IMG/VR virus record: IMGVR_UViG_3300009285_001483
Location: 1 to 38,069 of that record
Reading direction: 5' to 3' (one strand)
Origin: a virus
Length of the DNA: 38,069 bases
Shown here one piece after another: positions 1 through 38,069 of the stretch. A model generated the notes under the pieces. That model was not told the DNA's origin and did not search any database. It was given only the letters and a program-made list of their open reading frames with translations. Each line of letters opens with the position of its first letter. Within the stretch, counting starts at the first letter, position 1. A program made the translations under genes and the position numbers.

Positions 1-335
1 GATATTGGTTTATTACTTTTATTTACTAAAGCTTTAACTATCTCTCTAACTCTTTTTGGATTTTTTAATAGTGCGGACCCACAACCACAATCAACTATTT
101 TTTTCATAGGGCAACCCATGTTAAAATCAATCAAATCAACTTTATCTTTTAGCGGGGCTTTGATTTCCTTGTGCCGTTCATCCAGTGCGCTGATTACTTT
201 GCCAATAGTAAAACGATCCGAGCGGGCCTTTTTCTCATCATCAGGATTGGTCAGATCATATACAATGTCATCATAACGCTGTTTAAATTCCTGTAACTTC
301 GCCTCGAACTCATCGAATTCAATAATCTGATTCAT
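1..335 (-). CDS. DUF1351-like phage protein running into a tRNA-dihydrouridine synthase segment (partial)
   Basis: This minus-strand reading frame starts at ATG 335-333 behind a good Shine-Dalgarno (AGGGAGG, 9 nt upstream) and runs off the window edge. The first 70 or so residues are hydrophilic and helical and resemble phage DUF1351-type proteins, which usually sit beside recombination genes; function unknown. From about residue 70 the text changes to DFNMGCPMKKIV, then CGCGSALLKNP and IVKALV, which is the flavin/tRNA-binding core signature of tRNA-dihydrouridine synthases (Dus). The N-terminal part of the Dus TIM barrel that should precede this motif is absent. Either this is a true in-frame fusion, or phage and cellular DNA were joined near position 125-135 during assembly; I favour the second. 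The phage half is more certain than the fusion. Confidence 0.6.
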   Translation of the reverse strand, partial: MNQIIEFDEFEAKLQEFKQRYDDIVYDLTNPDDEKKARSDRFTIGKVISALDERHKEIKAPLKDKVDLIDFNMGCPMKKIVDCGCGSALLKNPKRVREIVKALVNKSNKPI

Positions 336-360
336 TTTAAAGCCTCCCTTGTCCACGTTT

Positions 361-1203
361 CTATATTGAGAATTTCTCTTTATAATCTCGCCGGTAACGT
401 AAAAATTCTTCGTAGTATTTATCAATATCTTCACTGACAACAGGGTTGCCAAATCCGCTTTTGTTTTTGGAATTAAGCGGGATAATTACCATCTGTTTTA
501 CGTCTTTAACACGCTTGTCGTCTGATTTTGAGTACGCAGAAACTTGACAGAAATCCATCTCTTTAGCTTCTCTGCACTTGAAATCAAACACTGTTTTGAT
601 TCCTTTGTACTCTCCGATCATATCGAGTGTTCCAGTGTAAAAATCTTTAATGTTCCAAATCTTAACCTCGTTTTCTTCAAATTTAATATCTTTTCCAAAT
701 TTCTCCATGAACCCTAAAAAGTTTATCTCGCCAAGAGTATCCCAAAGAGCAAGAGAACCTTTTTTAAGAATTATCTTATCTTTGTCGTGTATAAAATCTA
801 AATCCCACTTACCGGTTTTTACCCAATTCCCGATCATAGAGTGAATTGCCGTTCCTCTGCAACCGTACTGAGAAAGCTCATCTTCTTTGACATAAAACTC
901 AGTATCCCAATATAAAATATCCGTAACGTGTGGGTACATTCTTCCGTCCGGTCCTTTGGTAAAACGAAGATTTCCGAATATCTCTTTCAGTTCCTCGGTC
1001 TTTATGTTCTCTCGATCTCGGTTAAACAGATCGTCAAGCTGTGCCTTGATCGTTTTTAGCCGTTCAATACGCTGTTCGTCCGTCATTACTTCGCCATTGG
1101 TTTCAATTATCTCTTTTACACTGTAATGAGGATTATAATTCTCAAACTGCCTGCGCGGTATTTTCCCACTGACGCTTACGGTTATTTCAATTTGTTTAAT
1201 CAA
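361..1203 (-). CDS. PD-(D/E)XK nuclease, RecB/Cas4-like (first of two)
   Basis: The 280-aa product has a lysine- and glutamate-rich N-terminal region (1-80) and a RecB/Cas4-type nuclease core. Visible core residues are H121 in AIHSMIGNW, D194 in the GTLD strand, D207 and K209 in VFDFK, and Q220 and Y224 in QVSAY. This order (H, D, D-x-K, Q-x3-Y) is that of phage exonucleases and Cas4-like enzymes that trim DNA ends during recombination or replication. The start is a TTG whose bases overlap the TGA of the upstream ribbon-helix-helix gene; a GGAG about 8 nt upstream supports it. It is translationally coupled to that gene and followed by the DUF1351-like gene. A second, unrelated-looking member of this superfamily lies at 7284-7997. 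Confidence 0.8.
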   Translation of the reverse strand: MIKQIEITVSVSGKIPRRQFENYNPHYSVKEIIETNGEVMTDEQRIERLKTIKAQLDDLFNRDRENIKTEELKEIFGNLRFTKGPDGRMYPHVTDILYWDTEFYVKEDELSQYGCRGTAIHSMIGNWVKTGKWDLDFIHDKDKIILKKGSLALWDTLGEINFLGFMEKFGKDIKFEENEVKIWNIKDFYTGTLDMIGEYKGIKTVFDFKCREAKEMDFCQVSAYSKSDDKRVKDVKQMVIIPLNSKNKSGFGNPVVSEDIDKYYEEFLRYRRDYKEKFSI

Positions 1204-1343
1204 TTCCGGTCTCCTTTTTGTTTGTTCCGTTCAAAATACGTCTTAAGAATTTCTCTAACCACATGGGAACGGCTGATGCGTTTTCTGTGGGCTTCATTCT
1301 GCACCTTCTTTATTAAATCCGCGTCAACAATATAGATGTTCAT
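1200..1343 (-). CDS. Small ribbon-helix-helix DNA-binding protein
   Basis: This is a 47-aa protein beginning MNIYIVDADLIKKVQNEAHR. A short N-terminal strand (NIYIVDADL) followed by two helices (IKKVQNEAHRKR and SRSHVVREILKTYFERN) with the turn RISRS between them is the layout of Arc/CopG-type ribbon-helix-helix repressors, which bind operators as dimers. The start has a strong Shine-Dalgarno (AAAGGGGTGATCAA before ATG). The TGA stop overlaps the TTG start of the downstream nuclease. A likely role is autoregulation or control of the distal early operon; no operator was identified. Confidence 0.65.
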   Translation of the reverse strand: MNIYIVDADLIKKVQNEAHRKRISRSHVVREILKTYFERNKQKGDRN

Positions 1344-1376
1344 TTGATCACCCCTTTATGTCGGTAAGATAGCATA

Positions 1377-1637
1377 CTAGCCCAAACCTGTCAAGAACTT
1401 TTTTCTTTTATTTCCTTCCAAGACGACAACTTGCATTTGTTCTTTTACAAGTCTTATAATTTCGTCCAAGTCCGAATTAGCTTCAGCCGATAAATTATCC
1501 CTATTCAGACCGCATAAGAGCAACAACTCCTTTTTATGAAATTTATACTGATCCCGTAACCATTCGAGTTTTTCTTCTTCAAAACTTATTATAGAACGCT
1601 TCCTTTTTCTTTCTAGCCCAAAACGGGTAGTTATCAT
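1377..1637 (-). CDS. Small charged helical protein, unknown function
   Basis: This 86-aa frame is rich in K, R and E, with a helical centre (EEEKLEWLRDQYKFHKKELLLLC) and no known motif. Its first 59 bases overlap the end of the upstream helicase gene in another frame, longer than the other overlaps in this operon. No in-frame alternative start lies just after the overlap, and the Shine-Dalgarno is weak (GGAA about 12 nt upstream). It fills what would otherwise be a 235-base gap in a tightly packed operon, which is the main reason for calling it. Confidence 0.5.
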   Translation of the reverse strand: MITTRFGLERKRKRSIISFEEEKLEWLRDQYKFHKKELLLLCGLNRDNLSAEANSDLDEIIRLVKEQMQVVVLEGNKRKKFLTGLG

Positions 1638-2634
1638 CCTGAATCATTTCCGGTTCGCCTTGAGGATTAACCCAATACAAATCGTAATTTTCGGCGTATT
1701 CTTTCGTTTTGTTATCAAAATCAATCAAGGCGCATAAGGTTTGAGGTATTCCAGCCCTGCTCTTTGCGTAACGTATGAAAGTCGGGTAAACCATCGTATG
1801 ATAATCGTATTTTGAATAACACGGTGTAAGAAGGATTGTTGTTGATGAAATTTTGGCTATATTTGAAGTCCCGTGCAAATCTTCTATGTCGGGTATTCCA
1901 CGATCCCTTGTCTTTTTTCTTAAATGTGAAATCAAGGCTACTGGAGTAGATAGTTCTTCGGTGTATCTTTTTATCTCTCGCATAATCCTTGTGGTGTGTA
2001 TATTTTCATTGTCATTTGAAACATTATCAAAATAATGAAGGTGGTCTATCACTATCAAGTCAAACTCTGATCTATATTCTTTAACCCCAAAAGGATTGGC
2101 TTCGCACGGCTCTTGAACATAAACGCTTCTTATATTCATTTCCAACCCTTTCATTATCCCGTCAATATCGTTCATGTTTTCCTTCTCAAACACAAAAAGT
2201 CTATTGCTTAATTTTTCGTTTATGTATGCTTCGGCCTGATTTTCGAGATCGTTTACTATCGGATCTTCTATTTTTCCCAAAACGTAATTTGGGTAACTCA
2301 TGTCCATAGGATGTCCGTTTAACCAAAATTTGTTTCGATAGTAATTCTGACTTATATGGTTAAATTTTAACCTACGCCAAACCTCGTCCTTGTCTCCTTC
2401 AAGAGATATTAGGGCCACCTTTTTGCCGTTGGCCGAATTTCTAAAAGCTAACTGATTGGCTAGTTCTGATTTTCCTATTCCAGAATCCGCCCCTATAACC
2501 ACAAGCTCTGACCGCATGAGCCCTCCTAAAGCGTCATCAAGCGGTTTTATGAAGAATTTACAATGATTCTCTTTTTTAAGTGATTCTCGCCTTATTCTTT
2601 CCCGTTGCATCCCTTCAAAAGCATGAATAAACAT
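1579..2634 (-). CDS. DnaB/gp4-type helicase-like ATPase without N-terminal domain
   Basis: The 351-aa protein consists of a RecA-fold core of superfamily 4 helicases. Walker A is G48-ADSGIGKS-56 and Walker B is LIVID (193-197). The SHLRK motif (about 236-240) and the following PDIEDLHGTSNI (about 248-259) match the conserved region of DnaB/Twinkle/T7 gp4-type helicases that couples nucleotide state to DNA. No primase or DnaB N-terminal helical domain is present. The ATG overlaps the TGA of the preceding DnaB-like gene by one base (TGATG), and AAGG lies 7 nt upstream, so translation is probably coupled. It could be a second helicase, a helicase partner or loader, or a recombination ATPase; the fold is clear but the role is not. 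Confidence 0.8.
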   Translation of the reverse strand: MFIHAFEGMQRERIRRESLKKENHCKFFIKPLDDALGGLMRSELVVIGADSGIGKSELANQLAFRNSANGKKVALISLEGDKDEVWRRLKFNHISQNYYRNKFWLNGHPMDMSYPNYVLGKIEDPIVNDLENQAEAYINEKLSNRLFVFEKENMNDIDGIMKGLEMNIRSVYVQEPCEANPFGVKEYRSEFDLIVIDHLHYFDNVSNDNENIHTTRIMREIKRYTEELSTPVALISHLRKKTRDRGIPDIEDLHGTSNIAKISSTTILLTPCYSKYDYHTMVYPTFIRYAKSRAGIPQTLCALIDFDNKTKEYAENYDLYWVNPQGEPEMIQDDNYPFWARKKKEAFYNKF

Positions 2635-4256
2635 CAGTAAACCTTTATCTTTTCTGGTTTTGCGCTTTCAGCCATAAACTCAGCCCATTTTTTATTTCCC
2701 AAAGTTTCAAGTGTCCAGCTATAACCCTTTTCTTTTGCGTCTTTATTTAACCAATCAATGCCTTTTTTTATAAGTCCAATATCTTGTGTTGTTTGAAGTA
2801 ATTTTTTGCCTGCCGACATAAATCTCGGCCATTCTCCGGCAGACACATTTTCTTTTAAAAACCCTTTTGTTGTTAGGTAGTGCCCCACAAGTTCTTTTAT
2901 CTCCGCGTTGAAGTTTGCTTGCGGTTTGCTTGGAGTTTGCTTGCGATTTGCTTCTTTCTCTTCCTCTTCGTTCTTCTTTATATTACTCTTACTCTTTATC
3001 TGTGTAACGGATTCGTTACGGACTTCACCATTTTCCGTTACGATGTCTAAAAAGTTGTGTAACATTTGTATTGTTAAGGACATTTGACGCTTTTTTATAT
3101 CAAAACCTTTTTGGGAGTGGCGAGACTTAACAAGACGTAACCGTGTTTCATATTTTATTGCGTTCAAAACACTTTGGTCTTTTCCGTTTATTTCTTTTTC
3201 GTACAGATACAGCCCAATATCTGCGGAGTTTGCTATTTCTTTCGAGCTTGCTATGTTTTCGATTTTGATTGAGCCGGATTTTGACGAGGCTTTGTCAACT
3301 TGTGCAGGTGTAATGATTGGTTTATTGAGATTAAGAGCACCACGTTTCAGTTTGAGAACCATTTGGCGGAGACGTTCTGTTTCGTTTTCTTTTCCTTTTG
3401 GGTCGGCAAGAAGTTGTAAATAATCCACCATGATGATGTCCGGATTGTAGTTTATTGCTTCGCTTAACACGTCTTCGGACGTGATCGAACCGGAGGAAAT
3501 GATTGTGAGATTGAGCGCGGAAAGTTCAGTAACAGTTTTTCCCAAAAAATCTTTTTGAACTGCTCTTTCCGTGATTTCTTGAACACTAAAATTTCCATAA
3601 ATTGGAACAAGCCTGTCTATCAGTTCGTTCACTCCCATTTCAAGCGAGAAAAATAGGATTGACTTTCCAGCTTTTGTCATGGACACCGCCATGTTGATAA
3701 GTAAGTTGGTTTTTCCCACATTGGTGTCTGCGACAATGACAGCTAATTCGGACCCGCGAAAACCGCCAAGCACGCGATCTAACGCAGGAAATCCTGTCTT
3801 TGCAACATATTCAACAGGCTTGTCATACGCTTCGAGCCATGAGTGAAACATGGTGTTTGCGTGGTGTACTTCGTATTTCTTTTGTGATGTATCGGAATGT
3901 AATAGTTGCTCTTTGAGTTCGATGAGAACGCCGAGCTTATTTTTTGGTTCTGCTTCTGAAAAAAGAGCAAAATACCGTGAAAACAATTTATCAAATTGCG
4001 CCAATCGGTATTTGTCTTCCGCCTCTTCTTTGTATTCTTGAAATTCCGCTTTAGTGAGAAGGTTTGTTGTCGCAGCTATTTCGATATTTATTGGTGAGTA
4101 AAAAGTGCCTTCGGCAAGTCGGTCAAAGTTAATTGGCTTGTTTTCAGCAAAGCGTTTTCGTAGTGTTGTGTAAACAATACGATCTTGTTCGGATAAGACG
4201 TTGGGGTTGATTGTTTCTTTCGGGTTGTTGATGATGTAGGCTAGTAGGAGGTTCAT
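2634..4256 (-). CDS. Replicative DnaB-like helicase with C-terminal extension
   Basis: The 540-aa protein has a short N-terminal helical region (about 1-120), a RecA-type helicase core (about 150-405) and an extra C-terminal part. Walker A is ADTNVGKT (176-183), with alanine where glycine is usual; Walker B is IIMVD (about 274-278), continuing as DYLQLL, the hallmark of DnaB. A basic VKSRH segment (376-380) is in the usual arginine-finger region. Residues about 410-455 form a charged, low-complexity linker (many K, E, N, Q), and about 455-540 look like a separate helical domain, possibly for contacting the initiator or DNA. In phages this enzyme unwinds the fork ahead of the polymerase. It lies just downstream of the replisome organizer, as expected for an initiator-helicase pair. 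Confidence 0.88.
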   Translation of the reverse strand: MNLLLAYIINNPKETINPNVLSEQDRIVYTTLRKRFAENKPINFDRLAEGTFYSPINIEIAATTNLLTKAEFQEYKEEAEDKYRLAQFDKLFSRYFALFSEAEPKNKLGVLIELKEQLLHSDTSQKKYEVHHANTMFHSWLEAYDKPVEYVAKTGFPALDRVLGGFRGSELAVIVADTNVGKTNLLINMAVSMTKAGKSILFFSLEMGVNELIDRLVPIYGNFSVQEITERAVQKDFLGKTVTELSALNLTIISSGSITSEDVLSEAINYNPDIIMVDYLQLLADPKGKENETERLRQMVLKLKRGALNLNKPIITPAQVDKASSKSGSIKIENIASSKEIANSADIGLYLYEKEINGKDQSVLNAIKYETRLRLVKSRHSQKGFDIKKRQMSLTIQMLHNFLDIVTENGEVRNESVTQIKSKSNIKKNEEEEKEANRKQTPSKPQANFNAEIKELVGHYLTTKGFLKENVSAGEWPRFMSAGKKLLQTTQDIGLIKKGIDWLNKDAKEKGYSWTLETLGNKKWAEFMAESAKPEKIKVY

Positions 4257-4310
4257 ATTTGCGATTTAAGGCGTGTTAATGGTGGGGGGTGCACTCTGAT
4301 TAGATTTTTA

Positions 4311-4344
4311 CATATAAAACGCTCCTAGTGGCCTTTTTGAGCGT
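4311..4344 (-). terminator. Weak terminator-like hairpin after replisome organizer
   Basis: Between the organizer stop (4356) and the helicase start (4256), arms GAGCGT (4339-4344) and ACGCTC (4319-4324) form a 6-bp stem. On the minus strand it is followed by TTTTATATG. It may partly terminate organizer transcripts and so reduce helicase expression. The stem is short and the loop is 14 nt, so this is a tentative call. Confidence 0.4.
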
Positions 4345-4355
4345 CTAGCGCGTTG

Positions 4356-5156
4356 CTACAACTGTTTTCGCCAATCAGAATAGATAAGATTCCAGTTTTC
4401 GCAGATTGTTAGAAGTTTCATTTTTTTCCAACCCTGTTTATCAGAAAACTTTTTAGCTATGTTAATCCTTGCCCGTATCTCTTCGTCAATTTTTACTGGA
4501 TCAGTGTGGATTTTTCGCGCCAGTTCGATCATGTCTTTAACGGCTCTTTGGTAGGCGTAGAACGCGCCTTTGGTTTCCGGTACTTTGAATTGAGCCATGT
4601 AGTACCGAGCAATGCCTGTGATGAATCCTCTTGGAAGTTTTACCTCTGAATCTGTTTGCTCGATTTCTTCGCCGTTTTTATCAACTTCAATTGTTGGTTC
4701 TTCAAACATAGATTTTTTCTGTGCGGCGTTAGCCGCTATATTATTTAAGTTTAAGTTTAAGTTTAAGTGTGATAGCCTATGATAGGCTATGTATAGGCTA
4801 TCTGTTGTACAAATATATTCTTTTACTTCTTTGCTAAGGTCAGCCCAAAAACGCTCAATCCCTTTTTTTACTTTTGGGTTCAAAGATTGATTTTTCAAAA
4901 AGTTCACCAAAATAATATGATTTTCAAAATATGAGAGTTTTTTAGCCTTTGATAGGCTATCTATAGCCTTTCGGATTTCATCTTCTTTAAGGCCGGATTC
5001 AAACACCATTGTTGCTATAGTTATTTCATAAATACCAAGAATGTTTGTGTGTTCATTCGTTAAAAGATAAAGAAAAAACAACTTTTCCTCTTTTTCTAAG
5101 GTTTGTATAAAAGCGTCACTCCAAAATTTTGTTTGAATATATCGTGCTTTTGCCAT
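4356..5156 (-). CDS. Phage replisome organizer / replication initiator
   Basis: The 266-aa product starts MAKARYIQTKFWSDAFIQTL and continues with EEKLFFLYLLTNEHTNILGIYE. This N-terminus is typical of phage replisome organizers: a winged-helix domain that binds the origin, with a C-terminal part that recruits the helicase. ATG 5156 is preferred over upstream GTG/TTG starts because it begins exactly at the conserved family N-terminus, though it lacks a Shine-Dalgarno. The coding sequence contains two arrays of 9-bp iterons (4771-4802 and 4941-4972) and a TTTAAG tandem repeat that encodes alternating L and N (about residues 130-138). This recalls the lambdoid arrangement in which the origin lies inside the initiator gene. 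Next genes downstream: DnaB-like helicase and a second helicase-like ATPase. Confidence 0.75.
   Translation of the reverse strand: MAKARYIQTKFWSDAFIQTLEKEEKLFFLYLLTNEHTNILGIYEITIATMVFESGLKEDEIRKAIDSLSKAKKLSYFENHIILVNFLKNQSLNPKVKKGIERFWADLSKEVKEYICTTDSLYIAYHRLSHLNLNLNLNNIAANAAQKKSMFEEPTIEVDKNGEEIEQTDSEVKLPRGFITGIARYYMAQFKVPETKGAFYAYQRAVKDMIELARKIHTDPVKIDEEIRARINIAKKFSDKQGWKKMKLLTICENWNLIYSDWRKQL
4743..4768. repeat. AT-rich TTTAAG tandem repeat beside the iterons
   Basis: Four near-perfect copies of a 6-bp AT-rich unit (TTTAAG on the plus strand) lie inside the replisome organizer gene, directly next to iteron array A. They encode the alternating LN stretch. An AT-rich tandem repeat flanking iterons is the usual layout of a DNA unwinding element at iteron-type origins. 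Confidence 0.75.
4771..4802. repeat. Iteron array A (three 9-bp sites), candidate replication origin
   Basis: Three copies of the odd palindrome ATAGSCTAT lie at 4772-4780, 4782-4790 and 4793-4801, with start-to-start spacing of 10 then 11 bp, so all face the same side of the helix. Array B at 4941-4972 has the same 10/11 spacing and related sites. The arrays sit within the initiator gene and next to the TTTAAG repeat. This is the best origin candidate in the window. Confidence 0.7.
4941..4972. repeat. Iteron array B (three 9-bp sites), partner of array A
   Basis: Sites TTAGCCTTT (4942-4950), ATAGGCTAT (4952-4960) and ATAGCCTTT (4963-4971) repeat the 10/11-bp spacing of array A, about 170 bp away. 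Only the central site matches the consensus fully. The two arrays are read in different codon frames within the organizer gene, so their similarity is at the DNA level and is not explained by a repeated peptide. Confidence 0.65.
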
Positions 5157-5161
5157 ACAAA

Positions 5162-5249
5162 AAAATCTATCGGGGACTCTCAACGTGTCCACTCCTCTTA
5201 CGGGGAGCCACCGATTTTACGGTGTCGTTGCGAGTCCTTGATAGATTTT
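5162..5249. promoter_or_regulatory. Large branched hairpin before the replisome organizer
   Basis: Arms 5162-5185 and 5226-5249 pair over 24 positions: an outer 10 bp perfect (AAAATCTATC / GATAGATTTT), then 14 more with one mismatch and two G.U pairs when read as plus-strand RNA. Inside are two further hairpins, 5192-5197/5202-5207 (loop TTAC) and 5209-5213/5220-5224 (loop ATTTTA), giving a three-way junction. On the minus strand the long stem is followed by seven T and, two bases later, the organizer ATG, so it could act as an attenuator or translation block. All three wobble pairs are G.U only on the plus strand, which hints at a counter-transcribed RNA. It lies in the leader downstream of the promoter at 5289. 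Confidence 0.65.
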
Positions 5250-5288
5250 GTATAGGTAAGATTTTGGACATATAAATTGTGAAATTAT

Positions 5289-5297
5289 ATTATACCA
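5289..5297 (-). promoter_or_regulatory. Extended -10 promoter for replisome organizer
   Basis: On the minus strand GTGTGGTATAAT gives a perfect -10 (TATAAT) with the TGn extension. No good -35 is seen 16-18 bp upstream, which is acceptable for extended -10 promoters. Transcription would start near 5282 and give a leader of about 125 nt containing the branched hairpin. The same GTGGTATAnT core occurs at the two plus-strand promoters near 8195 and 8560. Confidence 0.55.
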
Positions 5298-5305
5298 CAC
5301 AACAA

Positions 5306-5530
5306 TCATTTTATGCTGTGGACAATTCTTTCTCTTTTCTTGCATTCCTTACAAGAAGAATAGAGTTTTTTTGTGACTTTGTTTGTTTCTGTCACAACGA
5401 CAGCACAACGTTTACATAAGCCATCTCGTCTTCGTTTTCCGTAAAGGCGTTTTGCTCTTTTTGCACCAGTTTTTGGCACGTAACTTTTCTTTTTTATCAA
5501 AATTATTAACCCAAATAGTTTGAATAACAT
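5306..5530 (-). CDS. Small basic zinc-ribbon-like protein
   Basis: This frame of up to 74 aa has a very basic middle (KTGAKRAKRLYGKRRRDG) and two cysteine pairs, CKRC and CKEC, about 22 residues apart. That spacing suggests one zinc-binding knuckle. Such small phage proteins often bind nucleic acid, but the function here is unknown. The N-terminal 12 or so residues are hydrophobic and may not be translated; a GTG codon at SYVPKTG is an alternative start. It lies between the HNH-like gene and the internal promoter. Confidence 0.55.
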   Translation of the reverse strand: MLFKLFGLIILIKKKSYVPKTGAKRAKRLYGKRRRDGLCKRCAVVVTETNKVTKKLYSSCKECKKRERIVHSIK

Positions 5531-5551
5531 ATTTTGATAAAATGATATATA

Positions 5552-5863
5552 TTATTGGTTATCAGGAACGTATATAATCCCGTCCGGATCATCGTACTCA
5601 ACGGCTTCGACTCTTTTTCCACTGCGTTCCTCGGCTTCGTGGTGCGAGACACAACCAAAGATGACGCTACTCGGATCAAGAATCCACTCATCTGACTTGC
5701 CGTTGCGCGTGCTGCGGTGCAAAAAGTTCGACCACTTCGCCTCTGCGATGTACTTGCCACAGCGTGCTCCGTCAATAAGTGCTTCGCAGCGATTATCAGC
5801 ACGAGAAATAACGGCGTGGCATGTTTTTCTATATTTTGCCAGGTTACTCGCTGATTTCTTCAT
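5552..5863 (-). CDS. HNH-like zinc-binding protein
   Basis: The 103-aa product has CEAL...CGKYI, then WSNFLHRSTR, and CVSHHEAEERSGKRVE. Cysteine pairs around a central histidine and a C-terminal HHE motif resemble small HNH-type, zinc-binding phage nucleases or decayed relatives of them. The classical HNH spacing is not complete, so nuclease activity is uncertain. The gene sits directly downstream of the Dam-type methyltransferase. It has no Shine-Dalgarno. Confidence 0.5.
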   Translation of the reverse strand: MKKSASNLAKYRKTCHAVISRADNRCEALIDGARCGKYIAEAKWSNFLHRSTRNGKSDEWILDPSSVIFGCVSHHEAEERSGKRVEAVEYDDPDGIIYVPDNQ

Positions 5864-5878
5864 AATTTTTTGTAATAA

Positions 5879-6283
5879 TTATTCAAAAATAACTATCATA
5901 TTCGCAAAAGGTGCTGTATTAGAATGTTCACCAAACTTTAGTCTCCCTTTAATAAACCTAATTTCTTTTGCCGTCGGCAACACCACTTCGTGGAACCATT
6001 TGACATCTGTATAAGCAGGAAGTAAAAAGACAGCCAATTCAGTATTTCCTAGTTGTATTTCGTTTATTGCTTTTTCTAACCAAGAACGGATTGCTTTCCC
6101 GTAGGGTGGATTTATATAACAACGCCCCCCCCACTTTGTGTTTAGCCCATCTGATTTTGGAGTTGGGTTTAGCGGGCACGGATCAAAGTTAAAATGAAAT
6201 TCATCATTTAATTGTTTGTAAAATCCACTCGGTGTCTTTTCGTTTACGTCGAAAGTTTTGTATGTATTGCTGTTTTTTGCCAT
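5879..6283 (-). CDS. Phage DNA N6-adenine methyltransferase (Dam type)
   Basis: The 134-aa protein contains the conserved phage Dam architecture: TPSGFYKQLNDEF near the N-terminus, FDPCPLN (about 33-39), the catalytic NPPYG (58-62), LLPAYTDVKWFHEVVLP (about 88-103) and IRFIKGRLKFG (about 108-118). The NPPY tetrad binds the target adenine, so the enzyme should methylate the N6 position using S-adenosylmethionine. Likely roles are protection from host restriction or marking of viral DNA. The length is normal for this family. It is spaced by only a few bases from its neighbours in the early operon. Confidence 0.85.
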   Translation of the reverse strand: MAKNSNTYKTFDVNEKTPSGFYKQLNDEFHFNFDPCPLNPTPKSDGLNTKWGGRCYINPPYGKAIRSWLEKAINEIQLGNTELAVFLLPAYTDVKWFHEVVLPTAKEIRFIKGRLKFGEHSNTAPFANMIVIFE

Positions 6284-6288
6284 ATTTT

Positions 6289-6480
6289 TTAGTTTATATC
6301 TTCATACACACGTTTCTTTTTTTTCACTGGCTTCAACACAATGTGTTTCCCAAAAAGCATAATTGGCAACGTTCCTTCATTATCCGCAACAGCAGGATTC
6401 TCAATGAGACACGCGATGATGTGGGCGAATGCGTCGTTTTTTGTTTTGATTCCTGTGCGTTTGTACGATGGTTCAAACAT
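6289..6480 (-). CDS. Small early protein, unknown function
   Basis: This is a 63-aa frame with a basic C-terminal half (VLKPVKKKKRVYED). It overlaps the preceding NinB-like gene by 8 bases and ends just before the methyltransferase, as expected for a real gene in this compact operon. No motif was recognised. Confidence 0.6.
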   Translation of the reverse strand: MFEPSYKRTGIKTKNDAFAHIIACLIENPAVADNEGTLPIMLFGKHIVLKPVKKKKRVYEDIN

Positions 6481-6835
6481 ATTCGTTAGGTAATGGAATA
6501 GTTATCTGATAATTTTCCGCAAAATACAGGCGAATTTTGTTGTAGTATTCTTCTGCCTCTTTGGTAGAAAGAGTCATGGTGCTTTTGTGCTCGCGTGGTA
6601 AAAACATCATCTTGCACACCTCGTGCACTTCGAGTGGATCATTGCCTGTTTCGCGTGATATAATGTTTATAATACAGCCAAAATAGTACCGGTGCTGTGC
6701 TTCTGATTTAGTCTTACCAAGCTCTTTCACAATCACCTCAACCGACTTTCCATTGAACTTTTGCAGGGAAGAACGAAAAGCCGCAGCATTTCGCATGAGG
6801 AGTTTTCCGTCTTCAACTTGGCCTACAAAGTACAT
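6473..6835 (-). CDS. NinB-like recombination-associated phage protein
   Basis: The 120-aa product contains a strand-rich N-terminus with GKSVEVIVKEL, then KSEAQHRYYFGCIINII, EVHEVCKMMFLP, a STMTLSTKEAEEYYNKIR segment and a C-terminal ITIPLPNEY. This order (QxRYYxG, EVHExxKxxF, T/S-rich loop, helix, IPLPN) is a common phage pattern often annotated as NinB-like or as a recombination accessory protein that binds ssDNA. It lies beside the SSB and a RecB-like nuclease, which fits. The family assignment is from memory of the pattern. Confidence 0.5.
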   Translation of the reverse strand: MYFVGQVEDGKLLMRNAAAFRSSLQKFNGKSVEVIVKELGKTKSEAQHRYYFGCIINIISRETGNDPLEVHEVCKMMFLPREHKSTMTLSTKEAEEYYNKIRLYFAENYQITIPLPNEYV

Positions 6836-6837
6836 AC

Positions 6838-7287
6838 CTAAAACGGCAGGTCTTCAGGAGTTAGTTCTTTTTTTTCTGTAAATTTCTGATAAAACTCTGA
6901 TGGTTTTTCAAGAGCGTCAATAAGTTTCTGTTCGTCTTCTGTAATGGGTGTGTCTTTGCGGTTTGGTACTACAGAGTATTCTGTTTCAATACCGGACCCC
7001 GCTCGATTGATTGTTATGTCATACGCTGGCACTATATCAAACGCATAATCAGGATTGGAACACAAAGTTTTTAGCTGTTTCATAATCTGTTTTCCAAATT
7101 CACCCATGCGTAATTCATTGCTTTTGCGATCTATCACCCACGCACAATAGCGTTGTGATGGCTTGTCACTTCCTGGAAATGTTACTTCACGAATGATAAA
7201 TTCACTCACAAGGCGTACTTTGTTTGCTCCTTCTTCCAGCTTCAAAAACTGGCTGTTCGATTTGATTTCGATGTCTCCGAGTTTCAT
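6838..7287 (-). CDS. Phage single-stranded DNA-binding protein (gp32/gp2.5-like)
   Basis: The 149-aa protein begins MKLGDIEIKSNSQFLKLEEG and continues NKVRLVSEF, a strand pattern typical of the OB fold of phage SSBs that coat ssDNA. Aromatic and basic residues follow (SQRYCAWVIDRK). The C-terminus ends ELTPEDLPF, an acidic tail with terminal F matching the SSB tip that recruits partner proteins. The start overlaps the upstream nuclease stop by 4 bases (ATGA type), so the two are coupled. Neighbours are nuclease, NinB-like protein and methyltransferase. Confidence 0.7.
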   Translation of the reverse strand: MKLGDIEIKSNSQFLKLEEGANKVRLVSEFIIREVTFPGSDKPSQRYCAWVIDRKSNELRMGEFGKQIMKQLKTLCSNPDYAFDIVPAYDITINRAGSGIETEYSVVPNRKDTPITEDEQKLIDALEKPSEFYQKFTEKKELTPEDLPF

Positions 7288-7997
7288 AGTGGTAAATTAA
7301 AAATATCTGGATAAGTTTCGCTGTTTGGTCGTGCGTTTGGATTTAGTGTGTGGAACATTGTCAGCGTTTGATTGCATTGCTCCTCGTACTTTGTACGATC
7401 TTCTTGGTCAAGAACAAGGAACGAGTATTTTTTCTTTGTTGTATTCCCAAGATGGAGAATTGCTATGTTATCTGCCTCATCCGCCATGCCGTAACCTGCT
7501 ATTTGCACTTTGTGCGTGCTATGTATGGTCTTACTGGTCTTGAAGTCAACAATATAGGTTTTTCCGTCAATCTCGCATTTAAGGTCAACCGTACCGGCAA
7601 ATCGGTCATGCCATACGATGTACTCGGTTGCAAGAATCTTCGGCTGGACATCATTGTACCAATCGAGAGCGGCCTGTAAACAACGCATGATTTTAAGTGA
7701 CCGTTTTGGAGAGAACCGCGCCTCAATATCTGCGCGTTTGATTTCTTCGCCTTTAAAAATGTTTTCAAGGGCTTGGTGGACGTAGGAGCCGTCTTCTGCG
7801 GTTTCTTCCATAATCTCATCTGCTCTCTTGTTGCCAACATCTCCACGCCACTGTACTAGCCCAAAATCCATTGGATACGCACAGCCGATGACATAGGTGA
7901 GAGATGGCCGATATTCGTCATCGGTACCGTCCATTGACTTGCGGTAAAAACGCTCATCAAAAATGTAATTATCAAGTCGTACGATTTCTTCGTTCAT
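7284..7997 (-). CDS. PD-(D/E)XK nuclease, RecB/Cas4-like (second of two)
   Basis: The 237-aa product has the compact RecB/Cas4-type core: H74 in SYVHQAL, E125 in ATEYIVW, D138 in GTVD, D151 and K153 in IVDFKTSK, and Q165 with Y169 in VQIAGY. These are the metal- and DNA-binding residues expected for an active nuclease, probably an exonuclease acting on DNA ends. It is coupled by 4-base overlaps both to the upstream zinc protein and to the downstream SSB, suggesting a shared recombination or repair task. Confidence 0.82.
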   Translation of the reverse strand: MNEEIVRLDNYIFDERFYRKSMDGTDDEYRPSLTYVIGCAYPMDFGLVQWRGDVGNKRADEIMEETAEDGSYVHQALENIFKGEEIKRADIEARFSPKRSLKIMRCLQAALDWYNDVQPKILATEYIVWHDRFAGTVDLKCEIDGKTYIVDFKTSKTIHSTHKVQIAGYGMADEADNIAILHLGNTTKKKYSFLVLDQEDRTKYEEQCNQTLTMFHTLNPNARPNSETYPDIFNLPL

Positions 7998-8167
7998 AGT
8001 GTTTCAATACACATATCACAGACGTATGTGCCGTCCGTGAACGGGCGTAAAAGGTCTTCATTTTCATGTTTGCAATATCTGCATGTTGGCAGTACGAGCA
8101 TATCCCATACTCCGCTTGCTTTAAGCATTGCTCCTTGCGCTTGTAGTAGGCCGATGTTGATTGTCAT
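7994..8167 (-). CDS. 57-aa zinc-finger protein
   Basis: ATG 8167-8165 opens a 57-aa frame ending at TGA 7996-7994, overlapping the next gene by 4 bases. It contains C29-RY-C32 and C50-DM-C53, a two-knuckle zinc ribbon, with GTYVCDMCIE at the C-terminus. Such proteins often act as small DNA- or protein-binding adaptors. There is no Shine-Dalgarno. Translational coupling to the nuclease is the main support. Confidence 0.65.
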   Translation of the reverse strand: MTINIGLLQAQGAMLKASGVWDMLVLPTCRYCKHENEDLLRPFTDGTYVCDMCIETL

Positions 8168-8172
8168 ATAAT

Positions 8173-8200
8173 TTGACTTATTTTTCGGGGGTGGTATACT
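8173..8200 (+). promoter_or_regulatory. Sigma70-like promoter with extended -10
   Basis: TTGACT (8173-8178), a 16-bp spacer and TATACT (8195-8200) preceded by TGG make a strong promoter reading rightwards. Its start, near 8207, would precede a GNRA-capped hairpin and run antisense through the 64-aa minus-strand gene towards the late region. It may make a small RNA or contribute to late transcription. Confidence 0.6.
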
Positions 8201-8229
8201 TGGTTGTGTTCTATGAACATCTCGACAAG

Positions 8230-8252
8230 TAATCCCCCGAAAGGGTGGATTA
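8230..8252 (+). ncRNA. Hairpin with GAAA tetraloop in leader of rightward transcript
   Basis: Arms TAATCC plus CCC (8230-8238) and GGG, a bulged T, then GGATTA (8243-8252) form 9 bp closed by a GAAA tetraloop (8239-8242). A GNRA loop occurs only if the plus strand is transcribed, which agrees with the promoter just upstream. A weak terminator-like element follows near 8320-8335. It is a candidate small RNA or leader; no known family was recognised. Confidence 0.45.
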
Positions 8253-8327
8253 TTTGTTATATAACGCGCGATTGTTTTCTCATTCTGCGAAGAAAAAGAA
8301 ACGCCCTGATATTTCCTATGATTTTTT

Positions 8328-8522
8328 TCATAAAATTCGGGTTATTTGCCAGGTGAAGATTATCTCTCCATTCCTTTTTTTTGCTCCCATATTACGAATA
8401 TGGTACTTTCGGCCTTTGCTTTGATTTCTTAAATTGGCAGGGTAGTACATAGAACCGTCTATTTTGATTGTTTGGCCAATCCTCAGTTTTTCCACTTTTT
8501 TAGTTCGTATTGTCTTGTTCAT
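8328..8522 (-). CDS. 64-aa basic protein, first gene of the early arm
   Basis: This frame begins MNKTIRTKKVEKLRIGQTIK and is rich in K and R, with alternating short strands (IDGSMYYPANL, IIFTWQITRIL) that suggest a small beta-barrel. It starts right beside the divergent late promoter, with AAGAG about 3-4 nt upstream of ATG. Its position next to the control region makes a regulatory role possible, but no DNA-binding motif is evident. Confidence 0.55.
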   Translation of the reverse strand: MNKTIRTKKVEKLRIGQTIKIDGSMYYPANLRNQSKGRKYHIRNMGAKKRNGEIIFTWQITRIL

Positions 8523-8535
8523 ACTCTTGACAAAA

Positions 8536-8565
8536 TTGTATAGGGGTATTTAGGTGTGGTATACT
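8536..8565 (+). promoter_or_regulatory. Late-arm promoter (extended -10)
   Basis: TATACT (8560-8565) is preceded by GTGTGG, giving a TGn extended -10, with a weak -35 TTGTAT (8536-8541) at 18 bp. A perfect TTGACA at 8527-8532 is too far (27 bp) to serve. This should drive the plus-strand head and packaging genes. It sits between the divergent arms and shares the GTGGTATAnT core with the promoters at 8195 and 5289. Confidence 0.6.
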
Positions 8566-8589
8566 TATTTTGGCTTTTATCAGGTTCCG

Positions 8590-8651
8590 GCTGTCTCGGG
8601 CTTCCCGCTTGTTACACTTTTAATTTGTAACGGCCGGTTCGTCGAGACAGC
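8590..8651 (+). promoter_or_regulatory. Late leader stem 1
   Basis: GCTGTCTCG (8590-8598) pairs perfectly with CGAGACAGC (8643-8651). Inside, GTTACA (8611-8616) pairs with TGTAAC (8626-8631), and a small GGG-CTT-CCC hairpin is possible at 8598-8606. This is a branched element in the untranslated leader of the late transcript. Confidence 0.6.
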
Positions 8652-8668
8652 GAGAACATACATATATT

Positions 8669-8689
8669 GTAAACGATTCAATCGTTTAC
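8669..8689 (+). promoter_or_regulatory. Late leader palindrome (stem 2 or operator)
   Basis: GTAAACGAT (8669-8677) and ATCGTTTAC (8681-8689) are perfect inverted repeats around TCA. It could be the second hairpin of the leader RNA or a dimeric repressor operator just downstream of the late promoter. A G-run (8695-8700) follows. Confidence 0.6.
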
Positions 8690-8717
8690 GTCAAGGGGGG
8701 TATGTGGATAAGTTTTT

Positions 8718-8791
8718 GTTGTATTTGCGGCGGCAGGTTGAGCTAGGGACGTTCCCCTCCTTTTGCCCCAAGTTCCCTCCGCAAATATAAC
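8718..8791 (+). promoter_or_regulatory. Late leader stem 3, ending 8 bases before the first late ATG
   Basis: GTTGTATTTGCGG (8718-8730) pairs with CCGCAAATATAAC (8779-8791) over 13 positions with one G.U that is a wobble only on the plus strand. The 48-nt interior can form GGCA/TGCC (8732-8735/8764-8767) and GGGA/TCCC (8746-8749/8753-8756), with a competing GTTCCC at 8772-8777. The stem closes just before ATG 8800 and could control translation. Confidence 0.6.
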
Positions 8792-8799
8792 TAATTTTT

Positions 8800-8904
8800 A
8801 TGCCTAAACGAAAACCAGCAAAAAAGAAGGTTAGCAAGAAGTCATCTGCCGTGATGATGAAGGAAAAAGAGATGATGATGAAAAAACGCAAAATGATGAA
8901 ATAG
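8800..8904 (+). CDS. 34-aa lysine- and methionine-rich protein
   Basis: This tiny frame starts MPKRKPAKKKVSKKSSAVMM and ends KKRKMMK. About half the residues are K or R and nearly a quarter are M, so it should bind nucleic acid strongly. It is the first gene after the structured late leader and lies 2 bases before the next gene. A similar tiny basic protein occurs at 25139-25252. The role is unknown; DNA condensation or packaging is a guess. Confidence 0.55.
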   Translation: MPKRKPAKKKVSKKSSAVMMKEKEMMMKKRKMMK

Positions 8905-8906
8905 GT

Positions 8907-9209
8907 ATGGCCAATATCTACCAAGTTATTGTTTCACTTGGCACTGAAATCGCTCCTCAAAATCAGCTAGTGATGACGGTTGCCAGCGACAGGCTTGATG
9001 ATGTTTTAGTGGCAATCAAAAATGAAATGGCGACAAAAGCCAATGGTATGGCGTATGCAGCTACGGTTGTTTCCTCTGAATTAAAAGAAGACTTTGCCAA
9101 ACACTTGGATATTCAACCAACAACTATTATTCAAGACTATCAGCCCATGAATCACGAGCAGCTCGCAATGCTTCTTCGTGATAATGGGTATGAAGTCATA
9201 AAAAAATAA
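8907..9209 (+). CDS. 100-aa protein, unknown function
   Basis: The product begins MANIYQVIVSLGTEIAPQNQ and appears to be a small alpha/beta protein, with strands near the N-terminus and a C-terminal helix-strand (EQLAMLLRDNGYEVIKK). No family was recognised. It is packed between the tiny basic protein and the 212-aa coiled-coil protein, early in the late operon. It has no Shine-Dalgarno. Confidence 0.65.
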   Translation: MANIYQVIVSLGTEIAPQNQLVMTVASDRLDDVLVAIKNEMATKANGMAYAATVVSSELKEDFAKHLDIQPTTIIQDYQPMNHEQLAMLLRDNGYEVIKK

Positions 9210-9211
9210 TT

Positions 9212-9850
9212 ATGGCGAAATATTCGTTTAAGGAGTCTCAAGCATTTCATCTTCGTTTAATATTATCAGTTATACCAGTACAAGATTTAGGAGAAGTGGC
9301 AGGAAATCTTTTTAAAGCAGTCACCATGCGTCGGAAGATGACGCAGTATTTGGAGGAAGTAAATAAAGAGTTTATGGGTAAGGCAAAAAAGGCCGCCGAA
9401 ATAAGGGAAAAATTTGGTAACGATCTTGCAGAATTTAAAAAGGAACTCGATACGAAGTTTTCGGAAAAGGAAGCCAAGCTTCTTGAGGGTTTAAAAAATG
9501 AGGAAAAAGAGACAAAGAAAGCAGAAGTGACGAAAGATTTAATGAGTGAAAAGGAAAAAGAGGGAAAGATATATGAGGATGAAATCAATGAAAAGTATAA
9601 AGAAGAAATTAAAGAGTTTGGTCTTCGGGGAATAATATATAGCTATAAGGTTGAAGGTCGACCCCAAATGTTTGAAACTTTTGAATACGAAAAACCAGAG
9701 GAAGAAAAGATGGTCGAAATAGAATTGGAAGAGGCAAGTGATCGAAATCAGAATGAGTTTGTTAAATCTCGTTTTGAGAAACATGCTGTGAATATTTTAC
9801 CAATAGAGAATATCATTGTACCTATTGGCGAGGTATTGGGCTTAGCTTAA
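9212..9850 (+). CDS. 212-aa coiled-coil protein, unknown function
   Basis: Residues about 45-145 are very rich in E and K with heptad-like spacing, predicting a long charged coiled coil; the ends are more hydrophobic (LRLILSVIPVQDLGEV and NILPIENIIVPIGEVLGLA). No enzyme motif is seen. It sits before the terminase genes, so a role in packaging or head assembly is possible but unproven. Confidence 0.65.
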   Translation: MAKYSFKESQAFHLRLILSVIPVQDLGEVAGNLFKAVTMRRKMTQYLEEVNKEFMGKAKKAAEIREKFGNDLAEFKKELDTKFSEKEAKLLEGLKNEEKETKKAEVTKDLMSEKEKEGKIYEDEINEKYKEEIKEFGLRGIIYSYKVEGRPQMFETFEYEKPEEEKMVEIELEEASDRNQNEFVKSRFEKHAVNILPIENIIVPIGEVLGLA

Positions 9851-9904
9851 TCCAAGTATTGGAATAAAAAGAACTAATTTATTATCTAAGTTAAGATAAA
9901 ATCT

Positions 9905-10012
9905 ATGGAAGACGAAACACCAGTAGTAGAACCAGTAGAACCAACGGTAGAGGAGAGCACAGAACCAGCAGAGGCTCCTGTTGAGGAACCTACAGAAGAG
10001 GGCACGGTTTAG
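9905..10012 (+). CDS. 35-aa acidic Glu/Pro-rich protein
   Basis: The frame starts MEDETPVVEPVEPTVEEST and has about 14 acidic residues, no lysine or arginine, and repeated E-P/E-V pairs. It fills most of a 187-base gap before the small terminase. Composition is like a disordered acidic tail. It may be spurious, but its bias and clean placement support it. It contrasts with the basic 34-aa protein earlier in the operon. Confidence 0.45.
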   Translation: MEDETPVVEPVEPTVEESTEPAEAPVEEPTEEGTV

Positions 10013-10037
10013 GATTAGTGGAGGATATTAGGATGAT

Positions 10038-10469
10038 ATGCCAGCAGGTAGACCAACCGTAGTAACTGGAGAAGTTCTACGACAATTAGAGGAAGCATTC
10101 AGTGTTGGTGCTACAGACAGAGAAGCATGTTTTTTGGCTGACATTAGCGAAAGTACATTGTATTTGTATCAACAAGAAAACCCAGGATTTTCGGAGCGAA
10201 AGGAAGCTCTCAAAGAAATGCCTAAATATAAAGCAAAAAAGAATGTTGTAGGAGCAATAGAAAAAGGCGACGTACAACAAAGTAATTGGTATCTGGAACG
10301 AAAAGGAAAAGATGATGGATTCAGCAGTAGAACAGAATTGACAGGTCAGAATGGCGGGCCCGTTAAGCATAGTGTGGCACTAGAAGATTCAGATTTCAAA
10401 GCAATAGTTGGAACGTATGCAACTAACCGAGGAAAAAAAGACACAAGTAGTGCTGCGGATATTCAGTGA
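10038..10469 (+). CDS. Terminase small subunit
   Basis: The 143-aa product begins MPAGRPTVVTGEVLRQLEEA, followed by a helix-turn-helix (ATDREACFLADISESTLYLY) and a helical region, the usual layout of phage TerS. TerS recognises the packaging site on viral DNA and activates the large subunit. The C-terminal 40 residues are polar and probably flexible. AGGA lies 5 bases before ATG, one of the few clear Shine-Dalgarno sites in this arm. The gene overlaps the large terminase by about 50 bases. Confidence 0.8.
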   Translation: MPAGRPTVVTGEVLRQLEEAFSVGATDREACFLADISESTLYLYQQENPGFSERKEALKEMPKYKAKKNVVGAIEKGDVQQSNWYLERKGKDDGFSSRTELTGQNGGPVKHSVALEDSDFKAIVGTYATNRGKKDTSSAADIQ

Positions 10470-11847
10470 AGATATCGAGGCATTTGGTAAATACTTGTTT
10501 GGTCATCATCTTCGGTTGGCAACACCACCATTTCACAAAGAGATATTTCAGCTCTTTCAAGGCAATGACAAGCGGATAGGGATCGCCGCTCCTCGGTCTC
10601 ATGCGAAATCGACGATTACTGATCTGGTGTATCTTCTGTGGGCGGTGATCCACAAAAAAACACATTTTGTTCTTTTGGTATCCGACACCTACTCACAAGC
10701 TACGTTGTTTCTTGAGGCAGTGCAGGCTGAAATAGAGGGCAACGAGAAGCTCCGAGCACTCTATGGCAATCTCAAGGGTGAGATATGGAGTGAGGGGGAA
10801 ATGGTCATCGGTGGGGCAATGGTAAAAGCGGTTGGCGCGGGAATGAAAGTTCGAGGGTTGAAGTACCACGAGTACCGGCCTGATCTCATTCTGGTTGACG
10901 ATCTTGAGAATGATGAGTTGGTGGAGAGCAAGGCACGCAGAGAGAAACTTGAGCGGTGGTTCAATGGAGCATTGGTTCCAAGTATGGACAAGAACGGACG
11001 ACTTGTCATCATCGGGACTGTACTGCACTACGACTCATTGCTGTACAAGATTCTCTCGAATGATCTTTACAATGAATACACCAAGAAGACGTACAAGGCC
11101 ATGAATGACACGGAGGCACTGTGGCCAGAGCACATGTCAATTCCTGACCTTTTGAAGCTCAAAGAGGAGTACACCCGTAAAGGGCAGGGGTATTTGTTCT
11201 ATCAAGAGTTTCAGAACGATCCCATCTCTGGCGAGAACCGAAAGTTTCGACTGGAGAAGATCAAGTATTATACGGACGCAGAGATTGAAAAAAAGCAACT
11301 GCGAACGTATATCACGATTGATAGGGCATACAGCACACAAAAGACATCTGATTTTACTGCATTTGTCGTGGTGAGTGTGGACAATGAGAACAACTGGTAT
11401 GTGCGTATGGCAGATCGGTTTCGAGGGACAGAAGATTTGCTCATTGAAAACATCTTTGATTTGCGGGCGTATTTCAAGCCGATCAAAATAGGGATAGAAC
11501 AGCGAGCATTCGAGTACACGCTAAAACCGACTCTTGAGAAAGAGATGAGAGTGCGAAATGACTTTTTTGTCATCACAGAATTGAAAGACGCACAGCTTTC
11601 AAAAACGTATCGCATTGAGGGATTGGTACCGCGCTTTGAAACTGGTACAATCTACTTAAAGAAAGACCAGAGTGATTTGATTGATGAGTTGATTCGTTTC
11701 CCAGCAGGGTCATACGATGATCTGGTCGATGCGCTTGCGTATCAGTTGCAGATACAGCTTCCGGCCAACGCACCGAAACGACAAGCATTTACGCAGGAAA
11801 GGCATAGAAAAAAACAACAACCGTCGTATTCATTGAGAATGGCGTGA
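10417..11847 (+). CDS. Terminase large subunit
   Basis: The 476-aa protein is the ATP-driven packaging motor and headful or site-specific nuclease. Counting from ATG 10417, the Walker A-like motif is APRSHAKST (58-66), Walker B is LILVDDLE (157-164) with acidic residues D161/D162, and IIGTVLHYDS (about 198-207) is the coupling motif region. The RNase H-like nuclease carries D302 (TIDRAYS), E361 (GIEQRAF) and D438 (DDLVDAL). An in-frame TTG at 10408 would add three residues. Both would overlap TerS. The C-terminus (KRQAFTQERHRKKQQ) is basic and may contact the portal. Confidence 0.92.
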   Translation: MQLTEEKKTQVVLRIFSEDIEAFGKYLFGHHLRLATPPFHKEIFQLFQGNDKRIGIAAPRSHAKSTITDLVYLLWAVIHKKTHFVLLVSDTYSQATLFLEAVQAEIEGNEKLRALYGNLKGEIWSEGEMVIGGAMVKAVGAGMKVRGLKYHEYRPDLILVDDLENDELVESKARREKLERWFNGALVPSMDKNGRLVIIGTVLHYDSLLYKILSNDLYNEYTKKTYKAMNDTEALWPEHMSIPDLLKLKEEYTRKGQGYLFYQEFQNDPISGENRKFRLEKIKYYTDAEIEKKQLRTYITIDRAYSTQKTSDFTAFVVVSVDNENNWYVRMADRFRGTEDLLIENIFDLRAYFKPIKIGIEQRAFEYTLKPTLEKEMRVRNDFFVITELKDAQLSKTYRIEGLVPRFETGTIYLKKDQSDLIDELIRFPAGSYDDLVDALAYQLQIQLPANAPKRQAFTQERHRKKQQPSYSLRMA

Positions 11848-11859
11848 AATGGAACAAAT

Positions 11860-12126
11860 ATGATAAAAATAGACCAACAGTACACAAAAGAAGAGGTGAC
11901 GGACAAGTTAGAAGAATTGGCTATTATTGCAAGGCCACGAACAATAAGTGCCGCAGAAGAAAAACAAAAAATTACACAGAATGTATTCTCTGTTCGTTCA
12001 CACGAAAATCCACCGGATTTTTTTGGAGGGAAACAAATAAGCGTTTCTGCAAGAAATGGAATACCAGACAAACAGATTTACAAAGAAGTAAGAGAATACA
12101 TGAAAAAGCTTTGGAATATACCTTAA
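11860..12126 (+). CDS. 88-aa protein between terminase and portal, unknown function
   Basis: The product starts MIKIDQQYTKEEVTDKLEEL and is rich in charged residues with a helical N-terminal half. GGAA stands 6-7 bases before ATG. A different frame is open over the same stretch (11844-12173), but its cysteine- and arginine-rich composition looks like an accident. No family was recognised. Confidence 0.6.
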   Translation: MIKIDQQYTKEEVTDKLEELAIIARPRTISAAEEKQKITQNVFSVRSHENPPDFFGGKQISVSARNGIPDKQIYKEVREYMKKLWNIP

Positions 12127-12139
12127 ACAACTCAACCAT

Positions 12140-12188
12140 CTGCTGGACTTACATCTTAAAAGCGTTAGCTTGAGAGATTGCCCAGCAG
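12140..12188 (+). promoter_or_regulatory. Hairpin element before the portal gene
   Basis: CTGCTGG (12140-12146) pairs with CCAGCAG (12182-12188). Inside, ATCT/AGAT (12153-12156/12175-12178) and AAGC/GCTT (12160-12163/12168-12171) stack around the loop GTTA. It stands 11 bases before the terminator hairpin, and with it fills the gap before the portal gene. A similar two-part arrangement precedes the scaffold gene. Confidence 0.55.
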
Positions 12189-12199
12189 CAATTTCAACA

Positions 12200-12230
12200 G
12201 GCTTCCGCTTCTAAGACGGAAGTCTTTTTT
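12200..12230 (+). terminator. Rho-independent terminator abutting the portal start
   Basis: GGCTTCCG (12200-12207) pairs with CGGAAGTC (12217-12224) with one G.U, followed by six T (12225-12230). The portal ATG begins at the very next base. It probably causes partial termination or attenuation inside the late operon, or is overcome by antitermination. Confidence 0.7.
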
Positions 12231-14204
12231 ATGCCCTACGATACAGAGAAAAAAGTCAAAGAATACAAACCGACTGATAAAGAAGTTGAGAAGATTGAGT
12301 TTATCTATGATGAACTTCAGTTCATGCTAGACGAGGTGATGAATCAGCAATATCCGGAGTTCAATGACCGCACGTTGACACAATTCATTGACGATTCGCA
12401 ACGTCGTGCTAATGCCTACGTCCCTTCTAAGGAATCCCAAGGCAAGGATGACTGGCAAGCCAATGTTTTCACAAAGACCACACGAAATAAGGTCAAGGCA
12501 CTCCTCGCTTCTATCGCAAAGAACCCCCCGCGCATCTCAATGGAAGCGTTTGACGCAAAGAACAGGCTCTCTGTCATTCGAGGAGACATACTAAGTCATA
12601 TTGTCGAAGCAACGTACCTGCAAGGAGACAATAACCCAGAGTATACGATCTACATGGACGGATGGAATTGTACAATCAACGGGACGGTCGTCAAGTATGA
12701 CGGGTACATAAAGACAACTGATAAGGTGAAGATCATCACAGGATATGACCTTGAGAAAGGAGAGGTGGAGTTTGAAGAACAAGAGGAGATTATCGAAGAC
12801 AAACCGATTGAGATTGATGTCCCACTACAACATCTTTTGATAAAAAACATCCGCATTGCTGATATTCAAGAGCAGCCAGCCCTCATTTGGTTGCAGTACC
12901 TTGAAGAGGAACAGTTCGAGCGCGAGTTTAACGGATACAAGAATTTTGACAAAGTGCCGGACAAATCTTCGACGCTTGCGACAGAGGAGTTGCAGATATT
13001 TTTTTACGATAAATGGAAAGACCGAGTGCAAAACAAGAAATGCTACGAAGTTTTGAGATATTTTAACAAACAAAAAGAACAGTATTGTATCATCGCAAAC
13101 GGGGTACTCCTCTTCGACGGCCCCATGCTCTGGGGCAAGCGCAAGAAACGATACCCGTTTGCCAAACAAGTCTTCGAGCCGTTTGCGAACGCTCACTTTT
13201 TCTATGGCAATTCTCTGCCTAACATTCTCATGGCAGAGCAGGATGTAGAGAATGCGCTTATTAACTCCATGCTCGATAAGACGTACCGTTCGGTAGTGGC
13301 TCCAATGCTCGTTGGTATTGTGAACCGAGATTCTTTTGATCTTGAGGACGAGTATGTTGATCAAGATACGAACATTTATGTTGAAGATATCAACCAGGTT
13401 AAGCCAATGCCAGTAGAGGGTATACAGCAAGGAGAGATCACCATGCTCAAGATCATTCAACAAGGCATGGATCGCTCTGCGACGGATCAGGTACAAAGCG
13501 GGGCCAGTGGGTCAGGTTCGACCGCACGAGAGATTGTGATAGCCAACGAACGAGCGGAGGAGCTAAAAGACCTCATGTTTACCATGATGAAAGACTTGTG
13601 GCTCCAAAAATATCGTATTCGTACTGTCAATGTTCTTATGAACTACAACAAGACCAAAGTAAGGCATATTGTTGGAGAAGAGGGCGAAAAAGCGTTTGAA
13701 GAAACGTATCAAGTGTTTCGCTTGCCGAATCAAGAGTTTGCGACAGGTGAACGTGGGATCGAGCAGATCGAGGTGGTCGGGACAACCGCAGAGCTTGCAC
13801 GTCCGTTTGATTTAGATGTGCGTGAAGAACAATCACGTCTTGATGGACAGCCGATCGCAATCAAGCAAATCACATCAGACTTCCTTGATGATTATGAGTA
13901 CATTGTAAAAATTGAGACTGAAAGTCTAAAACAAAAGAGTCGTGCGTTTGAAATGGCGGAGGTGGAAGATCAGATGCGTGGTACTGCAACGTATTTCCCA
14001 CAGATTTTCCTGGCGAATCAACAGGAATTTTTCAAGATGTATATGGAGAGATACGGAACGAGTCCTGACCGCTTCTTGGAGAACATGACCGCGCCAACGA
14101 ATCCGATGATGGCTTTGGCTGGTGGCGCGCCAGGTCAAGCACAGCCTGCGGGAATACCTGGAGCAGGTGGAGCACCAGCATTGCCTGCGTTAAGTGGCAC
14201 TTGA
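12231..14204 (+). CDS. Portal protein
   Basis: The 657-aa protein has the length and features of podovirus-type portals: an N-terminal helical region, a central part with FVFEPFANAHFF-like aromatic segments (PFAKQVFEPFANAHFFYGNS), the segment VEDINQVKPMPVEGIQQGE, and a Ser/Gly-rich loop (SGASGSGSTAREIVIANER) followed by a long helix. Portals form the dodecameric ring through which terminase pumps DNA and to which the tail attaches. The C-terminal 35 residues are Pro/Gly/Ala-rich and disordered. ATG follows the terminator T-run with no Shine-Dalgarno. Confidence 0.85.
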   Translation: MPYDTEKKVKEYKPTDKEVEKIEFIYDELQFMLDEVMNQQYPEFNDRTLTQFIDDSQRRANAYVPSKESQGKDDWQANVFTKTTRNKVKALLASIAKNPPRISMEAFDAKNRLSVIRGDILSHIVEATYLQGDNNPEYTIYMDGWNCTINGTVVKYDGYIKTTDKVKIITGYDLEKGEVEFEEQEEIIEDKPIEIDVPLQHLLIKNIRIADIQEQPALIWLQYLEEEQFEREFNGYKNFDKVPDKSSTLATEELQIFFYDKWKDRVQNKKCYEVLRYFNKQKEQYCIIANGVLLFDGPMLWGKRKKRYPFAKQVFEPFANAHFFYGNSLPNILMAEQDVENALINSMLDKTYRSVVAPMLVGIVNRDSFDLEDEYVDQDTNIYVEDINQVKPMPVEGIQQGEITMLKIIQQGMDRSATDQVQSGASGSGSTAREIVIANERAEELKDLMFTMMKDLWLQKYRIRTVNVLMNYNKTKVRHIVGEEGEKAFEETYQVFRLPNQEFATGERGIEQIEVVGTTAELARPFDLDVREEQSRLDGQPIAIKQITSDFLDDYEYIVKIETESLKQKSRAFEMAEVEDQMRGTATYFPQIFLANQQEFFKMYMERYGTSPDRFLENMTAPTNPMMALAGGAPGQAQPAGIPGAGGAPALPALSGT

Positions 14205-14205
14205 T

Positions 14206-14535
14206 ATGACACCACGAGAATGGAACAAAATATTGAAAGAAATGGCAGCACAAGCAAAAGAGAACACTGAATTAAAAGAGCGCCTGAAAGAAATGCAAAA
14301 GGTTGAGGAGAAAGCGATTGAGGATTGGCTTAAAAGTCTCTCCCTAGAGCATGGATTCAGAGACTACTACACAGTACGCAAACGTGCACTACAAGCACAG
14401 CTCTCGAATGGACTTGAAGGCAAACAATACTGGACGCTTTACGGACAGCTCCAAGAGTTGAAAACAATGGCCGCGCGGTCAAGTGAGATACTAGAAAAAG
14501 AGAAGAAGGAGAAGAAAGGAACCTCAAAAGTATGA
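14206..14535 (+). CDS. 109-aa helical protein, unknown function
   Basis: The product from ATG 14206 is MTPREWNKILKEMAAQAKEN followed by a long charged helix and a second helical part (YWTLYGQLQELKTMAARS). It is K/E-rich throughout, suggesting a coiled coil. It starts 1 base after the portal stop and overlaps the next gene by 4 bases. It may be a scaffold- or head-associated factor. An upstream GTG (14194) is less likely because it would lie inside the portal gene. Confidence 0.65.
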   Translation: MTPREWNKILKEMAAQAKENTELKERLKEMQKVEEKAIEDWLKSLSLEHGFRDYYTVRKRALQAQLSNGLEGKQYWTLYGQLQELKTMAARSSEILEKEKKEKKGTSKV

Positions 14536-14765
14536 AAATGCACAACATGAAAAAAATGGATATGCCAATGTCGGTTGATATGCCAATGATGGTGCACTAT
14601 CCGACAGTGAGATTCACTGAAGACGAACTACCAGAAATTAAAGATTGGGTGGTGGGTGAAGAGTATGATATAGTATTGAAAGTGAAACAGCGAGAAGTCT
14701 ATCTTGATCCAAATGACAAGATGGTTGCTACATTTGATATTCTGAAAGGAGGAGAGAAAGAATAA
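14532..14765 (+). CDS. Small phage head-region protein with Met-rich N-terminus
   Basis: The 77-aa product opens MKMHNMKKMDMPMSVDMPMM, with 8 methionines in 20 residues, then has a strand-rich domain (TVRFTEDELPEIKDWVVGEE, YDIVLKVKQREVYL, MVATFDIL). The DLPEIKDWxVGxxYxL pattern recurs in small proteins near capsid genes of many phages; I do not know its role. GGAA 10 bases upstream is a plausible Shine-Dalgarno. Confidence 0.7.
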   Translation: MKMHNMKKMDMPMSVDMPMMVHYPTVRFTEDELPEIKDWVVGEEYDIVLKVKQREVYLDPNDKMVATFDILKGGEKE

Positions 14766-14779
14766 CCTTACAATTCAAA

Positions 14780-14839
14780 AAATCATGACAATCTTGGCGG
14801 TTTGCTTGCAAGGTCGCTAAGGGAGTTTTGTCATGATTT
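14780..14839 (+). promoter_or_regulatory. 12-bp perfect inverted repeat in the pre-scaffold leader
   Basis: AAATCATGACAA (14780-14791) is perfectly inverted at 14828-14839. The interior can also fold (TTGC/GCAA). GCTAAG (14816-14821) can instead pair with CTTAGC (14844-14849), just before the terminator, so two exclusive folds are possible. This is an operator or attenuator candidate. Confidence 0.5.
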
Positions 14840-14856
14840 CTTTCTTAGCCCCTGCT

Positions 14857-14883
14857 AACAGTCCGTCAATCGGACTGTTTTTT
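14857..14883 (+). terminator. Rho-independent terminator before the scaffold gene
   Basis: AACAGTCCG (14857-14865) pairs perfectly with CGGACTGTT (14871-14879), loop TCAAT, with six T at 14878-14883. An in-frame ATG follows at 14889. It should lower transcription into the capsid genes unless read through. Confidence 0.8.
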
Positions 14884-14924
14884 ATTCCATGCTCCTGAAG
14901 ACGGAGTTGAAACACTTTTTAAAT

Positions 14925-15605
14925 ATGGAAGACGAAGAATTGCAGGAGGACGGCTTGAATGAAGAGGATGATACCTCTACCGAGGATGGCCACTCGGAAG
15001 AAAACGAAACGGAACTTGAGGAAGACACCTTTATAAACGAATCTGACGAGTCGGAAGGCTCTGAAGATGAAAGCTCTGAAGAAACTGTGGAGTTTTGGAA
15101 AGAGCGTGCGACGAAAGCAGAACGAGACCGAGACAACTACAAGCAGGGCCTTTTGTCTGCAAAAGGTAAGAGACGAACGCTTGACGGCATCACGGAGGAC
15201 AAGACCTCACCGTCTCCAAAAGAGACAAGCATGGATGTGGATGAAGAAAAAGTATTCCGCGTTCTTGAAAAGAAGAACGAAAAAGATGCTTTGCGTTTAG
15301 TCCTTGATTCAGAATCAGAGCATTACATCCATGAACTCATGGACGATAGACAGTATAACGAGATTATCGGTTACATCCCGAGAAACCTCGATAGATCATC
15401 AGTCGAATCGGTGGTTAAAAACTTGAAAATTGCTACCAAAATTTGGAAGGAAATTAAAGGGTTTGACAGCAAACCACGGAAGAAAGACAAGAGTGGAGAG
15501 CTTGCCTCGATGCGGACGACTCCGAATCAGCAGCAAGGTGGAGGAACGAAAAAAGAAAAAAGGTCACTTCTTCCAAGAAAGGTATCGGTTGATGAATGGT
15601 ATTAA
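14925..15605 (+). CDS. Capsid scaffolding protein
   Basis: The product (226 aa from ATG 14925; an in-frame ATG at 14889 would add 12) has an N-terminal half dominated by D and E (about 1-60), then helices with EEKVFRVLEKKNEKDALRLV and a basic C-terminal tail (KKEKRSLLPRKVSVDEWY). Acidic, helical proteins placed just before the decoration and capsid genes are scaffolds that guide procapsid assembly and then leave. The basic tail may bind the capsid. The second ATG is preferred because it matches the context of other starts here (AAATATGGAAGA), but it is not certain. Confidence 0.75.
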   Translation: MEDEELQEDGLNEEDDTSTEDGHSEENETELEEDTFINESDESEGSEDESSEETVEFWKERATKAERDRDNYKQGLLSAKGKRRTLDGITEDKTSPSPKETSMDVDEEKVFRVLEKKNEKDALRLVLDSESEHYIHELMDDRQYNEIIGYIPRNLDRSSVESVVKNLKIATKIWKEIKGFDSKPRKKDKSGELASMRTTPNQQQGGGTKKEKRSLLPRKVSVDEWY

Positions 15606-15611
15606 ATTTAT

Positions 15612-16025
15612 ATGGCATTTATTCCACGTCAATACGACGAAGGGCATGTAATGGATTTGCCGATGACTGCCAGTACCACACTGACAAAGCACAATTTGTG
15701 CAAGATGTCGAGTGGGTACTTGGTGGCAGCATCAGCGGGCGACAATGTGGTCGAGTATGTCGCTTTAGAAACGAAAACAAGCGGTACTGGTGATGGCTCG
15801 TCTAAAATTTCAGTTTTGAAAATTGACGATAGAGTTCAACTTGAAGCATTGACTGGTACGACTCCAGTTCAAGCAACACATGTTGGAAATTCTTACGATT
15901 TAGCGGGTGCAGCATCGCTTGATTTAACAGCAACGACTGACTTGGTGTTTCGCATTGATTCAATTGTGAATGCAACCGACAAATTGGTTTCCGGACACTT
16001 CCACAAGTTTGTTCTTCAAAGTTAA
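15612..16025 (+). CDS. Head decoration protein
   Basis: The 137-aa protein starts MAFIPRQYDEGHVMDLPMTA and is strand-rich with little charge. It has a glycine- and serine-rich middle and a beta-rich end (GHFHKFVLQS). Small beta proteins between scaffold and major capsid protein are often decoration or stabilisation proteins (HK97/lambda gpD type). It starts 6 bases after the scaffold stop. Confidence 0.6.
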   Translation: MAFIPRQYDEGHVMDLPMTASTTLTKHNLCKMSSGYLVAASAGDNVVEYVALETKTSGTGDGSSKISVLKIDDRVQLEALTGTTPVQATHVGNSYDLAGAASLDLTATTDLVFRIDSIVNATDKLVSGHFHKFVLQS

Positions 16026-16035
16026 TTATTGATAT

Positions 16036-17034
16036 ATGGCATCTATACGAACTACTGACTTTGCCAACCTATTGAATGATGACATTCAAAAGTTGTTTAG
16101 TGAAGTCGCGAAAACAAGTGTTGGACAAATGGTTGGAAAAGAAATCTTTGACATGGGGGATACTGATTTCAAAATTTTCAATTACATTTCAACACATGGA
16201 ATGAACAACATCAAAAAAACAGCTGAAGGCGCTGATTTTGAAAGTAGCACGAATGTACAGGGTGATACTGCGAGCTGGACACAAGCTAAATATGGACAGT
16301 TGATTCCTGTCTCATACGAAGCACGCAGATTCCAGCGTGAGCAGCTTCCTTTTGTCATGGATAATGTACGCAGTGTTTCAGACGCGGCATTTCACATGAT
16401 TGATCAGTCGTTAGCCGATGTGTTGACAAATGGTTTTTCGACATCGAATTACACTGATGTGTATGGTGATTCCGTTGCGGCGACACCACCTGACGGATTA
16501 GCGTTGTTTTCAGCAGTGCATACGTCTCCGGTGAGTTCTCGAACACATCGTAATTTAATTCGTGATCTTACTACCAGCACGACAAATCCGATTCTTTCTC
16601 GTGAGGCGATTGTATCTGCTCGTTCAGACGCAATGAATTACATTGATCCAGCGGGAGTCAATCGTCCGATCAATCTTGATACGCTCATTGTTTCACCTGC
16701 AAAAGAAGATGAGGCACTTCGTATCATCAACTCTGACGGAATTTCTGGTTCTGCTGATCGTGATACAAACCCACTTCGCACCAAAGTTAAGGTACTCCCG
16801 TGGTCGAAATTGACGACAAGAACAGGTGGTACGGATACGTCTGCGTATTGGTTTATGGCGGATAGCGCAAAAGTAAAACAATCACTGATGGCAAAATTCG
16901 CTGATCGTCCGGCAATTGATCCGCCGGAACAAACATACAAGAATCTTACATGGAATTGGAGATTATTCTTCTTGTATACCATTGGTCGTGGTTGGCCGGT
17001 GTATATCTGGGGGAGTAACGCAGCATTGAGTTAA
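16036..17034 (+). CDS. Major capsid protein (HK97 fold)
   Basis: The 332-aa protein begins MASIRTTDFANLLNDDIQKL, a helical N-arm, followed by strands with the E-loop region (EGADFESSTNVQGDTASWTQ) and a long helix (SVSDAAFHMIDQSLADVL). The P-domain/A-domain order and the end WNWRLFFLYTIGRGWPVYIW are typical of phage HK97-like major capsid proteins. It is the main building block of the head. Gene order (scaffold, decoration, capsid) supports the call. A 9-bp hairpin (17055-17080) follows. Confidence 0.85.
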   Translation: MASIRTTDFANLLNDDIQKLFSEVAKTSVGQMVGKEIFDMGDTDFKIFNYISTHGMNNIKKTAEGADFESSTNVQGDTASWTQAKYGQLIPVSYEARRFQREQLPFVMDNVRSVSDAAFHMIDQSLADVLTNGFSTSNYTDVYGDSVAATPPDGLALFSAVHTSPVSSRTHRNLIRDLTTSTTNPILSREAIVSARSDAMNYIDPAGVNRPINLDTLIVSPAKEDEALRIINSDGISGSADRDTNPLRTKVKVLPWSKLTTRTGGTDTSAYWFMADSAKVKQSLMAKFADRPAIDPPEQTYKNLTWNWRLFFLYTIGRGWPVYIWGSNAALS

Positions 17035-17054
17035 ATCATGTAATTGAGTATGCG

Positions 17055-17080
17055 GGGAGAGTGCAAAACCTCACTCTCCC
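17055..17080 (+). promoter_or_regulatory. Strong hairpin after the capsid gene
   Basis: GGGAGAGTG (17055-17063) pairs perfectly with CACTCTCCC (17072-17080), loop CAAAACCT. No long T-run follows, so it is more likely a processing or stability hairpin for the capsid mRNA than a terminator. Confidence 0.6.
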
Positions 17081-17095
17081 ACTGCTCACTTTATT

Positions 17096-17461
17096 ATGCG
17101 ATCTGAAATTGATTATCACAAACTCTATAACGAAGGAAGGTGTAAAGAGATAGGTATTTCGTGGTCGGAAAAAGAAGCCGTTGCACGATCTGTTGGAATA
17201 CCCGCGGAGTTTGTTCGTGAAGGATGTTTGACAATGGAAGCATACGAAAAACGTAAAGCTGAAGTAGAAGGATTGGTTGCGAAAGGCAAAAAACCTCTTC
17301 TTCACATGAAAAAAGCAGAGCTTTACGCACAAGCTCAAGAGATGGGATTGCAAGTAACCGAGGAAGTCCCTCGTGCGACGCTTATCTCAATGATTAGTCA
17401 ACAACATAATTTATCTGGATCTACATTGCCTGCTTCCGATGAAGGAAGTACGGAGAGCTAG
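17096..17461 (+). CDS. 121-aa protein, possible SAP/Rho-N-like C-terminal domain
   Basis: The N-terminal half is charged and helical (MRSEIDYHKLYNEGRCKEIG). The C-terminal KKAELYAQAQEMGLQVTEEV with following TLISMI resembles a SAP or Rho-N helix-turn-helix pattern found in small nucleic-acid-binding proteins. Position between capsid and the 993-aa fibre suggests a head-completion or neck protein. The call is tentative. Confidence 0.5.
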   Translation: MRSEIDYHKLYNEGRCKEIGISWSEKEAVARSVGIPAEFVREGCLTMEAYEKRKAEVEGLVAKGKKPLLHMKKAELYAQAQEMGLQVTEEVPRATLISMISQQHNLSGSTLPASDEGSTES

Positions 17462-17479
17462 ATTCGTGAATCTTGAAAT

Positions 17480-20461
17480 ATGCCTACAAAAAATGGAAAA
17501 AATATGACAGGGTTGAAGGGTTTATACCTTCAAGCGGTTAATAGCGTAAAAGATGCAGTTATCTTGTTTGACGCAGTTAATACTGTGCCAACATCGGCAT
17601 CGGGATATTACTATTTGTATGTAAATAGTAGTGGCGAACTTATCTATAAAAATGGTTCTACTGTAACTACCATCGGAGCCGCCGGAACGGTGTCTTCTGC
17701 TACTTGGGATGGCGTTTATGCAGGAGATAAAACATTAACTATTGCAAGCACAACGCTTACCTTTGACCTCACACATGCGTCAAATAATGGTGTGACGTTT
17801 ACCGCTACCGGCGCAGGTACAGGTCATCTTATACAGATTACCAATGTTGGAACCGGAAAAGACATCAACGGAACGTCAAACACGTGGTCGGTGAGTAAAG
17901 TTGGAGACGCAGTATTTAATTTGATTACTGCCGCAGGAGACGCAGGGAGCGATTCATTCACCCTTACCGCGGGTGATATGGTTGCATCAGATGGTTCACT
18001 TACGATTACTGACGCGGATAATGCAGCCACCCTCTCTGTTACGAATGACACAGCTACGACCGCTTCGGTATTTGTATTAGCAGGTTCTGGTGCATTTACT
18101 GGAAACACCACCTCTTCATTCCTCACACTGACTCCTTCTGGACTCACAACTGGGACGGCATTCTACCTCCCACTTGCAGCTCTGACGACAGGAAAAGGCA
18201 TCCACATGGTGGCAAATGCGGTGACTGATGGGTTGGTGCTCAATATCACATCGTCTTCTGCGGTTCATACCGCAACAGGACGTTTGTTGAACATTGCCTC
18301 AACAGCAACGACAAACACGAGCGCAGTGTTGAATGAAATCGCAACTGCCGCAAACGATGAAACAGTGCTTTTGCGATTGACGGCCTCGGATGTGCTTGCC
18401 GCGGGTAAAATCCTCCATATCAGTGCGTCGTCTATGACGACAGGCACAGCGATTGACGCCGCGGCACTTGACGCGTTGACAACCGGTATTGGTATCAGTC
18501 TTGCATCTACCTCAACGACGTTGACATCAGGGAGCTTGCTTAGAGTATCCACAGGTACAACAGGTGCAGTTGCTACAAATGGTGTTGTCTCGATTCGTTC
18601 AACAGGAGCGTACACGTCTACCTCAAACGCAGGGCTACTCGATGTGCAATCATCTGGTCTTGTCGGTACGGGCACATTGGTCAATTTGAAGACCACTGCC
18701 GCGGCACAGCTAACGAATACCATTTTGAACGTGGAGGCTTCAGGATTTACAACCGGCTACACAGGTTCAATGGTACGAATTAAGTCTGTTACCACGACCG
18801 GCGCGTGTAAAGTCGTAGACATCCTTGCGGACGGGATCACATCAGGTGGTACTGCGGTGGATTTGTCTGTCGACGCATTGACGACCGGTATTGGTTTGAA
18901 CATTGCAAATTCAGGCGGAGCGATGACTTCGGGGTCGTTGATACGAGTGGCGGCGCAGGGAACAGGCGCAATTGCGACGAATGGTATTATCTCCTTCACA
19001 CATACAGGTGCATTTACTTCGACATCTGCCGTAGATGGTGGGTTTGTTGAAGTAAAGGCAAACGATACCACCGCAGGAACCGTATTTAACCTCGTCGCGG
19101 ACGCCCTTACGACTGGTATCGGAATGCAGTTATCCAACGGCACATCAGCAATGACGACCGGTGGCCTGCTTCGTGTTACCGCAAGTGGTACGGGGATTAT
19201 TGCAACGAATGGTATCGTGAGTATTACTCATGCTGGAGTATTCACATCCACATCAAACGCTGGTGTGCTCGATGTTCAAGCATCTGCGTTGGTTGGAACG
19301 GGGACACTGGTCAACTTCAAGACTACTGCAGCCGCTCAACTTACGTCTACGGTGTTGAATGTCGAAAATTCAGGTTTTACCACTGGATACACTGGCGAGA
19401 TGCTTCGCATTAAGTCTCCAACAACGACAGGTGCGTGTAAGGTGGTGAGCGTGATTGTAGACGGAATGAGTACCGCTGGCGTGGGTGTCAACCTCTCTGC
19501 TGCTGCTCTTTCAACAGGTGGTATTGGTGTACAGGTTGACTTGACTGCTGCTACTGCGGGGAATGCCTTAAAACTTGTTACCACTGGCGCGTACACGGGG
19601 ACAGGCATGGAGTTTATCTCTCTTGGCGCGATGACGACCGGTGTTGGCCTTCAAGTCACATCAACTACGGGTCTTACTTCTGGTTCACTTATTCGAGCAA
19701 CGAGCAGCACCGCGGGTGCGATTGCAACGAACGGTGCAATTTCGTTCACCGCAACAGGTAACTTCACTTCAACCAGCCGTGTTGGTTTCTTGGAAGTGCA
19801 AGCTAATACCACTGAAGCAGGAACCGTTGCTCATATTGTGGGTACAGCTCTTACTACTGGGACATTGCTTTCTCTTGAGGCAGTTGAGGCAACGCTGACA
19901 ACTGGTAAATACATCCAGTGTTATGACGGGGCTGCTGCTGACTTCACTGTCGGACGGTATGGAGCAACGGTGATTGCTGGAACAGCCTCTGGAACGTCTG
20001 CTCTCACCCTTAACGCTGGAGACATTACTGTTTCAGATGGAAACCTTAGCGTTGCTGGAACGTCAACCTTTACTGGAGCGGCAACCTTTACGACTGGGTT
20101 TCAGGCTTCCGCATCAGCAGTTACTGCGACGGCGGACGGACTGACGACGGGTCTTATCAATGCTGGAGAAAGGTTCGTGGCTGTAACAGCGGGTGCAGAT
20201 GCAAATTCAATCATCACTCTTCCAACAGCTGTGGTGGGGTATGTCATCACTGGTTATATTGGAGCAACTGGTTGTGAGATGCGTACTCCCGCTGGGAGTG
20301 GCGCGACAATCAACAACGTTGACTCTGATGGTACAAACGAGGCGGCTATCCCCGCTACCACGATGTTTGAGGTGACGTGTATTGCCGCGGATACGTGGAT
20401 CCTTAGAGCATGGACAGAACTTGGCGCGGTGATTACCGCGATTGTTCCGGATGCGGCATGA
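17480..20461 (+). CDS. Large repetitive virion fibre (993 aa)
   Basis: This Ser/Thr/Gly/Ala-rich protein has a short N-terminal head (about 1-80) with GYYYLYVNSSGELIYK, common in phage head or tail fibres, then many imperfect repeats of units such as ALTTGIG-x-x-L, SGSLLRV and TGAIATNGI. A block of about 105 residues, including TGTLVNLKTTAAAQLT and FTTGYTG, occurs twice, exactly 630 bases apart. The composition and regular strands suggest a beta-solenoid or trimeric fibre. The C-terminal about 100 residues (from ERFVAVTAGADANS) look like a globular tip. It has no enzyme motif. It may be a head fibre because it follows the capsid gene. Confidence 0.7.
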   Translation: MPTKNGKNMTGLKGLYLQAVNSVKDAVILFDAVNTVPTSASGYYYLYVNSSGELIYKNGSTVTTIGAAGTVSSATWDGVYAGDKTLTIASTTLTFDLTHASNNGVTFTATGAGTGHLIQITNVGTGKDINGTSNTWSVSKVGDAVFNLITAAGDAGSDSFTLTAGDMVASDGSLTITDADNAATLSVTNDTATTASVFVLAGSGAFTGNTTSSFLTLTPSGLTTGTAFYLPLAALTTGKGIHMVANAVTDGLVLNITSSSAVHTATGRLLNIASTATTNTSAVLNEIATAANDETVLLRLTASDVLAAGKILHISASSMTTGTAIDAAALDALTTGIGISLASTSTTLTSGSLLRVSTGTTGAVATNGVVSIRSTGAYTSTSNAGLLDVQSSGLVGTGTLVNLKTTAAAQLTNTILNVEASGFTTGYTGSMVRIKSVTTTGACKVVDILADGITSGGTAVDLSVDALTTGIGLNIANSGGAMTSGSLIRVAAQGTGAIATNGIISFTHTGAFTSTSAVDGGFVEVKANDTTAGTVFNLVADALTTGIGMQLSNGTSAMTTGGLLRVTASGTGIIATNGIVSITHAGVFTSTSNAGVLDVQASALVGTGTLVNFKTTAAAQLTSTVLNVENSGFTTGYTGEMLRIKSPTTTGACKVVSVIVDGMSTAGVGVNLSAAALSTGGIGVQVDLTAATAGNALKLVTTGAYTGTGMEFISLGAMTTGVGLQVTSTTGLTSGSLIRATSSTAGAIATNGAISFTATGNFTSTSRVGFLEVQANTTEAGTVAHIVGTALTTGTLLSLEAVEATLTTGKYIQCYDGAAADFTVGRYGATVIAGTASGTSALTLNAGDITVSDGNLSVAGTSTFTGAATFTTGFQASASAVTATADGLTTGLINAGERFVAVTAGADANSIITLPTAVVGYVITGYIGATGCEMRTPAGSGATINNVDSDGTNEAAIPATTMFEVTCIAADTWILRAWTELGAVITAIVPDAA
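18525..19470 (+). repeat. Two long internal repeats in the 993-aa fibre
   Basis: The segment starting near 18525 and the one starting near 19155 encode closely similar blocks of about 105 residues; an exact check point (GG of GGTACGGGC / GGAACGGGG) falls at 18665 and 19295. The proteins are alike, but many third positions differ, so the copies are not recent or are under selection at protein level. Confidence 0.7.
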
Positions 20462-20504
20462 TGATTATTTGATAGTTTTAGTATTGGGTACGACGGTCGT
20501 AAGT

Positions 20505-20594
20505 GGGGGGGAGAGATAACCCCCCCCTAGCCCAAAAATAATAATTAAGATAACTAACTTTCCCACTCTCTCATTATTTTGGGAGAGGGGCTAG
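20505..20594 (+). promoter_or_regulatory. Structured intergenic region with competing hairpins
   Basis: G7 (20505-20511) can pair with a C-run (20520-20527). CTAGCCC (20527-20533) pairs with GGGCTAG (20588-20594), extended by AAAATAAT/ATTATTTT. A third option pairs CCCACTCTC with GAGAGGGG near 20572-20590, which excludes the second. It precedes the 111-aa gene. Confidence 0.5.
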
Positions 20595-20610
20595 AAGGTA
20601 AAGTATATAT

Positions 20611-20946
20611 ATGCACACAGACACAATTACTGCACCAGTATACGAGAATATCGAGTTTAATCTCTCATCTGGGGAAAGCGATTATGATTTGGACGCGAAC
20701 CAATCAACATTTTTGTCTACTTTCGGGCCGATAAATGTGGCAAGAACACATCCTACAGCAGTACAAATACGGACAAATTTTACGATTTCAGTGAAATTAA
20801 ATTCAACATCCAACCACGCTATTACCATTACTTCGACTGATTCCCCTTTTTGGATTGAAGGTATACGGATTCAAAACTTATACTTCTCCAATTCATCTGG
20901 CTCAACTGCGGCAGTCAAATTATTCTTTCAAGAAGTAAGGTACTAA
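20611..20946 (+). CDS. 111-aa beta-rich virion protein
   Basis: The product starts MHTDTITAPVYENIEFNLSS and alternates short hydrophobic strands (FTISVKLN, HAITITST, GIRIQNLYFSN), ending AAVKLFFQEVRY. The length and composition fit a small structural protein such as a fibre-base or decoration component. There is no enzyme motif. Confidence 0.6.
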   Translation: MHTDTITAPVYENIEFNLSSGESDYDLDANQSTFLSTFGPINVARTHPTAVQIRTNFTISVKLNSTSNHAITITSTDSPFWIEGIRIQNLYFSNSSGSTAAVKLFFQEVRY

Positions 20947-20947
20947 T

Positions 20948-21820
20948 ATGGAAGACCTTGATTTTCTCATTGAAAAAAAGAAAAAAGAGATTGAAGACTT
21001 GGATAATCTTCGGATTGAGCGTGACTATATTGTTCTTCAAATGAAAGAAAGCACTGTAAAGTTTGAAAAACTAAAAGACGATATTGTGCAAGAACAATTT
21101 GCCCTAGAAACAGTGAGAAAATTAAAAGAAACAGAGAAACAAAAAAAGGAAGATAGTTTGATAGTGAGGGAAGAACAAATAATCAAAAAAGAGCTGGAAG
21201 TAGCTAAAAAACAGGCTCTTTTGACTGAAACAGAACGCATAATGTTAGGAGAAAAAGAGGCATTTTCAGATGAAAAAGCAAAGGTACAGGAAGAAAAATC
21301 TTCTCTTGCATTTCGGAAAAATCAACAACAACAAAATGAACTTTCCGTAAAAGAAAAAGAAAAAGAGCTTAAAAAAGTTAGGCAATCTCAAGAAGCACAC
21401 GAGAAGTTGTTGTCCGAGAAGCAAAATGAACTTACAGAACTCCAAGAACAGCTATCGGCAGGGTTTGTTCAATTAAGCAAAGATAAAGAAAAACAAAATG
21501 AAGAAATCCAAAAATTAGAAGCGCGAAAAGCAAAACTGGATGAAAAAGAACAAGAAATTAATGAAAAAGAACATGAAGTGAGGAAACAGTGGCAAACAAT
21601 TCAACAAGAGAGGGCGCAGCTAGGCCTTGTAGATAAAGATCTATTGAAAAAAGAAACTGTATTAAAATCTGAACAAGCCGAAACACAGAAACAAAAAAAG
21701 ATTTTACAAGAAAGAGAACTATCTCTTACGTCCAAAGAATTAGAGCTAACTGCATTTGAAAAAGTTATCCGTCGTCGAGAACTCGATGTCATTCATAAGG
21801 AACAATTACTACAGGTATGA
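20948..21820 (+). CDS. Long coiled-coil protein
   Basis: Almost all 290 residues are charged and helical, with heptad-like patterns of E, K, Q and L (for example LIEKKKKEIEDLDNL and KQKKILQERELSLTSKELEL). It should form a rod 35-40 nm long if fully coiled. There is no transmembrane or enzyme segment. It lies between a beta-rich small protein and a fibre gene, and may be a fibre stalk or an internal spacer. TAAGG about 7 bases before ATG is a plausible Shine-Dalgarno. Confidence 0.75.
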   Translation: MEDLDFLIEKKKKEIEDLDNLRIERDYIVLQMKESTVKFEKLKDDIVQEQFALETVRKLKETEKQKKEDSLIVREEQIIKKELEVAKKQALLTETERIMLGEKEAFSDEKAKVQEEKSSLAFRKNQQQQNELSVKEKEKELKKVRQSQEAHEKLLSEKQNELTELQEQLSAGFVQLSKDKEKQNEEIQKLEARKAKLDEKEQEINEKEHEVRKQWQTIQQERAQLGLVDKDLLKKETVLKSEQAETQKQKKILQERELSLTSKELELTAFEKVIRRRELDVIHKEQLLQV

Positions 21821-22104
21821 AAGTCGGCGTAGGAAAACATGGGAGTGATAAAGATGTCAACCTATCTACGCGGGGTGCTATTGAGGCTCTTTCTGTTGAG
21901 ATTGTTGACAGTAGTGGAAATCAAGTAACAAGTTTTGTCCCTACTAATTTTATTGATTTTGAATACGACGGTGGCTCTGTAGCCTATCCAAGCGATACAC
22001 AAGAAGTCTATACGTTCACACTAAGTAATGTAACCGTTGCCACCGTAACATTCAATTACACGGACAGTATCAAAAATAAATTGTCCTCCTGGACTAAAAC
22101 ATAA
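21817..22104 (+). CDS. 95-aa protein, probable fibre-associated
   Basis: The start overlaps the coiled-coil stop by 4 bases. The product is strand-rich (VEIVDSSGNQVTSF, YTFTLSNVTVATVTFNYT) with an Ig-like or beta-sandwich look. The context between coiled-coil and fibre suggests a virion role; no family was recognised. Confidence 0.55.
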   Translation: MKVGVGKHGSDKDVNLSTRGAIEALSVEIVDSSGNQVTSFVPTNFIDFEYDGGSVAYPSDTQEVYTFTLSNVTVATVTFNYTDSIKNKLSSWTKT

Positions 22105-22105
22105 T

Positions 22106-23521
22106 ATGTTTAAAATTAACCCATTCACTGGAAAATTCGATTGGGTTATCACTGATCACGGTGGTCTGTCCGGTCTTGGGGACGACGACCATCCGCAGTA
22201 TTTATTGAGTGCTACTGCGGTGACGACCTATGTTCCCTACACCGGAGCTACAGGCGATGTCAATCTTGGTACGCACTCAATTCGAGCAGACGAAGGATTT
22301 TGGTCGGGTATAACGCCCTCACCCACAACAGGCAAATTTGATATAGAACACACTCAAACAGCCGCTGATTTATATCAACTTGGAAAATTTAATCTTAGTC
22401 GCACCACTGCCTCAGCGGGCGTTGATGTAGCACTTTTTGTTGCGGGTCTTATAAGCACCGGCGCAAATGCAACTGGAGGTATGATAGGTGTTAGCGGGCA
22501 GGTAGGGCTTGCCGCTTCACAAAGTGGACAAATAAATGGTAATTTAATAGGAGTGAATTTTTTAACTCGATTGAATGGTACTGCGATAATTACGGGGAAT
22601 GTTATAGGAAGTAATGGAGTGATATCTTTAGGCGCTAATTCATCGCACACTGCTCCAGCTGTGTATGGTGCATTGGGAGATATAGAAGATGGGCGTACAA
22701 CAAGTTTAGGTGGTTCAATCACAGATATGGCATTGGTAGGAGCAGTTGATATTCTTGGATATTACAATGTAACAACCAAGCGAGGATTTTGGGGGAATTA
22801 CACAAATACAGTATCGCAAGGAGTAGTCACTTTTTACGGGATTGAGCTTAACAAAGTAGCACAAGGCACAACCACAAACATCGCCATCCAACTGGATGGC
22901 ACGGCAGAGGCAGCTCAGGGGATTAGGTGGGGGTATGACGGAGATGCAGCCAATTTGTATAAAGGCGCGGCCGGTACGGTTAAGACGGATGGATCATTTT
23001 CAGCTTCACAACTTATATCTACGATAGCAATAGGAACAGCACCTTTAACTATCACATCTACCACAAAAGTAACCAATCTTAATGCGGACTTACTAGATGA
23101 TCAAACAGGCTCATACTATTTAGACGCAACTAATTTTACAGGAACGAATTGGACAGATTTAACAGACGGAGGAAATACTACACTTCATACCCATACTGCT
23201 TCAGTTGCAAAGGGAGAGGATTATACACTGCTTAGTGCTGATGTTGGAAAAACTTATTACAACACAGCGGCAATTGTTTTGACTTTACCCACAGGGGTTG
23301 ACGGATATAGATATAGATTTATTGTTCAGCATAATTCTTATCTCAAGATTTTAGCCGTTGGCACTGATGTTATTCGGTATATTGATACAGTTTCAGCGGC
23401 AGCAGGATATTTTCGGTCTGATACTGTAGGAAATACTTGTGAAATGGAGTTTGCCAACGGTACATGGTTTATTCATTCACTTGAGGCAAAGGAATCATCT
23501 CCTTGGCTTGTAGACGTATAA
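22106..23521 (+). CDS. Tail/head fibre protein (471 aa)
   Basis: The N-terminus MFKINPFTGKFDWVITDHGG, followed by GDDDHPQYL and TYVPYTGATGDVNLG, is a recurrent phage-fibre head. The middle is glycine- and threonine-rich with alternating strands (about 100-330), consistent with a trimeric beta fibre, and the C-terminal 130 residues (from SVAKGEDYTLLSADVGKTYY) look like a globular tip that may bind the host surface. It starts 1 base after the upstream stop. Confidence 0.7.
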   Translation: MFKINPFTGKFDWVITDHGGLSGLGDDDHPQYLLSATAVTTYVPYTGATGDVNLGTHSIRADEGFWSGITPSPTTGKFDIEHTQTAADLYQLGKFNLSRTTASAGVDVALFVAGLISTGANATGGMIGVSGQVGLAASQSGQINGNLIGVNFLTRLNGTAIITGNVIGSNGVISLGANSSHTAPAVYGALGDIEDGRTTSLGGSITDMALVGAVDILGYYNVTTKRGFWGNYTNTVSQGVVTFYGIELNKVAQGTTTNIAIQLDGTAEAAQGIRWGYDGDAANLYKGAAGTVKTDGSFSASQLISTIAIGTAPLTITSTTKVTNLNADLLDDQTGSYYLDATNFTGTNWTDLTDGGNTTLHTHTASVAKGEDYTLLSADVGKTYYNTAAIVLTLPTGVDGYRYRFIVQHNSYLKILAVGTDVIRYIDTVSAAAGYFRSDTVGNTCEMEFANGTWFIHSLEAKESSPWLVDV

Positions 23522-23522
23522 T

Positions 23523-23645
23523 ATGGCTTTTGCATTCAATATACCAAATCCGACAGTCTGTGAAGACGTCAAGGACGCCTTTGCGCCCGGCTCAAGTATA
23601 GTCGATTCAGGCATTACTACAACAGATCCTAAAGAAACCATTTAA
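23523..23645 (+). CDS. 40-aa small protein
   Basis: ATG follows the fibre stop by 1 base. The product is MAFAFNIPNPTVCEDVKDAF plus a Ser/Thr-rich end. It fills a 130-base gap, and its spacing to both neighbours fits the operon, but the function is unknown. It could be a fibre N-terminal-type peptide. Confidence 0.5.
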   Translation: MAFAFNIPNPTVCEDVKDAFAPGSSIVDSGITTTDPKETI

Positions 23646-23654
23646 TTATATTTT

Positions 23655-24593
23655 ATGGCTAATACATATTACAAGGCAGCAAAAGCAGATACACAAGCAT
23701 TTTTAGGTGACTTTGCTCGTTTTCTGGTTAATGATCTTGGTGGTTTTACCGGCCCTGGGTGGACAATAATCGATACATATAGTAGCGGGGCCGCCTCACC
23801 TCACGAAGTGCCAGGAACAGCAACGGATATGGATTCTTTGGCTGCCGATAATGCTTGGAGAACAAATTTACCCGTGACCAATGATTATATTATTTTAAAA
23901 GCAAACGGTGGTTCGTTGTTTCAACTTGGTATTGAATATCAGTCAACGACTGTTATTCGGTTCATTCTTGCTCCGCTTGGCGGTTGGTCGACGGGGGCGG
24001 ATAATGCCGACATGACAACTGCAGGTAACTGGGGTAGTGCAAAAGTGACCACAATTGATATGACGATTGTGAACACATCAATAACTTGGTCAATTGTTTC
24101 AAACACAACACGTTTTATTCTTTTTGCTGATAATAGTCCAACATTTGATTGGATGTATTGTGGAGATTTAGTAGATGTTCATACAGGAGATACGACTAGT
24201 GCTACGATTACCCCATATACAGCTAATGTCTTTTTCCGATCTAATTCAGCTTTGGCCAGTTCGGCTTCGGTAGGGAATAAGCTTTCAGCTGTAGATAATT
24301 CAACTACAATTGATATGTTCCCCTGTGATTTTTTTACAGGAAATGCGACGGTTGGAACCACATCAGGTTATTTTCAGGATACAGCTTCGGGCGAATATCG
24401 ACTTATCCCTGTATATTTGGTGTGTCTTACCGCTTCGCATGTTGGGACTATTGGTAAGTTTGATGGAGTTTATACCACGCAAAAGTTTGCTACGGGTAAA
24501 GGGAACTTTGCTTCTTTAGACTATGTTTGGGCCTCTAATAATGCCTCTTATCTTCCTATTATTTGGGACTGGGATGGCGTAACTGCTTTTTAA
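23655..24593 (+). CDS. 312-aa structural protein, unknown
   Basis: The product starts MANTYYKAAKADTQAFLGDF with a helix (FARFLVNDLGGF), then many aromatic strands (WSIVSNTTRFILFADN, WMYCGDLVDVHTGD) and ends LPIIWDWDGVTAF. The mixed beta composition, low charge and position between fibres and lysis genes point to a virion surface or tail protein. No motif was recognised. Confidence 0.6.
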   Translation: MANTYYKAAKADTQAFLGDFARFLVNDLGGFTGPGWTIIDTYSSGAASPHEVPGTATDMDSLAADNAWRTNLPVTNDYIILKANGGSLFQLGIEYQSTTVIRFILAPLGGWSTGADNADMTTAGNWGSAKVTTIDMTIVNTSITWSIVSNTTRFILFADNSPTFDWMYCGDLVDVHTGDTTSATITPYTANVFFRSNSALASSASVGNKLSAVDNSTTIDMFPCDFFTGNATVGTTSGYFQDTASGEYRLIPVYLVCLTASHVGTIGKFDGVYTTQKFATGKGNFASLDYVWASNNASYLPIIWDWDGVTAF

Positions 24594-24595
24594 TT

Positions 24596-24883
24596 ATGGC
24601 ATTTCTTAAAACAGTCAAAAACCCACACAAACCTAGTGAAAATTATGAAAATGCGTATTGGTATATTGTTCGAATTATCGCTGATTGGTGCACAAACAAA
24701 GCTGAAGTATATCTGGCGGTACATATTGACTCAAATAAGACAGGTGCTCCAATTCAATCATATAAAGTAGAGATTGATAATGGAGTTTTTGCGACAGTTT
24801 TCAACAAAAAAACAATTCTTGTCCAAAAAATCTATGAGTATATTAAAACACTTGGTGAGTTTAGTGGTGTAATCGATGTTTAA
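24596..24883 (+). CDS. 95-aa protein, unknown
   Basis: The product starts MAFLKTVKNPHKPSENYENA and has an aromatic helix (YWYIVRIIADWCTNKAEVYL), then basic and polar segments. ATG 24596 is used because it matches the usual TTATGG context and follows the upstream stop by 2 bases. No family is evident. Confidence 0.55.
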   Translation: MAFLKTVKNPHKPSENYENAYWYIVRIIADWCTNKAEVYLAVHIDSNKTGAPIQSYKVEIDNGVFATVFNKKTILVQKIYEYIKTLGEFSGVIDV

Positions 24884-24884
24884 T

Positions 24885-25136
24885 ATGCAAGATAAACACG
24901 AAATCCTGGACAAATTGTTTGACTTGGAACGCAGATTAAGCGAAAAAATAGATACGAAAGTTTCGTGGAAAGAATACTGGACTATTTTCGCAATCCAAAT
25001 GACCCTTATTCTCGGAGTATTAGGTATCATTTACGCAAAACTTGAGAAAATTGACGAAAACGGTCAATCAACCAAAAATGTCGTACAAAGTATCCAAGGC
25101 AAACTTGAACCTTACGATATTATTTATAAAGATTAA
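24885..25136 (+). CDS. Small membrane protein with one transmembrane helix (lysis-associated?)
   Basis: The 83-aa product from ATG 24885 (ATG 24876 would add 3) has an amphipathic N-terminal helix (MQDKHEILDKLFDLERRLSE), one membrane segment (WTIFAIQMTLILGVLGIIYA) and a charged C-terminal part. It lies just before the M23 endopeptidase and holin genes, so it may be a holin, antiholin or XhlA-like partner. Membrane topology is inferred only from hydrophobicity. Confidence 0.6.
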   Translation: MQDKHEILDKLFDLERRLSEKIDTKVSWKEYWTIFAIQMTLILGVLGIIYAKLEKIDENGQSTKNVVQSIQGKLEPYDIIYKD

Positions 25137-25138
25137 AT

Positions 25139-25252
25139 ATGCCATCACTCATTTTCAAGAAAAAAAACAAACCAAAAGCAATGCTAAGTAAAAAGAAAAA
25201 ATTAAAAATGAAGAAAAAATATCAGCCTAAAAATGTAAATAACATGGTATGA
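25139..25252 (+). CDS. 37-aa lysine-rich protein
   Basis: ATG 25139 begins MPSLIFKKKNKPKAMLSKKK, then LKMKKKYQPKN; nearly half of the residues are K. It ends in an ATGA overlap with the endolysin gene, which supports translation. It resembles the 34-aa basic protein at 8800-8904. It may bind nucleic acid or membrane; the role is unknown. Confidence 0.55.
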   Translation: MPSLIFKKKNKPKAMLSKKKKLKMKKKYQPKNVNNMV

Positions 25253-25944
25253 ACATTCGCTGCCCCCTTCAAAAATTCTATCTTTGGAATGGGAAAATCG
25301 CCATTATCAATCAGCTTTTCGCAGAAAACCCGAATAAGTATTCTTATGGTCCGGAAGGGCACACAGGGATTGATTTCAAGACGATAGGATACTGGAAATA
25401 CAAGAGGCACTTCAATAATTGGAAGCAAACACCAAGAACCATAAAACAAGAAGAGGGTCGTATTCCGACTGTTGCAGCGCACGACGGGACACTATCAGCG
25501 ATTCTCTATAACGATAGAAAAGGCCTTGGTTGGGGCATGAAGGTGACAAGTGACATAATGATAGAGGACGGCCTCGAAACGCAGTACAACACGTTATATT
25601 GGCATATAGAGACGCCGTGGCAATCCCTCAAAGCATTTACGGGTGTTTGGAACCTCATTTTGAGAAAAACAAAAGTCAAAAAAGGATCAATTATTGCCAT
25701 TTGCGGGAACAACGGAAAATCCACCGGCCCACATCTTCATTTTGAATTGCGTCGGAGACGCAAGATAAACGGAGCATGGACTGAGTGGGTCAAACTTGAT
25801 CCGATTCAATACTTTGACGATAACGAAGTCGTGTATCAGCGGACTGGTGGTATTGGTAAACAAAACAAATCTTTTTATCAAGGAAAAGAAATTACAGAAG
25901 AACAAAAAAATACAATTCTTAATTCTTTACCAAAAGTTATATGA
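25249..25944 (+). CDS. M23-family (LytM/lysostaphin-like) endopeptidase, probable endolysin
   Basis: The 231-aa protein has the M23 zinc motifs: H38 and D42 in EGHTGIDF, H119 in YWHIE, and H162/H164 in GPHLHFEL (about 160-167). These enzymes cut peptide cross-bridges of peptidoglycan. Position directly before the holin supports an endolysin, although M23 domains also occur in virion-bound lysins. No signal peptide is visible, so it would need the holin for release. The C-terminal 60 residues are an unclassified extension. Confidence 0.85.
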   Translation: MNIRCPLQKFYLWNGKIAIINQLFAENPNKYSYGPEGHTGIDFKTIGYWKYKRHFNNWKQTPRTIKQEEGRIPTVAAHDGTLSAILYNDRKGLGWGMKVTSDIMIEDGLETQYNTLYWHIETPWQSLKAFTGVWNLILRKTKVKKGSIIAICGNNGKSTGPHLHFELRRRRKINGAWTEWVKLDPIQYFDDNEVVYQRTGGIGKQNKSFYQGKEITEEQKNTILNSLPKVI

Positions 25945-26156
25945 GACAAATAATTTCAGACCATTGGAAACGCTATTTACGGAGTTCTGGGATAACATTT
26001 TTGGCCGGTTTCGGAGTGGCTATTCTTCCAGAATTAGATAATTTATCGGCTGGATCGGTTGGATGGAGCGCGTTGTGGGGTGTTTTTTTTGCGGGGGTTC
26101 GCGGCGGATTGAAGTTATTGGTTGAGACTTTTTTGGCTTGGTACAACAAAAAATAA
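25941..26156 (+). CDS. Holin
   Basis: The 71-aa product has two hydrophobic segments (ITFLAGFGVAILPEL and WSALWGVFFAGVRGGLKLL) flanked by charged ends, with a KK C-terminus, the usual size and layout of small class II holins. It overlaps the endolysin stop by 4 bases. A strong terminator follows at 26163-26193, closing the lysis cassette. Confidence 0.75.
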   Translation: MRQIISDHWKRYLRSSGITFLAGFGVAILPELDNLSAGSVGWSALWGVFFAGVRGGLKLLVETFLAWYNKK

Positions 26157-26162
26157 AGGATT

Positions 26163-26193
26163 TTGTTACAGGTTGAAACCGTGACAATTTTTT
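26163..26193 (+). terminator. Rho-independent terminator after the holin
   Basis: A 10-bp stem (26163-26173 with 26178-26187, one bulged A and one G.U on the plus strand) closes on TGAA and is followed by six T. It should end the transcript after the lysis genes, or be read through for the tail genes. Confidence 0.85.
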
Positions 26194-26289
26194 ACAGTTT
26201 CAAATACGCTCTTGATTACGCAGTGCGCCCAATACTCACTTTAGCGAGTGGACGATAGGCGACAACACCGGCGAATTGACGGCAGGAAA

Positions 26290-26363
26290 TACCACGCGAG
26301 CGCAGTAAAAAGTGGTAATGTCCTTTTGCCCCCTATTCTCTTTTCAGAGTCATGGTAGGGGGC
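26290..26363 (+). promoter_or_regulatory. Two hairpins before the connector gene
   Basis: TACCAC (26290-26295) pairs with GTGGTA (26312-26317). GCCCCCTA (26328-26335) pairs perfectly with TAGGGGGC (26356-26363), with an inner CTCT/AGAG hairpin at 26338-26349. They lie between the terminator and the next ATG (26386). No clear promoter was seen in this 190-base gap. Confidence 0.5.
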
Positions 26364-26385
26364 GAAGATGACATAACTTTACAAT

Positions 26386-27813
26386 ATGGCATACGAACAG
26401 CCTCGGATAATTGATGTAAAAGGACGCACAATCACCATTGCTCATTTAGAATTACCGGAGCACCCCGCAACGATTTTGACAGCCGATGTCGCAGCAGCAG
26501 GGACAGCACTAACAGTTTTAGACAATGCTGGGTTTGCAGATGAACAAAAAATAGTAATTGGTGAACTTGGTAAAGAACAGTCGGAAATAAAAGTCGTAGA
26601 TGCTGCTGTTACTGCTGGAACGTCGCTGACTTCAACAGCAGTGACATTTGCTCATTCAGTCGGGGCATCTATTCGGCGTATTTTGTTCGATCAGTGGCGT
26701 ATCTATGGCAATTCAACAAATACGACAGTTGGGGCAACGCTCGTGGCAACTATAGATGTCCAAGTAGACGCTCCGTTTACAACGTATGTCAACACTAGCA
26801 CAGAGTACAACTTCTACTTTGCGCTTCCTTATGATTCGGCTGCTTCTTTGACAAGCACGACATATAGTGATGGCGTATCGAATACAACAGGGTATGCGGA
26901 TAATTCGATTGGTTCGCTTTTTGAGTCTGCACTAGAGGCAAATAACGCTAAAATAGGCCAAAAAATTACCCAAACATTCCTGTATCAAGAAGCGAATGAT
27001 TGCTTGCATTACATCGCCCACAAACTCAAACGCTGGTCGAATTTGCAAAGTTTTGACTATGTTTTAGGCCAAGCACTCCGAGGGACGTACTCGTTTACCA
27101 TGCCAAGCGACGCGCAAGATGTGAATAGCCCGAAGTCGGTGCTTGGTATTCGTGTCGGCGGCAGTCAGAACTTGCGCTACCTTGATAAACGAGATTGGGA
27201 GAATCAACTTGTAGATTCTATACGGACACAGGTGCGTACAGAGGGAGCTATCGGAGCGACGACACTTGAAATTGATAACTCATACGATTTTGCTGATTCC
27301 GGTTCGGTGAATGTATATGTTTCTGGGACGCTTCAGACAATTACTTATACCGGAGTGACTCGTTCTGCGACTGCTGGGGTGCTTACAGGAGTTCCTGCGT
27401 CTGGTACTGGGTCAATCACTGCAACAATTCCTGTAGACACGAATGTTTGGTATGGGGAAAACGAGGGATCACCATCATATTTCACGGTGTACGACGGAGA
27501 TATCTATATCTGGGCACTCCCCGACAGTGCGAACGATAACATGAATGTCTACTTGGACTATTACACGACCAAAACATCAGTGGATTCTCCCGCTGATACT
27601 ATCGAATTTCCACGATATGACGCGGTGAAACACTGGCTGATCTGGAAAATTCGATCTCGTAACAATGCGTCGGGTAAGCTCGACATGCAAGACGGAGACA
27701 AGTTCATGTTCGATGACATAGTGAATACGATGATAAGACGTGAGGTCACGGGACAAAAGTATCGCAAAAAGCCTAATTACAATGGGATATTTTACAACGA
27801 TCGTGTTTTTTAG
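26386..27813 (+). CDS. Putative head-tail connector/adaptor protein
   Basis: The 475-aa product starts MAYEQPRIIDVKGRTITIAH. The N-terminal half is a beta domain with many T/A/V residues; a helical segment (FLYQEANDCLHYIAHKLKRW) follows, then another Ig-like beta part and a C-terminal helical section (AVKHWLIWKIRSRNNASGK). Helical cores with inserted beta domains, just before the nozzle-like gene, resemble phage adaptor proteins (P22 gp4 / tail tube A type). Assignment is by context and layout. Confidence 0.5.
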   Translation: MAYEQPRIIDVKGRTITIAHLELPEHPATILTADVAAAGTALTVLDNAGFADEQKIVIGELGKEQSEIKVVDAAVTAGTSLTSTAVTFAHSVGASIRRILFDQWRIYGNSTNTTVGATLVATIDVQVDAPFTTYVNTSTEYNFYFALPYDSAASLTSTTYSDGVSNTTGYADNSIGSLFESALEANNAKIGQKITQTFLYQEANDCLHYIAHKLKRWSNLQSFDYVLGQALRGTYSFTMPSDAQDVNSPKSVLGIRVGGSQNLRYLDKRDWENQLVDSIRTQVRTEGAIGATTLEIDNSYDFADSGSVNVYVSGTLQTITYTGVTRSATAGVLTGVPASGTGSITATIPVDTNVWYGENEGSPSYFTVYDGDIYIWALPDSANDNMNVYLDYYTTKTSVDSPADTIEFPRYDAVKHWLIWKIRSRNNASGKLDMQDGDKFMFDDIVNTMIRREVTGQKYRKKPNYNGIFYNDRVF

Positions 27814-27816
27814 CGT

Positions 27817-29250
27817 ATGGCCCAATACATTTTTAATGATGTGTCTGCTGGCGTCATACAATCTATAAAATGGAATCTTGTACCACCAAACTCGGTATCT
27901 CATGCCGTGAATGTTATTTTTGATGATGTCTACGGTGAAGCAGTCGTTAGAAAAGGACTGACGATTAAAGGCAGCCAGCTTGTTGCTGAAGATAATACGA
28001 TTAACGGGCTATTTTACTTTAAAGACACGGCTGGAAGCGCACAGAAGCTCATCGCTGCGGTGAATGAGCCTGGCGATGGTTCGCAATCACTTTTGTACTT
28101 TGATGGTGCGGCGTGGCAGACAGGAAAAACAGGACTCACTTCAAGTCTGAAAACACGCTTTGAGACATTTTTAGATGAGGTGGTCATGGTCAACGGCACC
28201 AATACTCCACTGGCAAGTTCGAATGGTCAAACGTGGGCTGCTAGCACCGCGCTGGCAACGAGTAGTATGCCTGTTGGAAAGTTTATACGGGTATACAAAG
28301 ATCAGGTATGCGTTGCTGGGGTTTCGAGTGAACCAGACGCGGTATATATCTCCTCTGTGCCAAACACCGCAGGAACAGCTATTTCGTGGTCTACAGGGAA
28401 TAGGAAAATACGGATCAATCCTGAGGATGGATCAAATATCACTGGCCTTGGCGAGGTATCAACACTTCTCATTGTCTTCAAAGAAGACGGCATGTATCGG
28501 TGGAACAACAGCGCGACTGACGCTGACCAAATTATCAATGTTGGGTGCTCATCGCAAGAAAGTATCGTCAATGTGGGCGGGGGACTTTTGTCATTTTTCA
28601 ATCAACATGGGGTGTGGATTACTACCGGAGAACAGCCAATTTTAATATCAAAACGTGTCCAGAAGTGGATTGATGGTATGTCTGCCTCGTATTACACAAA
28701 TGTTGCCTCGTATGGGGACGGAGAACATCTTTTTGTTTCAATTGGTGACTGCACTGTGGATGGTGCGTCTTACAACAACGTGGTGCTTCGGTATACAGTC
28801 TCAACGAAAGAATGGACAGCATATTCATATCCGTATGAGTTCCGAGCGTTTTCACGTTTTTTGAATGGAAACGAAACGCAAATTGTTGGTGGTGATACCA
28901 CAGCACGGGTACTCCAGCTTGAATCAACATCACTTACTGATAATGGCACAGCGATAGGATTCCAGCTTGAATCACACGATATTGATTTTGGGAGTCGAGG
29001 GTTGGTCAAAACAATTCAAGAAAGAATCATGGCCTACGGGATTAACCCTGCGTCTGCGATTGTACAAGTGAAAGTGGAGTTTGGTGATTGGGTGACTCTT
29101 GGAACAATGAACCAGCAAATCGAAAACTTTATGATCCGTGAATTGCGTGGTCGGTTTTTTCGTTTTCGTATTGTTGGAACATCAAATACAGCCCGGTTCC
29201 GGTTTCAAGGTCTTGAATTGCCCAATGTTTCGCCACTGGACTATGCCTAA
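27817..29250 (+). CDS. Tail nozzle/hub-like protein (beta-propeller type)
   Basis: The 477-aa protein opens with FNDVSAGVIQSIKWNLVPPN and continues with repeated strands such as LLYFDGAAWQTG, VYISSVPNTAGTA, GGGLLSFFNQHGVWITTG and EWTAYSYPYEFRAFSR. Four-stranded blocks with WTA and GVW motifs are typical of the propeller of podovirus nozzle proteins (P22 gp10 / T7 gp12-like). It would close or line the tail tip. It overlaps the next gene by 8 bases. Confidence 0.55.
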   Translation: MAQYIFNDVSAGVIQSIKWNLVPPNSVSHAVNVIFDDVYGEAVVRKGLTIKGSQLVAEDNTINGLFYFKDTAGSAQKLIAAVNEPGDGSQSLLYFDGAAWQTGKTGLTSSLKTRFETFLDEVVMVNGTNTPLASSNGQTWAASTALATSSMPVGKFIRVYKDQVCVAGVSSEPDAVYISSVPNTAGTAISWSTGNRKIRINPEDGSNITGLGEVSTLLIVFKEDGMYRWNNSATDADQIINVGCSSQESIVNVGGGLLSFFNQHGVWITTGEQPILISKRVQKWIDGMSASYYTNVASYGDGEHLFVSIGDCTVDGASYNNVVLRYTVSTKEWTAYSYPYEFRAFSRFLNGNETQIVGGDTTARVLQLESTSLTDNGTAIGFQLESHDIDFGSRGLVKTIQERIMAYGINPASAIVQVKVEFGDWVTLGTMNQQIENFMIRELRGRFFRFRIVGTSNTARFRFQGLELPNVSPLDYA

Positions 29251-32200
29251 CAATGAATACACAATTTTTGATCCTCTGATAGGGTTGAACGCATGGCTAC
29301 AGAAAACACAGCCACAGCCTTTGGATACTCTTTCTAATCTTGGGACAACACCGAGTGGATCAAGTGATCCATATAATTCAAGCTCGACTCTCTCAAACCC
29401 TCTCAGTCAAGGGTTGCCAACAGGGGTGATATTGTCCGGTGAAATTGGTCAGCTCATTGGCCACGGAAAGAAAACTTTTACCGACACCACAAATGGCTGG
29501 CTTCAAGGAGTGGATACGGACGGTGTGTATAAGTGGTTGATTGGTGGCTCCTCGTATTCCATTGATTGGAGCGTGACGACAGAAGGGGTGCTTACAATAA
29601 ACGGCGTTCTTGTTTCCGGTTCAATTATTACCGGCGAAATTCATATTCCCGACGAAGACACAACCGCAAACAGTTTTCATGTTAATACCACAGGAAACAC
29701 ATGGTGGGGAACAACAGAAAGCAGTTTTAATTCAGACAATACCAATGCGACCGCTTATGTACTAAGCACAGGAGAAGCACGGTTTGCAGATATAACAATT
29801 ACAGGAACGTCTGATGTATCACTTGGCACAGGTTCTTCAATCCTCAAGGCAAATAGTACGGATGGAATATGGCTGGGGAATGGGGCTTTTGCCTCGGCTC
29901 TTTTTTCTGTCTCTCTGGCGGGCGCTATAAAATCCACAAGTGGGGTTATTGGTGGCTGGACACTTTCTGCAACTCAATTTTCATCCGCCTCAGCGTTTAT
30001 TGACTCATCTGTCCCTTCAATAGGTCTGGGATCGGTTACTGATTATTTCACTGGTATTGGGTTTTGGGTCGGTCTTTCTTCCGCGGCATATAAACTCCAT
30101 ATCGGTGATCCTGATAATGATTATCTGAAATGGGATGGAGCGAACCTTGAGGTAACAGGCACGATTATTGCAACCACCGCGACGATCTCATCGACGACTA
30201 CGGATACGTTTACGATCAATAGTGATCTCACTGATTCAAATGTTGATCTTGTTTTTGGGCGCACAACTGGGGGGAATGCGACGATGCGGTGGAATGGGAC
30301 AAAAGTAACCTTGGACAAATTATTTGAAGTTCCTATTTCCACTGCGGGGGGCTCTATTCGCTCAACTCGTACTGTATCGTCATCAAATGTTGGAGGCTTC
30401 CTCTTGGCAGGGTATAACGCATCATCTGCCGTGACTGACTATGCACTGATTCATGGAGTTGTGGAGGTAAATACAGCAGGAGCAGAATATGGAGCATTCC
30501 GTATTGATACGATGACGAATGGGGCTCTTACGGCCAAGGTCTGGATTGAGGGGACTGGCGACGTTGGGATAGGGACAACCAACCCAATATATAAACTCGA
30601 TGTTGCTGGTCGACTGCGATCTTTGGATTCTACGAATGGTGGGGGAATTTGGCTTGGCAAGTCTGGAGACAAATCATTTCTTGGAAGAAGTTCAACTGAT
30701 ACGTATACCGGTATTTGGGATGGAGATAACTGGGCAATGATTATCACAGACACCACAGGCTTAATCGGGGTGAATAATCTCTCACCGACCGCACGCATGG
30801 ATATTATTGATACTAGTGAGCCATTACGCCTTGGCTATGACGTTTTAAACTATGTTTCTTTTACCGTCTCCAGTGGTGGCAACCTTACCGTCGCACCAAC
30901 AGGGGATTTTATCTTCAACCCGACAGGGAACGATATTTTGCCAACCACAAATTACGACCTCAATTTAGGTTCTTTAAGTAAAAAATATCTTACACTCCAT
31001 GCGGCCGAATTGTGGGTTGAAACATTGGTAGCACAAAATACGATCGCGACAATCGGTGGGCGTATTCTTGTTGGCCCAACAACGACATTAACGAGAGACC
31101 TAACAGACGTGGCGACAACAATTTATGTCAAACACAATGAGATGGCTTCGGGGGACAGAGCGTATATGGAAGCTGACGGAAAGGTGGAATTTTTTGCCAT
31201 TACAAGTGCGGCCACTCTTGAAGCAGAGGGGGACTATTCCTATACTGTTACACGCAATCTAGACAGTTCAGGAGCGAATCTTTGGTATGCTGGTGACGCA
31301 ATGTTTAACACTGGAACTACAGGAGATGGATTTATCGATCTCTATTCCATAAACGGAGTAAAAGCAGCGAGCGAAGCAGGGCCAACGATTGTCGGCAATG
31401 TTCGCAATTCTGCGACATATAATGATTGGACATCTCATTGGGCAATAGGGAATTTGAATGGGCTATATGGGTATGGAGTGACAACGTATGGTGTGGCCAT
31501 GGGGGAATATGCGGCCTCGAAAGCACACATCACGATTGATTCTACCAATGGTTTTCGTATCTTTACTGGTACAGGTACGGTTGTTGGTCAATGGAATGCC
31601 ACAGGTTCGATTACTGTTGGAAATACATCAACTGAACATGTAGCAATTTCTTCGACTGCAGTACAGATAAAGGATGGCTCGACTATTTACACTGATCTCA
31701 CTGCAGGAGTTCTTTCGTTAGGGGACACTTCAAATGAACACACGCTCATCAATACCTCTGGAGTTGCATTGAAAGATGGATCGAATGTGTACGCGCTCTT
31801 TGCGGCAACCACAACAATCGGACTTACGGCTTCTGAGCATGTTAGCATCAGTAGTACGGCAGTACAGATTAAGGATGGTTCAACGGTCTACACTGATTTA
31901 ACCGCAGGAGTTTTGTCTTTAGGAGATACATCAAACGAACATGTACTGGTGAATACAACAGGGGTATCTCTGAAAGATTCTACCAATGTTTATGGAGTAT
32001 TCGCGGCAACAACTACCATAGGACTAACTGCGTCCGAGCATGTCAGTATTTCTTCAACTGCTGTCCAAATTAAGGATGGGTCGACAGTCTATACCGACTT
32101 GACCGCGGGTGTATTAACTCTGGGATTGGTGAGTGGTGGTGAATATGTAACGATTGATGGTACAAACGGAATTAAAATGTATGGTGGCGCAACACTTAAT

Positions 32201-34069
32201 GTTGATCTCACCAATGCGGGGGTACTTACTCTCGGAGAGACAGCAAACTCGAAAGCTCGCACTCAGATCAGCGCGGGCGCGATTAGTCTCATTTCTCGTA
32301 GCGCAGGAGCTGTTGATACTACCGTTTTTAACGTTACAACTGCTGGTGTTGTTACCGTAGGAGATACTGCGGTAGAACATCTGAGTGTTAGCAGTACAGC
32401 CGTTCAAATCAAAGACGGTGCAACAGTCTATACTGATCTTACCGCTGGTGCTCTTTCACTTGGAGATACTTCAAATGAACACGTTCTTGTAAATACCTCT
32501 GGAGTTGCATTGAAAGATGGATCAAATATCTACGGTCTTTTTGCTGCAACCACAACAATCGGGCTTACCGCTTCAGAACATGTGAGTATTTCATCGACTG
32601 CGGTTCAAATCAAGGATGGTTCAAGCGTCTATACCGACCTCACCGCAGGGGTCTTGACTCTTGGACTTACCTCAGGAGGAGAATACACCACTATTGACGG
32701 AACAAATGGAATCAAAATGTATGGCGGAGCTGTAGAAACTATCTCGATAACAAATGCTGGTATTGTTACTGTCGGAGAAGTAGGGGCATCAAAGTCAAAT
32801 ATCCAGATTTCTAGCAATCAAATTAACTTACGGACGAATACCACAAATAAAATAACCTTGGATACCAGCGGGAACATCAATATCGTCGGGTCTTTGTTTG
32901 TTGGAACATCAGGGAACATCCAGAGTGGTCAGACCGCGTATAACACAGGCACAGGATATTTTCTTGAATACAATGGTGGGACACCCAGATTCAGTATCGG
33001 GGACAGTACAACGACAAATAGTTTAACATGGGACGGCTCTTCTCTTTTAGTCAATGGTTCTCCTGTATCAAATGAAACAATTTTTGGAGATGGAAGCGAT
33101 GGAGACCATACAACAGCTGGTAACGAAACATTGACTGCTGATGTTTATTATTCCAATTTAACGATAGCGACTGGACACACAATCTCTACGGCAGGGTTTC
33201 GTATATTTGTTTCTGGAACGCTTACCTTCCAAGGAACGGGAAAACTTTCTGCCGTGGGCGGGGCGGGGGGAAATGGGGGGAATGGAAATTCGTCTGCTCA
33301 AGGAGGTACTGCTGGCGTAGCGGGAGCCATTGCACACAGCACGGGGACTCTTCCTGCGGGAGAAGATGGAAAAATCGGGGGCGTTGGTGGGGGAACTGGG
33401 TCAGGCGGGGCATGTGAACTTGGCGGTAATGGAACTGCTGGAGATGCTGCAACAAAAGCCCTATCTGGAGCAGGTTCAGCGGGCGGTGAAGCTGGAAACG
33501 GAAGCAATGGTTGTACATCTACTGGTTCTGCTGGGAGTGCGGGGTCTGTTTCTGGGACTGTGTTTAATAAAATTCGGAATATTACGTCTGCATTTCAACT
33601 TCTTGATAATTTTCCTTCTGTTACCGTATTTTCCATTGCTGCGGGTTCTGGAAGTGGCGAAGGTGGGGCAAGTGGTCGAAACGGAGACAATACAACGTCA
33701 GGTGGAGGCGGAGGCGGAGGCGGGTCAGGAGCAACAGGTGGATTTGTATGGTTTGCTGCTCGTAATGTTGTAACCGTGGATGGTAATACCTATGCAACGG
33801 CTGCTGGTGGCGTTGGGGGAAACGGTGGGAATGGCGGACAAGGAGCAATAGGCGGCGGAAGCACAGGTGATGGTGGTGGCGGAGGTGGAGGAGCAGGTGG
33901 ACGCGGGGGAGTTATCGTGCAAATCTATTCTTCCTTGAGCGGCACTGGAATTGCGTCCGTTGCTGGGGGAATTGGCGGCACAGGGGGGACTGCAGGAGGT
34001 GGGGGAGGAACCGGTGGGTCGAACGGAACGAATGGGGGGACAGGATTAAATGTTGCGTTAGTTGTTTGA
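29243..34069 (+). CDS. 1608-aa tail fibre/adhesin with glycine-rich tip
   Basis: ATG 29243 is preferred; the open frame extends upstream only inside the nozzle gene. An N-terminal 150 residues include IITGEIHIPDEDTTANSFHV, a fibre-type pattern. Residues about 440-470 contain VGIGTTNPIYKLDVAG, found in many phage tail fibres. Residues about 786-1180 hold imperfect repeats of about 24 residues (EHVSISSTAVQIKDGSTVYT and similar). From about 1335 to the end the protein is mostly glycine with N, T, A and S (GGAGGNGGNG, GGGGGGGGSGATGG), resembling polyglycine-type adhesin tips that bind the host surface. It is the main receptor-binding candidate. Confidence 0.75.
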   Translation: MPNNEYTIFDPLIGLNAWLQKTQPQPLDTLSNLGTTPSGSSDPYNSSSTLSNPLSQGLPTGVILSGEIGQLIGHGKKTFTDTTNGWLQGVDTDGVYKWLIGGSSYSIDWSVTTEGVLTINGVLVSGSIITGEIHIPDEDTTANSFHVNTTGNTWWGTTESSFNSDNTNATAYVLSTGEARFADITITGTSDVSLGTGSSILKANSTDGIWLGNGAFASALFSVSLAGAIKSTSGVIGGWTLSATQFSSASAFIDSSVPSIGLGSVTDYFTGIGFWVGLSSAAYKLHIGDPDNDYLKWDGANLEVTGTIIATTATISSTTTDTFTINSDLTDSNVDLVFGRTTGGNATMRWNGTKVTLDKLFEVPISTAGGSIRSTRTVSSSNVGGFLLAGYNASSAVTDYALIHGVVEVNTAGAEYGAFRIDTMTNGALTAKVWIEGTGDVGIGTTNPIYKLDVAGRLRSLDSTNGGGIWLGKSGDKSFLGRSSTDTYTGIWDGDNWAMIITDTTGLIGVNNLSPTARMDIIDTSEPLRLGYDVLNYVSFTVSSGGNLTVAPTGDFIFNPTGNDILPTTNYDLNLGSLSKKYLTLHAAELWVETLVAQNTIATIGGRILVGPTTTLTRDLTDVATTIYVKHNEMASGDRAYMEADGKVEFFAITSAATLEAEGDYSYTVTRNLDSSGANLWYAGDAMFNTGTTGDGFIDLYSINGVKAASEAGPTIVGNVRNSATYNDWTSHWAIGNLNGLYGYGVTTYGVAMGEYAASKAHITIDSTNGFRIFTGTGTVVGQWNATGSITVGNTSTEHVAISSTAVQIKDGSTIYTDLTAGVLSLGDTSNEHTLINTSGVALKDGSNVYALFAATTTIGLTASEHVSISSTAVQIKDGSTVYTDLTAGVLSLGDTSNEHVLVNTTGVSLKDSTNVYGVFAATTTIGLTASEHVSISSTAVQIKDGSTVYTDLTAGVLTLGLVSGGEYVTIDGTNGIKMYGGATLNVDLTNAGVLTLGETANSKARTQISAGAISLISRSAGAVDTTVFNVTTAGVVTVGDTAVEHLSVSSTAVQIKDGATVYTDLTAGALSLGDTSNEHVLVNTSGVALKDGSNIYGLFAATTTIGLTASEHVSISSTAVQIKDGSSVYTDLTAGVLTLGLTSGGEYTTIDGTNGIKMYGGAVETISITNAGIVTVGEVGASKSNIQISSNQINLRTNTTNKITLDTSGNINIVGSLFVGTSGNIQSGQTAYNTGTGYFLEYNGGTPRFSIGDSTTTNSLTWDGSSLLVNGSPVSNETIFGDGSDGDHTTAGNETLTADVYYSNLTIATGHTISTAGFRIFVSGTLTFQGTGKLSAVGGAGGNGGNGNSSAQGGTAGVAGAIAHSTGTLPAGEDGKIGGVGGGTGSGGACELGGNGTAGDAATKALSGAGSAGGEAGNGSNGCTSTGSAGSAGSVSGTVFNKIRNITSAFQLLDNFPSVTVFSIAAGSGSGEGGASGRNGDNTTSGGGGGGGGSGATGGFVWFAARNVVTVDGNTYATAAGGVGGNGGNGGQGAIGGGSTGDGGGGGGGAGGRGGVIVQIYSSLSGTGIASVAGGIGGTGGTAGGGGGTGGSNGTNGGTGLNVALVV
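31600..32720 (+). repeat. Tandem protein repeats within the adhesin
   Basis: Five blocks carry a nearly identical EHVSISSTAVQIKDG-type sequence, followed by the VYTDLTAGVLSLG and ATTTIGLTASEH units. DNA copies differ at many third positions, including TCN and AGY serine codons, while the peptides stay nearly the same. Unit length is about 24 residues, grouped in a larger period of about 70. Confidence 0.8.
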
Positions 34070-34071
34070 TT

Positions 34072-34392
34072 ATGTATTTTGCATACCGAAAAAAAACAGG
34101 AGAAGTCATCACCTATTCACAAAATCATTTGGATTTTTCATCTTCGTCTATTCGGGTTGTTGAGGTAGTGCTATCTAAAACAGAAGAAGAAAAAATAAGA
34201 AAAGGATATATTTTACGAATGAAAGATGGTATCCTTGAATTGGAAGAACCACAAATAATAAAAGACATAAAATTACAAGAACAACGAAAACAAGAATATC
34301 TGATTGATATTCAGGCAATTCAAGAAGCGCGGTCAATGGAAGACTTAAAACCTTTGCTCGTGAAAATGGCAAAGAAAAATTATTATCAATAA
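34072..34392 (+). CDS. 106-aa protein after the adhesin
   Basis: ATG 34072 starts 2 bases after the adhesin stop (MYFAYRKKTGEVITYSQNHL). The C-terminal part is helical and highly charged (IIKDIKLQEQRKQEYLIDIQ). Proteins directly after tail fibres are often fibre chaperones, but the similarity is not clear. Confidence 0.55.
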   Translation: MYFAYRKKTGEVITYSQNHLDFSSSSIRVVEVVLSKTEEEKIRKGYILRMKDGILELEEPQIIKDIKLQEQRKQEYLIDIQAIQEARSMEDLKPLLVKMAKKNYYQ

Positions 34393-34393
34393 T

Positions 34394-36175
34394 ATGGCCA
34401 AACTACCACCAGGGGACGTGTCCGTTTTTACCAATAACAATGGACAAGTCAAAATTTATAAATTGACCGCGACGAACATAGCCGAAGACAACAAAGGCGC
34501 GTGGGCGGTTGGAGGCAAAGTTGACTTTATTGATCAAGGAAGCTACGAGGCAATGAACGCGAAGTATGGGCTTAACGGGTATCTTGAGGTTCCGCAAGAT
34601 CAAGTTGATTCTTTCCCAAAAGGAGCCGTTGCCACTGATAATGATATTAAAAATGGATTGTACCAAACTTTTGATAATATGGACCCAACTGGGCAAGCGA
34701 ACCAATACCTTGAAAAAAACATAGATTCTATCGTAAAACAGGTAAAACAATCCATGCAAGGAGGCATTGATAATCTAAAAGCGTACGGGAATGTTTGGAA
34801 CCAATATAAAGGTTCCCCTCAATATGTAGAGAGCGGGGCTGATATTTCCCAAAAAGACACCCTATCGGCGGCAGGGATTCCAAAAACTACGTCCGGAGCA
34901 ACAGAACCCATAGACGCAAAAAAATATCTTCTCGAAAAAAACGGAAAATATACTGTTGTCACAAAAAGTTCCATGGGCGGCTTTCTCAAGGCCGGGTACA
35001 AACAAATCCAAGGGGTTTTGGATGATGTGCCTGTGGGGGTTCCGCCGCAAGGTTTATTGGATCAAATTTTAACCGGAGCACAATCTGCGTCGGCATCTCC
35101 CTCAGGGGCAGTACAACTTGATCCTCAATTTAAACCTAATGAAAATCCCTTTACCGGAGAGATCGTTGACCCAGCTCTCGCGAAACAATTCCAAGAAGAT
35201 TATTTAGCGTCTTTGGGGAAAAAATCGCAGCCTCAAGCACAACAACAGCCTGCACAACAGCAGACGCAACAACAAACACAGCAACAACAGCCTGCACAAC
35301 AGCAGACGCAACAACAAACACAGCAGCAAAAGTCTGGTCTTCCGGATGAAATAGCGGTTGGCGCGGCCTTAACAGGGGAAGAATTTGATTTTGAAACATT
35401 CAAAGATTTACCGGAGAAAATAAAAAATTCAAAGGGTTGGGAGGCATTAACAGACGAGCAAAAAGTGCTCGCTTACTTTACATATAAAACACAAACAATT
35501 ACTAATGACGCCGCGAAAATTGACGCGGAGAAAGCGTTGGATGAAGCAATGAAATTGGCCGATCCCTTCTACAAAGAACAGATTAAATTGGCAAAAGAAG
35601 GCATAACCCAAAGTATACAAAGTATTGAATTTTCTTCACAATCAAAGCTGGATCAATACCAAAAAAACATTAAAGATTTAGAGGAAACTTTAGCTTTTCA
35701 AAAAGAAAACCTATCGCTCGAAGAACAACAAGAACTTTCTCAACAGCTCTTACAAAATAAAAAACAACTTTTTGGATTGCAACAAAACATGGCCGAAGCG
35801 GGACTTGCTTTTTCATCTCCTTACCAAGAGGCGGAATCTGATTTGTTAGCTTCACAGCAAGGGTATGCCCAAAGCACAAAACAGCAATTCGCTAAGGCCA
35901 AGAAAGCCGCTGAAATGCAAGTCGGACAAAATGTCGCGGGACTTCAACAGGGAATAAGTCAAACAGAACAAGCAAAACAAATGGCACTAAAAGAACTCGG
36001 TCTTTCGACAGAATCACAAGTAGGCACACAAAACCTTCCTTCCATTCCAGGGTATACTCCACTTGGTGATATTACCGGTTCTCTCGAAGAACAAAAACAA
36101 AGCAAAATCCTTAATTTACAGGAAATTTTGAAACAAAGCAAAACCCTTAATTTACAGGAAAAAATTTTGAAATAA
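34394..36175 (+). CDS. Probable internal (ejection) virion protein A, Gln-rich
   Basis: The 593-aa product starts MAKLPPGDVSVFTNNNGQVK. Around residues 177-215 it carries the module KYLLEKNGKYTVVTKSSMGG...AGYK-x5-VLDDVPVG, also present at the start of the next protein. Residues about 275-312 are a Gln/Thr/Ala linker made by a 42-bp tandem duplication. The rest is helical and rich in Q, K and E, with no enzyme motif. Long, helical, Q-rich proteins at the end of the tail module fit podovirus internal core proteins that form a conduit for DNA entry. The call rests on context. Confidence 0.5.
   Translation: MAKLPPGDVSVFTNNNGQVKIYKLTATNIAEDNKGAWAVGGKVDFIDQGSYEAMNAKYGLNGYLEVPQDQVDSFPKGAVATDNDIKNGLYQTFDNMDPTGQANQYLEKNIDSIVKQVKQSMQGGIDNLKAYGNVWNQYKGSPQYVESGADISQKDTLSAAGIPKTTSGATEPIDAKKYLLEKNGKYTVVTKSSMGGFLKAGYKQIQGVLDDVPVGVPPQGLLDQILTGAQSASASPSGAVQLDPQFKPNENPFTGEIVDPALAKQFQEDYLASLGKKSQPQAQQQPAQQQTQQQTQQQQPAQQQTQQQTQQQKSGLPDEIAVGAALTGEEFDFETFKDLPEKIKNSKGWEALTDEQKVLAYFTYKTQTITNDAAKIDAEKALDEAMKLADPFYKEQIKLAKEGITQSIQSIEFSSQSKLDQYQKNIKDLEETLAFQKENLSLEEQQELSQQLLQNKKQLFGLQQNMAEAGLAFSSPYQEAESDLLASQQGYAQSTKQQFAKAKKAAEMQVGQNVAGLQQGISQTEQAKQMALKELGLSTESQVGTQNLPSIPGYTPLGDITGSLEEQKQSKILNLQEILKQSKTLNLQEKILK
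35246..35329 (+). repeat. 42-bp tandem duplication encoding a Gln-rich linker
   Basis: Copy 1 (35246-35287) and copy 2 (35288-35329) are 42 bp each (14 codons: Q, P, A, T) and differ at one base. It extends the linker without breaking frame. Confidence 0.9.
36095..36169 (+). repeat. Tandem repeat at the end of virion protein A
   Basis: Two units of 36 and 39 bp (36095-36130, 36131-36169) begin AAACAAAGCAAAA and encode QSKILNLQEIL / QSKTLNLQEKIL. A third weaker match (near 36176) crosses the stop codon, so the end of the gene has been extended or shortened by slippage or duplication. Confidence 0.8.
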
Positions 36176-36200
36176 AAACAAAATCCTTTCAATTTCTAGT

Positions 36201-37334
36201 ATGGCTAAAATTCTTGTTGAAAAAAATGGAAAACAAACCGTCGTAACAGAATCTTCCGTCGGAGGATTTTTAAACGCCGGATACAAAAAGGTTGCCGATG
36301 TTGGGGATGATATACAAGTCGGGCCAGGAGGAGCCGCTCAATTTGGTACGCTCCCACAAAAAACAACACCATTGACCAATACCATGAGTGGTACGTCTCT
36401 AAAGCAACAACTCCCCGAGGCTGTTCCTCAGCCTGGCTCTATGGCTGCGTTTAAAGGTGTGTTGAAAGAAATATCAAATGTTGCATTCCAGCAAGGCCCG
36501 AGTCCGACAGACATTATCAAACAATACGCTGCGGGAGGTTTGAAATTGACAACCCCAGAAGCTATCGGCGGCGCGATTTCAATGGATACAGGCTCTCGTG
36601 CTGGTACTATTGCTGACATGTTTGAGGATACGTTGAATTTTGCGTTAGAGCAACAAAAAAAAGTGAAAGAACAATTTGACCTGTCTTTGAAACAATTAGA
36701 CCTTGCGTCCGTGAGTGGTGTCGCGCTCACATCTCAGACACTTAATAATATCGACACTGCCCTCGGTATTCCTGGAGTCGCACAAGCATATTTAACAACA
36801 AAACAAAACGTTCTTTCCGCGCAAACAGAACAACAACAAATGTCCGCAGCCATGGATACATTAAAATTCTTAAACGCAATGCCCACTGGTTTTAAGATGA
36901 AAATAGGGGATACGGAATATACTGGTTTGGGAGGAGATATAAACAAAGTCTACAAAGAAGTTGACGGAAATGGAAAGGTAACATTTTTAGAAGTTGGCCC
37001 TGGAGCGGACGGACAAGGGCTTGAAGTTTTAAGTTCTGCCACTGGGGGACCTGTGGCAAAAGGATTTAAAGGTTCAAGTAGTCCAAAAAGCACACCACAA
37101 CCAACCACTAAATTTGACAAATTTGTCCAAGAAAAACAAGAAGAAGTAGGAATATCGTTCAATCTTGCGGATCCAAAAGTGAAACAAGGTTTGGAAGCCA
37201 TGATGTTGTTATCGCCGACTGATAAAAAGAAAATGTATGGGAATAATCTTGATCCGAATGATCCGATTGATGTGTTAAAATATATACAAGAATATAACAA
37301 AATAGACTCAGGTCTAAATTTTGATGATCTTTAA
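36201..37334 (+). CDS. Probable internal virion protein B (377 aa)
   Basis: The protein opens with MAKILVEKNGKQTVVTESSV, GGFLNAGYKKVADVGDDIQVG, the same module seen near residue 180 of the preceding protein. It is otherwise polar and helical, with amphipathic stretches (about 110-220) but no clear membrane or enzyme segment. The C-terminal 60 residues are rich in K and D. It may form part of the ejection apparatus with its neighbours. Confidence 0.5.
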   Translation: MAKILVEKNGKQTVVTESSVGGFLNAGYKKVADVGDDIQVGPGGAAQFGTLPQKTTPLTNTMSGTSLKQQLPEAVPQPGSMAAFKGVLKEISNVAFQQGPSPTDIIKQYAAGGLKLTTPEAIGGAISMDTGSRAGTIADMFEDTLNFALEQQKKVKEQFDLSLKQLDLASVSGVALTSQTLNNIDTALGIPGVAQAYLTTKQNVLSAQTEQQQMSAAMDTLKFLNAMPTGFKMKIGDTEYTGLGGDINKVYKEVDGNGKVTFLEVGPGADGQGLEVLSSATGGPVAKGFKGSSSPKSTPQPTTKFDKFVQEKQEEVGISFNLADPKVKQGLEAMMLLSPTDKKKMYGNNLDPNDPIDVLKYIQEYNKIDSGLNFDDL

Positions 37335-37357
37335 TAAGATACCATCATTTCATAAAT

Positions 37358-38050
37358 ATGGGTATTTTTTCCAATTATGTATCACAATTAGTCGCTAAAA
37401 AACTTTCTTCTAAAAAACCAAAGACTGAAGAAAAAATAGAATCAGCTCCACAAAAAGTTATGACTTTTCAGGTTGGAGAAGGTCTTGATATAGAACAAAA
37501 ACAAAAAGCGCAATCTGTCATACAAAGCCAAATACAACAGCAGAAAAAAACAGAAGCTCCCCCAATAGAAAAATCAAAGAGTATCTTTTCTTCATTGGTA
37601 GAAAAATTGCCGGAGGCGGAAGTACCCATTAAAAAAGCAATCACACAAGCATTTCTTCCTGCGGGGACTAAAAAACTTGCGGATGTTATTCCTTTCAAAG
37701 AACCAACGTATAAAGGCGGTATTTTTGGGGCTTACGTAAAAGCTGCTGAAAAAGTGAAAGGTTTTGTTGAATCAGGCCAAGAAGAAGCAGCAAAAAAAAT
37801 GATCGCAAAAGGGCAAGCTTCAACTATGGAACAAGCAAAACAGCAGCTTATTTTGCAAGACGCGGCGATTGGAGCTATAGGATCAGTAGAAAAAATCGGT
37901 GGAAAAGTTGCGAAGGAAGTAGGAAAAAAAATAGTTAAAAATATAAAGAGTGAAGGTGGAAAAATACGGGGTTTTGTTCAGAGTGCTAAAGAAAAAATAC
38001 CAGAAGCAACAAAAAGACAGAAGAATACCATCTACATATCCTTTGTGTAG
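37358..38050 (+). CDS. Probable internal virion protein C (230 aa, end doubtful)
   Basis: The protein starts MGIFSNYVSQLVAKKLSSKK, with many K, E and Q and an amphipathic C-terminal half (IGAIGSVEKIGGKVAKEVGKKI). Its size and context fit a small internal protein. The last 14 or so residues (RQKNTIYISFV) differ in character from the repetitive K-rich text before, and the stop is only 19 bases from the window edge, so the true end may lie elsewhere. Confidence 0.5.
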   Translation: MGIFSNYVSQLVAKKLSSKKPKTEEKIESAPQKVMTFQVGEGLDIEQKQKAQSVIQSQIQQQKKTEAPPIEKSKSIFSSLVEKLPEAEVPIKKAITQAFLPAGTKKLADVIPFKEPTYKGGIFGAYVKAAEKVKGFVESGQEEAAKKMIAKGQASTMEQAKQQLILQDAAIGAIGSVEKIGGKVAKEVGKKIVKNIKSEGGKIRGFVQSAKEKIPEATKRQKNTIYISFV

Positions 38051-38069
38051 CAAATGCTTAGCACTTGCT

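Follow-up and report, generated by a model that had tools for sequence, protein, structure and literature searches.

In one account (PMC8954989), the ejection proteins of podophages of the T7 gp14/gp15/gp16 type are described as the products of a small operon of adjacent, size-variable proteins, between whose members wall-hydrolase domains swap, and as proteins that diverge fast and whose homologues are often paired by size and position. In the Kuravirus SU10, gp20-24 exit the virion once the genome is released, and a transglycosylase activity is described for gp20 (PMC9509320). The virus record analysed here (IMGVR_UViG_3300009285_001483, 38,069 bases; hereafter the window, meaning the whole stretch) carries a locus of comparable layout, in which two adjacent proteins, P1 and P2, share a module marked by the motif EKNGK.

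The window encodes a terminase, a capsid protein and a portal matching the Pfam family SU10_portal marginally above the cut-off, and one of its proteins matches the PHROG head closure Hc3. Near its 3' end the gene order is a 1643-aa fibre-like protein, a 108-aa ORF, P1 (593 aa, 34394..36175), P2 (377 aa, 36201..37334) and P3 (230 aa, 37358..38050), the last three all on the plus strand. P1 consists of an N-terminal arm (residues 1-337) and a C-terminal domain (residues 338-589, 35405..36160, plus strand) that is conserved, as defined by a match to a protein of record G003 and by a profile, in 16 other records. Between the module and this domain lies a Q-rich low-complexity stretch at about residues 278-313 (35225..35332, plus strand, limits approximate), which is read from its composition as a probable linker. 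P2 carries the module at its N-terminus and a conserved core deeper in (residues 69-150, 36405..36650, plus strand), delimited by an iterated profile and a G003 match. P3 was assigned to the cassette by position; its stop lies 19 bases short of the contig end, whereas the ORFs at the same place in relatives have 494-2387 aa (some limited by the stretch fetched), and the short P3 possibly reflects a truncation or a frameshift at the contig end. The best match of P3 to the third ORFs of relatives had an E of 0.006 (BLASTP only). Elsewhere in the window, an ORF at 25249-25944 among the tail genes encodes an M23 peptidase (Pfam, 3e-9), a separate wall-cutting enzyme; two adjoining ORFs at 1579-4256 both match the DnaB_C helicase; and the fibre-like protein (29138-34069) contains recurring stretches, e.g., EHVSISSTAVQIKDGSTVYTDLTAGVLSLGD.

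Like the T7 gp14-16 type (PMC8954989), the locus and its relatives show a small run of adjacent, size-variable proteins, some relatives having wall-directed domains in P2. P1, P2 and a third ORF, taken by position, are present in 17/17 records, the third ORF being long in relatives and only 230 aa at the contig end in the window. Unlike that type, P1 and P2 showed no homology to named ejection proteins apart from a weak match of the P1 of record G025 to PHROG 4287 'DNA ejection protein' (E 0.004), and a search of PHROGs returned no homology between the window proteins and characterised ejection proteins. Moreover, a non-catalytic module on two members of the cassette is not mentioned in the accessible part of PMC8954989. 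The likeness to SU10 lies in the portal and in the placement of P1-P3 after the tail genes, as for gp20-24, whereas the P1 and P2 profiles matched 0/12 SU10 proteins (hmmsearch, hhalign).

Alignment by BLASTP revealed that P1 residues 177-215 (34922..35038, plus strand) and P2 residues 3-41 (36207..36323, plus strand) are identical at 26/39 and similar at 32/39 positions without a gap, with an E of 3e-12 for the pair. The initial annotation had described a module of about 38 residues common to a 593-aa and a 377-aa protein; both ORFs are present as it gave them and the module is confirmed at 39 residues, and the interval it assigned holds both copies except that copy 2 runs 3 bases past its end. 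With low complexity masked, under which the alignment stops at 29 columns, the P1 and P2 arms aligned with a Smith-Waterman score of 111, compared with 53 for the best of 500 shuffles and 52 for the best of 272 cross-virus arm pairs. The same codon is used at 16/26 identical residues, and where both copies have the same G, A, V, T or P, 7/12 fourfold sites differ, these counts being small. Since fourfold sites differ while the amino acids stay identical, a recent origin of the copies is unlikely and their protein sequence has apparently been kept, and they thus look old and constrained.

When folded alone (45 residues, two-copy input), the module was predicted by AlphaFold2 to adopt a beta-beta-alpha-beta arrangement with a mean pLDDT of 88.3, with strands at residues 3-8 and 11-16, a helix at 17-25 and a further strand at 29-34. 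The model of the whole P2 was poor (mean pLDDT 52): the hairpin of the module was drawn, the helix and third strand were missing, residues 15-78 had a pLDDT below 50, and no secondary structure was assigned from 16 to 79, so that this model is too poor to settle the fold. As modelled, the module resembles a small tethered domain, the tether being presumably flexible. The initial annotation had named a lack of structural similarity, together with the lack of a third occurrence, as what would count against its reading, and no similarity of significance was found. Foldseek returned nothing at E <0.001 for the lone-module model against PDB and BFVD, among 50 PDB rows and the best 50 of 329 viral matches with an E of at most 10. 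With VIA-align, 15/73 chains reached a Z of at least 2 (best 3.9), including FbiA, T7 Gp2, phycobilisome linker chains and the P22 portal, and these matches are read as probably reflecting a common small arrangement.

The LysM domain, a small portable module, is one familiar comparison. Its fold is beta-alpha-alpha-beta; by order of elements, the lone EKNGK model is beta-beta-alpha-beta with a single helix. The EKNGK module lacks a Pfam LysM match and the GDTL-type signature of LysM. The likeness extends to its counterpart in G025, which is LysM-like by pattern, not at significance.

A profile built from both copies and run unfiltered over 91 loci plus the window (596,482 bases) placed only the two known copies above the inclusion threshold; the recovery of both by the unfiltered profile, together with a look-alike search in the window, was counted as the positive control for the empty module-profile searches. 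The module profile gave no match in 5 portal relatives, just one partial match (E 0.09, 14 positions) in 32 related records, and nothing at E up to 0.01 when run against 286 genomes from the phylum to which record G034 belongs. Back-translated patterns for P1, P2 and the module revealed no close relatives in viral_contigs, and tblastn against 50,697 phage records gave no match for P1, P2, the module, the portal, the G003 P1 start, G025 P1 or the G025 module. Neither copy matched a Pfam family at E up to 10, LysM included, or a PHROG significantly, and against PDB sequences the module pair drew a single row, a designed TIM barrel (E 0.1, without a significant stretch).

Several candidate relatives of the module were considered and rejected. 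A stretch of the fibre protein at 30371-30439, VSSSNVGGFLLAGYN, looks like the central part of the module (E 0.003), with p values of 0.002 and 0.0006 against the two copies; as a third copy it is unconvincing, given about 0.04 after correction (33 proteins x 2 queries) and the missing hairpin. P3 residues 79-110 (p 0.002 and 0.09; about 0.1 under the same correction for 33 proteins x 2 queries) were likewise unconvincing, their score falling inside the cross-virus range. The P1 start of G003, a look-alike by spacing, received an hhalign probability of 0.2%, and the best of 30 arms compared with the module by hhalign was the G023 P2, at 9%. By eye, the starts of L010 P1, L078 P2 and L085 P2 show a hairpin with a glycine turn and, after it, a helix-like stretch; these are perhaps small modules of the same build, to which hhalign gave no support. 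The profile searches and the fibre and P3 look-alikes together yielded no convincing third copy, the other lack that the initial annotation had said would count against its reading.

The two proteins themselves belong to a conserved pair. Portal-based searches revealed 40 viral loci, some near-identical, and two genome contigs, of which 28 portal loci and both contigs, together with two records found via the Hc3-like protein, made up 32 records searched whole; the portal loci L024, L029, L030, L038, L040, L043, L054 and L055 lay outside these whole-record profile searches. A profile of the P1 C-terminal domain, built from two seeds including G003, matched 16/32 records, of which 14 are virus records and 2 are genome contigs; many of the records without a match are fragments. 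The domain shares 38% identity with a 374-aa G003 protein over 251 aa (E 2e-48). The P2 core was found by an iterated profile in 17/17 records with the P1 domain, window included, with an E of 7e-24 for the window protein, the profile having been grown from these same 17 proteins, picked by position with one G024 ORF skipped; the window core is 40% identical over 80 aa to a 648-aa G003 protein. In G024 (L087) an extra ORF (2309-2974) lies between P1 and P2, a candidate HNH-type homing endonuclease by eye. L004 and L005 encode proteins identical to those of the window, being fragments that include neither P1 nor P2. Run over 379 genomes from the G034 phylum, the P1 profile had two matches, G034 itself and one other (E 3e-5 over 54 positions). 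In addition, the portal relatives L057 and L058 lie on MAG contigs, one titled Candidatus Aenigmatarchaeota and the other a bacterium, placements that possibly indicate a host or misbinning.

The N-terminal arms of P1 and P2 differ among the 17 records. To compare them, P1 and P2 arms were aligned by Smith-Waterman with low complexity masked, within each of the 17 records and across 272 cross-virus pairs. Within-virus scores were 201 in G025, 111 in the window, 47 in G030, 40 in G022 and at most 32 in the remaining 13, against a cross-virus maximum of 52, and strong P1-P2 sharing is thus seen in 2/17 records only. The test could show no sharing where the P1 arm was fully masked (G033) or the P2 arm was very short (15, 16 and 36 residues in G033, G034 and G026, respectively). 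In G025 (L077, 761-1864 and 1872-2834), P1 and P2 both start with another shared module, 37/46 identical, which has no similarity to the EKNGK module by hhalign; it is N-terminal in P1 there, whereas the EKNGK module is internal in the window P1. As G025 shares a different module in this manner, the missing third copy and the missing structural match of the EKNGK module were not taken as refuting a function. Other instances of sharing were set aside: G022 (score 40 against 37 for the best of 500 shuffles, yet below the cross-virus maximum of 52) is a hint only, G030 (47, p 0.05) and G028 (24, p 0.05) are not convincing, and a G007 module spotted by eye failed the test (29, p 0.07).

Wall-directed sequences were identified in the P2 proteins of some relatives. 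In G018 (L081), P2 residues 7-70 match the PHROGs 'L-alanyl-D-glutamate peptidase' (1.4e-12) and 'endolysin' (8e-6), and also a PHROG family named ferredoxin (3e-10). This P2 start is a repeat matching 164 phage records (87 Listeria, 74 Bacillus and 3 other) at up to 55% identity; among the best 25 of these matches, 16 bear one of the names lysin, endolysin, amidase, L-alanyl-D-glutamate peptidase or cell wall-binding, another 8 are hypothetical proteins, and 1 comes from an unannotated record. The repeat occupies about residues 256-309 of a 364-aa endolysin in SIOphi, and about residues 31-87, near the start, of a 202-aa protein annotated as cell wall-binding in Bobb; from these annotations, it probably binds walls. 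The G018 P2 thus carries at its N-terminus a repeat known from endolysins of Bacillus and Listeria phages, showing what the slot can hold, and this repeat is unrelated in sequence to the EKNGK module (window P1 arm against G018 P2 arm, score 28, within the cross-virus range; hhalign 0.2%). The P2 start of G027 is weakly like the G018 repeat (7e-5 for the pair). Furthermore, PHROG 873 'endolysin', assigned to the category head and packaging, is matched beyond the core by the P2 proteins of G003 (1.7e-4) and G007 (4.2e-6). The G030 P2 start, searched as a fragment, gave a sub-threshold match to Pfam SLT (E 0.003); at full length the protein returned no Pfam family (E 0.1) and matched PHROG 24990 (unknown function) at 2e-33. 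Pfam matches to HEPN_Swt1 (7e-4) and DUF3597 (0.001) in single P2 members were set aside, and no further wall-related family was found in the 17 P2 proteins at E 0.01 (Pfam, PHROGs). In P1, wall-related families were absent from PHROGs matches for all 17 proteins and from Pfam matches for the 6/17 searched, and no wall-directed domain was found in window P1-P3 (Pfam, PHROGs). The shared G025 module has a LysM-like pattern, and its best PDB sequence match was the LysM of MltD, in register at a non-significant E of 0.5; Pfam reported no family for it, and its LysM-like identity may be regarded as a lead, not a result.

The position and layout of the locus, the wall-directed P2 domains of some relatives and the weak PHROG match of G025 P1 suggest that P1-P3 are probable ejection proteins, and the presence of the module on both P1 and P2 suggests one common target, which, by analogy with the other slot occupants, is most likely the cell wall. 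The reading that we tentatively favour, while holding it to be somewhat short of probable, is that P1 and P2 are internal virion proteins that are ejected and that the module engages the wall as a mini-domain occupying a swappable slot. P1, P2 and P3 would together be the ejection cassette of a short-tailed phage, with the EKNGK module as a self-folding mini-domain carried by the P1 and P2 arms, in a slot that related phages fill otherwise, in part with wall-directed modules. P1 and P2 would exit the head with or before the DNA, both modules would grip the same cell-wall polymer, and the grip would hold the conduit, and in relatives also a wall-cutting domain, to the wall during opening. Virion location, ejection, wall binding, a single target of both copies and flexibility of the arms are all things that we infer from the comparisons above. 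What speaks against this reading is that the sequence and structure searches linked no wall-binding family to the EKNGK module itself, that strong sharing was seen in 2/17 records only, that the poor whole-P2 model shows just the hairpin of the module, that most P2 and nearly all P1 proteins gave no wall-related match, that the place of the shared module in P1 differs between the window and G025, and that P1 and P2 showed no homology to the SU10 proteins. Docking inside the virion or pairing of P1 with P2 would give the same sequence pattern.

Docking is the strongest of the alternatives, a possible reading to which we give rather less credence: the module may be a packaging tag whose two copies bind one site inside the procapsid, on the portal, the scaffold or P3, and thereby ensure joint loading of P1 and P2. 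A common target of this kind would simply account for two constrained copies, and the same module does occur on two neighbouring, probably co-packaged proteins; however, it was undetected in 16 relatives that have the P1 domain and were all found via the same portal family, and the P2 arm of G018 carries a repeat of endolysins, enzymes that act on walls. The initial annotation had suggested an interaction or targeting module for the virion interior. Its first part was fair, the module being real, predicted to fold alone and located on two ejection-like proteins, whereas the wall-directed P2 domains of some relatives point to the host wall rather than the interior, with docking inside the virion staying as a rival. 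That the P1 and P2 copies instead pair with each other or with themselves, holding an ejection complex together, is distinctly unlikely: 26/39 identity is enough for the same surface and G025 also has matched modules, but most of the 17 records have no detectable shared module, indicating that such pairing is not generally needed. Least probable of all is a short stretch copied from one gene to its neighbour with no special function, for although neighbouring genes recombine easily and the module was detected in 1/17 records only, 26/39 amino acids have been kept though 7/12 fourfold sites differ, and G025 shares a different module in the same manner.

Beyond the wall-engaging reading of the single module, a more general and speculative proposal, which we regard as unlikely on present evidence, is that in this podovirus lineage the wall-binding modules of neighbouring ejection proteins match each other, are exchanged pairwise and let both proteins grip the same wall polymer of the current host. 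Literature searches restricted to LysM or peptidoglycan-binding in combination with internal virion or ejection proteins found no paper, and a module common to two ejection proteins was not mentioned in the titles and abstract openings among the matches listed. The module itself is a real mini-domain, apparently constrained and apparently new, within machinery of a known kind.

The conserved P1-P2 pair with its exchangeable N-terminal slot provides a handle for finding ejection proteins in phages that have not been cultured. Should wall-binding modules occupy the slot, its content would hint at the wall of the host and would show that DNA delivery can involve gripping the wall as well as cutting it. 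Were the proposal of matched, paired modules true, EKNGK would represent a new mini-domain for wall binding, and adaptation to the host wall could be read from the P1/P2 slot.
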